DNA from: Erysipelothrix anatis | GTDB lineage: Bacteria > Bacillota_I > Bacilli_A > Erysipelotrichales > Erysipelotrichaceae | NCBI RefSeq assembly: GCF_009828745.1 | Contig: NZ_WTSX01000002.1 | Location: 62,001 to 126,000 of the forward strand | Direction: 5' to 3' | Length of the DNA: 64,000 bases | Part shown: positions 1 through 64,000 of the stretch, one piece after another | Position numbering within the stretch: position 1 is the stretch's first letter | Layout of the letters: each line of letters begins with the position of its first letter | Position numbers and translations under genes: made by a program | Notes under the pieces: generated by a model | Told to the model about the DNA's origin: nothing | The model's input: only the letters and a program-made list of their open reading frames with translations | Databases searched by the model: none

Positions 1-24
1 ATATCCGTGAACGGTGTCACGCAT
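1..24 (-). CDS. Possible N-terminus of an HD-domain phosphohydrolase (cut by the window edge)
   Basis: Only eight codons are visible, reading MRDTVHGY from an ATG at 24 and running off the left edge. The short pattern RDxVHGY resembles the N-terminus of HD-domain phosphohydrolases of the YwfO type, which typically begin with a D-P-V-H-x-Y motif. It lies 25 bases downstream of gltX on the same strand. There is no strong ribosome binding site, and upstream codons stay open, so the true start is uncertain. The assignment is a guess from a very short stretch. Confidence 0.25.
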
Positions 25-49
25 CACTTTCTGCTCAGCACAGCGTTTA

Positions 50-1492
50 TTAAGCGTTGACATAAGTTTCTAAACGTTTTTTAACCACATCATAACCTGT
101 TAAGTATAACGCACTCATAAGATCAGGTCCGTGTGATTGATGGGTAGCACTGACACGAAGTCCCATGAATAATGGTTTTCCTTTGAGTTCAGTTTCTTTT
201 TTAGTTGCGTTAAATGCTTCTTTAAGTGCTTCAACTGACCAAGCTTCGGGTAGGTTTTTCAAGAATGACGCAGCCACTGTTTTGGTTGTCTCCCATGCAA
301 GTACTTCTTCTTCAGCTTCTGTAATAACCGGCTCATTGAAGAAACTATCAATCAGACTTCCAATTTCAGAACCATATTGTGTTTGGTCTTTATAGAGTAA
401 CAAGAGTTTCTCGACCCATGCTTCATCTTTTGATGCAAGATCATGACTTGCAGCAGCATAAGGTCTCACGAATTCAAGCCATTCTGCATCTGATTTTTCT
501 TTTAGGTATTGGTGGTTCATCCATGTTAATTTGGTAACATCAAACATTGATGGCGCTTTTGATAAACGAGATTCATCAAATTCAGCAATTAATTCCTCTT
601 TAGTGAAGAGTTCTTTCTCACCTTTTGGTGACCATCCTAGAAGTGCCATAAAGTTAAACATTGCTTCCGGAAGATATCCTTGATCTTTATATTGACTGAT
701 AAACTGCATCACAGAGTTATCACGTTTTGAGAGTTTTTTACCACTTTCGTTAACAATGAGTGTCATGTGACCATAACGTGGTATTTCCCAATTGAACATC
801 TCAAAAATCATCATTTGTTTTGGTGTATTCGAAATGTGTTCTTCACCACGGAATACGTGTGAGATTTCCATCAAGTGGTCATCAATCACAACCGCAAAGT
901 TGTAAGTTGGAATACCATTTGATTTGACAATCACCCAGTCCCCAATATCTTTGGATTCAAAAGTGATTTCACCACGTACCATGTCATCAAACGTATAGGT
1001 TTGATCTTCTGGAACATGGAGGCGAATAGAATGTTGGCGTCCTTCAGCTTCGTAAGCTGCTTTCGTAGCTGCATCAAGATGTAAGCATTTTTGATTGTAT
1101 CGTGTTGATGCATAGCCAGCTTCTTTTTGGCGATTATAGTCTTCTTCGAGTTCTTCTGAAGTACAGTAGCATTTATATGCATGTCCACTTTCAAGAAGTT
1201 TTTCTGTATATTCTCGGTAGATATCTAAACGTTCCATTTGACGGTATGGCGCATATTTCGGGTTGGGTTTATCAGGAGACTCATCTGCTTCAATCCCTAA
1301 CCAATTTAAGAAATATGTTTGGGACGCTTCGCCACCTTCAACATTACGTTCTACATCTGTATCTTCGATACGTAATACGAAATCTCCCCCATAGTGTTTT
1401 GCAATTAAATAGTCAAACAACGCTGTACGCGCGTTTCCGATATGTAAAAACCCTGTTGGGCTTGGTGCATATCTAACTCGAACTCTTTCCAT
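50..1492 (-). CDS. gltX: Glutamate-tRNA ligase
   Basis: Class I aminoacyl-tRNA synthetase that charges tRNA-Glu in the cytoplasm; in many Gram-positive bacteria it also charges tRNA-Gln for later amidation. The HIGH-type motif is seen as FLHIG near residue 17 and the KMSKS-type motif as KLSKR at 253-257. C108, C110, C136 and H138 match the zinc site of E. coli GluRS. The start was set at the ATG at 1492, because a GAGGT ribosome binding site lies just upstream and the protein then begins with the family's MERVRVRYAPSPTG pattern. A longer in-frame ORF reaches 1594 but would add 34 atypical residues. Length is 480 residues, normal for the family. Confidence 0.97.
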   Translation of the reverse strand: MERVRVRYAPSPTGFLHIGNARTALFDYLIAKHYGGDFVLRIEDTDVERNVEGGEASQTYFLNWLGIEADESPDKPNPKYAPYRQMERLDIYREYTEKLLESGHAYKCYCTSEELEEDYNRQKEAGYASTRYNQKCLHLDAATKAAYEAEGRQHSIRLHVPEDQTYTFDDMVRGEITFESKDIGDWVIVKSNGIPTYNFAVVIDDHLMEISHVFRGEEHISNTPKQMMIFEMFNWEIPRYGHMTLIVNESGKKLSKRDNSVMQFISQYKDQGYLPEAMFNFMALLGWSPKGEKELFTKEELIAEFDESRLSKAPSMFDVTKLTWMNHQYLKEKSDAEWLEFVRPYAAASHDLASKDEAWVEKLLLLYKDQTQYGSEIGSLIDSFFNEPVITEAEEEVLAWETTKTVAASFLKNLPEAWSVEALKEAFNATKKETELKGKPLFMGLRVSATHQSHGPDLMSALYLTGYDVVKKRLETYVNA

Positions 1493-1523
1493 ATTTTTAC
1501 CTCTTTTCAAAAACATTGCATTT

Positions 1524-1553
1524 ATTATATCACGTTCTGTGTTTTCCCTACAA
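1524..1553 (-). promoter_or_regulatory. Promoter of gltX
   Basis: A TATAAT at 1524-1529, read on the minus strand, is preceded by TGA, giving an extended -10. A TTGTAG box lies 18 bases further upstream at 1548-1553. It sits about 30 bases before the gltX start. Confidence 0.55.
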
Positions 1554-1624
1554 TTTAAGTATGTGCATTTACATGGTTTACCTTGTATTTTCACGTAATA
1601 TGGTTGTATATTTTAGCGAAAACA

Positions 1625-1654
1625 AAAAGATTGATACACTGTACCAACCTTTTC
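1625..1654 (-). terminator. Terminator after the thiolase gene
   Basis: On the minus strand AAAAGGTTG pairs with CAATCTTTT (one G-T pair), followed by a T-rich run TTTGTTTT. It lies 13 bases past the thiolase stop codon. Confidence 0.55.
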
Positions 1655-1666
1655 TTATTTATCATT

Positions 1667-2830
1667 TTAGCGATCCAAAAGCATCGCAACACCCATTCCG
1701 CCACCAATACATAGTGACGCAATTCCGCGTTTAGACTCGGATCGAAGCATTTCATAGATTAGTGTAACCATAATACGTGCTCCCGACGCTCCAATTGGAT
1801 GCCCCAGTGAGATTGCACCACCGTTCACATTAACTTTATTAGCATCAATATTTAAATCACGAATAACCGCTAATGACTGTGCGGCAAATGCTTCGTTCAA
1901 TTCAAATCGATCAACACTGTTTAAATCAATTTTTGTTTTTTCAACGAGTTTAGAAACTGCAAGATAGGGCGCATATCCCATAATTGATGGATCCATACCA
2001 ATTTCCGCAAATCCATTAATGGTTGCGAGAATCTCAAGATTCATGGCTTCTGCTTTTTCTCGACTCATAATAACCAATGCAGCTGCACCATCATTAACTC
2101 CGGATGAATTTCCAGCTGTTACAGAACCACCCTCACGAAAACTTGGTTTTAATTTTTGAAGTCCTTCAAGTGTTGAGTTATGACGAATGTATTCATCTTC
2201 CTCAAAAATCCCTTTTTTTGTTTCTACAGGTACAATTTCTGCTTTAAAGATACCTTCGCGTTGTGCTTTGCTTGCACGAAGTTGAGATTCCAGTGCAAAT
2301 GCATCTTGGTCTTCGCGGCTCACATTGAATTGATCCGCAACATGCTCTGCTGTCATTCCCATTAATTCTTGTGTAAAGGCATCCGTAAATCCATCAACCG
2401 TTATCGTATCCTGTGTTTCAAGATTCCGCATTTTCGAACCGAATCGACCGTTTTTTACAATATGTGGGGCCTGAGATAGGTTTTCAAAACCACCCACAAC
2501 TGCAATATCACTTTCTCCCAGCAAAATTGACTGCATTCCAAGATGAATTGACTTCATCCCAGAACCGCACATTTCATTGATTGTCATCGCTGGTGTGCTG
2601 TATGGAATTCCCGCATGAACGGATGCTTGTCGCGCTGGGTTTTGTCCCAATCCCGACTGAATCACGTTTCCCATAACAACATAATCGACGTCTTCCGGCT
2701 TGATTCGTGCACGATTCATCGCTTCTTTTATTACGGCAGTCCCGATTTCTACGGCTGTGGTTCCAATGAGGCTTCCCCCAAATTTCCCAATAGCAGTACG
2801 GGCCGCGCCTACAATTACTACGTCGCGCAA
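1667..2830 (-). CDS. Acetyl-CoA acetyltransferase (acetoacetyl-CoA thiolase)
   Basis: Condenses two acetyl-CoA into acetoacetyl-CoA, the substrate of HMG-CoA synthase, whose gene is divergent next door. The active-site cysteine is C88 in NEMCGSG. The C-terminal catalytic pair is H344 in GHPIGASG and C374 in SLCIGGG. The start chosen is a TTG at 2830: AAGGAG lies 8 bases before it, and the protein then begins MRDVVIVGAARTAIGKF as in other thiolases. A GTG three codons earlier would overlap the ribosome binding site. Length is 387 residues, normal. Beta-oxidation or butyrate use is possible for this family, but the neighbour points to the mevalonate pathway (mvaC/atoB role). Confidence 0.92.
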   Translation of the reverse strand: MRDVVIVGAARTAIGKFGGSLIGTTAVEIGTAVIKEAMNRARIKPEDVDYVVMGNVIQSGLGQNPARQASVHAGIPYSTPAMTINEMCGSGMKSIHLGMQSILLGESDIAVVGGFENLSQAPHIVKNGRFGSKMRNLETQDTITVDGFTDAFTQELMGMTAEHVADQFNVSREDQDAFALESQLRASKAQREGIFKAEIVPVETKKGIFEEDEYIRHNSTLEGLQKLKPSFREGGSVTAGNSSGVNDGAAALVIMSREKAEAMNLEILATINGFAEIGMDPSIMGYAPYLAVSKLVEKTKIDLNSVDRFELNEAFAAQSLAVIRDLNIDANKVNVNGGAISLGHPIGASGARIMVTLIYEMLRSESKRGIASLCIGGGMGVAMLLDR

Positions 2831-2868
2831 ATAGATCACTCCTTTTTGTTTATAGTGTTAGCCTGTAT

Positions 2869-2897
2869 ATTATACCTTTTGTTTAATCCAAAAACAA
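2869..2897 (-). promoter_or_regulatory. Promoter of the thiolase gene
   Basis: Read on the minus strand, TTGTTT at 2892-2897 is 17 bases from TATAAT at 2869-2874, about 40 bases before the TTG start. Confidence 0.55.
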
Positions 2898-2912
2898 AAC
2901 TTTTCGTATTCT

Positions 2913-2941
2913 TTGCCTATTTGGGCAAATCTCCGTATAAT
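2913..2941 (+). promoter_or_regulatory. Promoter of mvaS
   Basis: TTGCCT at 2913-2918 is separated by 17 bases from a perfect TATAAT at 2936-2941. The start codon follows 26 bases later. Together with the thiolase promoter it forms a back-to-back promoter region. Confidence 0.65.
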
Positions 2942-2967
2942 AGTTTTACTATTAAAAGGAGTACTTT

Positions 2968-4116
2968 ATGAAAATAGGTATTGATAAAATCGGGTTCTAT
3001 TCTCCAGGATATTTTCTGGATATGGCCGATTTAGCTACAGCGCGTAACGCTGACGTGAACAAGTATACCATTGGTCTTGGACAAGATAGAATGGCAATGC
3101 CCCCTATCACACAAGATACCATAACTATGGCTGCGAATGCTGCCGTTGGAATCTTATCCGAAGAAGATTTAGAAGCAATCGATTTGGTTATCTTAGGTAC
3201 CGAAAGCGGAACCGACCAGTCAAAAGCAGGTGCAACTGCAATCCACCATTTATTAGGTATTAACCCCTATGCTCGTGCAATCGAAATGAAACAAGCTTGT
3301 TATGCTGCAACCGCAGGAATTCAACTTGCGAAAGGTCATATTGCATTAAACCCTACCAAAAAGGCTCTGATTATCGCATCAGACATTTCCAAATACGGCT
3401 TAAATTCAGGTGGTGAACCGACACAAGGTGCCGGTGCTGTCGCGATTTTAATTGCTGCAAATCCGCGCATTATGAGTTTGGATAATGACGCTGCATACTT
3501 TACTGATGATATTTTGGATTTCTGGCGACCAAACTACAGCGATTATGCATTTGTTGATGGTCAGTATTCGAACGAACAATACCAACGATTCTTTGAAGCA
3601 ACGTTTAACCGCTACATGGAAGATACCGGCCGTACACTTGATGATTTCAATGCGTTAACATTCCATATTCCGTATACCAAGCTAGGGCTTAAATCATTAC
3701 GTATGGTCGCAGATATAGATACCCGTCCTGATTTGTTCGAGAATTTTAATCACGCTACTTATTACAACCGAACGGTTGGAAATATTTATACAGGTTCACT
3801 CTATTTGAGTCTTATTTCGTTACTTGAAAAAGGGTCATTAGCCGCAGGTTCTCGAATTGGATTGTTTAGTTACGGTTCAGGAGCTGTTGGAGAATTTTTC
3901 AGCGGTGTTCTTGAGGACGGTTACAAAGACCATCTTGTTTCGGATCATCAAACCATGATTGATGCCCGTAAACGCCTATCGATTCATGCCTATGAAGCGA
4001 TGTATAATGTATCGTTAATTAAAGATGGTTCGCACCAAATCTTGGATACAACACACGAAACATCACCATTCTATCTTAAAGAAATCAAACACCACAAACG
4101 TGTTTATAATAAATAA
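2968..4116 (+). CDS. mvaS: Hydroxymethylglutaryl-CoA synthase
   Basis: Makes HMG-CoA from acetoacetyl-CoA and acetyl-CoA, the second step of the mevalonate route to isopentenyl diphosphate. The catalytic residues fall at E79 (GTES), C111 (KQACYAA) and H233 (FHIPYTK), the same numbering as in staphylococcal and enterococcal enzymes. An AAAGGAG site lies 7 bases before the ATG. At 382 residues it is full length for the bacterial family. It is transcribed divergently from the thiolase that supplies its substrate, so the two are probably co-controlled from the shared intergenic region. The other mevalonate genes are outside this window. Confidence 0.96.
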   Translation: MKIGIDKIGFYSPGYFLDMADLATARNADVNKYTIGLGQDRMAMPPITQDTITMAANAAVGILSEEDLEAIDLVILGTESGTDQSKAGATAIHHLLGINPYARAIEMKQACYAATAGIQLAKGHIALNPTKKALIIASDISKYGLNSGGEPTQGAGAVAILIAANPRIMSLDNDAAYFTDDILDFWRPNYSDYAFVDGQYSNEQYQRFFEATFNRYMEDTGRTLDDFNALTFHIPYTKLGLKSLRMVADIDTRPDLFENFNHATYYNRTVGNIYTGSLYLSLISLLEKGSLAAGSRIGLFSYGSGAVGEFFSGVLEDGYKDHLVSDHQTMIDARKRLSIHAYEAMYNVSLIKDGSHQILDTTHETSPFYLKEIKHHKRVYNK

Positions 4117-4137
4117 AAGGAGCTTTTGCTCCTTTTT
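4115..4137 (+). terminator. Terminator after mvaS, probably bidirectional
   Basis: AAAAGGAGC, loop TTTT, GCTCC and a T-run directly after the stop codon. The left flank is A-rich, so it can also stop the convergent amidohydrolase transcript. Confidence 0.8.
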
Positions 4138-4197
4138 TGTTTGTTTTTTATGCGTTATGTTGTGATTTTGTCGTCTAAATACACAAAGTTTCATGTG

Positions 4198-5370
4198 TTA
4201 TTGCTCATCGATATATGCAATTGTTAGTTCAATCATCGTTTGCGCAAGCATTACCAATACCCGTTCATCTGCTTCAAATTTAGGATTATGTAAAAAATAT
4301 GGAGATGGTGCTGCAGATGACCCTACAAATAGAAACGCACCTGGAATTGTTTTTAAATACGTTGCGAAATCTTCTGAAAATGGTACAGGCTCAATTTCTT
4401 CAACCGTATCAAGAAAGGCTGCTTTTTTAAGAACTGGAATAATCTTCGATACCACTTCAGGATGATTTACAAGTGCGGGGTATCCTCCTAAATGATTCAT
4501 TCGAACCTCAACCTTGTACATAGCGGCAATCCCATGACACAGCGCTTCAAGTTCTGATTCAAGACATTTTTCAACACTTTCCTCGAAATAACGCGTGCTT
4601 AAAGCGAGATGAACATGCTCTTGGATGACATTATCAGCACCTTTTCCCTCAAACGATCCGATTGTAATTACGGCCGGTTTTTGTGGGTCAATACGTCGAG
4701 ACACAATGCTTTGGGTCGCTACAACGAATTGACTTGCAGCAACAATTGCATCATTCGCTAGATGTGGCGATGCACCATGTCCACCTAAACCAGTAATATC
4801 AACTGTGATTGCGGCATTACCGGCCATCATGGATGCCTTCGCATAACGGATGGTTCCGAGCTTTTCGTCAGGCATCACATGCGCTCCATAAATACGGGTT
4901 ACATCATCAAGAAGTCCGGAGTTCATGAAATCCACAGCACCTCCTGGAGGTGTTTCTTCGGCATGTTGGTGGATAATTTTGATAGTAATCGGTAATTGGT
5001 CACGAAGTGTGATGAGACTATCAGCCGCAATCATAAGAGCTGCTGTATGCAAATCATGACCACACGCATGCATAATACCATCATGTTGAGACTTAAACGA
5101 ACTCTCGACTAACTCTTGCATTGGTAAGGCATCAAAATCCGCTCTCAATGCGAGGACACGTTCTGATTTTCCTGGGTTAATCGTAACTACAAAGCCGTGA
5201 CGCTCTGAAATCGTGTCTATTTGTACGGGTTTTTCCGCATAGAAGTTTTTAATGTATGCTGCAGTCTCAACTTCTGCGAATGACAATTCTGGAAATTGAT
5301 GGAGATGCCGACGTATTGCAATCATTTCATCCATTCGGTCCTCAATCATTTTTAATAATAATGCTTTCAT
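4198..5370 (-). CDS. M20-family amidohydrolase (N-acyl amino acid deacylase type)
   Basis: Zinc or cobalt dependent amidohydrolase of the M20D group, which removes acyl groups from amino acids or peptides. Members include hippurate hydrolase, N-acetyldiaminopimelate deacetylase and aminoacylase-like enzymes. Visible metal ligands are C103 and H105 in HACGHDLHTA, the E138-E139 pair in QHAEE, and a C-terminal histidine in FLHNPKF. The dimerisation domain lies between the two catalytic halves, as usual. Length is 390 residues. No dap genes are adjacent, so the substrate cannot be named. It is transcribed alone, with a hairpin just upstream that ends the darA transcript. Confidence 0.85.
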   Translation of the reverse strand: MKALLLKMIEDRMDEMIAIRRHLHQFPELSFAEVETAAYIKNFYAEKPVQIDTISERHGFVVTINPGKSERVLALRADFDALPMQELVESSFKSQHDGIMHACGHDLHTAALMIAADSLITLRDQLPITIKIIHQHAEETPPGGAVDFMNSGLLDDVTRIYGAHVMPDEKLGTIRYAKASMMAGNAAITVDITGLGGHGASPHLANDAIVAASQFVVATQSIVSRRIDPQKPAVITIGSFEGKGADNVIQEHVHLALSTRYFEESVEKCLESELEALCHGIAAMYKVEVRMNHLGGYPALVNHPEVVSKIIPVLKKAAFLDTVEEIEPVPFSEDFATYLKTIPGAFLFVGSSAAPSPYFLHNPKFEADERVLVMLAQTMIELTIAYIDEQ

Positions 5371-5386
5371 AGCGTCTCCTTAAATA

Positions 5387-5410
5387 AAAGTACCGCCGCA
5401 GCGGTACTTG
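5387..5410 (-). terminator. Terminator after darA
   Basis: AAGTACCGC and GCGGTACTT form a 9-bp stem around a 3-base loop, with a T-rich flank on the minus strand. It sits between darA and the amidohydrolase. Confidence 0.8.
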
Positions 5411-5411
5411 A

Positions 5412-5735
5412 TTATAGTTTGTGGAATGCTTCGACATCTACAACAAATACTGTTGCACCACCCACTTGGACTTCAACTGGGAACGAAGCATAGCGTCCGA
5501 TGTCATAAGATGCTGTGGAAGGAACCACTTCGGTGCGTTTTTTACCTTCGCGACCGATAATCTCTAAACAAGAATCAACACGATCATCATCACAACCAAT
5601 AATTAGAGTTGTGTTACCTGCTCGTAGGAATCCTCCTGTCGTTGCAAGACGTGTTACTTGGAAATTCTCTTTGTTTAGCGCTGTTGAAACAGATGAACTA
5701 TCATCGTTTGATACAATTGCGAGTACTAATTTCAT
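5412..5735 (-). CDS. darA: PII-like cyclic-di-AMP receptor protein
   Basis: A 107-residue protein of the DarA/PstA (YaaQ, DUF970) family, PII-like trimers that bind cyclic-di-AMP in the cytoplasm. Family features visible are the start MKLVLAIVSNDDSSS, the TRLATTGGFLRAGNTTLIIG segment that helps form the nucleotide pocket, and the FPVEVQVGGATVFV strand near the C-terminus. In Bacillus this gene sits between tmk and holB; here it stands alone. A GAGGGGAG site precedes the ATG. Its downstream target is not known in this organism. Confidence 0.93.
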   Translation of the reverse strand: MKLVLAIVSNDDSSSVSTALNKENFQVTRLATTGGFLRAGNTTLIIGCDDDRVDSCLEIIGREGKKRTEVVPSTASYDIGRYASFPVEVQVGGATVFVVDVEAFHKL

Positions 5736-5761
5736 AAGTATTCTCCCCTCTTATTACGTTT

Positions 5762-5770
5762 ATTATAACA
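5762..5770 (-). promoter_or_regulatory. Extended -10 promoter of darA
   Basis: Minus strand TGTTATAAT (TGn plus TATAAT at 5762-5767), 26 bases before the ATG. No convincing -35 is visible, and the site abuts the ychF terminator. Confidence 0.45.
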
Positions 5771-5808
5771 CAAAGAAAAATATCACAAGTCAATGACTTG
5801 CGATATTT
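5771..5808 (-). terminator. Terminator after ychF
   Basis: AAATATC and CAAGTCA pair with TGACTTG and GATATTT around a one-base mismatch, giving a long stem. On the minus strand it is followed by TTTTCTTT. Confidence 0.75.
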
Positions 5809-5827
5809 GGTGAATTTTTTGTTAAGT

Positions 5828-6931
5828 TTAGTTATTAAAGCGGAAATGGACAATATCGCCATCTTTCATGACATACTCTTTACCTTCCGAACGAAGTTTC
5901 CCAGCTTCTTTAACGACTTGTTCAGAACCAAGTTCCACAAGATCATTAACATGGTAGACTTCGGCACGAATAAATCCTTTTTCAAAATCAGTATGGATTA
6001 CCCCAGCACATTGTGGTGCCTTCATGCCTTCAGTAAATGTCCATGCACGAATTTCTTTCGGCCCTGCCGTAAAGAATGTACGCAAGCTAAGAATATCATA
6101 TGCGTTTCGGACTAAAACATCGAGACCACTCTCTTCAACACCAAGTTCGCTTAAGAACTCATCACGTTCTTCATCTGCAAGACTAGACAAATCTTCTTCA
6201 ACTTTTGCACATACAGTAACAACACGACTATCACGTGCCTCAGCATATGCTTTAACTTTTTGATACATCTCATTTTCTTCAACATTTGCGATACTGTCTT
6301 CATCTACGTTCGCAACATAGATGACAGGTTTGATTGTTAGGAAGTGGAATGTACGAATCAGCTTCATTTCATCATCAGTTAGTGACAAATCAGAAAGCGG
6401 ACGGTTGTCTTCAAGCACTGCTTTACACTTATCAAGCACTTTAAGTTCGTTCTGTGCATCTTTATCGTTTGATTTGGCTTTACGACCGACACGATTTAAG
6501 CGATTCTCAACTGATTGTAAATCAGCAAGCATCAATTCAATTTCTATAATTTCGATATCAGAGATTGGATCTCCGACAACCCCGTGCTCATGCACGATGT
6601 CAGGATTTGCAAAACAGCGAACGACGTGAGCGATTGCATCCACTTCACGAATGTTTGAAAGGAACTGGTTTCCTAAACCTTCCCCTTTCGATGCTCCCTT
6701 TACAAGCCCTGCAATATCGGTAAATTCAAATGTTGTTGGAATAATTTTTTCAGATTCAATTTTGCTTCGAATATCTTCCAAGCGTTTGTCGTTTACTTTA
6801 ACGACACCTACATTGGGTTCAATTGTCGCAAACGGATAGTTCGCTGCTTCAACTTGTGATTTTGTAATTGCGTTAAATAGTGTTGATTTTCCAACGTTTG
6901 GTAAACCAACAATTCCTGCTGTTAATGCCAT
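5828..6931 (-). CDS. ychF: Redox-regulated ATPase YchF (Obg-like)
   Basis: Universally conserved P-loop protein of the OBG family that prefers ATP over GTP and associates with ribosomes. The P-loop GLPNVGKS is at residues 9-16. A central coiled-coil insertion and a C-terminal TGS domain, ending near MKDGDIVHFRFNN, complete the normal 367-residue length. The start lies 2 bases after the DUF951 stop codon, so the two are co-transcribed. The same ychF-DUF951 pairing is found near the origin in Bacillus. Confidence 0.97.
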   Translation of the reverse strand: MALTAGIVGLPNVGKSTLFNAITKSQVEAANYPFATIEPNVGVVKVNDKRLEDIRSKIESEKIIPTTFEFTDIAGLVKGASKGEGLGNQFLSNIREVDAIAHVVRCFANPDIVHEHGVVGDPISDIEIIEIELMLADLQSVENRLNRVGRKAKSNDKDAQNELKVLDKCKAVLEDNRPLSDLSLTDDEMKLIRTFHFLTIKPVIYVANVDEDSIANVEENEMYQKVKAYAEARDSRVVTVCAKVEEDLSSLADEERDEFLSELGVEESGLDVLVRNAYDILSLRTFFTAGPKEIRAWTFTEGMKAPQCAGVIHTDFEKGFIRAEVYHVNDLVELGSEQVVKEAGKLRSEGKEYVMKDGDIVHFRFNN

Positions 6932-6933
6932 AT

Positions 6934-7134
6934 TTATGCCTCATTTCTTTCAATTATTTTTTTGAGTTTCTTTTCAAATTCGTGGCGTTCCATCATGATG
7001 ACAGCACCACAGCCTTCACATTTTATTTTAATATCCGCACCCATACGTGTAATTTTGAAGTATTGTGATTTTTTACAGGGATGGTCTTTTTTCATCTGAA
7101 CGATATCACCAAGGCCATATTCTTTTTTAATCAT
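6934..7134 (-). CDS. DUF951 family small protein
   Basis: A 66-residue protein of unknown function that in many Gram-positive bacteria sits directly upstream of ychF (YyzM in Bacillus). The family pattern is visible: GDIVQMKKDHPC near the N-terminus and a CEGC pair at residues 39-42. With C20 these could bind metal, giving a compact nucleic-acid-binding-like fold; that is inference. An AGGAG site precedes the ATG. It lies 9 bases after folD and 2 bases before ychF, inside the dtd-folD-DUF951-ychF run. Confidence 0.9.
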   Translation of the reverse strand: MIKKEYGLGDIVQMKKDHPCKKSQYFKITRMGADIKIKCEGCGAVIMMERHEFEKKLKKIIERNEA

Positions 7135-7143
7135 AGGGTCTCC

Positions 7144-7995
7144 TTATTTTTGCGCATGCTGCGCACGGTATGCTTGCAGTGTGTTTTCCAATAAACTTGC
7201 AATAGTCATCGGACCAACACCTTTCGGTACTGGTGTCGCATAAGCAACTTTTTTATATGCTTCTGGATCAACATCTCCCACAATCATGCCATCAATTCGA
7301 TGAATTCCAACATCCACCAATACTTGATGTGATTGAACTTGAGATGCCTTAATAAAGTTGGGTTGCCCAATCGCCACAACTACAATGTCACTTTCTTGAA
7401 TCAAAGTATCGAGATTTTGAGTTCGAGAATGTGCTAGGGTAACTGTCGCATTCGCATGGGTTAGGAGTGTCGCAACGGGTTTTCCCACGAGACGACTTCG
7501 CCCAATGACAAGCGCTCGTTTGCCTGTTACATCAATATGATACCAGTCCAATAAGCGCATAATCCCTTTGGGTGTGCACGAAATGAACTGAGGGCGGTTA
7601 ATTTCCAATAGACCAACATTAAGTGGATGAAGTCCGTCAACATCTTTACTTGGGCTGATGGCATCCACAATTATGTCTTCATTGATATGTTTTGGTAATG
7701 GCAGCTGGACGAGAATTCCATCAACATCTGCATCATCGTTTAAGGCATGGATATGACGTAATACATCATCTTCAGACGTATCTTCTTCTAGGCGAATAGT
7801 CTTGGAAGTCATCCCAACAGCACTCGCTTGCTTCATTTTCGAATTTACATAGGTTTCAGAAGCTGGATCGTTTCCAACCAAGACAACTGTTAGTGATGGG
7901 GCGCGGTTTCCTTGCATCGTAATCTCAGAAACTTCTTGTGCAATTTGTTTTCGAATTTCTTTCGAAACATGCAAACCATCAAGACGTGTACTCAT
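7144..7995 (-). CDS. folD: Bifunctional methylenetetrahydrofolate dehydrogenase/cyclohydrolase
   Basis: Interconverts 5,10-methylene- and 10-formyl-tetrahydrofolate with NADP+, supplying one-carbon units for purine and formyl-methionyl-tRNA synthesis. The catalytic tyrosine and lysine are Y49 and K53 in SETYVNSKMKQA. The signatures GILVQLPLP and SPSKDVDGLHP and the NADP-binding stretch VIGRSRLVGKPVA are present. A very strong AAGGAGGGA site precedes the ATG. Length is 283 residues, typical. It probably shares a transcript with dtd upstream and DUF951/ychF downstream, since no terminator is seen between them. Confidence 0.97.
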   Translation of the reverse strand: MSTRLDGLHVSKEIRKQIAQEVSEITMQGNRAPSLTVVLVGNDPASETYVNSKMKQASAVGMTSKTIRLEEDTSEDDVLRHIHALNDDADVDGILVQLPLPKHINEDIIVDAISPSKDVDGLHPLNVGLLEINRPQFISCTPKGIMRLLDWYHIDVTGKRALVIGRSRLVGKPVATLLTHANATVTLAHSRTQNLDTLIQESDIVVVAIGQPNFIKASQVQSHQVLVDVGIHRIDGMIVGDVDPEAYKKVAYATPVPKGVGPMTIASLLENTLQAYRAQHAQK

Positions 7996-8039
7996 ACTTA
8001 TCCCTCCTTAGCGATTTCCACCCATAATAATATCACACC

Positions 8040-8495
8040 TTAAATGACCTTACCATCTTTGATAGTTAGAATCACGGTAACCGGGCCATCATTGTCTAAT
8101 ATGACGTTCATATGGTGTTGAAACTTACCTGTTTGAACCTCAATTCCATGCGCTCTAAGTTTCGCATTAAACTGTTCAAAGTATTCACTTGCCAATTCTG
8201 GCCGCATTGCACCAATAAAACTGGGACGATTCCCTTTGCGGGCATCAGCTGCAAGTGTGAATTGTGATATTGATAAAATTTTTCCACCGACATCTTGAAT
8301 GCTCCGATTCATCTTTCCTTCGGCATCTTCAAAAAGACGAATTTGTGCAATTTTATCCGCTGCCTTTTGGATATCACGTTCGCCATCATCGACTTCAATT
8401 CCTACCAGTAGCATAAAACCCTCTTGAATCGCTCCAACGCTTTCCGAATCAACGATAACTTTTGCTTCTTTAACTTTCTGAATTACTATTTTCAT
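8040..8495 (-). CDS. dtd: D-aminoacyl-tRNA deacylase
   Basis: Removes D-amino acids wrongly attached to tRNAs, and also clears glycine from tRNA-Ala. The two family motifs are present: SQFTLAA at residues 77-83 and the cross-subunit Gly-cisPro motif NDGPVT around 135-140. The start is placed at the ATG at 8495, which has GAGGTGA upstream and gives MKIVIQKVKEAKV; a longer in-frame ORF to 8537 lacks a binding site. Length is 150 residues. It is divergent from rarA, with about 60 bases between the two starts. Confidence 0.95.
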   Translation of the reverse strand: MKIVIQKVKEAKVIVDSESVGAIQEGFMLLVGIEVDDGERDIQKAADKIAQIRLFEDAEGKMNRSIQDVGGKILSISQFTLAADARKGNRPSFIGAMRPELASEYFEQFNAKLRAHGIEVQTGKFQHHMNVILDNDGPVTVILTIKDGKVI

Positions 8496-8556
8496 GGTGT
8501 CACCTCTATGCCTTATTTTACACGAATCATGATACAATATATAGAAGGAGATTTGT

Positions 8557-9807
8557 ATGAATAAACCTTTAGCACATACTGTGAGACCACAAACTATTAA
8601 CGAAATTGCAGGCCAAGACCACTTACTCGGGGAAGGTCAAATTTTACGCAATCTTGTCACCAACAAAGAAATTCCATCTATGATTTTTTTCGGTCCTCCC
8701 GGAACTGGAAAAACCACTACAGCGATGGCAATCGCAAACACTTTAGGACGTCCGTTTCGACTTTTCAATGCGGTCTCTGATAATAAGAAAAAATTAGATC
8801 AGTTATTTGTGGAGGCTGAGATGAGTCAAGGACTTGTTGTGATTATCGACGAAGTCCATCGCCTCAATAAAGACAAACAAGATGTTCTTTTACCTCATAT
8901 TGAAAGTGGGCTCATCACGATGATTGGAGCAACAACTGCTAATCCTTATTTCTCGATTAACCCAGCAATCCGTTCACGTGTTCACTTATTCGAGTTTAAT
9001 CCGATTGATACCGCGCATTTAGAATCTGTTCTTAAACGTGCATTCAAGCACTATCCGGATAAATCGATTGATGATGATGTCATTGCAACCATCGCTAAAA
9101 GTGCAAACGGTGATGCGCGTTATGCTTTAAATGCCTTAGAGATTCTTACCAAATCAACATTAGATACACACCTCACAGCCCAGCATCTTAATGCCCTTTC
9201 TTTATCCATGAATATTTCAATGGATAAAGACTCTGATAATTACTACGATACTTTGAGCGCCTTCCAAAAGTCGATTCGCGGAAGCGATGTTGATGGCGCT
9301 TTGTACTATCTCGCTAAATTAATCCAAGTCGGGGATTTTGATTCCATCGAACGTCGCTTGATTACGATTGCATACGAAGATATCGGTCTTGCTAATCCTG
9401 CATTATGTGCACGTGTTGCTGAAGCCGTAGCTGCTGCGCGCCGAATCGGCTTTCCAGAAGCACGTATTCCGTTAAGTGTCGTCGTTATTGAGTGCGCCTT
9501 ATCACCAAAATCCAAGAGTGCCGAGCATGGCATTGATCGTGCCTTAGATACTGTTCGTAATACCGCGTACCAAGTTCCTAAGTACTTACGCTTGAATGCT
9601 GTCGGGGTCGATCCGATTGATATGTATGATTATGATCGTTCCGATTTATGGAATAAAATCCAGTATTTACCAAATGAGCTCAAAGATACAGAATTTTATA
9701 TTCCTGGTAATGAAAACTCTGCCGAGAAAACATACAGTGCCAATCGCACTGCACTTAAAAAGATTAAGCGTACGAATAATTTGCGTAAGTTGAAACAAAA
9801 AGTATGA
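8557..9807 (+). CDS. rarA: Replication-associated recombination protein A (RarA/MgsA, AAA+ ATPase)
   Basis: Clamp-loader-like AAA+ ATPase that acts at stalled replication forks in the cytoplasm. The Walker A motif GPPGTGKT is at residues 46-53 and Walker B reads VVIIDEVHRL near residue 105. The C-terminal tetramerisation region contains the conserved KSIRGSDVDGALYYLA segment. It has 416 residues and an AGAAGGAG site. A TACAAT -10-like box lies at 8533-8538. The gene appears monocistronic. Confidence 0.95.
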   Translation: MNKPLAHTVRPQTINEIAGQDHLLGEGQILRNLVTNKEIPSMIFFGPPGTGKTTTAMAIANTLGRPFRLFNAVSDNKKKLDQLFVEAEMSQGLVVIIDEVHRLNKDKQDVLLPHIESGLITMIGATTANPYFSINPAIRSRVHLFEFNPIDTAHLESVLKRAFKHYPDKSIDDDVIATIAKSANGDARYALNALEILTKSTLDTHLTAQHLNALSLSMNISMDKDSDNYYDTLSAFQKSIRGSDVDGALYYLAKLIQVGDFDSIERRLITIAYEDIGLANPALCARVAEAVAAARRIGFPEARIPLSVVVIECALSPKSKSAEHGIDRALDTVRNTAYQVPKYLRLNAVGVDPIDMYDYDRSDLWNKIQYLPNELKDTEFYIPGNENSAEKTYSANRTALKKIKRTNNLRKLKQKV

Positions 9808-9938
9808 GATTTGACTTTTTCGTTATCCACTTGTACACTTAATTTGACTAGAGAGGTAGCACATCGCTAAACTGGTGAATCAATTGGGACAATTTCTTAT
9901 TATTTAAATCTAAATATTAAATAAGGAGGAGTTTTCTA
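9808..9938 (+). promoter_or_regulatory. Leader region of the ABC-F gene
   Basis: A 131-base stretch with a TTGACT box at 9844-9849, a TTATTTAA/TTAAATAA dyad just before an AAGGAGGAG site, and a short in-frame GTG-to-TAA reading frame of ten codons. ABC-F resistance genes often carry attenuating leaders, but no clear leader peptide ribosome binding site or T-run terminator is seen here. Function unproven. Confidence 0.3.
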
Positions 9939-11423
9939 ATGTTTACTTTTAGTCTCAACACTAAGACAAAAGAAGGACGTGAGCTTGTCACGTCTTTTTC
10001 TATGTCTGTAAATCAACATGACCGCATCGCTCTCATCGGCGAAGAAGGTAATGGAAAGAGTGTCTTTTTAAAAACACTCATCCATCACCCAGATGTAATG
10101 GATCTTGATATCCAACGGTCAATATCACAACCAAATCTTGTTTTTGGTTACGTGTCCCAAGATGTATCACTGGGCGATCTTGATCTCAGTGTACTCGAAT
10201 TCGCATTAAATAATATGTGGGACCGTTACGCCGTATTTCTCAAACTGTTCCATAAACTTTTACCCAATCTGACGGAAGATGATTTTGACCGAACACTTGC
10301 TACCTTAAGTGGTGGTGAACGTGTCAAGTTGCAGTTGGTCAAACTCATGCTCGAAGATGTCGATGTTTACGTTCTCGATGAACCTACCAATAATCTCGAT
10401 GTTGAAACCTTGCAATGGCTCGAAACCTGGATGCTAGAGCAGGATACGCCGATTCTTTTTGTATCACATGACGTTACACTTATCACTCATACCGCAAATC
10501 GAATCATACACTTTGAGTTACTCAACAAAAAGACCAAGCAACAAATTACACTCTTTGAAGGTTCCTATTCAGATTATTGGGATATTCGCCAACGAAAAAT
10601 TGCCCATCATAATCAAATTGTCGCAAGTCAAGAACGCGAACACAAAAAACAAATTGATACGTGGCAACAACAATATCAAAAAGTAGGACATCAATTGCAA
10701 AACGTCAATCGGGCAGACCCCGGACTTCAAAAGAAAATGAAAAATCTTAAAGCCCAAAAAGCACGTTATGATAAACAGCCGCAGATTGAACAGCGTACTG
10801 TTGAGTCGCCGAGTACTTTTGTACTCGATACTGTCGCACCGATTTCACAGCGTCATCTTGTCGATGTGGATGTGTCTCACCCGATGATAGCCACACCCAT
10901 TCATTTTTCGATGACGAGCACCAGTAAAATTGCTTGCACAGGTTCAAATGGAATTGGAAAATCTACATTCATTAATTTATGGACCGAAGCGCTCGCGCAA
11001 ACCTCAATTGCATATCAAGTTGTTTATCAAGATATTTGGAAAAACTTGGATTTATCGTTAAGTCCCTTGGATCATTGTGCACCAAGTGGCACGCGTGACG
11101 CCCTTGAATCAACACGTAATGCACTCTCACATTTGCGTTTTTCGCGTGAAGAAATGACACTTCCCTTGCATAAACTATCGGGAGGACAACGCACAAAGGT
11201 TGCCTTGCTCCATGCAATGAATCAATCACCCCAACTTTTAATTCTTGACGAACCAACTCGCAACCTCAGCCCGGACACGCAAAAGGAAGTCACCGAAATG
11301 CTTGAAGCATTTCCTGGCGCAATCTTTTGCATTACACACGATCGCGGATTGATGGCAGCCATTTTTGATACCTGTTTTACGTTAACTACTGAGGGATTCG
11401 CAGCCACATCCGCAAATTTTTAA
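9939..11423 (+). CDS. ABC-F family ATP-binding protein
   Basis: Cytoplasmic ATPase with two nucleotide-binding domains and no membrane segments, the layout of ABC-F translation factors that act on the ribosome; some members protect it from antibiotics. Domain 1 has Walker A GEEGNGKS at 34-41, signature LSGGE at 123-127 and LDEPTNNLD at 146-154. The lysine- and glutamine-rich interdomain linker spans about 200-300. Domain 2 has GSNGIGKST at 335-343, LSGGQ at 413-417 and LDEPT at 436-440. After the second LDEPT the usual N-x-L-D is replaced by R-N-L-S, so the D-loop aspartate is missing. Whether it is a housekeeping factor or a resistance protein cannot be told from sequence alone. Confidence 0.88.
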   Translation: MFTFSLNTKTKEGRELVTSFSMSVNQHDRIALIGEEGNGKSVFLKTLIHHPDVMDLDIQRSISQPNLVFGYVSQDVSLGDLDLSVLEFALNNMWDRYAVFLKLFHKLLPNLTEDDFDRTLATLSGGERVKLQLVKLMLEDVDVYVLDEPTNNLDVETLQWLETWMLEQDTPILFVSHDVTLITHTANRIIHFELLNKKTKQQITLFEGSYSDYWDIRQRKIAHHNQIVASQEREHKKQIDTWQQQYQKVGHQLQNVNRADPGLQKKMKNLKAQKARYDKQPQIEQRTVESPSTFVLDTVAPISQRHLVDVDVSHPMIATPIHFSMTSTSKIACTGSNGIGKSTFINLWTEALAQTSIAYQVVYQDIWKNLDLSLSPLDHCAPSGTRDALESTRNALSHLRFSREEMTLPLHKLSGGQRTKVALLHAMNQSPQLLILDEPTRNLSPDTQKEVTEMLEAFPGAIFCITHDRGLMAAIFDTCFTLTTEGFAATSANF

Positions 11424-11443
11424 CCGCTTTATCACATTGAGAA

Positions 11444-11452
11444 TGCTATAAT
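11444..11452 (+). promoter_or_regulatory. Extended -10 promoter of the PPIase lipoprotein
   Basis: TGCTATAAT (TGn plus TATAAT at 11447-11452), 28 bases before the ATG. The -35 region is weak, as is usual for extended -10 promoters. Confidence 0.55.
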
Positions 11453-11480
11453 GACTAAGATGTACAAAGAGGAGACATGT

Positions 11481-12134
11481 ATGAAAAAACTGAGTGTACT
11501 TATGATTCTCGGCATTTTGTTGGTGGGTTGTTCATCCAAGCCAAAGGAAGAACCCGTTTCATTGCCAGAAACGAAAACAGAAACCGAATCAAAAACTGAT
11601 TATAGTAAAGAGACCAATCCAGTTGCTACAATTACAATGACTAATGGCGATGTTATCACCGCTGAATTGTATCCTGAGGTTGCTCCGAATACCGTCAACA
11701 ACTTTATCTCGTTGGCAAATAGTGGCTTTTATGATGGTGTTATTTTCCACCGTGTAATTCCTGGATTTATGATTCAAGGGGGAGACCCTGATGGAACTGG
11801 AATGGGCGGACCGGGTTATGGTATCAAAGGGGAATTTGCAAACAATGGCTTCCCGAATGATTTAAAACACAATCGTGGAGTGCTTTCAATGGCACGTGCG
11901 CAAGACCCAAACTCCGCAGGCTCACAATTCTTCATCATGCATAAAGATTCACCACACCTAGACAAAGACTATGCTGCATTCGGTATGGTTACTAGTGGTT
12001 TAGAAGCTGTCGATAAAATTGCTGCACTGGATCGTGACCGCAGTGATCGTCCAACAACTGACAGTGATAATGTTATCGCATCAATTACTGTTGATACTAA
12101 AGGTGTAACATATCCTTCACCTGAGAAAAACTAA
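11481..12134 (+). CDS. Lipoprotein cyclophilin-type peptidyl-prolyl isomerase
   Basis: Predicted membrane-anchored foldase that isomerises prolyl bonds in secreted proteins outside the cell membrane. The N-terminus is a lipoprotein signal with a lipobox ending LVGC (C17), then a charged Pro/Glu/Thr linker to about residue 45. The cyclophilin domain carries VIFHRVIPGFMIQGGDP and SAGSQFFIMHKDSPHLD, with the catalytic arginine in FHRVIPGF. The start at 11481 has AAAGAGGAG upstream; the longer ORF from 11451 would spoil the signal peptide. Length is 217 residues. It is flanked by its own promoter and terminator, so it looks monocistronic. Confidence 0.93.
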   Translation: MKKLSVLMILGILLVGCSSKPKEEPVSLPETKTETESKTDYSKETNPVATITMTNGDVITAELYPEVAPNTVNNFISLANSGFYDGVIFHRVIPGFMIQGGDPDGTGMGGPGYGIKGEFANNGFPNDLKHNRGVLSMARAQDPNSAGSQFFIMHKDSPHLDKDYAAFGMVTSGLEAVDKIAALDRDRSDRPTTDSDNVIASITVDTKGVTYPSPEKN

Positions 12135-12158
12135 AAGCTCCTTACGGAGCTTTTTTTT
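12133..12158 (+). terminator. Terminator after the PPIase lipoprotein
   Basis: AAAAGCTCC and GGAGCTTTTTTTT form a strong stem with a long T-run, starting at the stop codon. Confidence 0.9.
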
Positions 12159-12216
12159 ATAGTAATAGACGATTTGTGTAAATCTCTAGACCTAATTCAA
12201 AAATCATCAATACGTA

Positions 12217-12244
12217 AAAACAAGCCCGAAGGCTTGTTTTTTAT
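12217..12244 (-). terminator. Terminator after the PplA-like lipoprotein
   Basis: AAAACAAGCC, TTCG-type tetraloop, GGCTTGTTTT; T-rich on both sides, so it could work in both directions between the two convergent genes. Confidence 0.85.
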
Positions 12245-12246
12245 AA

Positions 12247-13203
12247 TTATTTAACAATAGCGATAGCTTTTTCGTTGTTGACTTCAATTGGTGATAATAA
12301 TGGAGTTTTGCCCATTGTTACTGATGATTTAAGATCTGCATCCGCACCTGCTTTGACTTCTGCTGGTGTTTTCCCGATAACATATTCGTTAAATGCTGCA
12401 ACTTGTTCGTACCATTCTTTACCGATTGAACTTGCAATCTTCATACCATATTCGTCTTTTTTCTGACCTTTTGTACGTTGAACTTCTTCGTTCAATGTAG
12501 CAACACCGTTTTCAACTTTTCCTGTAACTTGTGCTGCATCGATGAATGAGTATACAACTTTTCCATCTGGATCGTATGCTGTTGCTGCTACTGTTGTTGT
12601 TAAGTCAAGTTTGTCAGCTGCGCCTGTTGTGAATGAAACATTTCCTACTGTTGCTGCATTCTTTACGTCAACTGCATTTTCAACTGCTAATTTTACAATT
12701 TCCAAGTAGTTTGAAACATCAATTGAAACTGATGATGTTAAATCTGCATTTGCAGGTACAGCTGGGTGAGCTGCATCTTTTTCTACTGTTTCCATTGCTA
12801 ATACTTCAGCAACTGTTTTTCCTGTCATCCAAGTTTCAAGATTTTCCATTTGTTTGTACCATTCTTGACCGATTTTACTTGCTTTGACCATTCCGTATTC
12901 ATCGCCTAAAACTTTTTTTGAACCGTCAAATTTGAATGGTTCAATTGAGTTGTCTGCGTTGTATGCTTGTTTGTTTTGAGCAACGTCAATTTGCACTTGA
13001 GCAATTTTGTCATCTTTCAATACAACTGTTCCGTAGTATACGTTTGTTTCGAAGTTTCCTTTTTTGTCCCCTTCTGGTGCTGCGGCTTTTGCCTTAACAG
13101 TAACTGCAGTTCCAATTTTTACATCTTGCCCTTTTGGCTTTGATGCGCCACATCCTGTTAATACAAGAAGGCCAACTAATAATAAAGCAACTAATTTTTT
13201 CAT
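12247..13203 (-). CDS. PplA-like tandem-repeat surface lipoprotein
   Basis: A 317-residue lipoprotein with lipobox LTGC (C18), predicted to be anchored outside the cell membrane. It contains two copies of a domain of about 120 residues. Each has the pattern DEYGM-x-x-A-S-x-I-G-x-E-W-Y followed by GKT-x-AEV and a D-L-x-S-S-V segment; the second copy is shorter. I recall this pattern from Firmicute lipoproteins annotated as FMN-binding or PplA-like, which in Listeria carry covalent FMN for extracellular electron transfer. The link is from memory and moderate. The ATG at 13203 was chosen because GGAGG lies 8 bases before it. No ndh2, dmk or apbE gene is nearby. Confidence 0.6.
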   Translation of the reverse strand: MKKLVALLLVGLLVLTGCGASKPKGQDVKIGTAVTVKAKAAAPEGDKKGNFETNVYYGTVVLKDDKIAQVQIDVAQNKQAYNADNSIEPFKFDGSKKVLGDEYGMVKASKIGQEWYKQMENLETWMTGKTVAEVLAMETVEKDAAHPAVPANADLTSSVSIDVSNYLEIVKLAVENAVDVKNAATVGNVSFTTGAADKLDLTTTVAATAYDPDGKVVYSFIDAAQVTGKVENGVATLNEEVQRTKGQKKDEYGMKIASSIGKEWYEQVAAFNEYVIGKTPAEVKAGADADLKSSVTMGKTPLLSPIEVNNEKAIAIVK

Positions 13204-13231
13204 TGCATATTCCTCCCGTGTCTGCTCTTCC

Positions 13232-13261
13232 ATTGTACGAATTTTATGTTTATTCGGTCAA
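13232..13261 (-). promoter_or_regulatory. Promoter of the PplA-like lipoprotein
   Basis: Minus strand TTGACC at 13256-13261, 18-base spacer, TACAAT at 13232-13237, about 28 bases before the ATG. Confidence 0.65.
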
Positions 13262-13296
13262 TTCATATTATTGAGATTGTTAGGTTATACCTATAC

Positions 13297-13337
13297 TTTT
13301 CACAAGTTACATCAATTTTTTTACTAACTTGTGAAAA
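13297..13337. repeat. 13-bp perfect inverted repeat
   Basis: TTTTCACAAGTTA at 13297-13309 is matched by its exact reverse complement at 13325-13337, with 15 bases between. No T-run follows on either strand, so it does not look like a simple terminator. It lies upstream of the PplA-like lipoprotein promoter and could be an operator or a structured leader element. Confidence 0.7.
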
Positions 13338-13375
13338 AATACATAATATTTACTAAGGTATTTTTAAGTGCTTTC

Positions 13376-13399
13376 GTACACATCGAATTCAATGTGTAC
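13376..13399. repeat. 24-bp near-perfect palindrome
   Basis: GTACACAT and ATGTGTAC flank a GAATTC centre, with one mismatched pair in 24 bases. It has no T-run. The position, between the K+ channel stop codon and the lipoprotein promoter, fits a repressor operator, but nothing identifies the regulator. Confidence 0.7.
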
Positions 13400-13488
13400 T
13401 TTCAATTCATGTTCATAAAATCTCAGATTTCATTCAGTGTCTCTAATTCGGTTTTCACAAGCGGTCCGCAAACACCAAACATTTTATG

Positions 13489-14367
13489 TTATACATTATC
13501 AATTATAGACGCTTCGTCACTATCAGGTAACGGCTGACCACAACATGGACAATATTTATGGTGTGGTTCAACTTTAAGTTTTGGTGCCTTTTGCGCTTCC
13601 AGTTTTCGCGACTGTTCGATAAATCCAGCGGATACAATACCAGTCGGAATGGCCGTTAAACCGATTCCTAAAAAGGTGATAATTGCACTTAAGATTCGCC
13701 CTGCCGTTGTAATTGGATAGATGTCGCCATATCCTACAGTCGTAATCGTCGACATTGCCCACCACATCGCCGAGAATGCGTTTTTGAATTTATCAGGTTG
13801 GGCTTGATGCTCAATGTCATACATTAACATTGAAGCAATAAACATTAGCAGAAGTATAATTATTATCGATGATAACAATTGTGATGCTCGTGTTTTGAGA
13901 ACATTCCCGATCAAACTTAATGATGACGTATAGCGATTAATCTTGAACACACGTAACAAACGTAGCAACTTGATGCCACGCATTGCTCCCGCACTGAGTC
14001 CAAACATTGGCAGATAGAATGGTAAAATCGACAATAAATCTACAATTGCCATGCCACTCTTTGCATATTTTAGTCGTGCTTTTGTAGGTGATAGTTCCGG
14101 ATACATTAAATCAGCGGTCCAAAGTCGTACCGCATACTCTAATGTAAACAGTATGACAAATACCATTTCCATGGTATTAATCGCTGTTGTGTAATGAGTT
14201 GGTAAATCAAATGTACTGATAAATGCGACGACAACACTGACTAATACAACAATCATTAAGAAGGCATCCACGACGTTCGCGAGTGCAGAATGTTCATCTT
14301 GGCGAATCAAGTTGTATATTTGATGCTCGAGATATTTGTTGTACTTTTTATGATGTTTTTTTTCCAC
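13489..14367 (-). CDS. Voltage-gated-type potassium channel
   Basis: Six-transmembrane cation channel of the Kv/KvAP type. An S4-like helix with regularly spaced arginines (RGIKLLRLLRVFK) is at about 130-142 and the K+ selectivity filter TVGYGD at 210-215 sits between S5 and S6. A short cytoplasmic tail ends in a CPCC cluster (C273, C275, C276), which may bind metal or sense redox state; that is inference. The GTG at 14367 is chosen as start because GGGGGAG lies just upstream; an ATG at 14400 has no binding site. Length is 292 residues. Confidence 0.85.
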   Translation of the reverse strand: MEKKHHKKYNKYLEHQIYNLIRQDEHSALANVVDAFLMIVVLVSVVVAFISTFDLPTHYTTAINTMEMVFVILFTLEYAVRLWTADLMYPELSPTKARLKYAKSGMAIVDLLSILPFYLPMFGLSAGAMRGIKLLRLLRVFKINRYTSSLSLIGNVLKTRASQLLSSIIIILLLMFIASMLMYDIEHQAQPDKFKNAFSAMWWAMSTITTVGYGDIYPITTAGRILSAIITFLGIGLTAIPTGIVSAGFIEQSRKLEAQKAPKLKVEPHHKYCPCCGQPLPDSDEASIIDNV

Positions 14368-14437
14368 AGTACTCCCCCTTTTATCACTTATGCACATCAT
14401 ACCATGTATTCATAAATATACGCTGAATTACTCCCAC

Positions 14438-14466
14438 AAAAAACTCATAGCGAACCTATGAGTTTT
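14438..14466 (-). terminator. Terminator after the DEAD-box helicase gene
   Basis: AAAACTCATAG, 5-base loop, CTATGAGTTTT. Read on the minus strand it ends in a T-run, 8 bases past the stop. Confidence 0.85.
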
Positions 14467-14473
14467 GATTTTA

Positions 14474-16222
14474 CTATTTTCCGCGATCTTTACGACGTTC
14501 ATTGTCGTAACGACGAGAGCGTGCTTGTTTGGAATCCGAATCCGTTCCACGACGACGGCGATCGCCACCACGGTTTCCGCGGTCACGGCCTCCACCACCA
14601 TCACGACGGCGAGAATCTCCACCACGGTCACGACGACGTGGTTCACGAATTGCTTCAACTTCTAACATCTCAGTATCGAAGTTTTTGCCTTTAATAGTTA
14701 CTTTTTTCAAGTCTTCCATTATTGAAGTTGCATGTTCACGGGGAACTTCAACTGTGGAAACAGTATCGTCAATTATGATGCGTCCGATATCTTTTCCACG
14801 AATTCCTGTGGCTGTTGCAATTGCACTAACAAGGTGTGATGCCGAAATACCTTGGCGTCCTCCAATTGTTAATGCGATTTTTGAGAATTGGTCACGGTTT
14901 TGAACACGTTTGCTTGCTGCTTCACCTTTAATTGCTGCTAAGTTATTTTCTGCAACAGATTTATTGATGAATGCAATGATGATTTCTTCTTGTGTGAAGC
15001 CTTCTTTTGAAAGACCTTCATATGCTATTTCAAAGAGTTTACCACGTTCTGCCGATGACCATTGGCGAATATCAGCTGCAAGTTTTTGCACCAATACTGC
15101 GTTAAGTTGTTCTTTAGTAGGAAGTGGTGTTTCTTTAATTTCTGAATTTGAGAGACGTTCAATTTGACGAATTGCGTAGCGTTGGCGGCGTGTTACAAGT
15201 GTAATTGCCAATCCTTCTTTACCCGCACGTCCAGTACGTCCAATACGGTGTACATAGTATTCAAGTTCTTGCGGTACATCATAGTTAATAACAACGTCCA
15301 TGCTGTCAACGTCGATTCCTCGAGCTGCAACATCCGTCGCGATAAGCACTTTAACCATGCCTCGCTTAAAGCGTCCCATAACCATGCTTCGCATTTCTTG
15401 TTTCATGTCACCATGTAATCCTAAAGCTGGGAATCCTGCTTTATTTAATTCTGTAGTGAGCTCGTCAACCATTTTCTTCGTATTACAGAAGATCATGATT
15501 CCGTTTGCGTCATGAATTTGTAGTAATTGTGTTACTAAATTAATTTTTTGGTTTGATTCAACTGTATAGTAACGTTGCTCGATGCGTGAAACCGTTAAGT
15601 TATTGCGTGATAATGCAATACGTTCTGGTTCAACTAAGAAATCATCACTTAAGCGAATAATTTCTTTAGGCATTGTTGCAGAGAAGAAAGCCATTTGACG
15701 TTCTTCAGGAAGATATTCGAAAATTTCACGAATATCATCAACAAAACCCATGTTCAGCATTTCATCGGCTTCGTCTAAAACAATTCTTGTTGTGTGGTTT
15801 AAGCGAATCGTACGACGACGGATATGATCCATCAAACGTCCTGGTGTTGCTACCACAATATCTGCACCACGTTTCAAATCTTTAATTTGACGGTCAATCG
15901 GTGCGCCTCCGTATATACTTACGACACTAAGTTTTTTGTATTTTGCAAAGCTACGAATTTCTTCAGCTACTTGCATACTTAGTTCACGTGTTGGACATAA
16001 GATCAAAGCTTGTGTTTGTTTGTCTACATGCTCAACTGCAGTCACGATTGGTAATCCAAACGCCGCAGTTTTACCTGTTCCTGTTTGAGATTGCGCTAAT
16101 AAATCATGACCATTTAATAAAATAGGGAGTGCTTGCTGTTGAATATCGGTTGGATTTTCATATCCTTTTTCCGTTATCGCGCGAGCGACTTCCTCTGATA
16201 ATCCTAATTCTAAAAATGTCAT
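14474..16222 (-). CDS. DEAD-box ATP-dependent RNA helicase (DeaD/CshA type)
   Basis: RNA helicase acting in ribosome assembly and mRNA decay, and important in the cold. Motif I AQSQTGTGKT is at 43-52, motif II DEAD near 151, motif III SAT near 181 and motif VI HRIGRTGR near 325. After the two RecA domains comes a DbpA-like RNA-binding domain (about 448-525) and an RG-rich basic tail from about 530 to the end. That tail is typical of the DeaD/CsdA subgroup and should bind RNA nonspecifically. The tail DNA is GC-rich, which opens long frames on both strands. Length is 582 residues; an AGGA site precedes the ATG. Confidence 0.95.
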   Translation of the reverse strand: MTFLELGLSEEVARAITEKGYENPTDIQQQALPILLNGHDLLAQSQTGTGKTAAFGLPIVTAVEHVDKQTQALILCPTRELSMQVAEEIRSFAKYKKLSVVSIYGGAPIDRQIKDLKRGADIVVATPGRLMDHIRRRTIRLNHTTRIVLDEADEMLNMGFVDDIREIFEYLPEERQMAFFSATMPKEIIRLSDDFLVEPERIALSRNNLTVSRIEQRYYTVESNQKINLVTQLLQIHDANGIMIFCNTKKMVDELTTELNKAGFPALGLHGDMKQEMRSMVMGRFKRGMVKVLIATDVAARGIDVDSMDVVINYDVPQELEYYVHRIGRTGRAGKEGLAITLVTRRQRYAIRQIERLSNSEIKETPLPTKEQLNAVLVQKLAADIRQWSSAERGKLFEIAYEGLSKEGFTQEEIIIAFINKSVAENNLAAIKGEAASKRVQNRDQFSKIALTIGGRQGISASHLVSAIATATGIRGKDIGRIIIDDTVSTVEVPREHATSIMEDLKKVTIKGKNFDTEMLEVEAIREPRRRDRGGDSRRRDGGGGRDRGNRGGDRRRRGTDSDSKQARSRRYDNERRKDRGK

Positions 16223-16301
16223 TTATTTTCCTACTTCTTTTCTAGTACACGCGTTAAAGTATAACATAAATAGAAACGCTTGTCATTTTCTGTACTTATT
16301 A

Positions 16302-16328
16302 TAAAAAAAGAGTAGGAATCCTACTCTA
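16302..16328 (-). terminator. Terminator after exoA
   Basis: AGAGTAGGA and TCCTACTCT form a stem overlapping the exoA stop codon. The minus strand continues with seven T residues. Confidence 0.85.
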
Positions 16329-17081
16329 AACCTGAAGTTCTAACATGACTGGACAGTGATCACTTCCAACAACTTGATCATAGATATCTGCACCTACAAT
16401 CGCATCACGTAAGCGCTCTGAAACAACAAAATAATCAATCCGCCACCCTACATTGCGACTCCGCGCTGCTGCACGGTAGCTCCACCACGAGTAACGATCT
16501 GTGACATCTCCGTGGACATGTCGGAATGAATCAAGATAACCTGCATCCAACAAATTCGTAAATTGTCCTCGTTCTTCGTCAGAAAAACCAGGATTTTTAC
16601 GGTTTGTACTTGGATTTTTGAGATCGATTTCTTTGTGCGCAACGTTGAGGTCACCACATATTACAACTGGTTTATCTGCTTCCAGTGTTGTAATGAATGC
16701 ACGGAAGTCATCCTCCCATTGCATACGATATTCTAAACGCTTTAATTCTTGCTGACTGTTTGGGGTATAAACACACACTAAGTAGAACGCATCAAATTCG
16801 CATGTTATTACACGACCCTCTTGATCGTGCTCAGAAATTCCAATGCCATATTTGACCGAAAGTGGTTCTTGTCGCGAATATACAGCAGTTCCTGAGTACC
16901 CTTTTTTCACCGCATAATTATAGTATGCGTGATATCCTTCCGGATGATAGTCCAATTGTCCTGCCTGCATTTTCGTTTCTTGAAGACACAAAACATCTGT
17001 ATCTAAACTTTCAAAAATACCTACAAAATCTTTTCCCATTACTGCTCGTAATCCATTCACATTCCAAGATACCAATTTCAT
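16326..17081 (-). CDS. exoA: Exodeoxyribonuclease III / AP endonuclease
   Basis: Mg2+-dependent nuclease that cuts at abasic sites and removes blocked 3' ends during base excision repair. N7 in [10 protein letters not shown]35 in CLQETK, the GDLNVAH motif and the C-terminal GSDHCPV motif supply the expected catalytic residues. The start at 17081 has GGAGG 9 bases before it and gives [10 protein letters not shown] as in the family; a longer ORF to 17096 adds five residues. Length is 251 residues. It starts 2 bases after the unknown upstream gene ends, with its binding site inside that gene, so the two are co-transcribed. Confidence 0.95.
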
Positions 17082-17083
17082 GT

Positions 17084-17875
17084 CTATTGCCTCCACATTT
17101 CACTAAATGGTTTGAATTCAATGCTTGAACTCATTTGTTTAGCACTCTGACGGTGCTTCTTAATATCATTTTCATTTTCATTGATTAAGGTTTCGCGGTC
17201 TATCATGTATTGAACGTAGACCATTTTTTTTATGAGATACCAGGATGCGATTGCATCATGAATCCGTTGTGCACGTCCTTTCGGATCATTTTCAAAACTT
17301 AGTTCGAGCGTTTCTTTAATGTTTTGACTCTCAGCATGACTTTGTTCCAACAATTCTTGCGGTGTCGTAAAGTAGCGACGGTCAAGCTCTCGTTGGAGCA
17401 CTGAGCATCGTGCCCTTCCTTCAAACAGCAAGGAATACAAGGCTACGATTCGTTCTGAATCGGATGTATCCATCACTATAACATTATCAACAAACGGCTC
17501 GAGTAATGCATCGCGCTCAGTCAAACTGAAGAAAATACCTTTTGCTTCATAATAATTACGATCGACCAAAATCATTGCAAACTCGCGGCCTTCTATTTCC
17601 GTATAAAGAATAAGTGGTGCTTTAATATACCACTTTGGAATTTTATGAATATCCTTGTAACTTATAATTTTATTGGCAATCACTTCTTTATTAATAAAAA
17701 CACTAAATGCCTCAATCACACGCACTTCAGAATCTATTTCCAAAATGCCCTCCAGCGTATCGCTAAATTGTACAGTGTCCCGGTTCAGATAATCTTCTAC
17801 ATATCCGTTGAAAGCACAGTCTTTAGCACCTACGCGGAAATCTTTTATTTCCTTCAAAGTAGTGTACAGACTCAT
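17084..17875 (-). CDS. Protein of unknown function, operon partner of exoA
   Basis: I do not recognise this 263-residue protein. It is soluble, with no signal peptide or membrane segment, and is rich in acidic and basic residues. The first 150 residues look mixed alpha/beta, and the last 110 are mostly helical and charged. A GGGGGG-type ribosome binding site precedes the ATG. Its stop lies 2 bases before the exoA start, and it is divergent from the AddB-like gene. Sitting between two DNA repair loci hints at a DNA-related role, but nothing in the sequence shows one. Confidence 0.8.
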
Positions 17876-17984
17876 TTATATATTTCCCCCCATGTACTCT
17901 TATTTTGGCACATTCTCAAAAGAAATGAAAGTGTGTCACACTCGAATGTGATTATGATTTATAATGGTGTGTAAGGAGGCATTT

Positions 17985-20393
17985 ATGAGACAAACCTATA
18001 TTACTGCTTCTCATCTTGTTGATGATTATCGAAAGGCACTTTTAGAAGGTCGCGAATTTGCACTTGGTGTCCAAGTTCGCCCTTTTAACTTTGCATTTAG
18101 CGAAGCTTCTTTGGACCGTAAATCGATTGAAGTTGCTATTTATCATGCCTTAAAAAACCACACATTTACAAAATTAAACGACGTTTTGAATTACCCCAAA
18201 ACGATCCAATCGTTTATGGCTCTTTTGGATGACATGGACGCCTATGGTGTATCCTTGAGTGATTTGCCCAAGGCGACACCATTACAACTTGAAATTGCAC
18301 AGGTGATGTCAATTGTTCGCACTATGATTCCTGAACCAATCGTAGGACCGCAATCATATATTGCATATGACCAAGGCCTCTCGCATGCGCATCGTGCCTT
18401 TTTAGTGCGACATCAGATTCCCCTTACCTCGCGTTTACCAATGGATCCTACTTCCATCCGTTTTCGAGTTGCTTTAAACATTCGTTCTGAAATTGAGAGT
18501 GTCATCCAGGATATTCTCGACAATGACATTAAAGATGCTGTCGTTGCCATTCCAAATTTCAATGCTCATCATGCATTGATTGAGGCAACACTCGCACGCT
18601 ATGGTCTGCACCAAAAATTTTCAGATAAACGCTTTGATCTTGCAAAAGCACAATTTCTTGCAATGGTTACACTTGCTTTAGACAACTCAGTTCAATCGGT
18701 TTTAGCTCTTATTGAAGCGAATCCATTAAAATTACAGTTCATCGATGACCTTGTTTATTACATTCAACATTTTGAATTAACATACGCACAATTGTTTGAA
18801 CCGTTTGATCATGCGCAAGCACATCCTGATTATCCGCAAATCTATCGCCTTCAAGAGCATATTCAATCTGACGTACTTACGTTACAGCAATTTATGCTTG
18901 ATCTTTCAACCAAAGATTATGCTGGCGCCCTAGCCTTTGCCTACGACACTCTTGCCCTTAATTCGCGCATTGATATTCGTCCGATTAAGTCTTTCCTAGA
19001 ATCTCACATGCATCTCTATGACGCATCAACACATTTATTCTTTATCAATCACTTTAAAAATGTTCAGAGCCGTGCATTAACACAAAACATTATTCAATGG
19101 ATTGATATTCGAGAATTGCCGTATCTCGCACCTCAGCATCTTTATGTCCTTGGTTTGAGCGCAAAGCAATTTCCAGCAATCGCTTCTCGAACAGGCATCT
19201 TGGATGAAAGTTATGTTGCCCAAATACACAACTTCCCGAGCCTCGACGTTCGCACACAATATCTTTTAGATCAACAAAACATAATTTTTTCACACAGCAC
19301 GAACCTTACATTGTCTTACCATGCGTCATCGTATGAAGGAAAGGGTATTGAAGTCTCCTATCCAATTGAACGTTTCTGTGCTGATCGTAACATTCAACTT
19401 GAACCGTGGACATTAAAACAAATTAGCGAACGAACACCCGTACTCCGCTCCCTAAGTCCTGACCTCGCACCACAAATTTATTTGAAAGATGGAAAGATTG
19501 TTGGCTCTATTTCGGCATTCCAAATGTATATCAACAACCCTTACCAATTTTTTGTAGAACGTGGATTGGCATTACGAGAACCTGAAAAATTCACCTTTGA
19601 TCCTCGTGTTATTGGTACGATCAATCATCGCATTATGGAAACGATGCATAAACAACTTCCCAATGATGCATGGGATTCAATCGGACGTGTATTCCCGCAA
19701 GATTCTAACAGAATTAAAATGATTCAGCGTCGTAATGAAGCATTAATGACCATGAATATGGATTTTGTGAAGGAATCAATTGCGACATCGTCGTTTGATG
19801 TCGCCGATACTGAAAAGTGGTTTGAGGCTAATTCATTGTTCAAGAACATCCACTTACGCGGTATTATTGACCGTATCGATTTGAATGATAACCATGCTTT
19901 AATTGTTGATTACAAATCTACAGCGCAATCTTTAAGTCAAGGTTCTGTCCAGTCGGGACAGCAACTCCAACTCTTAACGTACGCTATGATTTGCGAAACA
20001 TTATTTAGTAAATCTGTCCTGGGCGTCTTTTACTTTGGACTGCGCAACAGTAATATTGCACTTGCACCACTCTCCTACAATATGTCAAAAGGCGTCATCC
20101 ACAATGAAGAACTTGCGGAAGATCTTTGGAAAAAGCAAAAGAAATATAGTGGTTGGATGTTTGATCTGCCTGAAGACACGTTCGAAACTGATGCCTACTA
20201 TGGAGGACTGCGTCTGGGGAAAGCTGGTATGGGATTATGGCGTAAGCCGTTTGATATGGACAAAATCAGACCACTCCTACACCACGTCTACGATACCATT
20301 CAATTTCATATATTATCGGGTATCTTAGATCCGGAAGCCATCACCATTGAAGTCGACAAAGACCTTAATCTTAGAAAGGATGATGAAGCATGA
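17985..20393 (+). CDS. AddB/RexB-like nuclease subunit
   Basis: Partner of AddA in the helicase-nuclease that processes double-strand breaks for RecA. The evidence is its overlap with addA and a C-terminal PD-(D/E)xK nuclease motif, with D in IIDRIDL and the VDYKST strand near residue 640. At 802 residues it is much shorter than AddB of Bacillus (about 1160). No N-terminal Walker A motif is visible, and the cysteines that bind the iron-sulfur cluster in AddB are not seen around the nuclease domain. The start at 17985 follows TAAGGAGG; a start at 17964 would overlap the -10 box. Confidence 0.8.
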   Translation: MRQTYITASHLVDDYRKALLEGREFALGVQVRPFNFAFSEASLDRKSIEVAIYHALKNHTFTKLNDVLNYPKTIQSFMALLDDMDAYGVSLSDLPKATPLQLEIAQVMSIVRTMIPEPIVGPQSYIAYDQGLSHAHRAFLVRHQIPLTSRLPMDPTSIRFRVALNIRSEIESVIQDILDNDIKDAVVAIPNFNAHHALIEATLARYGLHQKFSDKRFDLAKAQFLAMVTLALDNSVQSVLALIEANPLKLQFIDDLVYYIQHFELTYAQLFEPFDHAQAHPDYPQIYRLQEHIQSDVLTLQQFMLDLSTKDYAGALAFAYDTLALNSRIDIRPIKSFLESHMHLYDASTHLFFINHFKNVQSRALTQNIIQWIDIRELPYLAPQHLYVLGLSAKQFPAIASRTGILDESYVAQIHNFPSLDVRTQYLLDQQNIIFSHSTNLTLSYHASSYEGKGIEVSYPIERFCADRNIQLEPWTLKQISERTPVLRSLSPDLAPQIYLKDGKIVGSISAFQMYINNPYQFFVERGLALREPEKFTFDPRVIGTINHRIMETMHKQLPNDAWDSIGRVFPQDSNRIKMIQRRNEALMTMNMDFVKESIATSSFDVADTEKWFEANSLFKNIHLRGIIDRIDLNDNHALIVDYKSTAQSLSQGSVQSGQQLQLLTYAMICETLFSKSVLGVFYFGLRNSNIALAPLSYNMSKGVIHNEELAEDLWKKQKKYSGWMFDLPEDTFETDAYYGGLRLGKAGMGLWRKPFDMDKIRPLLHHVYDTIQFHILSGILDPEAITIEVDKDLNLRKDDEA

Positions 20394-23300
20394 CAACGTT
20401 TAACCCGCAACAACAGCTTGCCATTGATGCATTGAACCAAAATGTTATTGTTTCTGCTTCTGCCGGAGCTGGAAAGACAACTGTTTTAATTGCGCGATTA
20501 ATGAAACGCATCATCCACGATAACGTTCGTATTGATGAAGTGTGCGCTATGACCTTTACAGAAGCTGCTGCTTCGGAAATGAAAACACGATTACTTGCAG
20601 CTCTTAACCAAGAGTATGAAACGCATGCAACACCATTTATTGCCGAGCAAATCGCTCTCGTTGAGACAGCACAAATATCAACGATTCACTCCTTCTGCCT
20701 GACGATTATTAAAAACTACGGTTATATCATTGGCATGAATCCTGAACGTGCTGAAAACATCTTAGACGATGCATCAGTTACATTGCTTCAAAATCGTGCT
20801 TTAGATGCGACGTTGGATACCTGGTTGCAAACAAATCCTGAAGCAACTGAACGTTTACTGGATATCTTTTCGACGAATCCAATTGATTTTGACGGATTGA
20901 AAGATGCGCTGCAAGCAACCGCATCTTGGTTATTAAGTAAAAAAGATCCGCTTGCAGAAGCAGCACGTACTTTAAACCTCTACCAAACCGATAATTTCGA
21001 TGCATTACCACCTCTATTTAAAGATTATTTTTTCCATCAATATTTACACGCTATTCAAGCAATCAAGGCGAATATTCAGACTTTGGTTTCAATAGCGGAT
21101 GCATCCTATGATGCCAACGACAAGAAACAAGTAAAGTTTTTTGACCAATCAACAATGCTCAACGATGTTTTTGGAAAGTTATTGGATGTTGAAGCTACAG
21201 TTAAAAATCACGATATTCTTTTTTATGACTCCTTCCAAGATCTTTTCAACTTCAAACTCCATGCAGACACTAAAAATGAAGCCTATACCAAAGCCCGCAA
21301 ACAGCTTGGGGATAGTATTCATGAAATTTTAGAATATCACCGTCCGTTAGAAGCACAGTTTGCACTACTCCACGAACAATATGATGATGTCGCCAACTTG
21401 CTGCACATGACACAAGATTTCATGAGCGCCTACAATGACATTAAAATTGCCGAAAACTGTCTCGACTTTAGCGACTTTGAATCCCTCGCTTTAGAAATTC
21501 TTACTGTTAATAACTTTGAAATCGCAACATTAATTCAACCCCGCTATCAAGAGATTATGGTTGACGAGTTTCAGGATACCAATGAGTACCAAGATGAAAT
21601 TATTCGTTTAATCTCTAATGGGACCAATATTTTCCGTGTCGGTGACATTAAACAATCTATTTATCGCTTCCGCGGTGCAAAACCGAATATCATGCAAGAC
21701 TTAATGAAAGATACAACGACTCAGAACTTGTTTTTATCTTTTAATTATCGCTCCAAAAAAGATATCGTAGATTACAACAACTATGTTTTTGATAAGTTGA
21801 TGAACCTTTCTTTAGGGATATCGTATAGTGAACATGACCATGTAAATGTCGGAATTCCACAACAATCAGAAGACTCTCATCCTGTAGAATTTCACATTAT
21901 CGAACGTGGTGATCGTTATTTCGAGGCATCCGTTAACCAACAAAGAGCCGATTATATTGCCCAGGAAATTATTAAGTTTCACAAGCAAGGCTATGCGTTC
22001 AAAGATATGGTCATCTTGGTGCGTTCTCATGCAAGCAAAGCGTATCTAAAAGAAGCTTTCGCTGCTGCGAACATTCCTCATTACATTGATGATCGAAGTG
22101 GTTTCTACAATTCAGAAGTTATTCAAGATATTATCCACATCTTAAACTATGCGCTAAACCGCCATGATTTTTATCTTGTCTATGTTCTAAAATCAGTCTT
22201 TATCGGATATTCAGACGATCAGATTGCTGCGTTAAAGCTATCCGGACATGTTTCCATTAAGGAAGCACTTAAGATCATGGATCCCCAAACACACTTTATA
22301 ATTCATGATGCAATTCGAACTTGGCGCACTAAAGATGTCGTCTCAATCATTCAAGATATTATTGTGATGCGTAACACCTATCAAACACAATTATCATTGC
22401 AAGATAAAACCAATGTTGATTTTTTACTTGAAAAAGCCGTTCAATATCAGGCTTCACGTACCCCAACGCTACTGGGCTTCATCCGCTTTATCCGTGAATT
22501 CAAAGATGATACAAGCAGCGAAGCATCACCACTAAGCAAGGATGCTGATGTCGTCACATCGATGACAATTCATCAATCCAAAGGTCTGCAATTTCCAATT
22601 GTATTCTTGTGGGGACTTGGCAAACACACAGTACGCGACCATACAAGTACGCTAGTCTCTGATGATGCTCTTGGACTCGCTTTAAATCACATACAAATGC
22701 CTTATCGCACACAAGAAAAAAACATGCTTAGAACCATTGTTGAATACAAACAAGACCACGAAGAACTTGAAGAGTCTTTGCGTTTACTTTATGTCGCACT
22801 CACCCGACCACAGAAGCACCTCATTTTAGTGGATGTTACAAAGGAATTTAAACCTGAACCACTTTCCAGTGCGCTTCTACGTGGACATCGCAATAAGACG
22901 GAACTACTCTTCGCAGCAAGTCCTCCATCACGAATTCTTAAAGTTGTCGATGCTGAAGAAATTGGAACTGAAACATTACCAGGTCAAACAACGGTGGTTC
23001 AGAATGAATCCTTTGACACGACATTTGAAATGATTCCCGAGCCTATTCTTATTGCCCAAAATACGCTGCTCGACCCGGATAAATACTCCGAATTTGGAAT
23101 GGCCTATGGAACGATTCTTCACGAATCGATTGAGGCTCTCCCAAATCGCACATGGACTCACGATGACCTCTCGTCTATTGAGGCACGTTTCCATCAACCA
23201 CTGATGACATACAACGCACACCCATTTACCCAACAACTGTATCTTGCACCAATCATCGAAAAAGAAATTCCGTTTATTGACGCCAACAGCGAGGGTATCA

Positions 23301-23509
23301 TCGACTTTTTTGCTCAAGATGACACTGAAATTGTAATTGTAGATTTCAAAAGTGATAATGCGGATGCTGCAACACTTTGGAAGCGTTATGCACCACAAGT
23401 CGATGGATACATCGCGATGATGCGTAGTTACTACCCAAATCATCATGTAAGTGCATATATTTATTCCTTCCACCTTCAAACATACTTAAAAAGAGATTAC
23501 ACTTCGTAG
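20390..23509 (+). CDS. addA: ATP-dependent helicase/nuclease subunit A
   Basis: UvrD-family helicase and nuclease that unwinds DNA from double-strand breaks in complex with the AddB/RexB subunit. Walker A is SASAGAGKTT at residues 22-31. Walker B reads MVDEFQDTN around 395, followed by GDIKQSIYRFRGA. A late motif, LLYVALTRPQ, is near 800. The C-terminal nuclease domain carries IVIVDFKSD near 985. Its 1039 residues are slightly short for AddA (about 1200). It overlaps the upstream gene by an ATGA, so translation is coupled. A terminator covers its stop codon. Confidence 0.93.
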   Translation: MTTFNPQQQLAIDALNQNVIVSASAGAGKTTVLIARLMKRIIHDNVRIDEVCAMTFTEAAASEMKTRLLAALNQEYETHATPFIAEQIALVETAQISTIHSFCLTIIKNYGYIIGMNPERAENILDDASVTLLQNRALDATLDTWLQTNPEATERLLDIFSTNPIDFDGLKDALQATASWLLSKKDPLAEAARTLNLYQTDNFDALPPLFKDYFFHQYLHAIQAIKANIQTLVSIADASYDANDKKQVKFFDQSTMLNDVFGKLLDVEATVKNHDILFYDSFQDLFNFKLHADTKNEAYTKARKQLGDSIHEILEYHRPLEAQFALLHEQYDDVANLLHMTQDFMSAYNDIKIAENCLDFSDFESLALEILTVNNFEIATLIQPRYQEIMVDEFQDTNEYQDEIIRLISNGTNIFRVGDIKQSIYRFRGAKPNIMQDLMKDTTTQNLFLSFNYRSKKDIVDYNNYVFDKLMNLSLGISYSEHDHVNVGIPQQSEDSHPVEFHIIERGDRYFEASVNQQRADYIAQEIIKFHKQGYAFKDMVILVRSHASKAYLKEAFAAANIPHYIDDRSGFYNSEVIQDIIHILNYALNRHDFYLVYVLKSVFIGYSDDQIAALKLSGHVSIKEALKIMDPQTHFIIHDAIRTWRTKDVVSIIQDIIVMRNTYQTQLSLQDKTNVDFLLEKAVQYQASRTPTLLGFIRFIREFKDDTSSEASPLSKDADVVTSMTIHQSKGLQFPIVFLWGLGKHTVRDHTSTLVSDDALGLALNHIQMPYRTQEKNMLRTIVEYKQDHEELEESLRLLYVALTRPQKHLILVDVTKEFKPEPLSSALLRGHRNKTELLFAASPPSRILKVVDAEEIGTETLPGQTTVVQNESFDTTFEMIPEPILIAQNTLLDPDKYSEFGMAYGTILHESIEALPNRTWTHDDLSSIEARFHQPLMTYNAHPFTQQLYLAPIIEKEIPFIDANSEGIIDFFAQDDTEIVIVDFKSDNADAATLWKRYAPQVDGYIAMMRSYYPNHHVSAYIYSFHLQTYLKRDYTS

Positions 23510-23521
23510 TCTCTTTTTTTT
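23489..23521 (+). terminator. Terminator after addA
   Basis: AAAGAGATTAC, loop ACTTC, GTAGTCTCTTT and a long T-run, overlapping the stop codon. One G-T pair in the stem. Confidence 0.85.
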
Positions 23522-23716
23522 CCTACTGAATTCGCACTTTCTAATAAGTTATTACACTTTTAAGATATACATTCATTTTTGAATACCGATATTCTTGAAT
23601 ATTTTTTAGGACACAATGTAAATATCAAAATATCCTTGTTACAGATCAAGTTAGTTAGCGTCAAATTCACAAGGGCTTTTGCATCGTCACAACTATTCTA
23701 GTCAATAACACACATA

Positions 23717-23750
23717 AAAGACCTTGTCTAAATGACAAGGCCTTCTTTTT
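23717..23750. terminator. Terminator shared by the region after addA and the end of the Nudix gene
   Basis: ACCTTGTC and GACAAGG form the stem, with AAAAG to the left and CTTCTTTTT to the right, so it can act in both directions. It overlaps the Nudix stop codon. Confidence 0.7.
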
Positions 23751-24168
23751 GTTTGGACTCACGAATAATTTCTATCATATGCTTGATATTACCTTGACCC
23801 GCAAATTTGGTTTCATCTGCAAAGTCAGTGCCTATTATCGGTATCCAGTGCAATGGGTGTTTTTCCGGAACTAATGCTATCGTTATATCTTGTAAAGTTC
23901 CATAAAATACTTGGAGCTCGATACCATCCTGATGATATTGAGTTGTGAAGAGTGGTTTTAATTCAATATTATTTTTTGAAATTCCTGATTCTTCATAAAG
24001 TTCTCGGTAGGCACCCTCTAAATCTGTTTCCTGTGTTTCCTTTTTACCGCCTAAGAAGTTATACAACCCGAGATAAGGATTCTTCATGCGTAAACACATG
24101 AGGACATCCGTTTCATCGGTATTGAAAACAATCACAACATTAACTTGCTTATACGTTAAATTAGTCAT
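23728..24168 (-). CDS. Nudix hydrolase
   Basis: Hydrolyses a nucleoside diphosphate linked to another group; the substrate is not predictable from sequence. The Nudix box is complete: GGKKET then E, with REL-Y-EE-SG in the exact G-x5-E-x7-RE-U-x-EE-x-G-U spacing. The start at the ATG at 24168 overlaps the end of prs by 8 bases, so it is probably translated by coupling, since no ribosome binding site is visible. A TTG at 24180 is possible but less likely. Length is 146 residues. It is the last gene of the rnmV-to-prs run, a spot held by ctc or pth in Bacillus. Confidence 0.88.
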   Translation of the reverse strand: MTNLTYKQVNVVIVFNTDETDVLMCLRMKNPYLGLYNFLGGKKETQETDLEGAYRELYEESGISKNNIELKPLFTTQYHQDGIELQVFYGTLQDITIALVPEKHPLHWIPIIGTDFADETKFAGQGNIKHMIEIIRESKQKEGLVI

Positions 24169-25126
24169 TAAATAGGTCAAATAAAGTACTTACAGGAGTA
24201 TGATCTTGGATCGCTTCGATTGCTTTCGCAAGCATGTAACCAACAGAGATTTGTTTGATTTTTTCTACATGCTTCGCTTCTTCACGAAGTGGAATTGTAT
24301 TTGTGATGAGTAGTTCTTTAATTTGTGAGTTTGCGATACGCTCAACTGCTGGTCCTGAAAGAATTCCATGAGTACATGCTGCATAGACTTCTTTAGCGCC
24401 TTTTTCGTATAGCATATCGATTCCACCCATGAGTGAACCTGCTGTATCAACCATATCATCGATAACAATAGCAATCTTGCCATTAACATCACCAATAAGA
24501 TTCATTGCTTCTGCAACGTTTGGTTTTGTACGACGTTTATCGATAATCGCAATCGTTGAATTAGGAATTGTATCTGATAATTTACGAGCACGTGTTGCTC
24601 CACCATGATCTGGTGAGACAACAACAATTTCGTCCGTAAAATCTTTAGCACGGTAGTATTGTCCAATCATCGCTACAGCTGTTAAGTCATCTGTAGGGAT
24701 GTCAAAGAACCCTTGAATTTGCGGCGCATGTAAATCAATTGTTACAACGCGGTCTGCACCTGCTGTTGTTAACAGATTAGCCATTAATTTTGAAGATATC
24801 GGTTGACGTGCACGTGCCTTACGGTCTTGACGAGCATATCCGTAATAAGGCATGACGATTGTTATTTCGTCTGCCGATGCACGATGACACGCATCGATTG
24901 CAATTAAGACTTCCATGTAAGTCTCACTTACTGGAGCACATGTTGATTGGATAATGTATACGTGTTTTCCACGTACCGACTCCAACGGTTCAATCAGAAT
25001 TTCTCCGTCCGCAAAATGACGGACATCAATTTTTCCACGATTGATATTTAAATGTCCACAGATTTCATCTGCTAATTCAATATTTGACGATAATGCAAAT
25101 ACTACAGTGTTTTTTTCACTCATCAT
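24161..25126 (-). CDS. prs: Ribose-phosphate pyrophosphokinase
   Basis: Makes PRPP from ribose 5-phosphate and ATP for purine, pyrimidine, histidine and NAD synthesis. Seen are the FADGEI metal-loop region, the catalytic flexible loop YGYARQDRKARARQPIS, and the PRPP-binding loop VIDDMVDTAGS. Length is 321 residues, usual for class I enzymes. Two ATG codons stand in tandem at the start; AGGGAAAG precedes them. It begins 3 bases after the glmU stop codon, so the two are co-translated as in Bacillus. Confidence 0.96.
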   Translation of the reverse strand: MMSEKNTVVFALSSNIELADEICGHLNINRGKIDVRHFADGEILIEPLESVRGKHVYIIQSTCAPVSETYMEVLIAIDACHRASADEITIVMPYYGYARQDRKARARQPISSKLMANLLTTAGADRVVTIDLHAPQIQGFFDIPTDDLTAVAMIGQYYRAKDFTDEIVVVSPDHGGATRARKLSDTIPNSTIAIIDKRRTKPNVAEAMNLIGDVNGKIAIVIDDMVDTAGSLMGGIDMLYEKGAKEVYAACTHGILSGPAVERIANSQIKELLITNTIPLREEAKHVEKIKQISVGYMLAKAIEAIQDHTPVSTLFDLFND

Positions 25127-25129
25127 AAT

Positions 25130-26494
25130 CTACTTTCCCTCTTTGTTTTTGAATCTCTCTCCATAGCCTGGCTTTGTCTCTTGGCGTGTACGAGCGATGG
25201 CCATTGCTCCATCTTCGACATCATCCGAAACAGCACTTGCCGCGGCAACCAATGCGTTTTCCCCAATTGTAACAGGCGCAATTAGCGTAGAATGGCTTCC
25301 AATGAAGCTACCAGAACCAATTTCAGTACGGTATTTATTCTTTCCATCATAGTTGGCAGTTACAACACCACAACCTATATTAACATCTTTTCCAACTTTT
25401 GCATCGCCTAAATACGTTAAATGTGCACTTCTTGATAAATCTTCGAAGATTACATTCTTCATTTCTACAAAATTACCGATGCGAACCTTGTTTCCGATGT
25501 CTGAATGCATACGAATATGGGCATTCGGTCCGATTGTTGTTTGCGCACCAACTGTGCTATCCGTAATTCGAGAACTATCGATGGTAGTATTTTCACCAAT
25601 GGTTGCATTCTCGATCCAACTGTTTGGGTAGATTGTTGCACCCGAGCGAATAATTGATTTACCATAAATATGCGTATTTGGATAAATCGTCGCATCCGGT
25701 TCAATGATAACATCCGGTCCAATATATGTATCGCTTGGACTTATAATTGTGACACCATTATACATATGCTGTGCATTGATGCGTTCTTGTAACCAACGCA
25801 TTGAGGTATTGAGCTGGAATCGATCATTAACACCCATAAATTCTTGATAATCTTCAGCGCGTAATGATTGAATCTTATGGCCATTCGTTTTCATTATTTT
25901 AACGAGTTGCGTTAGATTAATCTCTTCTGTATTGGTATCATCTTTAAATTCTGGTAAATATTTAAAGAGAAGTTCGTTATTAACACAGAAGATTCCCAAA
26001 CTAATTTCCTGAATATTTCGCTCTGAGTCTGTCAGATTTCTAAAATCGACGATGTGATCGATTTGACCTTGGTTATCGCGTATAATACGACGGTAGTTTC
26101 CCGGCTCTTGTACTTGTGCACTCATTATCGTTAAATCATGACCTTCATGAGCATCAAAGAGTTGGGTAAAAGTATCTGGCTGAATTAATGCAGCATCACC
26201 AAAGAGAATTAGGGTTGATCCTGAATCATCTTTGAGTTGTGTCGCTTTCGCAACCGCATCTGCTGTTCCTTTTTGTTCATCTTGAACTGCATAGTCGACA
26301 CTATCGCCTAAGTATGCTTCAATTTCATCTTTTTGATGTCCTGTAACAACGACAATCTTATCAATATCAACTTTTTTAAGATTCTCTACAAGCATTCCAA
26401 TCATCGGTTTGCGTAAAATTTCATGCATTACTTTGTTTTTATTTGACTGCATGCGTGTTCCTTTACCCGCTGCTAGTACAATTGCATTTTTCAT
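25130..26494 (-). CDS. glmU: Bifunctional UDP-N-acetylglucosamine pyrophosphorylase / glucosamine-1-phosphate acetyltransferase
   Basis: Makes UDP-GlcNAc for cell wall synthesis through two domains. The N-terminal uridyltransferase domain (about 1-225) has the AAGKGTRM signature and the QDEQKGTADA loop. The C-terminal left-handed beta-helix acetyltransferase domain (about 250-454) shows hexapeptide repeats and the NFVEMKN and HLTYLGDA segments. Length is 454 residues, standard. It sits between ispE and prs, with a 44-base gap after ispE that could hold an internal promoter. Confidence 0.97.
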   Translation of the reverse strand: MKNAIVLAAGKGTRMQSNKNKVMHEILRKPMIGMLVENLKKVDIDKIVVVTGHQKDEIEAYLGDSVDYAVQDEQKGTADAVAKATQLKDDSGSTLILFGDAALIQPDTFTQLFDAHEGHDLTIMSAQVQEPGNYRRIIRDNQGQIDHIVDFRNLTDSERNIQEISLGIFCVNNELLFKYLPEFKDDTNTEEINLTQLVKIMKTNGHKIQSLRAEDYQEFMGVNDRFQLNTSMRWLQERINAQHMYNGVTIISPSDTYIGPDVIIEPDATIYPNTHIYGKSIIRSGATIYPNSWIENATIGENTTIDSSRITDSTVGAQTTIGPNAHIRMHSDIGNKVRIGNFVEMKNVIFEDLSRSAHLTYLGDAKVGKDVNIGCGVVTANYDGKNKYRTEIGSGSFIGSHSTLIAPVTIGENALVAAASAVSDDVEDGAMAIARTRQETKPGYGERFKNKEGK

Positions 26495-26538
26495 AATTCA
26501 TTGCCCTCCAATTTTATTTTAACATAAGAAAGCGTCTT

Positions 26539-27372
26539 TCACTTCCCAATTCGGCCATATTTCACGAACGGGTAGTCAAAGACGATTTTATTATATAGAG
26601 TCATTGCCTTACTTAAATCTTGCGTTAATCCGTAAATTGTAGTGCCACTACCACTCATGCAGACACCTTCTAAGTCTCCCTCTTTTAGGGTACGTATTAC
26701 TTTCCGAAGGCGGCCATTACGCTTAATGACAGCACGTTGAAAATCATTGTGTGTATGTTCAACAATTTGGTGATAGTTATTCGTCTCTATACCTTCAAGA
26801 ACTTGGTGGAAACCTAAAGGATCTTGAAAGTTATCAAATTTCTTAAGGAATGATTTTGTGCTAACACCAAATCCCGGTTTTACAAGCAAATAGAATAAAT
26901 CCAAATCTAGTTTCACCGGTGTTAAAATTTCGCCACCACCCTCAACAATCATCGGACGGTTAAAAAGGCAGAAAGGCGTATCTTCATCTATTTGTGCTGC
27001 AACATCAATCATTGCTTGGTCACTCATCTGTAACTGGTACATATCATTAATCATATGAATAACAGCTGCGGCATCGGCACTTCCACCACCCAAACCAGAT
27101 TGTGCTGGAATGTTCTTAACGATACGAACTTTAAAGTTATCACTTATTTTGTAGGTGCGTTTAAGAATCATGAGTGTTTTATATACAGTATTTCGTTTGT
27201 CGTTAGGAAGATAGGTTTTATCCGTCTCGATATGCATCGTTTCATGCTTATCCAAATAAACCATATCAAAAAGATCGATTGGCACCGTGATGTTTTGAAA
27301 ATGTAGCACGCCATCCTTTCGATCTTTCGCATGCAAATATAATGTTAGTTTTGCATACGCTTTTTTACGCAT
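26539..27372 (-). CDS. ispE: 4-diphosphocytidyl-2-C-methyl-D-erythritol kinase (GHMP kinase family)
   Basis: By homology a kinase of the MEP isoprenoid pathway. The ATP-binding signature PAQSGLGGGSADAAA lies at about 89-103, the N-terminal AYAKLTLYL carries the catalytic lysine, and DEDTPFCLF holds the conserved aspartate. Its 277 residues are normal. It overlaps the end of rsmA by 8 bases. Because mvaS is present in the same window, the organism seems to use the mevalonate route. IspE may then be a retained orphan, as in some enterococci and lactococci, with another or unknown role. Confidence 0.88.
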   Translation of the reverse strand: MRKKAYAKLTLYLHAKDRKDGVLHFQNITVPIDLFDMVYLDKHETMHIETDKTYLPNDKRNTVYKTLMILKRTYKISDNFKVRIVKNIPAQSGLGGGSADAAAVIHMINDMYQLQMSDQAMIDVAAQIDEDTPFCLFNRPMIVEGGGEILTPVKLDLDLFYLLVKPGFGVSTKSFLKKFDNFQDPLGFHQVLEGIETNNYHQIVEHTHNDFQRAVIKRNGRLRKVIRTLKEGDLEGVCMSGSGTTIYGLTQDLSKAMTLYNKIVFDYPFVKYGRIGK

Positions 27373-28180
27373 ACAAGGCTCCGTAAAGTCTTAGGTAGTC
27401 ATCAAAGCTCAACGCATCTGCACGAATGCTTGGATTAATTCCCAAACTTGTTAATACGTCAGCGTAATTTACTTCAAGTTCTAATGTTTTCAAGTTATTG
27501 GTAAGTGTCTTACGTCGGAACTGGAAACATTTTTTTACAAAACTAAAGAATGCTTTCTCATCATAAGGCATCGTATTGTGTGTTGGTGTAAATTTAATAA
27601 CACTTGATTCCACATTTGGACGTGGATGGAAACTCTCTTTGGATACATGCATTACGGTCTTGATATCAAAATAGTATTGCATTTGGATACTAAGTGCAGC
27701 ATAGTCTCGTGTATTTGGAAGCGCCGTGAGGCGATCAGAAATTTCTTTTTGGACCATTATGGTCATCGCAACCATTTGAACTGATTCCATTAATTTAAAG
27801 AGGATCGGTGTTGTAATATAGTACGGTAAATTCGCACATACCGTTACAGGTTCTGTAAAATGACTTAAATCCGCTTTTAAAAAATCTTGATGAATGACTT
27901 CAATATTGGAGTAGTCTTCAAGCGTCTCTTGTAAAATTTCAACCATATGTGGATCAATTTCATACGCAATGACTTTGTCATAGCGTTCGGCAAGTTGTTG
28001 CGTCAATGCACCCAAACCAGGACCAATCTCAATGACTGTTCCTTTTTCACCACTGTGGGCTGCAATGTTTTTAACGATTGACGGATCAATAATAAAATTT
28101 TGACCAAAGTGCTTCTTGGCACGACGTTCGTATCGTTTTAGCAACTCCATACTTACGGAATAATTAGCAATTGTTTTCAT
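27365..28180 (-). CDS. rsmA: 16S rRNA dimethyladenosine transferase
   Basis: Dimethylates A1518 and A1519 in helix 45 of 16S rRNA late in small-subunit assembly. The SAM-binding motif IGPGLGALT is at about 52-60 and the catalytic NLPYYITTP motif near 116-124. Length is 271 residues. The start overlaps the end of rnmV by 4 bases, and its own end overlaps ispE. This gives a tightly coupled trio. Confidence 0.97.
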   Translation of the reverse strand: MKTIANYSVSMELLKRYERRAKKHFGQNFIIDPSIVKNIAAHSGEKGTVIEIGPGLGALTQQLAERYDKVIAYEIDPHMVEILQETLEDYSNIEVIHQDFLKADLSHFTEPVTVCANLPYYITTPILFKLMESVQMVAMTIMVQKEISDRLTALPNTRDYAALSIQMQYYFDIKTVMHVSKESFHPRPNVESSVIKFTPTHNTMPYDEKAFFSFVKKCFQFRRKTLTNNLKTLELEVNYADVLTSLGINPSIRADALSFDDYLRLYGALYA

Positions 28181-28722
28181 AGGTTACTCTCTTTCAAAAT
28201 AGTGCGGCAGGTTGCTACGTCTATGTTCATCATATTCAGATACTTAAATGTAGTTTTTGCATTGGACTTGGGGAAATGTAATGCTTCAGATAGTGTGTCC
28301 CGTTTTAATTGGCTATCTGGGAGGCCTGAAAGGCCGCAATCAATAAATTCACCCCACGTCATGGATTCATTGTAAATGTCAAAAGTAGCCGCCTTAGTGA
28401 GCGCCTCAAGGATATCCTCGCAATCTGCATGCTCAATCCCGACTTTCTGTTTTTTCTTGGTTTGTAGTACATGCAAGGATGCATGTTTTGTTGTTCCTAC
28501 TGTTTCAATAATCCGACGGCGAATCATTTCACCAGGTCCATCCGGATCGGTAAAGACGATTAAACCACGAGAGGCATGCATCTTCTTGCATAACTCCAAA
28601 AATTCTTGCGACATATGGGTACCACTAGATGTAATAATATCTGCATCGATACATTTGAGTATCTTTTCACGGTCATGTTTTCCTTCGACAACAATAACCT
28701 CTTTGATTCGTTGTTTCTTCAT
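28177..28722 (-). CDS. rnmV: Ribonuclease M5
   Basis: Toprim-domain endonuclease that matures the 5S rRNA precursor. The Toprim motifs are visible as VVEGKHD near residue 12 and DPDGPGE near 70, giving the acidic metal-binding set. Length is 181 residues. The protein start MKKQRIKEVIVVEGKHD fits the family. There is no ribosome binding site: a -10 box ends 6 bases before the ATG, so the mRNA is predicted to be leaderless. It heads the rnmV-rsmA-ispE-glmU-prs run. Confidence 0.94.
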   Translation of the reverse strand: MKKQRIKEVIVVEGKHDREKILKCIDADIITSSGTHMSQEFLELCKKMHASRGLIVFTDPDGPGEMIRRRIIETVGTTKHASLHVLQTKKKQKVGIEHADCEDILEALTKAATFDIYNESMTWGEFIDCGLSGLPDSQLKRDTLSEALHFPKSNAKTTFKYLNMMNIDVATCRTILKESNL

Positions 28723-28728
28723 ACTAAT

Positions 28729-28757
28729 ATTATATCATGTTTGAAAAATGATGAAAA
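28729..28757 (-). promoter_or_regulatory. Promoter of rnmV, predicted to give a leaderless mRNA
   Basis: Minus strand TGATATAAT (extended -10, hexamer at 28729-28734) with TTTTCA 17 bases upstream at 28752-28757. Only six bases separate the -10 from the ATG, so transcription should begin at or next to the start codon. Confidence 0.65.
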
Positions 28758-28781
28758 CTGGGAGCTTAGGCCCCCAGTTTA
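28754..28781 (-). terminator. Hairpin after the G5/3D lipoprotein gene
   Basis: Minus strand AAACTGGG and CCCAGTTTT flank a 10-base loop, followed by a short T-rich run. It overlaps the rnmV -35 region. Confidence 0.6.
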
Positions 28782-28789
28782 TTTTTTTA

Positions 28790-29593
28790 TTAGATTCCGT
28801 TCATTCCAACAATACGAACATCGGCAGATTGCATACCACCTTGTGACATAAGCATGTTGTGTTCACTTCCTGCATAGAGGTCAATCTTACTTCCAGTAAT
28901 TGCCCCACCACGATCGGCTACAATCGCTTGAAATGGAACACCTGGTGTAATTCCGGCACCACTAACAGTGTGATTTGAAATTTCTACAATTGTTCCAAAA
29001 GGAATCGCTGCAGATGTTGCGATAATATAATATCCATCATAGGTTAGGCCTTTTCTCCAAGTTCCGTCACTTTGACGTACTTCGTCAAGTCCTACACCAA
29101 TTCCAAGAGCTGTAGATCCACGCCCATTGGCACCCATGTTACAGCCATTACAGTCAACACCGTAACGGGTAATACGTGATGCACGATAGTAAGCATCAAC
29201 CTGTGCTTTTTGTCCACCTTCATAAACTGTTGGTGTTGTGTCAGCAATTTCGACAGCATCGGGAATTTCTACACGTGATAATAATTCGTCTTTTTTGTTA
29301 TAAATATTTTTGTATTTTGTAGTTTTCGTTCCAGTTGTTCCGTCTTGAGTTTTGGCATAAATCCATTCTGCACCTCCGTCAACAACGTAACTTGCTTCAC
29401 GTTCTTCAATTCCTGGTTCTTCTAAAGGTTCCGTTACGGTTTCGATCTCAAACCTATAGGGTTCCTCATCAGTATCAGTTAGTTCATTCAGTTTTGGATA
29501 GGTTATTTGTGGCGTTGCATCCGCATTAACGGCGCATCCGCTAATGATTGTTACCATGACTAATAAAACCACAGTCATTATGTATTTCTTCAT
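28790..29593 (-). CDS. YabE-like lipoprotein with G5 and 3D domains
   Basis: Predicted cell-surface protein with a lipobox ISGC (C20). A G5 domain follows at about 38-115, where EPLEEPGIEEREASYVVDGG fits, and a C-terminal 3D domain. The 3D domain has VADRGGAI and KIDLYAGSEHN, the aspartates that give it its name. Proteins of this kind relate to resuscitation-promoting and peptidoglycan-remodelling factors such as YabE and YocH; 3D domains resemble lytic transglycosylase barrels. The start at 29593 follows AAAGGAG; the longer ORF to 29635 lacks a site. In Bacillus yabE also precedes rnmV and ksgA, so synteny supports the call. Length is 267 residues. Confidence 0.85.
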   Translation of the reverse strand: MKKYIMTVVLLVMVTIISGCAVNADATPQITYPKLNELTDTDEEPYRFEIETVTEPLEEPGIEEREASYVVDGGAEWIYAKTQDGTTGTKTTKYKNIYNKKDELLSRVEIPDAVEIADTTPTVYEGGQKAQVDAYYRASRITRYGVDCNGCNMGANGRGSTALGIGVGLDEVRQSDGTWRKGLTYDGYYIIATSAAIPFGTIVEISNHTVSGAGITPGVPFQAIVADRGGAITGSKIDLYAGSEHNMLMSQGGMQSADVRIVGMNGI

Positions 29594-29625
29594 TAAAATT
29601 GTCTCCTTTCGAAAAAGACCACGAA

Positions 29626-29654
29626 AATATAGCAAATCTCACTCGTGCGGTCAA
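29626..29654 (-). promoter_or_regulatory. Promoter of the G5/3D lipoprotein gene
   Basis: Minus strand TTGACC at 29649-29654, 17-base spacer, TATATT at 29626-29631, 32 bases before the ATG. Confidence 0.65.
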
Positions 29655-29696
29655 ATAAAAGTTACTTTTTCATGAAGTCATCAAAATGCATGTATT

Positions 29697-29722
29697 AAAA
29701 AACCCACTGTTTTAGTGGGTTT
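29697..29722 (-). terminator. Terminator after queT
   Basis: AAACCCACT, loop, AGTGGGTTT with a T-run on the minus strand; 36 bases past the queT stop. Confidence 0.85.
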
Positions 29723-29757
29723 GATCATAATTAACTTAATTGTGGGAAATTATGTGA

Positions 29758-30228
29758 TTAATTGAAGTATTGTTGCAATGCCTTATTATTACGGATGTTT
29801 GTTTTGAATAGCATTCCTGGAATAAAGACTGCAATGATTTCTCCTGCGAATACGGTTGCAAGATTGAATAAAAAAGGTACTCCACCAAATAATATGGTGA
29901 GTTCAGCACCGACGATGACACCATTAATAATGGCCGCCCATAACAGTTTCAAAACATCATTTTCTGTTTTTGCCATTAAGAAACATGTCAATGCTGTTGC
30001 TAATGTACCAAAGATTACATCTGCCATTCCAAGCGGACTGAACAGATTCGTAATGAAACATCCGAGAACGATGCCTGTTGCATGTTTATTATTGATGAGT
30101 AGCAGTAAGAGCGTCAGCTCGGCAAACCGAACTTGAACGGCTCCAAATGATAATGGTTGAAATGCCAAGGATACTGCTACGTATACTGTAGCGATCATGG
30201 CTTGTATTGCTAAATCTTTTGTTTTCAT
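29758..30228 (-). CDS. queT: QueT-family ECF transporter substrate-binding component
   Basis: Membrane S-component predicted to bind a queuosine precursor and work with the shared energy-coupling module (EcfA, EcfA', EcfT), not encoded here. The 156-residue protein has five to six hydrophobic segments. The family segments FGAVQVRFAELTLLLL and GCFITNLFSPLGMADVIFGTLAT are clear. The ATG follows an AGGGAG site. A bulged hairpin lies directly before that site. The call rests on family pattern from memory. Confidence 0.82.
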   Translation of the reverse strand: MKTKDLAIQAMIATVYVAVSLAFQPLSFGAVQVRFAELTLLLLLINNKHATGIVLGCFITNLFSPLGMADVIFGTLATALTCFLMAKTENDVLKLLWAAIINGVIVGAELTILFGGVPFLFNLATVFAGEIIAVFIPGMLFKTNIRNNKALQQYFN

Positions 30229-30238
30229 AGTTTACTCC

Positions 30239-30269
30239 CTAAGTGGTTCTATTTTACACCACCCCTTAG
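30239..30269 (-). promoter_or_regulatory. Bulged hairpin in the queT leader
   Basis: On the minus strand CTAAG pairs with CTTAG and TGG with CCA, with a GGG bulge. The 3' arm abuts the AGGGAG ribosome binding site. It could limit ribosome access. It does not match the preQ1 riboswitch in this orientation. Confidence 0.3.
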
Positions 30270-30270
30270 T

Positions 30271-31185
30271 TTAGAGCAAACGGTTATTTTTACGACGAAC
30301 GCGTTTTGTTGAAGTCGGTGCAAAGTTGAGTAAGTGATTGATTAGCCCCCAACTTGACCACAATGATAATCCAATTCCAATTGCGATATTGATAATAAAA
30401 TTGGTTGCGACGGATCCGTTAAAAATCTGTGCGACCACAATTCTAAACGACATGAAGAGTGGCACGCCATTCATGAACAAGGGCCATGCATACGTGAGTA
30501 TTTGCGCAAAGACAATCATAACGACGGATAGGCCAATTAAAATCTTGGCAACGCGTTTCGTAACGCTTCCACCCATTTTTTCATAACCGTTTAATCCGAA
30601 TTTCAAGATGAAGTAACCTGCAAGCCCTGTGACGATTCGAATCATTGAGAAAAGAATCCATACCCCTACACCCAGTAGCATACCCCCAAGGGCTCCAAGG
30701 AACGGAACGATTGGTGCTGGCTCTTTGTGATTATATTGTGCTTCGTTGGTATGAACTTGGGCACGATATGCTGCTTCACTGAGGATAAACATTTTAGTTC
30801 CGATTCGGAAGATTCCGATATCCTCTGTACTTCCAGAAATTGAGCATTGGTTTTGTGAATTATGATTGCGCATCACTTTTGTGATTGCTTCCACAATATC
30901 GACAAGATCTTGCGAGTCATTCATGTTAACCATGTTTAGCTCTACAATTAGCTCTGGACCATCTGTATAAACCCCACCATGAGGCATACTCTCATATTGT
31001 ACTCGAAGTGCTTCAATTTCAGGCAAGATTGCATTCACGTCCGTTACTGAGAATGTCAATCCGATCATATTTTTTTGATCGAGTTGTATCGCAGTAAAAT
31101 AGTATCCCCCATGTTTGCCATATAATCCTTCAATATCTGATAGGTAGTTATAGTGGCGATTAAATTCTTTGATATGTTGAATCAT
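30271..31185 (-). CDS. Membrane protein of unknown function, paralog A
   Basis: A 304-residue protein with a soluble N-terminal half of about 150 residues and four or more membrane segments in the C-terminal half. It shares a pattern with the next gene: P-x-x-GALGG-x-LLG-x-x-x-W-I, then IL-x-x-G-x-x-GY-x-x-x-GG and S-V-x-x-IV. The two are clearly paralogs, although identity is low. I know no function. The start at 31185 follows AAGGATGG; an upstream ATG at 31224 has no site. It lies 70 bases after paralog B and 42 bases before queT. Confidence 0.78.
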   Translation of the reverse strand: MIQHIKEFNRHYNYLSDIEGLYGKHGGYYFTAIQLDQKNMIGLTFSVTDVNAILPEIEALRVQYESMPHGGVYTDGPELIVELNMVNMNDSQDLVDIVEAITKVMRNHNSQNQCSISGSTEDIGIFRIGTKMFILSEAAYRAQVHTNEAQYNHKEPAPIVPFLGALGGMLLGVGVWILFSMIRIVTGLAGYFILKFGLNGYEKMGGSVTKRVAKILIGLSVVMIVFAQILTYAWPLFMNGVPLFMSFRIVVAQIFNGSVATNFIINIAIGIGLSLWSSWGLINHLLNFAPTSTKRVRRKNNRLL

Positions 31186-31254
31186 AGTGACCATCCTTTT
31201 GTATTTATTGTCGCATACTTTCACGCGGATTCGATTGAGTATCTTGTGAAAGAA

Positions 31255-32178
31255 CTAAAATTGGTGTGATGTATCAACATCACGGTAAACTTCGTAATAG
31301 ATTGTTGGGTTTTCAACAGATTTGATTTCTTCTTTAATAAGTGACCATGTTGAGAGTAATGACAACAAGATTCCAAATGAGATATCAAAGAGCATGATAC
31401 GGATGATTTCTGGTTCTTGGATGAGTGTTGGCATAATATCAAATAATATGTATTGATAGGGAATGAGTCCATTAATCGCTTGATAGTATGAAATACTTAT
31501 CGAAATGTATTCTGCTAAAACAATTCCAAGAACGGACATTATTGCAATGATGATAATGGACTGTTTTGATTTCTTTCCACCAAACATTTGATAGCCTTTG
31601 ATTCCGGCCAGAATCATAACTGCACCAATGATACCTACGATAAAGCCAATCAGACCCACGATTACCCAAAGCGCCATCCCCAGTAATACACCTCCAAGAG
31701 CTCCAATATAGGCAAGAGGTGAACGTTCAGAACCACTGTTTCGGTTTTCTTCGAAATCACGGACACGTTGGTTGTAAACTTCGGCATTTAGAATTTCAAC
31801 ATTGTTATCAAGACGGTAGATTGCAAGATTATCTGTACGACCACTCACACCGCAACGTTGAATATAACGACGAGTCGCGAGTTCTAAGGTAATTGCCTCA
31901 AGAATTTGGTCGAGCTCGTTTTCCTGGTCAATCTGACTAAAATCTAGCGGTATATAGAGGCGACTGATATTTCCTTGAAATTCAATGCGTGAGCCAATTC
32001 CTGGATGAAAATCGCGATATCCGGCTAAAAAATCCAAGAATGCGCCATTTTCTTCATCTCCAACATTAATTTGTAACGTATTAAGTCGTTTTTTGGCATC
32101 ATACTGAATAATAAAGTAGATGTCATTTTTGGATCCAACAATAACCCCAAGATCCTGAATAAATTCTGTTTTGTTCAT
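31255..32178 (-). CDS. Membrane protein of unknown function, paralog B
   Basis: A 307-residue protein built like its neighbour: a soluble N-terminal half and several C-terminal membrane segments, including LAYIGALGGVLLGMALWVI and the GIKGYQMFGGKK turn. The N-terminal half contains an R-C-G-V-S-G-R-T segment that matches Q-C-S-I-S-G-S-T in paralog A, so the duplication covers the whole protein. A GGAG-type site precedes the ATG. It follows the aldehyde dehydrogenase by 11 bases and probably shares its transcript. Function unknown. Confidence 0.8.
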   Translation of the reverse strand: MNKTEFIQDLGVIVGSKNDIYFIIQYDAKKRLNTLQINVGDEENGAFLDFLAGYRDFHPGIGSRIEFQGNISRLYIPLDFSQIDQENELDQILEAITLELATRRYIQRCGVSGRTDNLAIYRLDNNVEILNAEVYNQRVRDFEENRNSGSERSPLAYIGALGGVLLGMALWVIVGLIGFIVGIIGAVMILAGIKGYQMFGGKKSKQSIIIIAIMSVLGIVLAEYISISISYYQAINGLIPYQYILFDIMPTLIQEPEIIRIMLFDISFGILLSLLSTWSLIKEEIKSVENPTIYYEVYRDVDTSHQF

Positions 32179-32189
32179 AATTTCTCTCC

Positions 32190-33521
32190 TTAAAAGAATT
32201 TTCTAATATATTTATGATACCACTTTGAATAAGGTGGCATCATCATGGTTAAGGGAAAACTCCCCGACTTCATAATCGCTTTTTGATGGGTAAATGTCTC
32301 GAAACTATATTTCCCGTGGTAGTTTCCAATCCCTGATGTGCGTACACCCCCAAAAGGTAATGCTTCGTTCGTGATGTGGAGTAGTGTATCGTTTATCATT
32401 CCGCCACCAAAACTTAGTTCATCAATAATTGCTTGATGTGTCTTCGTGAAAACATAGACGGCTAACGGATTAGGATGCATATTAACGGTCGCAATAATTT
32501 CTGTCTTTGTTCGAAAACTTTTGATTGGAAGTATTGGACCAAATATTTCGTCGTCATAAATCTCGTTATCGATCAATGTTGGTTCTATATATCGACCATC
32601 ATACATTCCACCATACAAAATATTGTTTTTTTCTGCGTCGATCATTTGTTGTAAACGGTGGGCATGAGATTCCGATACAATCCGTCCGTAATCAGGATTT
32701 TCGCGCGGATTTGGACCATACAACTTCAAAATCTCTTCCTTAATATATAGGACGAATTTTTCTTTGATATTTTCATGGACTAAAACATAATCTGGAGCGA
32801 TACAAGTTTGACCTGTATTTACGAATTTTCCGTAGGCAATTCGTTGTGCTGCAAGCCGCAGATTTGCATCTTCAAAAACGATTGCTGGACTCTTTCCGCC
32901 AAGTTCTAATACAACAGGGGTCAGATGTTTGGAAGCGTATTCCATTACAATTTTCCCAACACGGGGACTTCCCGTAAAGAAAATTAAATCATAAGATGCT
33001 TTCAAAAGTTCCTGATTGACATGAACATCGCCTTCAATGACACAGACAAACGCCGGATCGTAAATGGATGTAATCATATTTTTAAGTACTGCTGAAACAT
33101 GTGGTGTCAGTTCAGATGTTTTTATGATTGCTGTGTTCCCACCCGCTATTGCTCCTACTAAAGGCATGATTGCAAGCTGGAATGGGTAGTTAAAGGGACT
33201 CATTATGAGGATATTACCCCGGGGCTGGTGATGAATTTGACTATGTCGGCCAACGAGTATCCATGGTGTCCTAACACGTTTAGGACGCTGATATTTATGG
33301 AGATACTTAAGCATATGATCTATCTCACGATACACGATTGCAATCTCGGTGAGGTAGACTTCCTGTGCATGTTTTCCAAGATCTTTTTCAAACGCTATAT
33401 ATAAGGAAGGCTCGTAGTCTTTTATGGCATCTTTCAATCGACGTAATTGTTCTTTTCGCCACGTTGGATTAAGCGTATGCCCATCCTTATAATAGTGACG
33501 CTGTCTTTCGATAATATCCAT
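32190..33521 (-). CDS. Aldehyde dehydrogenase (class 3 / YwdH-like)
   Basis: NAD(P)+-dependent oxidation of aldehydes to acids. The residues needed are present: N in MSPFNYPF for the oxyanion hole, the FFTGSPRVGK nucleotide-binding loop near 180, the glutamate in LELGGKSP near 206, and the nucleophile in NTGQTCIAP near 240. Length is 443 residues, in line with class 3 enzymes. The C-terminus is hydrophobic and basic and might touch the membrane, as in fatty aldehyde dehydrogenases. GAAGGGGG precedes the ATG. The substrate is not predictable; no alcohol dehydrogenase lies nearby. Confidence 0.92.
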   Translation of the reverse strand: MDIIERQRHYYKDGHTLNPTWRKEQLRRLKDAIKDYEPSLYIAFEKDLGKHAQEVYLTEIAIVYREIDHMLKYLHKYQRPKRVRTPWILVGRHSQIHHQPRGNILIMSPFNYPFQLAIMPLVGAIAGGNTAIIKTSELTPHVSAVLKNMITSIYDPAFVCVIEGDVHVNQELLKASYDLIFFTGSPRVGKIVMEYASKHLTPVVLELGGKSPAIVFEDANLRLAAQRIAYGKFVNTGQTCIAPDYVLVHENIKEKFVLYIKEEILKLYGPNPRENPDYGRIVSESHAHRLQQMIDAEKNNILYGGMYDGRYIEPTLIDNEIYDDEIFGPILPIKSFRTKTEIIATVNMHPNPLAVYVFTKTHQAIIDELSFGGGMINDTLLHITNEALPFGGVRTSGIGNYHGKYSFETFTHQKAIMKSGSFPLTMMMPPYSKWYHKYIRKFF

Positions 33522-33658
33522 CGAATCCCCCTTCCCAGAAATGTGACCTCACGTTTGATGACGATCACTAATTAATACTCTTATTATACATCAATGTGCC
33601 TTCTTCGCATATCTTTGAACCACTCATACATATTAATCCAAAAACTACCGCTTACAAT

Positions 33659-33687
33659 TTGACAATTTCTATGCGATGCATGATAAT
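33659..33687 (+). promoter_or_regulatory. Promoter of the Met T-box / metNI transcript
   Basis: A perfect TTGACA at 33659-33664, 17-base spacer and GATAAT at 33682-33687. The predicted transcription start near 33694 is just upstream of the T-box stem I. Confidence 0.75.
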
Positions 33688-33693
33688 TACATC

Positions 33694-33938
33694 AAAGCAA
33701 CGAAGAGTTGAGTATGTATCAAGTGTTTCTAAGAGAGTCTGACAAGGTGCGAACAGATAAATAACGGATACGGAAAATGGACTTGGAGCTATATGGTCAA
33801 GGGAAACCAAAATCATATCGGATCACCCGTTATCGTGTAAGTATTTCGTATACTTGTTAAGGCTTTATTCGTGAGGATAAGGCGCATTAAGGTGGTAACA
33901 TGAGCGCGCTCATCCTTATGGATGGGCGCTTTTTATTA
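33694..33938 (+). promoter_or_regulatory. T-box leader, methionine specifier
   Basis: A tRNA-sensing leader that allows readthrough into metNI when tRNA-Met is uncharged. The T-box core AAGGTGGTAAC is at 33889-33899; its TGGT bulge (33893-33896) can pair with the tRNA ACCA end. In stem I, AGTA at 33711-33714 forms the 5' side of the specifier loop. GTATC (33716-33720) pairs with GATAC (33767-33771), and ATG at 33777-33779 sits at the specifier position. The distal AGAGAGTCTGACAAGG segment resembles the conserved stem I tip. A terminator hairpin competes with the antiterminator. Methionine specificity fits the downstream methionine transporter. Confidence 0.88.
33906..33938 (+). terminator. 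Regulated terminator of the Met T-box
   Basis: GCGCTCATCC, loop TTAT, GGATGGGCGC (one T-G pair) and TTTTTATT. The T-box sequence directly upstream would form the competing antiterminator. Confidence 0.85.
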
Positions 33939-33954
33939 TTAGAAAGGACTTCCT

Positions 33955-34977
33955 ATGATTGAATTTAAAAATGTAACAAAAGAATTTCAAACCAATCACA
34001 GCGTTTTATATGCTGTAAAAGATGCCTCGTTCAAAATTAATGCGGGTGAAATTTTTGGGATTATCGGATACAGTGGAGCGGGGAAAAGTACACTCGTACG
34101 CTGTATTAATCTATTAGAAAGACCAACCCAAGGTGATGTCATCGTCAATGGAGCCATCATGACCGATCTAAGTCAAAAAGAAATCTTAGAGCACCGTCGT
34201 GATATTGGGATGATTTTCCAACAATTTAATCTCATGACATCACGCACTGTCAAAGAGAATGTTTTGCTTGCAATGCATAATACTAAAATGAGTAAAGCTG
34301 ATAAAAACGCAAAAGCGGAGTCATTACTCGAACTTGTAGGAATTCCCGAAAAACAAGACGTCTATCCTTCCCAACTCTCTGGTGGGCAGAAACAGCGTGT
34401 CGCGATAGCGCGTGCGCTCGCCAATGACCCTAAAATTTTACTGTGTGATGAAGCAACAAGTGCATTGGACCCACAAACGACAAAAACTATTCTCACTCTG
34501 CTTAAATCGTTGAATCAAAAGCTTGGTATTACCATCGTTGTAATTACCCACGAGATGGATGTCATTAAAGAGATTTGTGACCGTGTCGCAGTTATGGAAA
34601 GTGGATCAGTAAAAGAAATTAGTGACGTTGTCTCCATTTTCTCAAAACCACAGGCACAAATTTCCAAGGACTTTGTTGCAAATACAACAAACATTAACCA
34701 ACTGCATCAGATTTTCCAAGACAACCCCGAAATCATCAATCTCGCAGATGACCAGGAATTGATTCGCATCGATTTCTACGGTGAAAGCACAAAAGATTCC
34801 ACTATTTCATATATAAGTCGTGTTTTTGATGTTGATACCTCGATTGTCTTCGCGAATATTGAAGTAATTAAGCATGACATTATTGGCTCAATGGTTGTGA
34901 TTTTATCTGGCGAACGCCGTCATGAAGCACTTGATTATCTACAAACCATCGATGCGAAAGTTGAGGTCTACAAATAA
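33955..34977 (+). CDS. metN: Methionine ABC transporter ATP-binding protein
   Basis: ATPase of the MetNIQ importer for methionine. Walker [10 protein letters not shown] is at 38-46, the signature LSGGQKQR near 140 and Walker [14 protein letters not shown] near 160. The C-terminal 90 residues form the NIL domain, which senses methionine and inhibits transport. Length is 340 residues. Expression is under the upstream T-box, so it should rise when methionyl-tRNA runs short. It overlaps metI by one base (TAATG). Confidence 0.95.
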
Positions 34978-35654
34978 TGGAAATTATTACATCACTTGCT
35001 CCCAACGTCGCAGCAAACTGGGACGAGTTTATCATTAGTATTATCGAAACTGTTTATATGCTTGCTGTGTCAGGATTCTTTTCCATCATTCTTGGTCTTA
35101 TTTTTGGAGTTATTCTCGTCACTACAGGTCCTGGAAAGATTTATGAAAATAAAATTGTTCATCAGACTCTAAGTGCTTTCACGAATGTGTTCCGATCGAT
35201 TCCTTTTGTTATCTTAATTGCAGTCTTAACCGGACTAACACGTGTCATTTCCGGAACAATTATTGGTGCCGAAGGTGTTATCTTCCCATTAATTGTCGCA
35301 TGTACGCCCTTCTTCATTCGTCAAGTAGATCTCTCGCTTTCAGAAGTCGACAGCGGCTTGATTGAGGCGGCGCAATCTATGGGTTTATCAAGACTCCAAA
35401 TCATATGGAAAGTCTATTTACGTGAAAGTATTCCCTCCATCTTCAGATCTATCTCAATTACACTTATTAGTCTTCTAGGCTTATCTGCATCTGGGGCCGT
35501 CGTAGGTGGTGGTGGACTTGCATCGTTTGTAATCCGATATGGACATGGACGTTCAATGGCCGATGTCACATGGGTTGGCGTTATTGTCATCCTTGTGATT
35601 GTCTTCGTGATCCAAATTGTCTGTGATATTATCATTAAAAAGACAACACACTAA
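34977..35654 (+). CDS. metI: Methionine ABC transporter permease
   Basis: Integral membrane subunit of the methionine importer, with five predicted membrane segments in 225 residues. The EAA loop that docks on MetN is visible as GLIEAAQSMGLSRLQI. The family stretches FRSIPFVILI and GLSASGAVVGGGGLASFVIRYG are present. It overlaps metN, so the two are co-translated. A terminator follows directly, so no metQ binding protein is in this operon; it must be encoded elsewhere. Confidence 0.95.
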   Translation: MEIITSLAPNVAANWDEFIISIIETVYMLAVSGFFSIILGLIFGVILVTTGPGKIYENKIVHQTLSAFTNVFRSIPFVILIAVLTGLTRVISGTIIGAEGVIFPLIVACTPFFIRQVDLSLSEVDSGLIEAAQSMGLSRLQIIWKVYLRESIPSIFRSISITLISLLGLSASGAVVGGGGLASFVIRYGHGRSMADVTWVGVIVILVIVFVIQIVCDIIIKKTTH

Positions 35655-35656
35655 CG

Positions 35657-35684
35657 AAACTCCACAAAAGTGGAGTTTTCTTTT
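35657..35684 (+). terminator. Terminator after metI
   Basis: AAACTCCAC, loop AAAA, GTGGAGTTTT and further T residues; directly after the stop codon. Confidence 0.85.
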
Positions 35685-35753
35685 GTCCCTAATTTTATTC
35701 TGAGCGTTGACATGGTATGATGGGTGCAGTTAATAGAAACCTTGAGGAACCTT

Positions 35754-36740
35754 ATGAAATATATCATTACATGTAACGAAAATGCACAATCACATTTAAT
35801 CTACGAAATTAAGCACCACCCCGGAATGGGAACGCTCACTTGGTTGACGGAGACCGAAGCAATATTAGAAAGTAAACTTCCAATTGATAAACTCAACGAA
35901 GTTATCCGTACAACACCAATTGTCTTCATCCGTCATTTATTTGAAATCATCGATCAGGAACCCTTTGAAACCGCTGGCGATTTAATCGAACGTGCGCATA
36001 TCGACAAGAACCACTCATTCGCCATCCAGATCCGCTCAGAGAAAGCATTCCGTGAAGAGGCAGTTGCATTCCGTAATGATTGGGCTGACCAATTAGTAGC
36101 TCAAGGCTATACTCTCGATGTTAAAAACCCTGAACGTGTCATTTCATTATACTTCCATGAGTGGACCATCTACTACGGCTACAATACACCACAACTCCAA
36201 CTATCAAAATGGTCAGGAGGAATGATTCACTTTTCACGTGATCTCGCACTGATCTCACGTGCCGAGTTTAAACTCCGCGAAGTATTTGACGTCTTCAACA
36301 TTCCAGTGGACCCTAACGGGCTTGCTGTTGACCTTGGCGCAGCTCCTGGTGGATGGACGTGGGTCTTACAAGAACGTGGATACCATGTCATTGCGGTTGA
36401 CCCTGCAAAACTTGACCCACGTGTCGCAAAACTCAAAGGTGTCACACACTACAAAGATACTGCACAGCATTTCTTAGATTCAGTGCATGATACTAAGTAT
36501 GCCATGGTCGTCAATGATATGAAAATGTCATCGAAACTGAGTGTTGAACTTTTTGCGAATGTTGCATCACATCTTGAAGATCATGGATGGGGTATCATCA
36601 CAATTAAAATGGGGAAAAATTTCCAATACACCCATGTCTTACTCGCACTTGCACAATTACGTAAATCAGTTCGTATTGAAGCAGCACGTCAACTTTTCCA
36701 TAACCGAAGTGAGTTTACAGTTATTGTTCGCAAGCGTTAA
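35754..36740 (+). CDS. RlmM-like FtsJ-fold rRNA 2'-O-methyltransferase
   Basis: SAM-dependent methyltransferase with an N-terminal THUMP-like region and a C-terminal RrmJ/FtsJ fold, the layout of RlmM (23S rRNA C2498 in gammaproteobacteria). The SAM motif VDLGAAPGGWTW lies near 195. The K-D-K-E catalytic set can be seen in RAEFKL, VVNDMK, ITIKMG and RSEFTV. The start at 35754 follows GAGG; an ORF start at 35724 lacks a site. Length is 328 residues. The actual target nucleotide in Firmicutes is not known to me. BadF-type kinase genes follow 17 bases later. Confidence 0.85.
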   Translation: MKYIITCNENAQSHLIYEIKHHPGMGTLTWLTETEAILESKLPIDKLNEVIRTTPIVFIRHLFEIIDQEPFETAGDLIERAHIDKNHSFAIQIRSEKAFREEAVAFRNDWADQLVAQGYTLDVKNPERVISLYFHEWTIYYGYNTPQLQLSKWSGGMIHFSRDLALISRAEFKLREVFDVFNIPVDPNGLAVDLGAAPGGWTWVLQERGYHVIAVDPAKLDPRVAKLKGVTHYKDTAQHFLDSVHDTKYAMVVNDMKMSSKLSVELFANVASHLEDHGWGIITIKMGKNFQYTHVLLALAQLRKSVRIEAARQLFHNRSEFTVIVRKR

Positions 36741-36757
36741 TCAAAACAGGAGGTCCT

Positions 36758-37702
36758 ATGTATTATTTAGGAATTGATGGTGGTGGCACCAAAACAGCGT
36801 TTATTCTCACAAATCAGTATGGAGAAAGCATCTACCGCAACACATATCCTACAATTCACTATATGCAGGTTGGTCTCAATGGCATCACTCAAATTATGAA
36901 AGAAGGTCTTAATGACCTTCTTTCAGTAACTGGGCTTCATGAAACTCTCATTGATTATGCATATATTGGCTGTCCCGGATTTGGCGATATTAAAGATGAC
37001 GAAGCTTCGATACGAGATGCTATTGCGCACGCTATGGGACCCATTAAGCACCGAGTCGGTAATGATATTGAAAATGCTCATGCTGGAGCACTACAGGGAC
37101 ATGATGGCGTATGTATCATCGCCGGAACGGGTTCAATTGGCATGGGCGTTCTTGGTGAGAAGCGCATTATCAGTGGTGGTTGGCATCATGCATTCGGCGG
37201 CGATGAAGGTAGTGCTTATTGGATTGCATCGCAGTACATCGCACTACTTCATAAACAAATGGATGGGCGTTATCCCCAATCAAACATGTTTCAATCAGCC
37301 GTTCAAGCATTAACACACCATTTCAATGCTGAAGCACTTACTCCAAATACCATCCTTCTTCACAATCAACGCACCCATACTGCATCATTTTCTAGGGTTG
37401 TATACACCCTCGCAGAAGCAGGCGATCCGTACGCACTTGAGATATTTCAACAAGCAGCCTTTGAACTTATTCAAATTATTAGAGCATGTTGTCTCGAACC
37501 GGATGCATCTGTCCGAGTTTCTTATGCGGGAGGCGTCTTCGAAAGTGGGAATCTCATCCTCGACCCCATCAAATCTGTTTTCCCCAATACACAAGCTCCT
37601 GTTTTTTCGCCGGATATCGGAAGTGTTATTCTCGCTTTCAAATATGCCAACATTCCATTATCATCCCGTATCTTGAATAACTTGAAAACTATCAACCGAT
37701 AG
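36758..37702 (+). CDS. BadF/BadG/BcrA-type kinase, N-acetylglucosamine kinase-like (paralog 1)
   Basis: ASKHA-fold ATPase most like N-acetylglucosamine kinases, which phosphorylate amino sugars entering the cell. The phosphate-1 motif LGIDGGGTKT is at the N-terminus, GNDIENAHAG marks the phosphate-2/catalytic region, and IIAGTGSIGMG and YAGGVFESG mark adenosine-binding strands. Length is 314 residues. AGGAGG precedes the ATG. The next gene is a full-length paralog. Sugar specificity cannot be read from sequence; host amino sugars or recycled cell wall sugars are both plausible. Confidence 0.85.
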   Translation: MYYLGIDGGGTKTAFILTNQYGESIYRNTYPTIHYMQVGLNGITQIMKEGLNDLLSVTGLHETLIDYAYIGCPGFGDIKDDEASIRDAIAHAMGPIKHRVGNDIENAHAGALQGHDGVCIIAGTGSIGMGVLGEKRIISGGWHHAFGGDEGSAYWIASQYIALLHKQMDGRYPQSNMFQSAVQALTHHFNAEALTPNTILLHNQRTHTASFSRVVYTLAEAGDPYALEIFQQAAFELIQIIRACCLEPDASVRVSYAGGVFESGNLILDPIKSVFPNTQAPVFSPDIGSVILAFKYANIPLSSRILNNLKTINR

Positions 37703-37709
37703 TTTTTTT
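37685..37709 (+). terminator. Terminator after kinase paralog 1
   Basis: AAACTATC, loop AACC, GATAGTTTTTTT, overlapping the stop codon. It separates the two kinase genes. Confidence 0.75.
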
Positions 37710-37725
37710 GTTATATCTTGAATTA

Positions 37726-37755
37726 TACTTGTAGTATCTTGAGGTTATACAAGTA
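37726..37755. repeat. Inverted repeat upstream of kinase paralog 2
   Basis: TACTTGTA at 37726-37733 and TACAAGTA at 37748-37755 are exact reverse complements 14 bases apart. The place and size fit a repressor operator, for example of the GntR or LacI type. No regulator gene is adjacent. Confidence 0.55.
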
Positions 37756-37820
37756 AAACATACGCTTTTTTCCTTGGGTATGACATAATGAATTCAATAA
37801 AGAAAGCGAGCATACGACCT

Positions 37821-38789
37821 ATGTATATTCTTGGAATAGATGGTGGTGGCACCAAAACGAAATTTACATTAGTACAAACTGATGGCACAATAATTCACGA
37901 ATTAATCACCCCTACAATTCACTACCTTCAAGTCGGATTAGAAGGGCTTCACGATACACTTAAAGCTGGATTAGAAAAAGTGGTTCATGATAGCGGTATT
38001 TCTCTAAATGAAATCACGGGTTGTTTCGTCGGCTGCCCAGGATACGGTAATATTGCTGAAGATATGAAACAGATTGAAGCTAGTATTGCGCGTGCTTTGG
38101 CAGATGTTCCACATGCTGTTGGTAACGATACTGATAACGCACTTGCAGGATCACTAGCAGATGATCATGGCATCTGTGTCATTGCTGGTACCGGTTCAAT
38201 CGGTCTCGGTATTGATGATAACGGAAACCGCTATACAAGTGGCGGTTGGTATTATACCTTCGGTGGTGATGAGGGTAGTGCTGCTTGGATTGCGCAACAT
38301 TACATGCAATTATTTACCAAACAAAGTGATGGCCGCCTGCCTCGGACCGAACTCTATGAATACATGAAACAGAAGCATAGCTTTAAAGAGGATTCTGATT
38401 TAATTCAGAAATTTGTGATTGAACATGGTGATAACCGAACCATTATTGCACAACTGGCAACAGATATTGGAGTTCTTGCAAAGATTGGCGACCCCTATGC
38501 TATAGCACTATTTGAAGAAGCAGGAACAGAACTCGCTAGCCTGGTTCGTAGTATTTATACCAATCTTAATTTCAAAGATACTGTCCGTGTCTCTTATGCC
38601 GGCGGTGTCTTCAACAGTGGCGTCTTTATACTTGATCCTTTCAAAGAAGCATTAAGCGACTTGAATGTAGAAATTGTTGCCCCTGTTTTCGAACCCTCCC
38701 TTGGTAGTGTTATTTTAGGGTTCAAAACTGCATCTATATCCGTAACACCCCAGATTATCTATAATTTAAAACAAAGCATTGCCAATTGA
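37821..38789 (+). CDS. BadF/BadG/BcrA-type kinase, N-acetylglucosamine kinase-like (paralog 2)
   Basis: Paralog of the preceding gene with the same motif order: LGIDGGGTKT, VGNDTDNALAG, VIAGTGSIGLG, FGGDEGSAAW and SYAGGVFNSG. The start is set at the ATG at 37821 by alignment to the paralog (MYILGIDGGG against MYYLGIDGGG), although the ribosome binding site is weak there; an ATG at 37788 would add 11 residues. Length is 322 residues. It has its own control region with an inverted repeat, so the pair may be differently regulated. Probably an amino-sugar kinase; the substrate is unknown. Confidence 0.85.
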   Translation: MYILGIDGGGTKTKFTLVQTDGTIIHELITPTIHYLQVGLEGLHDTLKAGLEKVVHDSGISLNEITGCFVGCPGYGNIAEDMKQIEASIARALADVPHAVGNDTDNALAGSLADDHGICVIAGTGSIGLGIDDNGNRYTSGGWYYTFGGDEGSAAWIAQHYMQLFTKQSDGRLPRTELYEYMKQKHSFKEDSDLIQKFVIEHGDNRTIIAQLATDIGVLAKIGDPYAIALFEEAGTELASLVRSIYTNLNFKDTVRVSYAGGVFNSGVFILDPFKEALSDLNVEIVAPVFEPSLGSVILGFKTASISVTPQIIYNLKQSIAN

Positions 38790-38889
38790 CCTTCCTTTTT
38801 CTCAATCTTTTGGCAATAACAACAACCATTGCTCCTAACACGATGGTTGTCATCGTACACATCAAGTCTATGATATAGGCTTATAAAGC

Positions 38890-38918
38890 AAAAGACTCCA
38901 TATGGAGTCTTTTATTTT
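38890..38918. terminator. Bidirectional terminator between kinase paralog 2 and the small membrane protein
   Basis: AAAAGACTCC, loop ATAT, GGAGTCTTTT, then ATTTTG. The symmetrical A/T flanks allow use from both sides. Confidence 0.85.
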
Positions 38919-39003
38919 GTCTTTGTGTGGCATCGTTGTTGATATAAATCTTGTTAGATGGTCTAGCGCTTGAAAGTAGACAAAAATTAAAATGCTTTTT
39001 ATA

Positions 39004-39204
39004 TCATTTCCTTTTCATTTTGCGTCTGACTTTACTAATATTTATAAATAAAAATAAAGAAACAACAAGCGAAATATAAATAAATAACATGGAACCGGTG
39101 AAATTATGCAAAATATATAAAAATGCGATAATAATTAGCAATAATATATTAGTTAAATAAAGGCTCAACATTTCGTATGTTACATATTTATCTTTTTCTT
39201 CCAT
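39004..39204 (-). CDS. Small two-transmembrane protein of unknown function
   Basis: A 66-residue AT-rich frame with two hydrophobic stretches (LTNILLLIIIAFLYIL and LFIYISLVVSLFLFI) and a basic C-terminus ending RRKMKRK. The base composition is more AT-rich than the neighbours. An AAGGG lies 12 bases before the ATG, which is far for a binding site. It is probably real but poorly supported. No function can be given. Confidence 0.45.
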   Translation of the reverse strand: MEEKDKYVTYEMLSLYLTNILLLIIIAFLYILHNFTGSMLFIYISLVVSLFLFINISKVRRKMKRK

Positions 39205-39530
39205 TATCTGATTTACCCTTCTACTATATGACTATTGTATGTCGTGAACTATATAAAGAAAATATGTTCTAGCTCATGTTGTGATTTTTCATGTTTAAGT
39301 GGGATTTATGCATTTTAAAACCGACTCAATCTTTAAATAATTTATCAAAGAATACGTTTAGTCTAACTTCTTTCATAACTTCACTATCTCCGATTGTATC
39401 TTACAATACGGCAACAAACACAATTTGTGATAAACAAAAAGGATTAACTTCCGTTGACACAGAAATCAATCCTTGATTATATTAATTCATTGAACCCACC
39501 AGAATTCGGAGTTCACTACATTCAGATTTT
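39205..39530. other. Noncoding stretch of 326 bases between the small membrane protein and tatD
   Basis: No convincing gene. On the minus strand a short run of codon-like sequence reads through AAT-CCT-rich stretches but is broken by stop codons. An AAGGATT/AATCCTT dyad is present at about 39440-39474. It could be a decayed gene or mobile-element scar, but I cannot match it to a known family. Confidence 0.35.
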
Positions 39531-40316
39531 TTATTTTGTCTTTGTATAGAGACGCTTATAGTTCTCTTGAAGTTGTTCGCGCATATCTTTTCCAAAGTGA
39601 TTGTTCATATGTTTTCCTACATAGGATACAAACCCTGGTTCATTTTGCTTACCACGCATTGGAACTGGTGCTAAGTACGGCGAATCTGTTTCCGTTAGGA
39701 TTCGGTTTATCGGCGTAACGTCTAATGCATCGCGTACATTTTGGCCATTTTTAAAGGTAACAACACCACCAAATCCGAGATAAAATCCCATATCTAAAAG
39801 TGTTTTCGCATTTTCAACCGAATCAGTATAACAATGAATGACACCGTGATGATTTACAGGATGTTCTTTAAAAATCCGAATCACATCATCAATTGCATCA
39901 CTTCCGTCTTTTTCATTACGAACATGAATGGCAACAGGAAGTTCATACCTATTCGCTAATTCGATTTGACGAATCAACATTGCTTCTTGGTGGGCCTTAT
40001 ACGAATCATCCCAATAGTAATCAATACCGATTTCACCAACACAAACTACTTGTGGGTGCGTATAATACGCCTCCATTGCTTGCAGTTCTGATTCTTGCAA
40101 TGAATTCAGTTCCATAGGATGAGCACCAACCGATAAATCAAACAAGGGATTCCCTTCGACTTTTGAAAGTGCACGTTCTATTTCAGCTAATGTTCCACAA
40201 ATGATATTTATTTTGGTAATTCCCATCTCTTGTGCGCGGACCACAATCTCATCAAATGATTCAAACAAAGGGTCACTTGCGATGTGGGCGTGTGAATCAA
40301 TCCATCCTAATTCCAT
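39531..40316 (-). CDS. tatD: TatD-family metal-dependent hydrolase (DNase)
   Basis: TIM-barrel amidohydrolase-fold nuclease with 3'-5' exonuclease activity reported for TatD proteins. The metal ligands are visible in DSHAHIA near residue 8, GEIGIDYYWD near 92, IHVRN near 127, IHCY near 152 and the aspartate in TETDSPYLAP near 205. The start at 40316 is chosen because TAGGA lies just before it and the protein starts MELGWIDSHAHI. Length is 261 residues. It starts 7 bases after the mnmE stop codon, so it is co-transcribed with mnmE. Confidence 0.93.
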   Translation of the reverse strand: MELGWIDSHAHIASDPLFESFDEIVVRAQEMGITKINIICGTLAEIERALSKVEGNPLFDLSVGAHPMELNSLQESELQAMEAYYTHPQVVCVGEIGIDYYWDDSYKAHQEAMLIRQIELANRYELPVAIHVRNEKDGSDAIDDVIRIFKEHPVNHHGVIHCYTDSVENAKTLLDMGFYLGFGGVVTFKNGQNVRDALDVTPINRILTETDSPYLAPVPMRGKQNEPGFVSYVGKHMNNHFGKDMREQLQENYKRLYTKTK

Positions 40317-40323
40317 ATTATTC

Positions 40324-41661
40324 CTACTTTCCAAGGCAAAATCTAGCAAAGATTTCATCCAAGACATTGATGTCCTCTTTTGCCATTACAACGGAAGCCA
40401 ATTCCACATACGATTCATTAAGATCAATCGTAACAAGATCAAGTTCCATTCCAAATTCCAAGGCTTCAATCGCACGTTTCATTGCCAAATAACTGCGTTG
40501 AACTGCTGCGATATGACGCTGATTGGACAATGTTGGTTTGCTTAAAGCTTTAGTATGTTCAACATAACGAACGTTTATAGCCTCCTTTAAGGCATCCACA
40601 TCCCCATCTAACGCACTCACGTAAACACCCTCTTCATCATGACTTTGAATGAGGTCTTGCTTATTGTAGACGATAATTCGTTCTTTATTTTTTGTTGCTT
40701 CAAGTAATTCTAGGTCTTCTTGGTCACGTTTTTTTGACGCATCAAACACTAAGATAGCTAACTCTGCGGATTCGAGAGCCTTGCGACTCTTCTCAATTCC
40801 AATACGCTCGATTACATCTCCAGTTTCTCGAAGTCCAGCTGTGTCCACAAGATGAAGGGCAACGTTTTCGAGACGAATCCACCCTTCCACAAGATCTCGG
40901 GTTGTTCCGGCTATATCCGTCACAATAGCTTTTTCTTCGTCTAAGAGTACATTAAGAATGCTTGATTTTCCAACATTTGGTTTCCCAAGGATAACCGTCT
41001 TAACGCCTTCTTTCATGATTCGACCACTCTTTGATTCTTTTAAGATACGGTCTAAATCCGATAAGAATTCTTTTGACAACGGTAAAATTACATCCTCGGT
41101 TAGCACTTGAACATCATCGTATTCAGGGTAATCAATATTTACTTCGATATTTGCAATTATTTGAATCAATCGCTCGAGCAGGGGATCAATCAGTTTTTTA
41201 ACACTTCCTTGAACTCCTGAAATTGCCATCTCTTGCGCAAATTCATTGGGAGCTTGAATTAATTCCATGACAGATTCCGCTTGTGATAAGTCAATCCGTC
41301 CATTTAAAAAGGCGCGTTGGGTAAATTCTCCTGGCTCTGCCATTCGAGCACCTACCGATAAGCATAGTTCTAATACTTTCTTTGTTACTAATACACCACC
41401 ATGACAGCTTATCTCTACGACGTCTTCTCGTGTGTATGTTTTAGGCGCTTTAAAAACACTCACTAAAACCTCGTCCACGACATTGTTTGTGACAGGATCA
41501 ACGATGTGTCCGTATTGCACAGTATGCGATTCTGCCTTTGTTAAATCACGAGAAAAAAGTTGATTGGCATAGGCGATTGCCTCAACACCACTCAACCGAA
41601 TTACGGATATAGCACTTTCTTGAAGTGCCGTAATGATTGAAACTATTGTATCTGTTATCAT
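40324..41661 (-). CDS. mnmE: tRNA modification GTPase MnmE
   Basis: With MnmG it installs the carboxymethylaminomethyl group on U34 of certain tRNAs. The formyl-THF-binding N-terminal domain starts MITDTIVSIITAL. The G1 motif GKPNVGKS is near residue 225, with DIAGTTRD and DTAGLRETGD following, and the C-terminal C-x-GK motif (FCLGK) ends the protein. Length is 445 residues. No ribosome binding site is present; a consensus promoter ends 6 bases before the ATG, which predicts a leaderless mRNA. Unlike in Bacillus, mnmG is not next door but about 18 kb away. Confidence 0.96.
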   Translation of the reverse strand: MITDTIVSIITALQESAISVIRLSGVEAIAYANQLFSRDLTKAESHTVQYGHIVDPVTNNVVDEVLVSVFKAPKTYTREDVVEISCHGGVLVTKKVLELCLSVGARMAEPGEFTQRAFLNGRIDLSQAESVMELIQAPNEFAQEMAISGVQGSVKKLIDPLLERLIQIIANIEVNIDYPEYDDVQVLTEDVILPLSKEFLSDLDRILKESKSGRIMKEGVKTVILGKPNVGKSSILNVLLDEEKAIVTDIAGTTRDLVEGWIRLENVALHLVDTAGLRETGDVIERIGIEKSRKALESAELAILVFDASKKRDQEDLELLEATKNKERIIVYNKQDLIQSHDEEGVYVSALDGDVDALKEAINVRYVEHTKALSKPTLSNQRHIAAVQRSYLAMKRAIEALEFGMELDLVTIDLNESYVELASVVMAKEDINVLDEIFARFCLGK

Positions 41662-41667
41662 AGGTTA

Positions 41668-41696
41668 ATTATAAGGATATTTCTTTGTTTAATCAA
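41668..41696 (-). promoter_or_regulatory. Promoter of mnmE, predicted to give a leaderless mRNA
   Basis: Minus strand TTGATT at 41691-41696, 17-base spacer, TATAAT at 41668-41673, then six bases and the ATG. Transcription should begin at the start codon. Confidence 0.75.
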
Positions 41697-41795
41697 ACTG
41701 AATGCTATGACATACGATTTCATTGTGGCGTTTTTGTTCAGTTTCACATCTTAAGACTACATTCTCATTTTATACTGTATTTAATGGAGGGGCTT

Positions 41796-42041
41796 ATGAT
41801 TTATAACAAAAATCGTTACATTCTTATTTTAATCATCGTTTTTAACTGTGTCGTTACGGCGGCATGTTATGTCATTCTTACGTCACTTATTGGTTTCAAT
41901 TTAAACATGAACTATCCAACACTATACGATCAAATTGGATTTACCTTGCCTTTTTTTCAGTCGTTGGCATTAATCGCAGTTTTCGTCAATATTTTGGGTT
42001 TTATCTATATCACAATAAAGACATTCGGAAGATCGTATTAA
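41796..42041 (+). CDS. Small two-transmembrane protein of unknown function
   Basis: An 81-residue protein with hydrophobic segments at about 8-30 (ILILIIVFNCVVTAACYVIL) and 52-74, a basic N-terminus and a basic tail. A very good GGAGGGG site precedes the ATG at 41796; the longer frame from 41685 has none. It is divergent from mnmE and convergent with the Nudix gene, with which it shares a terminator. Function unknown. Confidence 0.72.
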   Translation: MIYNKNRYILILIIVFNCVVTAACYVILTSLIGFNLNMNYPTLYDQIGFTLPFFQSLALIAVFVNILGFIYITIKTFGRSY

Positions 42042-42060
42042 TCTGACGAATGTCTTTATT
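42014..42060. terminator. Shared bidirectional terminator with a 14-bp perfect stem
   Basis: AATAAAGACATTCG at 42014-42027 and its exact reverse complement at 42047-42060. The stem spans the stop codons of both convergent genes and ends in T-rich sequence on both sides. Confidence 0.8.
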
Positions 42061-42802
42061 GTAATGGAATTGGATTGAGCCATTGTTCTGCAGAAACAAT
42101 GATAGATTCCCAGTAGGTTCCTGCAACCGCTTGATAGGCTTTATCATATGACATCCATGCATATGTTTCAATTTTTGGATGTTTCATAACTTCTTGTTCG
42201 GTGTCGATAGACCCCAGATACAGAATGATTTTCTTATGATACTGATCACGGTAGTCGTACTCTAGTACAAAATGCGTTGTCTCGACACTGTCAACCGATA
42301 ATCCTACTTCTTCGTAAAGCTCACGATTTGCGGTATCCCATGATAACTCATCACGTTTGATACGTCCTTTAGGTAATGACCAGTTCTCTTGGTCTTGGAG
42401 TCGAATCAACAAGTATTCACGCTCAGGATGTTCACGATATACTAAAAACCCAGCCGATACTTTATAGAGTGCATCAATCGTAATATTGAAGTACTGTTCT
42501 TGAAAGTTTACTTGCCGTAAAATGTCGTCATGATAGAAAATAGCCCCCTCTTGAGCCACTACCCATTTCGTAATTGGACTATTGTCACGATGAATAACAG
42601 CGATAACTTGTCCCGTAAATTCTGACACTGGCCCTTCAACACCAACTAAGTAAGCGTCTTGGAGTTCGTTATCATGTGTATATACACCCTCTACCTCACC
42701 ATAATTTAGTTCGTAAAGCAACGAACTATAAACAGGATGCATACTTCCCATTGGGCGGTGTATCTTAACTTTTACTGTGCGACCTAATATCGTTGTTTCC
42801 AT
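42056..42802 (-). CDS. Pyrophosphatase-like / Nudix hydrolase fusion protein
   Basis: Two-part protein of 248 residues. Residues 1-110 resemble a short inorganic-pyrophosphatase-like family found in Firmicutes, with VKIHRPMGSMHP, LNYGEVEGVY, DAYLVGVEGPV and VIAVIHRDN. Residues 110-248 are a Nudix domain with a complete box: GRIKRDE then seven residues then RELYEEVGL. Nudix substrates vary; ADP-ribose, dinucleotides or NDP-sugars are all possible. AAAGGAGG precedes the ATG. It lies 30 bases downstream of the second sirtuin-like gene on the same strand, so it is probably in that operon. The N-terminal assignment is from memory of the sequence pattern. Confidence 0.78.
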   Translation of the reverse strand: METTILGRTVKVKIHRPMGSMHPVYSSLLYELNYGEVEGVYTHDNELQDAYLVGVEGPVSEFTGQVIAVIHRDNSPITKWVVAQEGAIFYHDDILRQVNFQEQYFNITIDALYKVSAGFLVYREHPEREYLLIRLQDQENWSLPKGRIKRDELSWDTANRELYEEVGLSVDSVETTHFVLEYDYRDQYHKKIILYLGSIDTEQEVMKHPKIETYAWMSYDKAYQAVAGTYWESIIVSAEQWLNPIPLQ

Positions 42803-42832
42803 ACATCCTCCTTTAGGGCTTGTCTATCCCCA

Positions 42833-43381
42833 TCAAGCATTTCGTGATAGAAAATCTCGTACTTTTGAAGTTGCATCATCTTGAATTTCTATGATGTTAG
42901 CGCCATTCATATAAGCGATTTCACGTATCTGAACGGCAATTTGTGTATAACGCGATGCACCAATCACCAAAAGAATATCTCCAGATTCTAATTTTGAAAC
43001 TTTCTGAATTGCTTTGGCATAATTGGGTGCTGGATTGCCATAAAGAACGGGCTTATGAAAGAGTTCATGTGCATACTCAATTTCATCTTCAGAAGGGAGT
43101 ACTCCATGAACTTCAAGAACTTGGGTACTTCCGGCACGTTCATGCAACCCATCAATATTCATCGTAATGATTGGAATTTTGTATTCCGCAAGAGCGCGAT
43201 GTGCATCATTAGGTTCCGCATTTTTTACTGCATTTACAAGGTCACGAATCGTTTCTTGATACTCATGAGGATGTGCCGTCGCAAATGTCCGGTACAAACG
43301 ATCACGCACTTCAGGCATCTCCATGAATGTGTTAATGCCTGAGTCTTTACTAATTCCTGCTCCTGTAAATGCTAATATCAT
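42833..43381 (-). CDS. Short sirtuin-like (SIR2-fold) protein, paralog A
   Basis: A 182-residue NAD-binding Rossmann protein with sirtuin motifs: GAGISKDSG at 7-15, TMNIDGLHERAGS near 73-85, EVHG with the catalytic histidine near 90, and LVIGAS near 140. It has no cysteine at all, so the structural zinc module of normal sirtuins is absent. The conserved TQN is TMN. It overlaps the paralog upstream by 4 bases (ATGA), and the Nudix gene follows. It may be an NAD-dependent deacylase, an ADP-ribosyl transferase or an NADase; nothing decides between these. Confidence 0.8.
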   Translation of the reverse strand: MILAFTGAGISKDSGINTFMEMPEVRDRLYRTFATAHPHEYQETIRDLVNAVKNAEPNDAHRALAEYKIPIITMNIDGLHERAGSTQVLEVHGVLPSEDEIEYAHELFHKPVLYGNPAPNYAKAIQKVSKLESGDILLVIGASRYTQIAVQIREIAYMNGANIIEIQDDATSKVRDFLSRNA

Positions 43382-43941
43382 ACTTGTATACCCGCCTTTA
43401 TAAGATTCTCTAGAACAATTCGAGTATTCGCTACCGCATTCTGTTGAATTTCAATAACATGGGCGCCATTTTCTGCTGCAATGCGGCGAATGTCATTGGA
43501 TATGACGGTATACTCCGATGCTCCTATTACTAAAAGTATATCATCTTTTCCTAACTTTTTAATAGCCTCAATGCCTTTTGGATAGTTTGGAGCTGTTTCA
43601 CCATAGAGTACGGGACGATTTTCTAGGTCTAAATCATTATCGATTTGAAATTGTGTCGGAATTGTGCCGTGTAAGTTAATCGGCTTACTTCCAGCCTTTT
43701 CATGCAATCCATCAACATTCATAGTCAATATTTGAACACCATATTCAGCTAATGCAAGATGTGCATCATTGGGTTTTGCAACCATGAACAAATCATGCAT
43801 GTTGTATACGGAGTTACGGAATGCATCGGGATTATTTTCTAAGAATTCTTTATTCAACATTTGACGGACCTCCGGCATCTCATCAAATGTTTTAAGTCCT
43901 GAAGCTTTACTAATTCCAGCTCCGGTTAATGCTATAATCAT
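43378..43941 (-). CDS. Short sirtuin-like (SIR2-fold) protein, paralog B
   Basis: Paralog of the next gene, 187 residues, with GAGISKASG near 7-15, TMNVDGLHEKAGS, NLHG with the catalytic histidine, and LVIGASEYT. It also lacks every cysteine and so has no zinc ribbon. The shared stretches A-x-PNDAH-x-ALAEY and PVLYG-x-x-APNY show tandem duplication. The start at 43941 follows GAGGAG at a rather long spacing; the ORF to 43983 is less likely because its upstream part overlaps a TATAAT box at 43973-43978. It heads the presumed three-gene operon. Confidence 0.8.
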   Translation of the reverse strand: MIIALTGAGISKASGLKTFDEMPEVRQMLNKEFLENNPDAFRNSVYNMHDLFMVAKPNDAHLALAEYGVQILTMNVDGLHEKAGSKPINLHGTIPTQFQIDNDLDLENRPVLYGETAPNYPKGIEAIKKLGKDDILLVIGASEYTVISNDIRRIAAENGAHVIEIQQNAVANTRIVLENLIKAGIQV

Positions 43942-44017
43942 ATATTTTTTACGTCTCCTCGTCTTAATATCCATTATACGCAAGTTCCGGGGATAGTCAG
44001 TTCAAATGCACAAGCAC

Positions 44018-44045
44018 AAAAAAAGGATACAACGTATCCTTTTTG
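44018..44045 (-). terminator. Terminator after kduI
   Basis: AAAAGGATAC, loop, GTATCCTTTTT with seven T residues on the minus strand. It separates the uronate cluster from the sirtuin-like operon. Confidence 0.88.
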
Positions 44046-44046
44046 A

Positions 44047-44883
44047 TTAACGTAAGTCTTCCATTGCGACATGGTCCATGTCGTCATATGTAATATTTTC
44101 CCCACACATTGACCAGATGAATGAGTAGTTTGATGTCGCTACACCCGTATGGATTGACCAACTTGGTGAGATACATGCTTGTTCATTTGATACGAGTAAA
44201 TGACGTGTTTCTTGAGGTTGACCCATAAAATGGAACACTCGGTTTCCTTCGGGAATATCAAAGTAAAGATACGTTTCCATGCGACGTTCGTGAGTATGAC
44301 TTGGCATGGTATTCCATGATGAACCTTCCTTTAAAATCGTATATCCCATTTGAAGTTGGCAACTTTCGCATACATTTGGATGAATATACTGGAAAATTTC
44401 GCGATCGTTCATGCTCTTTGCTTCACCTGCAAGGCGTGGTGTAATTTGATCTATGCTAATTTTAACGTTTGGATATTTTTTATGTGCAGGTACCGAGACA
44501 ACATAGAATTTTGCTGGGTTACTTGCATCGTTTGACATGAATTGAATGTCTTTAGTTTCTTTTCCAATGTAGAAACCATCTTGTTTTTCCATGGCGAACG
44601 TTTCACCTTCAATCGTGATGGATCCACTACCACCAATGTTGATGACACCTAATTCACGACGTTCTAGAAAGTAATCCACACCGAGTTCTGTGCTTAAGAC
44701 GATTTCTAATGGTGTCGTTGTTGGTGTTACACCACCAAAAATCATACGGTCATTGTGCGTATATGTTAACAAGATATCTCCAGGAATAAAGATTGACTCA
44801 ACCAAATATTGTTCGCGTAATTCGGTTGTATTTAAACGCTCCATTTCACGAGGACTTGCTGCATAGCGTGTTTCTAATTTCAT
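44047..44883 (-). CDS. kduI: 5-keto-4-deoxyuronate isomerase
   Basis: Isomerises the open-chain form of unsaturated uronate (5-keto-4-deoxyuronate) to 2,5-diketo-3-deoxygluconate, the step after lyase and hydrolase release it from pectin or glycosaminoglycans. The cupin metal site matches E. coli KduI residue for residue: H196, H198, E203 and H245. Length is 278 residues, identical to the E. coli enzyme. AAGGAG precedes the ATG. It is the last gene of the uronate cluster; the later steps (KduD, KdgK, KdgA) are not in the window. Confidence 0.95.
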   Translation of the reverse strand: MKLETRYAASPREMERLNTTELREQYLVESIFIPGDILLTYTHNDRMIFGGVTPTTTPLEIVLSTELGVDYFLERRELGVINIGGSGSITIEGETFAMEKQDGFYIGKETKDIQFMSNDASNPAKFYVVSVPAHKKYPNVKISIDQITPRLAGEAKSMNDREIFQYIHPNVCESCQLQMGYTILKEGSSWNTMPSHTHERRMETYLYFDIPEGNRVFHFMGQPQETRHLLVSNEQACISPSWSIHTGVATSNYSFIWSMCGENITYDDMDHVAMEDLR

Positions 44884-44900
44884 AATAAAGGCTCCTTATC

Positions 44901-45734
44901 TTATTTGTTTGTTCCGAAAACTTCAAGTTGGGTGAGGGCTGGGAATGGTCCTGGCTCTCCTTTAATCAATGAATGCATTGTTAGTGACGTAATGGTTTTT
45001 GCTTCGAATTTGAAGACTTGACGGGCATCCGTTTTAACGGTCTCAAAGACTGCTTCGGATCCATCATCAAATGACATCGATACTTGATTCCACCACGTAT
45101 CATGAGGGAAATCACAGCGCAACGTAATACTAATCATATCTGTCACAATCTCACGTCCAAAATCAATCGTTAGCGCAGCATCATCTTGTTGGTTAATACC
45201 CCAAGATTGATATGGGTACGCTCCATGATCATCATTAGCCCAAACACCATCAATTGCATTACGAGCAAAGAAAGTTGGGTCATTTCGCGTTTCCACATTG
45301 GCTGAGGCATGTGGGTATACCCCTTTGTTGAGATATTCTGCGTGGCGGTTTAATGCCAAGTTGCGATACTGACTAATTTCAAAATCATAGGCATAACGTG
45401 CATAAATATAGTGACCATTTCCGGTGAATGATGTATCTTTCAAAGCACTACGTTCTAATTGTTCAAATGGTATTTGATAATCCCATGTTATTGCATCTTT
45501 AATGTAGACAAGGCTGGGTTCGAATGTGTCATCGAACTTGACCCAAACGTATTGATTAGGCTGATCAACTTCAAGGCGAATAAAATCTCCTTCTTGAAGT
45601 GCAATTTTGCGACTTCCAATGTGAACCGCATCTTCCGATTCGCCATACAGTAAACGATCTGGCAATTCATATTTAGGATCAAATTTTTCACGTACGATCT
45701 GATTGTCTTTGTTGTAAATACCTAATTTAATCAT
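44901..45734 (-). CDS. Cytoplasmic discoidin-like (F5/8 type C) protein of the uronate cluster
   Basis: A 277-residue protein of unknown activity. The C-terminal 150 residues look like an F5/8 type C (discoidin) domain, with SANVETRNDPTFFARNAIDG, an SWGINQQ-type turn, ALTIDFGREI and a TQLEVFG ending. The N-terminal 120 residues are beta-rich and unassigned. Discoidin domains usually bind glycans outside the cell, but no signal peptide is present. The ATG at 45734 follows AAAGGAG; a frame start at 45782 would have no site. It lies between the GH88 enzyme and kduI and probably has its own promoter. Confidence 0.75.
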   Translation of the reverse strand: MIKLGIYNKDNQIVREKFDPKYELPDRLLYGESEDAVHIGSRKIALQEGDFIRLEVDQPNQYVWVKFDDTFEPSLVYIKDAITWDYQIPFEQLERSALKDTSFTGNGHYIYARYAYDFEISQYRNLALNRHAEYLNKGVYPHASANVETRNDPTFFARNAIDGVWANDDHGAYPYQSWGINQQDDAALTIDFGREIVTDMISITLRCDFPHDTWWNQVSMSFDDGSEAVFETVKTDARQVFKFEAKTITSLTMHSLIKGEPGPFPALTQLEVFGTNK

Positions 45735-45822
45735 AGATTCTCCTTTTACCAATAGGGTTAATTGTGATGGCATATGCTTCATGTTTCGTTATATTCAACG
45801 CAACGACACATGCAACTACATT

Positions 45823-45834
45823 TCTATCATACCA
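45823..45834 (-). promoter_or_regulatory. Extended -10 promoter upstream of the discoidin-like gene and kduI
   Basis: Minus strand TGGTATGAT (hexamer at 45826-45831) about 90 bases before the ATG. The -35 region is weak. It would allow these two genes to be transcribed apart from the lyase genes. Confidence 0.45.
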
Positions 45835-45871
45835 TATACTTTTTGTAGAACTGCCGGGTTCAGGCAATAGA

Positions 45872-45922
45872 TTGCGAATAACGTGCAGTATCGCAATTAT
45901 TTAGTAAACAGTACTAGTAAAC
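45872..45922. repeat. Repeat-rich control region: inverted repeat and tandem TAGTAAAC boxes
   Basis: ATTGCGA (45872-45878) and TCGCAAT (45892-45898) are exact inverted repeats. TAGTAAAC occurs twice, at 45902-45909 and 45915-45922, 13 bases apart. They lie upstream of the promoter of the discoidin-like gene, where a regulator of the uronate cluster could bind. Confidence 0.5.
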
Positions 45923-45946
45923 CGGTTATATAAATATGTGTTTTTG

Positions 45947-47074
45947 TTACCAGTATGGCTTCCATGACGGATTGTTGAGGCGCATCAGAGCTTCAACATA
46001 AAAGTAATCTCCCCAAATATTTCCTTCTTCTATGCCAAAATTGTCATGCCACGAATATACACCTTCATTAAGAAGCGCATGACCCTTCTCCGGTTTTTTA
46101 TTGGCATAATTTTTGATGAGGCTAAGCATAATTGCATCAACTGCTGACTCTGTCTTTTTCCTATAGTCGCTATCTGTGATATGGGGTAGCATCTCGAGCA
46201 TACCGCATACCGCAATTGCAGCCGCACTGCTATCACGCGGTTGGTCTGATCCATCATTAAAAATCAAATCCCAGTAAGCGACCTGGTTCTCTGGTAATTT
46301 TTCGAGAAAATAGTCAGTAACTGCCATAAATTGGCTCATGGTCTCAGTCAGCGGATAATGTTTATAGCCAAGAGCAATTCCATAAATTGACCACGCTTGC
46401 CCCCTGGCCCATGACGAGTCATCACTAAACCCTTGACGCGTCAATCCATGACTTGGAATGTGTGTTATTGGATCAACGTAATAGGTGTGATAACTACTCC
46501 CGTTATCTCGTATGAGGTACGTTAAACAAATTTGATAATGTCGATCAGCTATGTCACGATACTCACTAATTCCAGTTTCTTCATTGGCCCAATATAAAAG
46601 GGGTAGATTTAAGAGCGAATCAATAATAAAGCGATGTTCTTGAGGATCATTTTTAGCACCCCACGCTTGGATAAAACCTGGATTTTCGTGCCATCTTGCG
46701 ATGAGTTTGTCTGCAGCTCTAAGGGCAACTTCTTTCGCTGCTTCATCTCCTGTTAGGCGGTATGATGCCACACACGATAACGAATAAAGAAATCCCATGT
46801 CATGATGGTCAAGCACAATATTACGGTCCATACGATCTATAAATGAGATGACATGACGTTGTGCCATCTCACGATAAACTGGTTGTTGTTGATATTCAAA
46901 CATCATCCACAATATACCTGTCCAAAAACCTTCTACCCAATCTTCATTTTTTACCTTCTGATATTGGTTCTGAAGTGTCGAAGCCGACGGAAATGTGTCT
47001 TCAAAATATTCCATATTTAATGCTGTTTGGATTGCTACACGATCCAACGCTTGCTTTATTATTTCTGCTGTCAT
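45947..47074 (-). CDS. Unsaturated glucuronyl hydrolase (GH88)
   Basis: Removes the 4,5-unsaturated uronic acid from oligosaccharides produced by polysaccharide lyases, by hydrating the double bond. The two aspartates known from Bacillus UGL are matched by D92 in DHHDMGF and D152 in FIIDSLLNL. The alpha6/alpha6-barrel length of 375 residues is typical. There is no signal peptide, so it acts on imported sugars. GGAG precedes the ATG. It starts 8 bases after the heparinase-family gene, so the two are translated from one mRNA. The likely substrates are glycosaminoglycan disaccharides. Confidence 0.92.
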   Translation of the reverse strand: MTAEIIKQALDRVAIQTALNMEYFEDTFPSASTLQNQYQKVKNEDWVEGFWTGILWMMFEYQQQPVYREMAQRHVISFIDRMDRNIVLDHHDMGFLYSLSCVASYRLTGDEAAKEVALRAADKLIARWHENPGFIQAWGAKNDPQEHRFIIDSLLNLPLLYWANEETGISEYRDIADRHYQICLTYLIRDNGSSYHTYYVDPITHIPSHGLTRQGFSDDSSWARGQAWSIYGIALGYKHYPLTETMSQFMAVTDYFLEKLPENQVAYWDLIFNDGSDQPRDSSAAAIAVCGMLEMLPHITDSDYRKKTESAVDAIMLSLIKNYANKKPEKGHALLNEGVYSWHDNFGIEEGNIWGDYFYVEALMRLNNPSWKPYW

Positions 47075-47082
47075 AAGTACTC

Positions 47083-49017
47083 CTATCGTAGTTTTTCTTC
47101 ATAAATAAGGGACTCGCCATCAGTCACAAAATGAATGAGTGTTCCGTAAAAATAATGACCTGAAACCACGTAGACCTTGCGGCCATCTTGAGGCTCTTGG
47201 TGTTGTATCAAAACATGTTCGTATACTGTATCAATCTCGAAGCGATAACAACTCACAATAGTCGGATCAATAAGTGCTCCGTGTTCGTCATAGACCGGTA
47301 CACTCGTGATATCTTGATACTGCACAGGACTTAAGTATGTGACTGCTTTTTGTTCCGCATGTTTTTTAATGATGCGGACTGTTTCTCTTTTTTTATTATA
47401 AGTTTCTGAAACTTCTGTTGTTTCTTGAATCCATGGCTGTGTTGAACCAAAACTTTGAACTTGATACCCGGTTTCATTATGGATTGCTGTCTGTCCTGAA
47501 ATGGTGACATCCTCTGAATTAAAGATAAAATGATGGGTTAATGCTCGATTTTGTTGACCGTGAGACGTATCAATGACGAGAATCCGCATATCTTCTAACG
47601 CAATTACCTCACGTTGAACATATACAGCATTGGCGACAGTACTATACCCAAAGTGGCCAGCCTTTAAATAAGTGAGACGTGATCCATCAATGAATTCACG
47701 GTTCTCTGCCGCAACGTTCTTTAATGTATCCCATGCATCTTTATGTTCATTGTAGTCCTGATCATCCAATAAAACAGTATTATGGGCACGTGAACTCTTA
47801 AATTTTAGACGTGATTGATTGGCTTCAAAATAGGTAAATCTTCCTGAATCAATAAGGACCGGTTTGAAACGGTACATAAGTTCTAAATGCAACAAGTCAT
47901 CATGACCATGTCCCCCTCCTAACGGACCATGCGTAAACATAAGAAAGTTTCCAGATGCTGCATGCTTAATGATAGAAATTCCAGACTCATACATATGCGT
48001 CGAGATTAATGCTGAATTTACATCGCTTGCGGTTTCGTTAATCCCTGAGAGCATGACTGAAAAGAGATTTCCTCTTGCTCCTTCGACATCACGACCCAAA
48101 ACTGTTTGCGCAAAAGCCAGAATTCCATCCATAACCTCGACATCGCTATCTCCAAAATTACTTTGGGTACTATCTGGACGTCGTAGGTTTTCTGAAGCAC
48201 GGGTCATCAGTTCCGCACTTTCAAGGAAAAGACTGTGTGACTTTAGCCCATTTTGCTTTTGAATCCATAATGCTTGGAGTAAGACCATTAAGACCTCATG
48301 ATGATACATAAACGATTGTTCCCACTGGAGTCCATCACGGTTAATCTGCAGCTTCATACAGAGTTGCAGCAACGATACTGCATTTTTATAAGTACTTCGT
48401 TTGGACGCATCGTGATATCTAAATATTTCGTAGACAATGACACTACTAGTTTCAATTGCAACCCAATTACTCTGTGCACGGATGATACTGAGATTATCGG
48501 AGACATGCTTAGCCTGCTCATCCAATGACACACAAAGACGGTTTGCCCATTGTGTATCCAAAACTTCCATCACGCGTAATGCATCAATAATCCGAATCCA
48601 ATTGTTCATGCGAATGGCGGTATCTATTGTTCGCCAACTGAATGGATGATTTGCTTCTGTATGCGGATTTTCCAGAATCCATAAATCAATAAAATCCATG
48701 AGATAGGCGATGTATTTAAAATCGTCTGTTAGCGCATAGGCAGCCCACAAATCATTTAAGAATGTATGACGGTGAAACATATACGACCATTCTAGATCAC
48801 TATTATGGACATAGTTCCATTCACGATCCATTTTGGGTAGGTTAATTGGTTCATGAGAACGTTCCATATCCCATTCATTATCAAACACAAACGTATCTGT
48901 AAGTAAAAGATCTGCACGTGCGATAAGTGCACGCCGTTCCGTACTGTCGAGAACCATTAATGTTTGTTTTAATTTGTGACGTGTCAAATTAATATTACCA
49001 ACAAATGAATCATGCAT
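47083..49017 (-). CDS. Heparinase II/III-family polysaccharide lyase, cytoplasmic
   Basis: A 644-residue enzyme with an N-terminal alpha/alpha toroid (about 1-330) and a C-terminal beta-sandwich, the layout of heparinase II/III, PL12 and related lyases. These cut uronic-acid glycosides by beta-elimination. The GGGHGHDDLLHLEL segment near 370 carries the family histidines, and NWVAIE near 205 and YHHEV near 262 are typical helix signatures. No signal peptide is present, so it likely works on imported oligosaccharides. AAAGGAG precedes the ATG. It is directly followed by GH88, which fits a lyase-then-hydrolase order. Heparan, hyaluronan or chondroitin fragments are possible substrates; the sequence does not decide. 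Confidence 0.85.
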   Translation of the reverse strand: MHDSFVGNINLTRHKLKQTLMVLDSTERRALIARADLLLTDTFVFDNEWDMERSHEPINLPKMDREWNYVHNSDLEWSYMFHRHTFLNDLWAAYALTDDFKYIAYLMDFIDLWILENPHTEANHPFSWRTIDTAIRMNNWIRIIDALRVMEVLDTQWANRLCVSLDEQAKHVSDNLSIIRAQSNWVAIETSSVIVYEIFRYHDASKRSTYKNAVSLLQLCMKLQINRDGLQWEQSFMYHHEVLMVLLQALWIQKQNGLKSHSLFLESAELMTRASENLRRPDSTQSNFGDSDVEVMDGILAFAQTVLGRDVEGARGNLFSVMLSGINETASDVNSALISTHMYESGISIIKHAASGNFLMFTHGPLGGGHGHDDLLHLELMYRFKPVLIDSGRFTYFEANQSRLKFKSSRAHNTVLLDDQDYNEHKDAWDTLKNVAAENREFIDGSRLTYLKAGHFGYSTVANAVYVQREVIALEDMRILVIDTSHGQQNRALTHHFIFNSEDVTISGQTAIHNETGYQVQSFGSTQPWIQETTEVSETYNKKRETVRIIKKHAEQKAVTYLSPVQYQDITSVPVYDEHGALIDPTIVSCYRFEIDTVYEHVLIQHQEPQDGRKVYVVSGHYFYGTLIHFVTDGESLIYEEKLR

Positions 49018-49047
49018 AGATTCTTATCTCCTTTAGATTTTATTCAT

Positions 49048-49087
49048 AAAAAGACTGCTTCAAGCCGTTTCGCTCCAAGCAGTCTTA
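49048..49087 (-). terminator. Hairpin between the sugar permease and lyase genes
   Basis: AAGACTGCTT and AAGCAGTCTT form a 10-bp perfect stem around a 16-base loop. On the minus strand TTTTT follows. The lyase gene lies about 30 bases further on, so it may be a partial terminator that lowers lyase expression relative to transport genes. Confidence 0.75.
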
Positions 49088-49090
49088 GCA

Positions 49091-49918
49091 TTATTTAATT
49101 GCTGAATCCAAATTGGTCGCTTTGAATTTTGTTTGTAACCAACCGTAGATTAAAATGATTGGAATTACTGATGTAGCAAGCAATGCCATTAAAGCACCGT
49201 AGTTTAAGGGATCGTAGAAGTTTTGTGTCATATTTTGAATGATAAGTGGCACTGTAAATTTCTTTGGATCTGTTAACATAATTAATGGCATGAGATATGC
49301 ATTCCAGTATGCCATGAATGTAAGCAGTGCGGTCGTAATGATGCTTGGAATTAAAATCGGAACTACAATTTTCGAGAATATCGTCCATTCATTGGCACCA
49401 TCAATACGTGGTGCCTCCAAGATTTCATCAGGAATCTGTTTAGCATACTGACGCATAATAAATACAGAGTTTGTCGATGCAAGTGCAGGAATGATTACAC
49501 CAGCATAGGTGTTTGTTAGTCCAAGCTTGCTTAAGATATAGAATTGTGGAATGATCACAGCAAATTGTGGTACCATCCGTGAAACCATAACGAGGTTAAA
49601 CATCAATTTTTGACCTTTAAACTTGTACTTAGCCATAACATATCCCGCTAACGTAGTGATAAACGTTGAAATAACTGTTCCGACAATTGTAATAATTGCT
49701 GTATTCATCAAGACCCGTACATAATCATATTTCTCTTGAACTTCGCCAATGTTAGCACCGAAGTGTGGTCCAAATTTGAAATTTAATGTTGTTCCAAGGA
49801 TGACTTCATTGGTTTGTGTAGATGAAATAATCATGTATAGGTATGGAAGCGCAAAGACAACAACACCACATATTAATACGAAATAAATTAGAGTTAATGA
49901 TGGTAATTTACGCTTCAT
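49091..49918 (-). CDS. Carbohydrate ABC transporter permease (MalG/LacG type)
   Basis: Second membrane subunit of a CUT1-type sugar importer, with six membrane segments in 275 residues. The EAA motif EAPRIDGANEWTIFSKIVVPIL near 195 docks the ATPase. It starts 11 bases inside the end of the preceding permease gene, with GGAGG before the ATG at 49918; the frame start at 49933 would add five residues. With the binding protein and partner permease it should import the oligosaccharides that the cluster degrades. Confidence 0.92.
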   Translation of the reverse strand: MKRKLPSLTLIYFVLICGVVVFALPYLYMIISSTQTNEVILGTTLNFKFGPHFGANIGEVQEKYDYVRVLMNTAIITIVGTVISTFITTLAGYVMAKYKFKGQKLMFNLVMVSRMVPQFAVIIPQFYILSKLGLTNTYAGVIIPALASTNSVFIMRQYAKQIPDEILEAPRIDGANEWTIFSKIVVPILIPSIITTALLTFMAYWNAYLMPLIMLTDPKKFTVPLIIQNMTQNFYDPLNYGALMALLATSVIPIILIYGWLQTKFKATNLDSAIK

Positions 49919-50786
49919 TATCTTTACCTCCAAGCTTGAACTGAATTATCGATAGAACTGCTGATACAAAGACCATTGTCCATGAAATTGCTGATGCACG
50001 ACCGAAGTCAACCATCTCAAAGCTTGTTTTATAGAGGTTAACCCCTACAGTAACAACAGATGATTCTGGACCAAATCCATTTTTGAACAAGATGTTGGGA
50101 ACTTCAAATGCTCCCAAACCGTTAATCGTCGATAGGATGATTGCCATCAAGATAACAGGTTTCAGCATTGGGATTGTAATGCGGAAGAATTGTTGAACTT
50201 TGTTGGCTCCATCTATATCTGCGCTTTCGTAGATCTCACCTGGAACATTTTGCAACCCTGCTAAGAAGAGGATTGTATAGTAACCAACATTGAGCCAGAT
50301 CGAAACTATTATGATTGATACACGAGCCCAGAATGGGTCAGTTAACCATGGAATGGGTCCTAACCCTACCAATGCAAGTACTTGGTTGAATAGTCCGGTA
50401 GGATTGTAAAATGTTAAGAAAATAGACGATACTGCAACAATTGAAGTAATCGCAGGAAGATAGTAAACCGTACGGAAGAACGTACGTCCTTTGACCATCG
50501 GTTTATTAAGAATTACCGCAAAAATTAATGCAAGTAGTATTGTAATCGGAATTGAACCGGCCATAAAAATAAAGACGTTCACATACGATTTGAAGAATAA
50601 TGGATCTTTAAAAATCCCTATAAAGTTATCGAATCCCACCCACTCAAACTGAGATGAAATTTTCATAAAGCTAAAGAAGAGAGATGCGATAGTAGGTATT
50701 AGCACCGTTAGGACAAAGAAGAAAATAAACGGCGACAACATTTTATAAGCTGATTTGGATTGTTGTGATTCGATATTGCTTTTCAT
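49908..50786 (-). CDS. Carbohydrate ABC transporter permease (MalF/LacF type)
   Basis: First membrane subunit of the CUT1 sugar importer, 292 residues with six membrane segments. The EAA motif ESADIDGANKVQQFFRITIPMLKP near 205 is clear. AAGGAG precedes the ATG. It follows the binding protein gene by 70 bases, which contain a hairpin, and overlaps the next permease. Confidence 0.92.
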   Translation of the reverse strand: MKSNIESQQSKSAYKMLSPFIFFFVLTVLIPTIASLFFSFMKISSQFEWVGFDNFIGIFKDPLFFKSYVNVFIFMAGSIPITILLALIFAVILNKPMVKGRTFFRTVYYLPAITSIVAVSSIFLTFYNPTGLFNQVLALVGLGPIPWLTDPFWARVSIIIVSIWLNVGYYTILFLAGLQNVPGEIYESADIDGANKVQQFFRITIPMLKPVILMAIILSTINGLGAFEVPNILFKNGFGPESSVVTVGVNLYKTSFEMVDFGRASAISWTMVFVSAVLSIIQFKLGGKDNEA

Positions 50787-50807
50787 ATATGCTCCTTAAT
50801 AATCAAA

Positions 50808-50842
50808 GAAGCACCCTCCGCAATAAACCTGAGAAGGTGCTC
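50808..50842 (-). terminator. Intercistronic hairpin between binding protein and permease genes
   Basis: Minus strand AGCACCTTC pairs with GGAGGGTGCT through a G-T pair, loop about 14 bases, with a short T-rich tail TTCTTTG. Such hairpins commonly raise binding-protein levels over the permeases. Confidence 0.5.
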
Positions 50843-50856
50843 ATAAATCAGAGTAC

Positions 50857-52170
50857 TTAGTTCACTTTAATGCCATATTTTTGAGCAAAATCGTTTGCTT
50901 GTTTTTCGAGTGCTGTTTTTACATCTGCACCGTTATACTGAATGTCATAACTTGCTTGTTGAATATAGTTTGCAAGGTCTGTTGAATATGGATAAACATA
51001 TCCATTCACACTTGTTTTACTAATTTCATTGAGTTCTTCGAGAATGCTTTGGTTACCGTAGTATTCGAATTGTTTCTTAGCAGCTTCTGTTTCATATGCT
51101 TCCATGTTTGCAGGAAGTCCCATGAATCCCATGTATGCTTGTAATGCATCAAGGTCTGTGAGTGCAAATGTAATGAATTGGTACGCAGCCGTTGCATTTT
51201 CAGAATTTTTTGTAACATAGTAGCTTGATCCACCACTCATTGGAGCAACGTCTTTACCTTCAATCATTTGTGGTAATTTTGCGACACGCCAGTTTCCTGA
51301 ATCATCTGGGAAATCTTTTGATTGCATTGACGCTAACCAACCACCTTGTAAGATAACACCTGTTTCTTGTCCAATTTTAATATAGTCATTTGATGGTCCA
51401 TAAGCTGCAAGATCTGCTTCTTGAATTTGGTTTACTACATCGTATGCTTTAATTACAGCATCATTAAGCAAGTTCAAGTTTCCTGCTTCATCAAACATAG
51501 ATACTTCTTGTTGTTCTGTCAGATAGTTGATCATATCGACTTCACCAGTATCACGCATGTACATTAATTTTTTACCTGTAGCTGCATTAAGTTTTTTACC
51601 TGCTTCAATGAATTGGTCCCATGTTTTAACTTCTTCCATGTTGACACCAGCTTCTTTGAATGCTGCATCGTTATAGAACATTGCTGCATTACCCCAGTCA
51701 TTAGGGAATCCAAATGTTTGTTTACTTGGTGCGATATTTTTAAGCATGTTCATTTTTGCTGGGTAGAATTTGCTTCCGTGTTCACCAACAAATCCGAATG
51801 CTTCAGCAGAGTAGAAACGGTCTTCGAATTTTTCAAAGATAGAACCTGCTACTGAATCTTGCATGAATACTAATTCTGGCATTTTTTCATCTGATACAAG
51901 CATTGGTGTAATTTTTTGTACCATTGGAATTGCTGGAGCAACATCAACTAAATCTAATTTTAGATTCGCTGAATATTTTTGATTATATAATTCCATTGAC
52001 TTTGTAAGATAGTCAGAGTTTTTTCCTTTTGGCGCATAAATTTGAATCGTTCCTTCAAGAACGCGTTCCGCTTTGGCCATATCTGCTTCAGTTTGAGCAC
52101 CACCGCTAGCTTTTGATCCACAAGCAGTAAGCACTAATAAACTCAATAATAATACTAGTATTTTCTTCAT
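50857..52170 (-). CDS. Extracellular solute-binding lipoprotein (sugar ABC transporter)
   Basis: Captures the transported oligosaccharide outside the membrane and delivers it to the two permeases. The lipoprotein signal ends in LTAC with C17 as the lipid-modified residue. The mature part has the family 1 binding-protein fold, with GWLASMQSKDFPD and PMSGGSSYYVTKNSENATAAYQFI near the C-terminal half. The ATG at 52170 follows AGGAGG; the frame start at 52245 would disrupt the signal peptide. Length is 437 residues. It is the first gene of the import-and-lyase block. Confidence 0.92.
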   Translation of the reverse strand: MKKILVLLLSLLVLTACGSKASGGAQTEADMAKAERVLEGTIQIYAPKGKNSDYLTKSMELYNQKYSANLKLDLVDVAPAIPMVQKITPMLVSDEKMPELVFMQDSVAGSIFEKFEDRFYSAEAFGFVGEHGSKFYPAKMNMLKNIAPSKQTFGFPNDWGNAAMFYNDAAFKEAGVNMEEVKTWDQFIEAGKKLNAATGKKLMYMRDTGEVDMINYLTEQQEVSMFDEAGNLNLLNDAVIKAYDVVNQIQEADLAAYGPSNDYIKIGQETGVILQGGWLASMQSKDFPDDSGNWRVAKLPQMIEGKDVAPMSGGSSYYVTKNSENATAAYQFITFALTDLDALQAYMGFMGLPANMEAYETEAAKKQFEYYGNQSILEELNEISKTSVNGYVYPYSTDLANYIQQASYDIQYNGADVKTALEKQANDFAQKYGIKVN

Positions 52171-52539
52171 ACTATTTCCTCCTGGGATACACCTATTTGT
52201 AATGACTCGAGTTGAGCCGCTACTGACTTTTAGTAATGTATGCACTTACATAATACGGCTTAATATCTTATCGAGCCATAATAATCTTGTGCTTGCTTTA
52301 TGCTTTCTTGCTATAGACAAAATAACTTATAATTGTACATGTAAGGGGTACCAAGAACATGATAACTTATAGCAAGATAATATATAAGAGAATTATTTAA
52401 AATAATCGAAATGTGCAACCACTTACACATCATCGATTGTTTTATTGTTATTTTTCTTTGGGAATTATTTCAAATATAGTCGAAATAAAAGGAAAGTGTG
52501 CTTAATCACTCTCCTTTTCAATGTCATAGTGTTACCTGT
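52171..52539. other. Control region upstream of the binding-protein gene, with repeats
   Basis: No gene is seen in these 369 bases. CTTGCTATA at 52307-52315 and TATAGCAAG at 52368-52376 are exact inverted repeats. The decamer ATAACTTATA occurs twice in direct orientation, at 52322-52331 and 52362-52371, 40 bases apart. Such spacing, about four helical turns, suits a regulator dimer pair or DNA loop. The -10 for the binding-protein gene is not certain; GTATTATG at about 52249-52256 is a candidate. Confidence 0.5.
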
Positions 52540-52827
52540 TTAATCCCATCCTTTTGCTGCCGTTGTCTGTTTTCTTCGCAACATCATAAAGTAAAGGATG
52601 ACTGAAACAATTAGAAATACCGTCATTCCCAGACTCAAATCTGAAACAATCGAATTTGATAAATCACGAACGCTTGCAATATTATCCCCAGAACTGTATG
52701 CAATATCAAAAAATAGGTACCCCACAAAAAAATCATAAATTTGAAGATAAAGCATCACACCCAGATAAACCAATACAATCCAAATCAGTAACGCATGTTT
52801 AACGATCATTTGCCACAGTTTTTTCAT
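52540..52827 (-). CDS. Small two-transmembrane protein of unknown function
   Basis: A 95-residue protein with hydrophobic segments at about 9-31 (ALLIWIVLVYLGVMLYLQIY) and 65-84, and a basic tail RRKQTTAAKGWD. The ATG at 52827 follows GGAGGATTCA; an ATG 12 bases earlier lies inside that binding site. It sits between the beta-helix gene and the transporter genes on the same strand. No known family was recognised. Confidence 0.7.
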   Translation of the reverse strand: MKKLWQMIVKHALLIWIVLVYLGVMLYLQIYDFFVGYLFFDIAYSSGDNIASVRDLSNSIVSDLSLGMTVFLIVSVILYFMMLRRKQTTAAKGWD

Positions 52828-52942
52828 TGAATCCTCCACAATTGCTCATCTCTTCAAACTTTACCATGTTTATGCAAAATGACGTCAATTTATGATTAAC
52901 TCGCATTCTTTAGCGCTTATGTTGTGACTCCTTGATTCCCAG

Positions 52943-52971
52943 AAAAAAAACACACTGTTTAGCGTGTCTTT
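52943..52971 (-). terminator. Terminator after the beta-helix gene
   Basis: Minus strand ACACGC and GTGTGT (one G-T pair) form a short stem followed by eight T residues, overlapping the gene end. Confidence 0.7.
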
Positions 52972-54572
52972 TGATCGAGGCCAATATTTGCATAAAGACC
53001 ACTTTCGTTTTTATAGAAATCTAATGGATCGTTTGAAACGGGTACTCCAGCATCAATAGCAGGTGATGTCATCAAGACCTTGAAACCGTTCAGAGCTGAC
53101 CAGTCCGTTACATCACGCGTTTCCATTTCCTTATTAAGAATCGTTCCTGGAAAATCTGTATTTACAAACTGTGGATCATCATACAAAGGGTGTGCATCTG
53201 GTATCGTTTCATAATCAGGTATATTATTACCAACATAGAGATTATGACGATACTGCCATTTATCTTTCTTTGTATAAGTACCAGTACCATGATTTACGAA
53301 AATGTTATTAAATATTTCTGCATGGTTATTACCACCTTGAGCAACCATATGATTCGTATTCATCGTCTCATCCAGATAGAAGACATTATTATGAACTTGA
53401 ATGTTTTGAGCGGTGTCACCAACACCAATTGTAAAGGTTTGATATAAGTCGTTATAACTTAGGTTATAACGGAAGATACAGTCGACAATCCCATTACCCT
53501 CATTTTCAGGACAAATAAGGAGTGTTCCCCCTTCATTTCCATAAGAGTAATTGTATTGGTAAATCGTTCCTTTGTTAGCTTGGTCAAAGTCCCACGGCAT
53601 TCCATCACGAATGGATATCCCACCCGTTGCTTCGTTGTACTGGAATAACGCATTATCACTATTCCAAACCCACATTCCTGCATTAAAGCCTTCAGATGTT
53701 GTATTGTAACCGTCAATAAAGTTATATTCGATGATTGCAGATTCTGTCATATGAGGCGCAATCCCATCACCACCAATATTAAATAACTTGTTACGGGCAA
53801 TATAAGCATTCAGGATAGGTGTCCACGGTGTCTTTGTTTTATCGCCATACAAGAAGTCAGCATGGCGTAATAAATCACGACTCTTCCAATCAGTCCAAAA
53901 GATAATCCCTGAACGGTCAATGTTTCTTAATTCGTTGTTTTCAATTCGGATTCCATCAAATGTGCTCCGTTGATTGACTGAATGTTCCGCTGGAATCCCC
54001 TCCAAAATATTAGGAATTAATACACTGAACTGTATTCCTGCACTTCCATCAGCATCTTTTTTATCTTCACCTTGAATATCGTGAATATACAAATCATGGA
54101 TGTAGAAATCATGAAGCTTGGTTATCGTATCGAGGTTGGTAACCTGATTAGTGTCATTTCCGTAGTTAACGTTTTGAATATCTATGCCTCGACGCGGACC
54201 CCGTTCAACACCTTCTGGATTTTTATTTGTTATTTCTAAATGTGATATTTCCCAGTATTCTTGATTGACGAGTAAAATTACAGACGTGACACCCATGCCG
54301 TGTATTGCTGGCCGTGCCCCTGTACCATATGAACCTATTTTAATGCGCTTATCGACGGTTCCAGAACCGTTTGGATGCAATTGCCCGAACCATTCACAAT
54401 CCGTTTTAAATAGAATTGAATCTCCCGGTTGAAATATTATCGTATTAACGTTCTTGAGCGACTGCCATGCTTCGTGAGAACTGGTTCCGCTATTTGTATC
54501 ATGACCTAATTGTGCATCTACATAATAAATTTGTGCCATACTATCGTGTCTATAGAATATACTAATGTGCAT
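52959..54572 (-). CDS. Right-handed parallel beta-helix protein, possible polysaccharide lyase
   Basis: A 537-residue protein made almost entirely of beta-helix-like repeats rich in N, G and I, of the pattern IEYNFI, FQYNEA, YQYNYS, FRYNLS, VHNNVF and IFNNIF. It starts with the YYVDAQLGHDTNSGTSSHEAW segment common to chondroitinase-B/PL6-like and DUF1565 proteins. Enzymes with this fold often cut uronic-acid polysaccharides. There is no signal peptide, so it is probably cytoplasmic. The ATG at 54572 follows GAAAGG; an ATG at 54539 gives a closer family start but lacks a site. Its link to the uronate cluster rests on orientation and distance only. Confidence 0.72.
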   Translation of the reverse strand: MHISIFYRHDSMAQIYYVDAQLGHDTNSGTSSHEAWQSLKNVNTIIFQPGDSILFKTDCEWFGQLHPNGSGTVDKRIKIGSYGTGARPAIHGMGVTSVILLVNQEYWEISHLEITNKNPEGVERGPRRGIDIQNVNYGNDTNQVTNLDTITKLHDFYIHDLYIHDIQGEDKKDADGSAGIQFSVLIPNILEGIPAEHSVNQRSTFDGIRIENNELRNIDRSGIIFWTDWKSRDLLRHADFLYGDKTKTPWTPILNAYIARNKLFNIGGDGIAPHMTESAIIEYNFIDGYNTTSEGFNAGMWVWNSDNALFQYNEATGGISIRDGMPWDFDQANKGTIYQYNYSYGNEGGTLLICPENEGNGIVDCIFRYNLSYNDLYQTFTIGVGDTAQNIQVHNNVFYLDETMNTNHMVAQGGNNHAEIFNNIFVNHGTGTYTKKDKWQYRHNLYVGNNIPDYETIPDAHPLYDDPQFVNTDFPGTILNKEMETRDVTDWSALNGFKVLMTSPAIDAGVPVSNDPLDFYKNESGLYANIGLDQKTR

Positions 54573-54699
54573 TCTACCTTTCTATCTTATAGATTACGAA
54601 AAATTATACCGTATTGCTATGAAAACATTGAGAATTTCATGTGTTATCTTGCTTTTTGGACACTATCGCAACTATGTGCGTTTCTTAAGTTTTTTCAAA

Positions 54700-54731
54700 G
54701 AAAAACTCTCGGTATTTAATACCCAGAGTTA
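54700..54731 (-). terminator. Terminator after the 97-residue membrane protein
   Basis: Minus strand AACTCTGGGTATT and AATACCGAGAGTT pair with one mismatch, followed by TTTCTTTG. It overlaps the stop codon. Confidence 0.8.
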
Positions 54732-55022
54732 TTGTTTCTTGATAAATTTTCGGTATAGTATCGTAACTAACAACACAACACACAATACAAGTGTTATTGA
54801 GAAGAGCTGAACTAGTAGAAAATCATTTATAAATCGAATAATAAAGATGTCGGAATTAATAGCAAACAATGGCATTGGTTCCATACTACTAAACACGGCA
54901 ACATATATTCCTATCCCACCCAGAATAAAGATATCGATGTATTTTTTTCGATACATCCATATTGCGAGTGGTATCGCACTTAAGGCACCAATCATCGCAA
55001 TTACTTGAAAGAATAATGGCAT
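54729..55022 (-). CDS. Membrane protein of unknown function downstream of spo0J
   Basis: A 97-residue protein with three hydrophobic stretches (about 5-23, 30-55 and 62-90) and a basic tail LYRKFIKKQ. AAGGAGG precedes the ATG. It begins 23 bases after the spo0J stop codon and ends at a terminator, so it is the last gene of the rsmG-noc-soj-spo0J transcript. In Bacillus other membrane proteins occupy this place, but I see no clear match. Confidence 0.72.
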   Translation of the reverse strand: MPLFFQVIAMIGALSAIPLAIWMYRKKYIDIFILGGIGIYVAVFSSMEPMPLFAINSDIFIIRFINDFLLVQLFSITLVLCVVLLVTILYRKFIKKQ

Positions 55023-55045
55023 ATGTCCTCCTTACCGGATCATTA

Positions 55046-55918
55046 CTATTCCATAACTCCTAAAATTTCTAAGATTCTGTTTAAGTCATCATCATCTGAG
55101 AAATGAATTGTTACTTTTTTATTATCTACATTGATACGTGTCTGAAGTTTCTTTTCAAACAGTGACTTCACATAGCTGTACTCAGGATGCTCCGAAGTTT
55201 TCTTTTCGCTCGGTTCATCGGTTTGTCCTTGTTTGTTGACAAGTGCCTCAGCCTCACGAACTGATAATTTCCGATCATAGATTTCTTGAGCGATACGAAT
55301 GATTTCTTTATCGTCTTCTAGTGTTACAAGCGGACGAACATGACCCATCGTTAATTTATTCTCACTTACCATCTCTTGGACCGCTTTTGGCAAGCGTAAA
55401 AGTCTGAGCAAATTGGTAATATGACTGCGTGATTTGCTGACACGTGATGCGACTTCTTCTTGAGTTAACCCAAGACGTTCAATTAGGGATTGATATCCCA
55501 TAGCTTCTTCAATGACATTTAAATCTTCACGTTGAACGTTCTCAATAATCGCAATTTCCATCATTTGTGAATCATCAAATTCAACAACGATAGCTGCAAT
55601 TTCTTTGAGACCTGCAAGTTTTGACGCACGTAAACGGCGTTCTCCTGCAACAAGCTCATATCCTTTTTTAGTTTCTCGAACTAAAATTGGCGTAAATAAA
55701 CCGTGTGTTTTAATTGATTCGGCCAACTCTGCGATTTTCTGTTCATCAAAGTGGCGGCGTGGTTGATACGGGTTTGTACGAATATCTTTAATGTTGATGA
55801 CGTTTTTAACGCCTCCAAATGCATCGTTTTTTCCCTGTTGAATATCTTCTAAGACATTACTTACATCGTCTCCAAAGATGGCTCCAAGTCCACGTCCAAG
55901 GCGATTGCTATCGACCAT
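55046..55918 (-). CDS. spo0J: Chromosome partitioning protein ParB (Spo0J)
   Basis: CTP-dependent DNA clamp that loads at parS sites near the origin and works with Soj and condensin. The N-terminal CTPase domain contains the NPYQPRRHF, GERRLRA and ENVQREDL motifs. A helix-turn-helix follows at about 145-170 (TQEEVASRVSKSRSHITNLLRL). The start at the ATG at 55918 is used, since AAAGAGAG lies 9 bases before it; a TTG at 55927 overlaps the soj stop codon. Length is 290 residues. Confidence 0.94.
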   Translation of the reverse strand: MVDSNRLGRGLGAIFGDDVSNVLEDIQQGKNDAFGGVKNVINIKDIRTNPYQPRRHFDEQKIAELAESIKTHGLFTPILVRETKKGYELVAGERRLRASKLAGLKEIAAIVVEFDDSQMMEIAIIENVQREDLNVIEEAMGYQSLIERLGLTQEEVASRVSKSRSHITNLLRLLRLPKAVQEMVSENKLTMGHVRPLVTLEDDKEIIRIAQEIYDRKLSVREAEALVNKQGQTDEPSEKKTSEHPEYSYVKSLFEKKLQTRINVDNKKVTIHFSDDDDLNRILEILGVME

Positions 55919-55923
55919 GTATA

Positions 55924-56700
55924 TCAACTCTCTTTCTTATTCTGCGATAAAACTTCTTTTGCTAATGAAGCATAAGCTTTTGCACCTTCGGATTTGAGGT
56001 CATATTCAAAAATCGTATTGCCTCGAGATGGTGCTTCAGATAATTTAACATTTCGCGGTATATTACTTTTGTAGACGCGTTCTTTGAAATACTTACGAAC
56101 CTCTTGTTGAACTTCAACACTCAAACGTGTACGAACATCAAACATGGTAAGGAGTACGCCTTCAATTTTTAATTCTGGATTAAACAGTTTTTGTACAAGG
56201 CGAATGGTTGAAAGTAATTGTGTTAATCCTTCCAAAGCATAGTATTCACATTGTACTGGAATTATTACGGAATCTGCTGCAGTTAATGCATTTGTATTCA
56301 GTAATCCCAATGATGGTGGACAATCGATAATAATGAAATCGTATTTGTCTTTGACTGATTCTAATTTATTTTTAAGTAAACGTTCACGTCCTACTTTAAA
56401 CTCAACCATCTCAAGATCAGCACCTGCTAAATCGATGGTAGCAGGAATTAAATCCATTGGTGGTGTTGTTAGCGAAATCGCTACATCTTCTACTTCTTTA
56501 TCTGTAAGGATTAGGTCATAGGTGCTGTCTTTAATTGACATACGACTTGCGCCAACACCTTGCGATGCGTTTCCTTGCGGATCCAGATCAATTAGTAGAA
56601 CTTTTTGACCTAAGTAAGCTAATCCTGCAGATAAGTTGATACTGGTCGTTGTTTTTCCTACGCCACCTTTTTGATTTGCTACGGCTATAATTTTCCCCAT
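55924..56700 (-). CDS. soj: Chromosome partitioning ATPase ParA (Soj)
   Basis: Deviant Walker A ATPase that binds DNA nonspecifically and regulates chromosome segregation and DnaA. The motif KGGVGKTTTSIN is at about 11-22, with the signature lysine, and IIDCPPSLGLL is the Walker B-like strand. Length is 258 residues. An AAAGGATG site precedes the ATG. It lies 27 bases after noc and ends 5 bases before the spo0J start. Confidence 0.96.
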   Translation of the reverse strand: MGKIIAVANQKGGVGKTTTSINLSAGLAYLGQKVLLIDLDPQGNASQGVGASRMSIKDSTYDLILTDKEVEDVAISLTTPPMDLIPATIDLAGADLEMVEFKVGRERLLKNKLESVKDKYDFIIIDCPPSLGLLNTNALTAADSVIIPVQCEYYALEGLTQLLSTIRLVQKLFNPELKIEGVLLTMFDVRTRLSVEVQQEVRKYFKERVYKSNIPRNVKLSEAPSRGNTIFEYDLKSEGAKAYASLAKEVLSQNKKES

Positions 56701-56727
56701 TGACTCACATCCTTTATTTCTATGGTT

Positions 56728-57477
56728 TTATTTTGGGAAGCGAATTGTCATGACAACTTCGTCTTCTAAGTCTTCCATTTCTGCTTTTACAGCAATTCCT
56801 GTTTTTTCAATCATCTGTACAGATTGGTTTATCGTATTGATACCAATTTTAATATGTTGGGAAATTCCACGCGTAACAGGTTTGCGTTTTTTCGGTTTAT
56901 TTACCATAGTTTCTGTTTGTTTAACATTCAACTTTTTGGCAAGTATCGCCTCTAGGAATTCTTCTTGTTTTTCACGTTCAACACCCAATAGTGCACGTGC
57001 ATGACGCTCCGTTATTTCTCTTTTCCCGAGTGATTCAAGAATTGGTTCAGGTAATTCCAACAAACGAATTTTATTGGCAATTGCTGATTGTGATTTTCCG
57101 ACACGTGATGCAAGTTCTTTTTGCGTAATTCCTTGAAGTCTTAGTAAGTCACGGTATGATCGTGCTTCCTCAAGGACACTTAAATTTTCTCTTTGGATAT
57201 TTTCAATCAGTGCTAATGTTGCACTTTTTTCATCATTGATATTGCTAATAATACTTGGTACCGTTAAAAATCCGGACATGAGCATGGCGCGATAACGTCT
57301 TTCGCCTGCAATAATCTCATAATGATCATCAACTTCACGAACAACTATTGGTTGAATTAAGCCATTCTCACGAATAGACTGAGCTAATTCCAATAAGCTT
57401 TCTTCATCAAATACAGTACGTGGTTGGTAACGATTGGGCTGTACTAGTTCAATCGGTATATCTTTGCGATCAATCAT
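56728..57477 (-). CDS. noc: Nucleoid occlusion protein (ParB family)
   Basis: ParB paralog that binds its own DNA sites and keeps the division septum away from the nucleoid. Motifs NRYQPRTVF, GERRYRA and ENIQRENL mark the CTPase domain, and QKELASRVGKSQSAIANKIRLL is the helix-turn-helix. Being the gene between rsmG and soj identifies it as noc and not spo0J. The N-terminus is very short before the CTPase domain; the amphipathic membrane helix of Bacillus Noc is not obvious. The family call is strong, the specific function somewhat less so. It overlaps rsmG by 8 bases. Length is 249 residues. Confidence 0.88.
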   Translation of the reverse strand: MIDRKDIPIELVQPNRYQPRTVFDEESLLELAQSIRENGLIQPIVVREVDDHYEIIAGERRYRAMLMSGFLTVPSIISNINDEKSATLALIENIQRENLSVLEEARSYRDLLRLQGITQKELASRVGKSQSAIANKIRLLELPEPILESLGKREITERHARALLGVEREKQEEFLEAILAKKLNVKQTETMVNKPKKRKPVTRGISQHIKIGINTINQSVQMIEKTGIAVKAEMEDLEDEVVMTIRFPK

Positions 57478-58186
57478 GATTCCTCCCCGACAACGGTGTC
57501 TTCTTTATTTTAGCATAAATACGTGGATATTTCTTTGGCGTGTTCTTAATTTTAACGATTTCAAGGTTATATCGCTCACCCATAATTTCATCATCAAAAA
57601 AGTGACTTTCTTTGAATGACCCACCAAGGGTTGTGATGGCCTTTTTTGATATTTCCAGTTCTTCCATCGCGCGTTGACCTTTCATTGCCAGAAAGGTTCC
57701 ACCCATTTTGACGAATGGAAGGCATAACTCACTGAGAATATCGAGATATGCCACAGCCCGTGCCGTCGCATAGTCAAACGATTCTCTCAAATCAACGATT
57801 GCGTCTTCAGCTCGTTGGTTCAAAACAGTAACATTTTTGAGACCACACTCTGCAACAACACGATTTAGAAAATTTGTACGCTTTGTTGTTGGCTCAATAC
57901 ATGTCACATGAACATCCGGTCTTGCAATAGCAATGACAATTCCTGGAAATCCAGCGCCACTACCGATGTCCGCTAAGGTAGTGTCTGCCTTAATCAATGG
58001 AGATATCAGTAATGAATCATAAAAATGCTTGTGGAAAATCCCTGCATCATCGTCAATTGCGGTAAGATTCAACACCTGATTCACTTCTTGAATGAGTGAT
58101 TTATACGTTAAAAATTGTTGCTCCATCGTATCTGAAACAACAATTCCTAATGTATTTATCTGTTCTATAAATACGTTGAAATTCAT
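57470..58186 (-). CDS. rsmG: 16S rRNA (guanine-527-N7) methyltransferase
   Basis: Methylates G527 in 16S rRNA; loss gives low-level streptomycin resistance in other species. The SAM-binding motif IGSGAGFPGIVIAIA is visible near 72-86 and the family stretch LNLTAI near 42. The ATG at 58186 follows AAAGGAG; the longer frame from 58210 lacks a site. Length is 238 residues. The conserved order is rsmG, noc, soj, spo0J. It begins 13 bases after the oxidoreductase stop codon, which suggests co-transcription. Confidence 0.95.
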   Translation of the reverse strand: MNFNVFIEQINTLGIVVSDTMEQQFLTYKSLIQEVNQVLNLTAIDDDAGIFHKHFYDSLLISPLIKADTTLADIGSGAGFPGIVIAIARPDVHVTCIEPTTKRTNFLNRVVAECGLKNVTVLNQRAEDAIVDLRESFDYATARAVAYLDILSELCLPFVKMGGTFLAMKGQRAMEELEISKKAITTLGGSFKESHFFDDEIMGERYNLEIVKIKNTPKKYPRIYAKIKKTPLSGRNHD

Positions 58187-58199
58187 GCATACTCCTTTA

Positions 58200-59171
58200 T
58201 TAAAATTCAAATTTTAGATTGATTGCATCGCGTGCTTTTTCTGCAACTTCGACAACAGCAAGGCTGTGTTCAAGTAATGCGTCACGACGCACAAAATCTT
58301 GTGTATCATAAATATTTTTGAATACATCTACTTGATAGTAAAGACGTGGTTTATCTTGAATATTATAATCGATTTTTGCGTCTTTTGTAATCGTTTCGAC
58401 ACTTTTAATACTGTTTACGCCTTCAGGAATGTAGAGATAACCGTTTTCGCCTTGGATTTGTCCGAAATTTTTAGAAAAACTATCTTTTGCACCGACACAT
58501 TCAACAACCATACCAGGATACGTTAGTGTTACAACGCCTGAAGTATCAATACCATTTTCATGCGTATTTGCGATGTAAGTAACATGATCAGGTTTCCCAA
58601 ATAAACCCACAACAAAATGAAGGTTGTAAATGTTAATATCTGCTAGCGCTCCGCCAGAAAATTGTGGATCAAAGACATTTGTGACTTCACCATTTTTTAA
58701 TTGTGTATAACGGCTTGAGTACTGGCTAAAATTACATTGAATTGCCTTAATTGGAGCAATTCGGTCGAATTGCTGACTAATATACTTAAAGTGTGGCATA
58801 TGTATGTTGCAAATGGCCTCAAACAACATTAAATTTTTCGCTTTTGCCAAGGCAATCATTTCTTGTGCCCGGACCACATTTCCAGCAAAGGGCTTTTCTA
58901 CAATGACATTTTTTCCAGCATGAAGTGCTTGCATCGTATAGCTATAATGCAAACTATTAGGTGATGCAATATAAATGAAATCTAACGCTGGGTCAGCTAG
59001 CATTGCATCAAGATCGTCATAAGCTTTAGGTATGTCATGTTTTTGTGCAAAAAGTGATGCACGGTCCATGGTTCTTGAATATGCGGCATCAAAACTGACA
59101 CCTTCAACGATCCGTGCAGCTTGGATAAATTCTTCAACAATAACACCACTTCCGATTGTCCCTATTTTCAT
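58200..59171 (-). CDS. Gfo/Idh/MocA-family oxidoreductase
   Basis: NAD(P)-dependent sugar or polyol dehydrogenase of unknown substrate. The N-terminal Rossmann fold begins MKIGTIGSGVIVEEF, and the EKP motif (VIVEKPFAG) with its catalytic lysine is near residue 97. A C-terminal alpha/beta domain holds the H-x-x-x-H-type area (YNLHFVVGLFG). Length is 323 residues. A GGAGG-type site precedes the ATG. Its place between mnmG and rsmG interrupts the usual mnmG-rsmG adjacency, so it may be an insertion. Substrate unknown. Confidence 0.9.
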   Translation of the reverse strand: MKIGTIGSGVIVEEFIQAARIVEGVSFDAAYSRTMDRASLFAQKHDIPKAYDDLDAMLADPALDFIYIASPNSLHYSYTMQALHAGKNVIVEKPFAGNVVRAQEMIALAKAKNLMLFEAICNIHMPHFKYISQQFDRIAPIKAIQCNFSQYSSRYTQLKNGEVTNVFDPQFSGGALADINIYNLHFVVGLFGKPDHVTYIANTHENGIDTSGVVTLTYPGMVVECVGAKDSFSKNFGQIQGENGYLYIPEGVNSIKSVETITKDAKIDYNIQDKPRLYYQVDVFKNIYDTQDFVRRDALLEHSLAVVEVAEKARDAINLKFEF

Positions 59172-59301
59172 AACAGGTCCTCCTTTGGGGTCGATTACTT
59201 GTATTATATCATTTTTTTGGTGTATTCATGATGTTGTATCTCGAAGTCATTCTAAAAGTGATCAGTTTTCAATTTTTATACATTATTGGGTGGTAAACTG
59301 C

Positions 59302-59329
59302 AAAGAAAAACACCCACGAATGAGTGTTA
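59302..59329 (-). terminator. Terminator after mnmG
   Basis: Minus strand AACACTCA, loop TTCG, TGGGTGTT (one mismatch-type T-G pair) and TTTCTTT, overlapping the stop codon. Confidence 0.75.
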
Positions 59330-61186
59330 AGCTTGTTTATTTCTTTGTTTGAGAACCATTGCTAGGATTGCGACATCGGCAGGATTAACTCCTGATATTC
59401 GTGATGCTTGTCCCATTGTGACAGGACGTACCAATCCAAGTTTTTGTTTTCCCTCAATTGATAAGTTATCAATGGCATCATAATTAATGTCTTCTGGAAG
59501 TTTTATATTTTCCATCGAACGTAGTTTTTCCGCATCCTTCATGGCTTTACGGATGTAACCTTCATACTTAATCTCTACTTGAATTTGGAATGCAAGATCT
59601 TGACGAACATCCATATTGAACAGTTCAAGCATCTCCAGTAATTCAATACCCGGACGTTTAACTGCATCATATAATGTTAAGTCATGACTTTCAAACGGAG
59701 AATCCTTTGACGCAAAGTATGCCGTAAAGTTTTCATCATGAGGTACTTTGATTGTTTTCGCTTCTTCAATAAACGCATCAATAATCGCAATATCATCTTG
59801 AATAGATTGTGCTTTATCATCATGTAATAAGCCTATGCGTTGTCCAAAATGGGATAGACGTCTATACGCATTATCGTGACGTAATAACAGACGGTATTCT
59901 GCACGAGATGTGAGCAAACGGTACGGCTCTAACGTTCCTTTTGTCACCAAATCGTCAATCATAACACCAATATAAGCTTCATCACGTTTTAAAATAAGTG
60001 GTTCTTCCCCACGTACTTTTAATGCTGCATTGATACCCGCCATTAGTCCTTGGCCCGCTGCTTCTTCGTACCCTGAAGTACCATTAATTTGGCCCGCTGT
60101 AAACAGACCATCAACTGACATTATTTCTAGAGTTGGTTTCAATTGAATTGGGTCAATTGCATCATACTCAATGGCATATCCATATTTTTGAACACGTACA
60201 TTTTCCAATCCAGGAATCGTACGAAGCATAGCATCTTGTACATCTTCAGGTAATGAAGAACTGAGTCCTTGAACATATGTTGTATCAAGCGATGCTGCCT
60301 CTGGTTCCAAGAAGATTTGGTGACGTTCTTTATCAGCAAAACGTACAATCTTATCTTCAATAGATGGACAGTAACGCGCACCAACACCTTCTACAACACC
60401 TGAATACATACTTGATTTTCCTAAGTTGGCTTGGATAATTTTATGAGTTTCTTCATTTGTATAGGTTAGGTAACAAGCATATTGTTCTTGAATAACATCT
60501 TCTTTACGTGTTGTATTTGAGAAATAATACGGTTTGTCATCACCAGGTTGGATCGTTGTCTTTGTGAAGTCAATACTATCTGTATAGACTCGTGCAGGGG
60601 TTCCAGTCTTTAAACGGAATGTTTTTAGACCAAGAGCACGTATTGAGTTGGACAACTTGTTTGACGTTGGATCACCTTCAGGACCTGAGTGAGTAACACG
60701 ATCTGAGACCAAAATTTTTGAGCTCATATAGGTTCCGGAAGTAATAATAACCGTCTTTGTTGCAATGAATTCATCGTTAGCACATTGAATACCAACAATT
60801 TTCCCATCCTCAACAACAAGTCCTTCCACCATTTTTTGGACAATTTCAATACCTGGTTCATTCAATACAGCATCGCGCATAGCTTTACTGTATTCGATTT
60901 TGTCAGATTGGACTCGTAAGCTTTGTACGCCTGGTCCTTTACTTGAATTTAATACACGGAATTGTAGTGCTGTTTGGTCTGCAATTTTTCCCATAACACC
61001 ACCCAATGCCTCAATTTCGCGAACAACAATACCTTTTGCAGGACCTCCAATTGAGGGGTTGCAAGGCATGGCTGCGATTCGATCAATATTTAACGTAAAG
61101 AGTGCAGTTTTTTGTCCCATGCGAGCTGCAGCTACTGCTGCTTCAACACCGGCATGACCGCCTCCTACTACTATAACATCATACAT
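59327..61186 (-). CDS. mnmG: tRNA uridine 5-carboxymethylaminomethyl modification enzyme MnmG (GidA)
   Basis: FAD-containing partner of MnmE in making cmnm5U34 in tRNAs. The FAD-binding motif [12 protein letters not shown] is at about 6-17. [10 protein letters not shown] near 43, the [10 protein letters not shown]-type stretch [10 protein letters not shown] and the C-terminal helical domain that binds MnmE are recognisable; the end has the [13 protein letters not shown] motif. The start at 61186 follows GGAGG; the frame start at 61225 adds 13 atypical residues. Length is 619 residues. mnmE is about 18 kb away, not adjacent. Confidence 0.97.
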
Positions 61187-61252
61187 ATCTAAAGCCTCCG
61201 TCTTAGATTTTAACACATTATCCATAAAATCCGCTATTTTATGCTTAAACTA

Positions 61253-61282
61253 TTGACAGCCGACACTGCTTTGTATTACTGT
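61253..61282 (+). promoter_or_regulatory. Promoter of the GntR-ABC operon
   Basis: A perfect TTGACA at 61253-61258. The -10 is not certain: TACTGT at 61277-61282 has the right spacing (18 bases) and would overlap the operator palindrome. Confidence 0.5.
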
Positions 61283-61301
61283 ATTACTATAAGTGGTACA
61301 G
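61279..61301. promoter_or_regulatory. Likely autoregulatory operator of the GntR regulator
   Basis: CTGTA-TT-ACT-ATA-AGT-GG-TACAG is an imperfect 23-bp palindrome with arms CTGTA/TACAG and ACT/AGT. It overlaps the promoter and lies 15 bases before the start codon, the usual place for a YtrA-type self-operator. Confidence 0.6.
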
Positions 61302-61315
61302 ATAGAGGTGACATT

Positions 61316-61675
61316 ATGTTCAGTATTAATTCAAGAAGTTCCTTGCCAATCTTTGAACAGATTGTGCAACAAGTCGCTAAGTATATCGCTATTGGGATAT
61401 TGAAGCCACACGATCAGCTTCCAACAGTACGGATTCTTGCTAAAGAATTAGGAATCAATCCGAATACGGTTTCGAAGGCATATCACGAATGCGAAATGGC
61501 GGGTTTAATCTATTCCGTAGCAGGAAAGGGGTCGTTTGTCAGTGAGACAACCGAAGGCCTAGACTCAGTCTTAGAAGATGCCTATTCAATCTTAGCAAGT
61601 GCATATCAACAACTTATTGAACTGGGTGAAGACCCAGAGACTGTTCAAAATTTTCTAAAGAGGGCACACTCATGA
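61316..61675 (+). CDS. GntR-family regulator, YtrA subfamily
   Basis: Transcription repressor of 119 residues with an N-terminal winged helix-turn-helix (LPIFEQIVQQVAKYIAIG, LPTVRILAKELGINPNTVSKAYHE) and a short helical C-terminal dimerisation part. The small size is typical of YtrA-type regulators, which control adjacent ABC transporters and often respond to cell-envelope stress. AGAGGTGAC precedes the ATG at 61316; the frame start at 61241 lies before the promoter and is not used. It overlaps the ABC gene by an ATGA. Confidence 0.92.
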   Translation: MFSINSRSSLPIFEQIVQQVAKYIAIGILKPHDQLPTVRILAKELGINPNTVSKAYHECEMAGLIYSVAGKGSFVSETTEGLDSVLEDAYSILASAYQQLIELGEDPETVQNFLKRAHS

Positions 61676-62541
61676 TCCAATTTATTAATGTTAACAAACG
61701 CTACGAGCATCGCGAAGTCCTCGAAGACATCAACATCCGTATTGAAGATGGTACGATTTTAGGACTTATTGGTCGAAACGGTGCTGGAAAATCCACCTTT
61801 TTACGACTCATTGCTGGTGTCGTTGAAGCTGATGCAGGAATTGTTGCATTTAACCAACAACAAGTTTTCGATAATCCAAATGTCCAAAAAGAGGTTTTCT
61901 TTGTCAGCGATGACGCCTATTTTATGACTAAAGCAACCATCAAAGAGATGCGCGATTTTTATAAAGTCTTCTATAAAAATTTTGACGATGGTCGTTTCTA
62001 TGAATTACTCTATCTTTTTGATTTAGATGAAGATCAATCTTTAAACTCCTTCTCGAAAGGGATGAAACGGCAAGTCTCACTCCTTCTTGGAATCGCAGCA
62101 CGCACCAAAGTACTGCTTTTGGACGAAGCATTTGATGGTCTTGATCCCTTAATGCGCTTCAAAATTCGCCAAATGATTAGTGATGAAGTTGCAACAAATA
62201 AAACAATTGTGATCATCTCATCACATAACCTTCAAGAGTTATCAGATATTTGCGATTCAGTAGTTATCTTAGATAAGAATACAATTCAGATGAACTACTC
62301 TCAAGAAGAGTTCTTAAATTCCTATCATAAATACCAGATTGCATTTGCGAACGATATTGATCCTAAAGTATTCGCAAACATTGAGACACTACGCATCAGT
62401 GGTAAATCACGAATTTTTACACTTCTTGTTAAAGGAAATCGTTCAGAAATAGAAGCATTTCTTGAAACATTAAACCCTATTCTTTACGAACATGATGATA
62501 CATCACTCGATGAAATATTTATGGCGGAGGTCAACATATGA
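61672..62541 (+). CDS. ABC transporter ATP-binding protein
   Basis: ATPase of an export-type ABC transporter, 289 residues. Walker A GRNGAGKST is at 37-45, the signature is SFSKGMKRQ near 123, and Walker B is LLLDEAFDGLDP near 145. The signature SKGM replaces LSGGQ, as in the YtrB-type and BcrA-type exporters. The C-terminal 90 residues are a domain of the YxlF/YtrB type. It is coupled to the regulator upstream (ATGA overlap) and to the permease downstream (ATGA overlap). The substrate is unknown; antibiotic or envelope stress is plausible for the family. Confidence 0.93.
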   Translation: MIQFINVNKRYEHREVLEDINIRIEDGTILGLIGRNGAGKSTFLRLIAGVVEADAGIVAFNQQQVFDNPNVQKEVFFVSDDAYFMTKATIKEMRDFYKVFYKNFDDGRFYELLYLFDLDEDQSLNSFSKGMKRQVSLLLGIAARTKVLLLDEAFDGLDPLMRFKIRQMISDEVATNKTIVIISSHNLQELSDICDSVVILDKNTIQMNYSQEEFLNSYHKYQIAFANDIDPKVFANIETLRISGKSRIFTLLVKGNRSEIEAFLETLNPILYEHDDTSLDEIFMAEVNI

Positions 62542-64000
62542 AACTCTTATTCACATCACGGATAAACTTTGATCTCATCGGCTTCCACGCGAAACGACTC
62601 AAGGCATTTATGACGGTTTTCACTATTTTATTGCTAACAACTTTTCCACTACCAATCTTTATCAATTGGCTCAATAGTTCAGCAACATCGACATTGAATC
62701 CATTTCCACAATTCTTGGTTAGCCTCCTTGCGACTGTCACTGTTTTCATCAGTGCCATTTCACCATTCTTATTCTTTAACTATTTATTTTCGAGTAAATC
62801 GGTGAACATTTATCACTCGTTGCCAGTACGACGTCGTGACCTATATATTACCTATTTATTTGCATCGTTAATGATGGTTGTAATTCCATTTACGATTACA
62901 TATGGTTTGGGTTATATTCTTTCTTATATCTTGAATATTATTCCAATGTCCGTTGAACATCTCTTTATATATGCCCGTTTAGTTATTATTTTCGCGGCAA
63001 TAATGAGTATGACAATTTTTGTCATCATGAATACCGGAACATTGTCCGATGCAATTATCTACACTGTAATTCTATCTATTGCACCTTATATTGCATATAC
63101 CGCTGTCCAATTTTTTGCCGGGCGCTTCATTCTTGGTTTTGCATCAGGGTCTGGCGAGATGCTTGCACTCTTCTCGCCTCATATCGCAACATTCCATGTT
63201 ACCAATAGTTTAGGGGTTGAATACAGTCCTACGATTATCTCATCGTACTGGCTTATTCTTGGAATAATTATTAATGCTGTTTCTATCTATCTCTACCAAA
63301 TTCGAAAATCTGAAAAGACAGAACAACCGTTTACGAATCGGGTCTTCTTCAGTCTCATTACATCTTTATTCACGGCATTGTTACTGGTTGGTTTGATTGC
63401 GTTCTGGGCAATTCTCACTAATGTGAACCATTTCCTATCACCATTCGTCATCATTCTCCCAATTTTACTTTGCTATGTCATTTACGTTTTATTAAATATT
63501 ATCAAAAACCGATCGACACGAAATATCCGAGAAATAACACGAAACTACGGTATTGTTGTTCTTGTTACAATTGTAACCTGTGCATTTATTTTTATATCAA
63601 ATGGCTATGGTTTCACAACACGCGTCCCAAATGCCGAAAATGTTGAGCGCATTAAGATTTCAGGAAGTACCGTTGCTCAATTACCTTTTGGTGAAGGTTC
63701 AACTAAAGATATCTTTATCACATCTGATGAGGGTATTACCGATTTCGTTGCATTCCACCAATCAATTGTCGATGATTTCGAAAAAGACGCATCAGTATTA
63801 TCCTACAGTGATATCTTTACAGAACCAGGGCAGTCACCATATGCGTTACTCAAATTTTCCTATAACTTAGATAATGGCAGTCAAATGAACCGAGAGTTCT
63901 TTGTTCGTAAAGACAAGTTGGATCCACTCTTTTCAATGATGCATACATCAGAAACACTGATTCAAATTAATCCATTATCACGACCACGTTTTAATCCTAC
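62538..64000 (+). CDS. ABC-2-type permease, partial (runs off the right edge)
   Basis: An open frame of more than 487 codons, starting at the ATG at 62538 with GGCGGAGG before it and overlapping the ATPase stop codon. It has at least six to eight hydrophobic segments in the first 330 residues, with the loop YHSLPVRRRDLY near residue 93 that is common in YtrC/YtrD-like permeases. A further membrane segment near 335 (IVVLVTIVTCAFIFI) leads into a large soluble domain that continues past the window end. With the ATPase it should form an exporter controlled by the GntR regulator. The C-terminus cannot be judged. Confidence 0.88.
   Translation, partial: MKLLFTSRINFDLIGFHAKRLKAFMTVFTILLLTTFPLPIFINWLNSSATSTLNPFPQFLVSLLATVTVFISAISPFLFFNYLFSSKSVNIYHSLPVRRRDLYITYLFASLMMVVIPFTITYGLGYILSYILNIIPMSVEHLFIYARLVIIFAAIMSMTIFVIMNTGTLSDAIIYTVILSIAPYIAYTAVQFFAGRFILGFASGSGEMLALFSPHIATFHVTNSLGVEYSPTIISSYWLILGIIINAVSIYLYQIRKSEKTEQPFTNRVFFSLITSLFTALLLVGLIAFWAILTNVNHFLSPFVIILPILLCYVIYVLLNIIKNRSTRNIREITRNYGIVVLVTIVTCAFIFISNGYGFTTRVPNAENVERIKISGSTVAQLPFGEGSTKDIFITSDEGITDFVAFHQSIVDDFEKDASVLSYSDIFTEPGQSPYALLKFSYNLDNGSQMNREFFVRKDKLDPLFSMMHTSETLIQINPLSRPRFNP

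Follow-up and report, generated by a model that had tools for sequence, protein, structure and literature searches.

Two sirtuin genes packed against a gene for a pyrophosphatase-like/Nudix fusion in Erysipelothrix anatis raise the question of whether the three encode a dedicated NAD/ADP-ribose pathway, as a sequence-only reading had proposed, or whether the sirtuins themselves set the locus apart. The genes lie in a window of 64,000 nucleotides (contig NZ_WTSX01000002.1), the whole stretch of DNA analysed here. The notable part of the locus is a clade of zinc-less mini-sirtuins, rather than the Nudix pairing.

Gene layout and transcript signals

The genes follow each other on the minus strand in the order sirB, sirA and fusion gene, with these features (window positions):

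43378..43941, minus strand: sirB, compact sirtuin paralogue, 187 aa from ATG (Pfam SIR2 45.8 bits, alignment)
42833..43381, minus strand: sirA, compact sirtuin, 182 aa (Pfam SIR2 54.5 bits, AlphaFold model)
43052..43102, minus strand: SirA residues 94-110, short linker joining the catalytic HG to the PVLYG strand, in the zinc-ribbon position (alignments)
42056..42802, minus strand: fusion gene, 248 aa, pyrophosphatase-like domain plus Nudix domain
42473..42802, minus strand: shortened family-I pyrophosphatase-like barrel, fusion residues 1-110 (relatives over the PF00719 cut-off, model alignment)
42299..42367, minus strand: intact Nudix box GRIKRDELSWDTANRELYEEVGL, fusion residues 146-168 (sequence, alignment)
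43973..44000, minus strand: promoter-like CTGACT-N16-TATAAT upstream of sirB, frequency not above chance
44020..44044, minus strand: terminator-like hairpin after kduI, setting kduI apart from the operon
42012..42062, minus strand: hairpin of 51 bases, -24.1 kcal/mol, after the fusion gene, probable transcript end

The close packing described in the sequence-only reading was confirmed, with sirB and sirA overlapping by 4 bases (ATGA) and a gap of 30 bases before the fusion gene; Shine-Dalgarno sequences are GAGGAGA for sirB and AAAGGAGG for the fusion gene. Its family assignments also held, as both sirtuins pass the Pfam SIR2 cut-off, a NUDIX domain is present and a pyrophosphatase fold is predicted at the N-terminus of the fusion. 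The transcript signals fared less evenly. The TATAAT box it placed upstream exists, but promoter-like matches were no more frequent than in shuffled sequence (9 observed, 9.6 expected), so the sirB site is graded as plausible. The strong terminator on the far side corresponds to the 51-base hairpin, but this shows no clear U-tract on the minus strand and the wording was slightly overstated. Comparison with E. aquatica (L071) gave dN/dS values of 0.035 for sirB, 0.095 for sirA and 0.035 for the fusion gene; this purifying selection indicates that all three genes are maintained.

Just upstream of the operon, kduI and its neighbours (44047-49017, minus strand) resemble a cluster for polysaccharide (uronate) breakdown. 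The interval from the fusion gene to mnmE encodes, on the plus strand, a small predicted membrane protein (41685-42041), for which no family match was found and which has a counterpart in E. aquatica.

Compact sirtuins without a zinc ribbon

SirA and SirB both exceed the curated cut-off of Pfam SIR2 (PF02146, 24 bits), and the profile alignment covers just the first half of each protein because the region between His-Gly and the Val-Leu-Tyr-Gly strand is cut down. The alignments place the missing Cys4 zinc ribbon there, deleted between HG and PVLYG, and neither protein contains a single cysteine. Across 30 aligned members the ribbon site spans about 17 residues in SirA and SirB and almost nil in some relatives, while Cys4 relatives in Clostridia, for instance in Caloramator (L139), retain CxxC...CxxC at this position. 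The same 30 members share an invariant GAG-S loop (GAGIS in SirA), Asn75, Asp77 and His92-Gly93, and all carry Met74 in place of the Gln of the canonical TQN motif (TMN). The sirtuin fold was confidently predicted for SirA (AlphaFold pLDDT 94.5); the model superimposed over its full length on E. coli CobB (1s5p; Z 21.3, rmsd 1.9 over 177 residues) and matched SIRT5 deacylases with Z 18-20. Profile score, Rossmann sirtuin fold, GAG-S loop and the Asn/Asp/His set together place these proteins in the SIR2 superfamily.

Comparison with known systems shows what is retained and what is lost. SirA and SirB have the Rossmann core, GAG-S NAD loop and Asn/Asp/His set of CobB and canonical sirtuins (PF02146); unlike classes I-IV and U, they lack the zinc ribbon, its cysteines and the PDFR arginine, show TMN for TQN, and have a shorter cofactor loop and C-terminus. 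With SirTM (class M), too, a Bacillota operon encodes a SIR2 protein, but it carries QG instead of HG, keeps its zinc domain and is linked to a macrodomain (PMC4518038), whereas the compact sirtuins keep the invariant HG and have no zinc domain. SirTM-type macrodomain-linked ADP-ribosylation was rejected, as this genome encodes no macrodomain and the motif is HG, not QG. The SIR2_2 proteins ThsA, DSR2 and FAM118 are also devoid of the zinc module (PMC12700824); unlike them, SirA and SirB score with Pfam SIR2 and sit next to Cys4-bearing relatives in the trees, which argues that their ribbon loss is secondary. Finally, rV5-type phage sirtuins similarly miss the zinc cysteines, but they keep an insert of about 30 residues at the ribbon site that the compact sirtuins do not have, and they fall on a separate branch from the compact clade (100/99), with long branches.

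In the trees, the zinc-less rows formed one clade (support 100/99) beside Cys4 rows sharing the TMN motif, and canonical sirtuins from the same families were placed apart from it; roots were set for drawing only, and the Cys4 rows did not form one supported group. Because the zinc-less sequences form one supported clade next to Cys4-bearing relatives, the ribbon was probably lost once in the compact clade. This leaves a natural series within one well-supported clade, from canonical to a short Cys4 ribbon to none, which makes the zinc-module requirement for deacetylation directly testable; the compact proteins, of about 180 aa and with no cysteine, are the simplest stage for that test.

The compact sirtuins are a wide, little-described family. 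A species-level genome collection contained 109 loci encoding relatives, chiefly in Erysipelotrichia and Clostridia, with further holders among Acholeplasmatales MAGs and Psittacicella (Pseudomonadota), and no relevant paper on zinc-less or minimal sirtuins was found in the open-licence PMC literature. Compact zinc-less sirtuins also occurred on four viral contigs of 23-211 kb (L179-L182), branching inside the compact clade. Among 60 relatives, 28 had compact sirtuins only, 24 canonical only, two both and six neither; the exclusion was significant (Fisher p 7.5e-9 overall, 5e-4 within the second family, relatedness uncorrected), and it may partly reflect shared descent. No SIR2 protein besides SirA and SirB was found in this genome. 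Three genomes (G000, G003, G007) have sirB and sirA in tandem and a fourth (G005) has sirB alone, and SirB groups with its counterparts in E. aquatica and E. urinaevulpis (support 100/100).

Two further observations concern this distribution. In Psittacicella (Gammaproteobacteria; L078, L079, L100, L102) the compact sirtuin is nested among Firmicutes sequences, so a transfer is likely. In addition, other SIR2 proteins of 217-260 aa occur in tandem arrays of two or three (G040:C14:30038-32231, G045:C50, G058:C59).

The fusion protein and its linkage to sirtuins

The fusion protein carries a NUDIX domain at residues 113-222 (Pfam, 56.5 bits), and this profile match together with the intact GX5EX7REUXEEXGU box identifies it as a Nudix hydrolase. 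Its top family matches are MutT, RppH, DCP2 and Ap4A types, with ADP-ribose types weak. Structure prediction for this half had low confidence (pLDDT 26-51), so no fold is claimed beyond the profile match. The N-terminal half has no Pfam match in this protein itself, but its standalone relatives exceed the cut-off of Pfam Pyrophosphatase (PF00719). Its model (residues 7-113) aligned with the family-I pyrophosphatase 4ecp (VIA-align, Z 10.8 over 106 residues), and the best 50 rows of the structure comparison were all pyrophosphatases. Asp44, Glu46, Asp49 and Lys79 are retained, and the N-terminal Glu/Lys/Glu set has no clear match; the half is therefore described as a shortened family-I pyrophosphatase fold whose catalytic residues are doubtful. 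It belongs to a family of about 110 aa, frequent in the class, whose members are found joined to GrpB, to an aminoglycoside-acetyltransferase-like domain and to Nudix on either side. Because it joins so many different partners, a general accessory role is suggested for this domain. Varied pyrophosphatase-like fusions were seen at L034, L150, L152, L158, L164, L170 and L171.

The claim of a self-contained NAD/ADP-ribose operon nearly fails on comparison. When the three-gene order was searched in relatives, only the sister species E. aquatica matched, and among the loci read the trio was seen in these two genomes only. The full-length fusion was likewise confined to them (G000 and G007) in overlapping samples of 60 relatives, 296 class genomes and 392 phylum genomes, and a conserved sirtuin-Nudix pair was rejected on this basis. 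In 391 further Clostridia-side genomes the fusion was rare, with about four full-length copies. Seen from the sirtuin side, E. aquatica alone among 79 named loci around compact sirtuins had a Nudix box in the flanks. Genomes with sirtuins of the wider clade encoded the fusion in two of 28 cases (G517, G519); the 16 kb surrounding the G519 copy contained no sirtuin, and the ORF list for 16 kb at the G517 hit did not include the fusion gene. In other Erysipelothrix genomes mnmE is usually the next gene after sirA, with a gap of 0-75 bases in four such species against 1174 in E. aquatica.

Fusion relatives also occur in other lineages. A few Clostridia have full-length relatives, some preceded by a GrpB domain, and their domain order (L215-L217, L247, L249, L251) matches the window protein over almost its whole length. 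The copies in L215-L217, on human-gut contigs filed as phages, are 30-34% identical to it, and several of the gut Clostridia fusions lack the metal-binding acidic residues of the pyrophosphatase part. They differ in that they do not adjoin sirtuins: none was found beside the fusion in neighbourhoods L215-L217, L247 and L249, nor in L250/L251 (partial match). A viral scan with the Nudix half alone found nothing. In An173 (L090) a standalone pyrophosphatase-like gene lies near a sirtuin, a single case that was not counted as linkage.

A conserved sirtuin-Nudix system is thus probably not present, and a dedicated one is not supported by the linkage evidence from genome comparison. A NAD/ADP-ribose link between the neighbours in this lineage is possible, one for which comparison offers no support. 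Operon packing alone can point to a pathway that comparison fails to support.

Possible functions of the locus

The reading we favour, and to which we give about an even chance, is that SirA and SirB take the place of CobB as NAD-dependent deacylase-type enzymes, with the Nudix protein co-expressed and not an obligate partner. In its favour are the retained fold and catalytic residues, the near exclusion of canonical sirtuins, the failure to find further SIR2 proteins in this genome, and the purifying selection on all three genes. The GAGIS loop would bind NAD+, Asn75 and Asp77 would cleave off nicotinamide, and His92 would act as general base so that ADP-ribose is passed to an acyl-lysine-like acceptor, as in CobB. 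The two proteins would replace the canonical CobB that is missing from Erysipelothrix and a large part of the order, SirB being a divergent paralogue of SirA, tandem in three species. The fusion would be a nucleoside-diphosphate-X hydrolase encoded on the same transcript, its gene separating sirA from mnmE in the E. aquatica lineage.

Canonical sirtuins reportedly need their zinc module to deacetylate (PMC12700824), and so the ribbon loss argues against an ordinary protein deacylase, as do the missing PDFR Arg, the change of the TQN Gln to Met and the shorter cofactor loop. A serious rival, which we consider rather unlikely, is therefore that the zinc-less sirtuins have given up protein deacylation and act as NAD glycohydrolases, or as ADP-ribosyltransferases on a non-protein acceptor. 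Loss of zinc module, arginine and glutamine together would fit such a role; SIR2_2 proteins without the module act on NAD (PMC12700824), and the rV5-type phage sirtuins, to which a role in RNA repair has been ascribed as a proposal, are also devoid of the four zinc cysteines. However, the catalytic His needed by deacylases is retained, the distribution is housekeeping-like, single-copy and nearly exclusive of canonical sirtuins, and the compact clade is separate from that of rV5, next to whose gene an RNA ligase lies; none was found at the sirA/sirB locus.

Nudix enzymes acting on ADP-ribose are well known, and the three genes could form a module in which the sirtuins produce ADP-ribose or O-acyl-ADP-ribose from NAD and the Nudix protein hydrolyses it to AMP, preventing its build-up; this is the sequence-only proposal with the defence option left aside. 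Co-directional packing and purifying selection on all three genes in two species are consistent with this, and one distant fusion relative adjoins nadB-nadC. The layout had been said to match no characterised operon, which fits the literature, except that phage sirtuin-Nudix neighbourhoods have been described, with a proposed role in RNA repair (PMC9503650), and these too could speak for a module. The linkage was nevertheless seen in two sister species only, the fusion relatives of other genomes were not found next to a sirtuin, and the best Nudix matches are not of the ADP-ribose type, which makes the module improbable. Similarly speculative is a broader scenario, in which the clade shed its ribbon once, replaced CobB across Erysipelotrichia with ribbon-free NAD use, and an ADP-ribose-clearing Nudix protein was recruited in the E. 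aquatica lineage.

SIR2 domains are known in several defence systems and defence cassettes adjoin the compact sirtuin gene in some gut Firmicutes, but an anti-phage operon, a role also floated in the sequence-only reading, is very improbable: PADLOC did not match the sirtuins and gave the fusion just a weak general Nudix hit, there is no fused sensor or partner, the neighbours are housekeeping genes, and the cassettes look like insertions into the sirtuin gene, not like its partners.

These defence cassettes, of PtuA/PtuB-like and other AAA-ATPase types, are flanked by a full compact sirtuin on one side and, on the other, by truncated copies from which about 20 initial codons are missing, in Massilimicrobiota (L062/L118) and Erysipelotrichaceae MAGs (L063/L110 and L101). 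The right junctions of L062 and L063 have TATCCACNTTYATGGA in common, and the same site is empty in same-genus relatives (L111/L112). The 5' end of the compact sirtuin gene looks like an attachment site for integrase-free cassettes.
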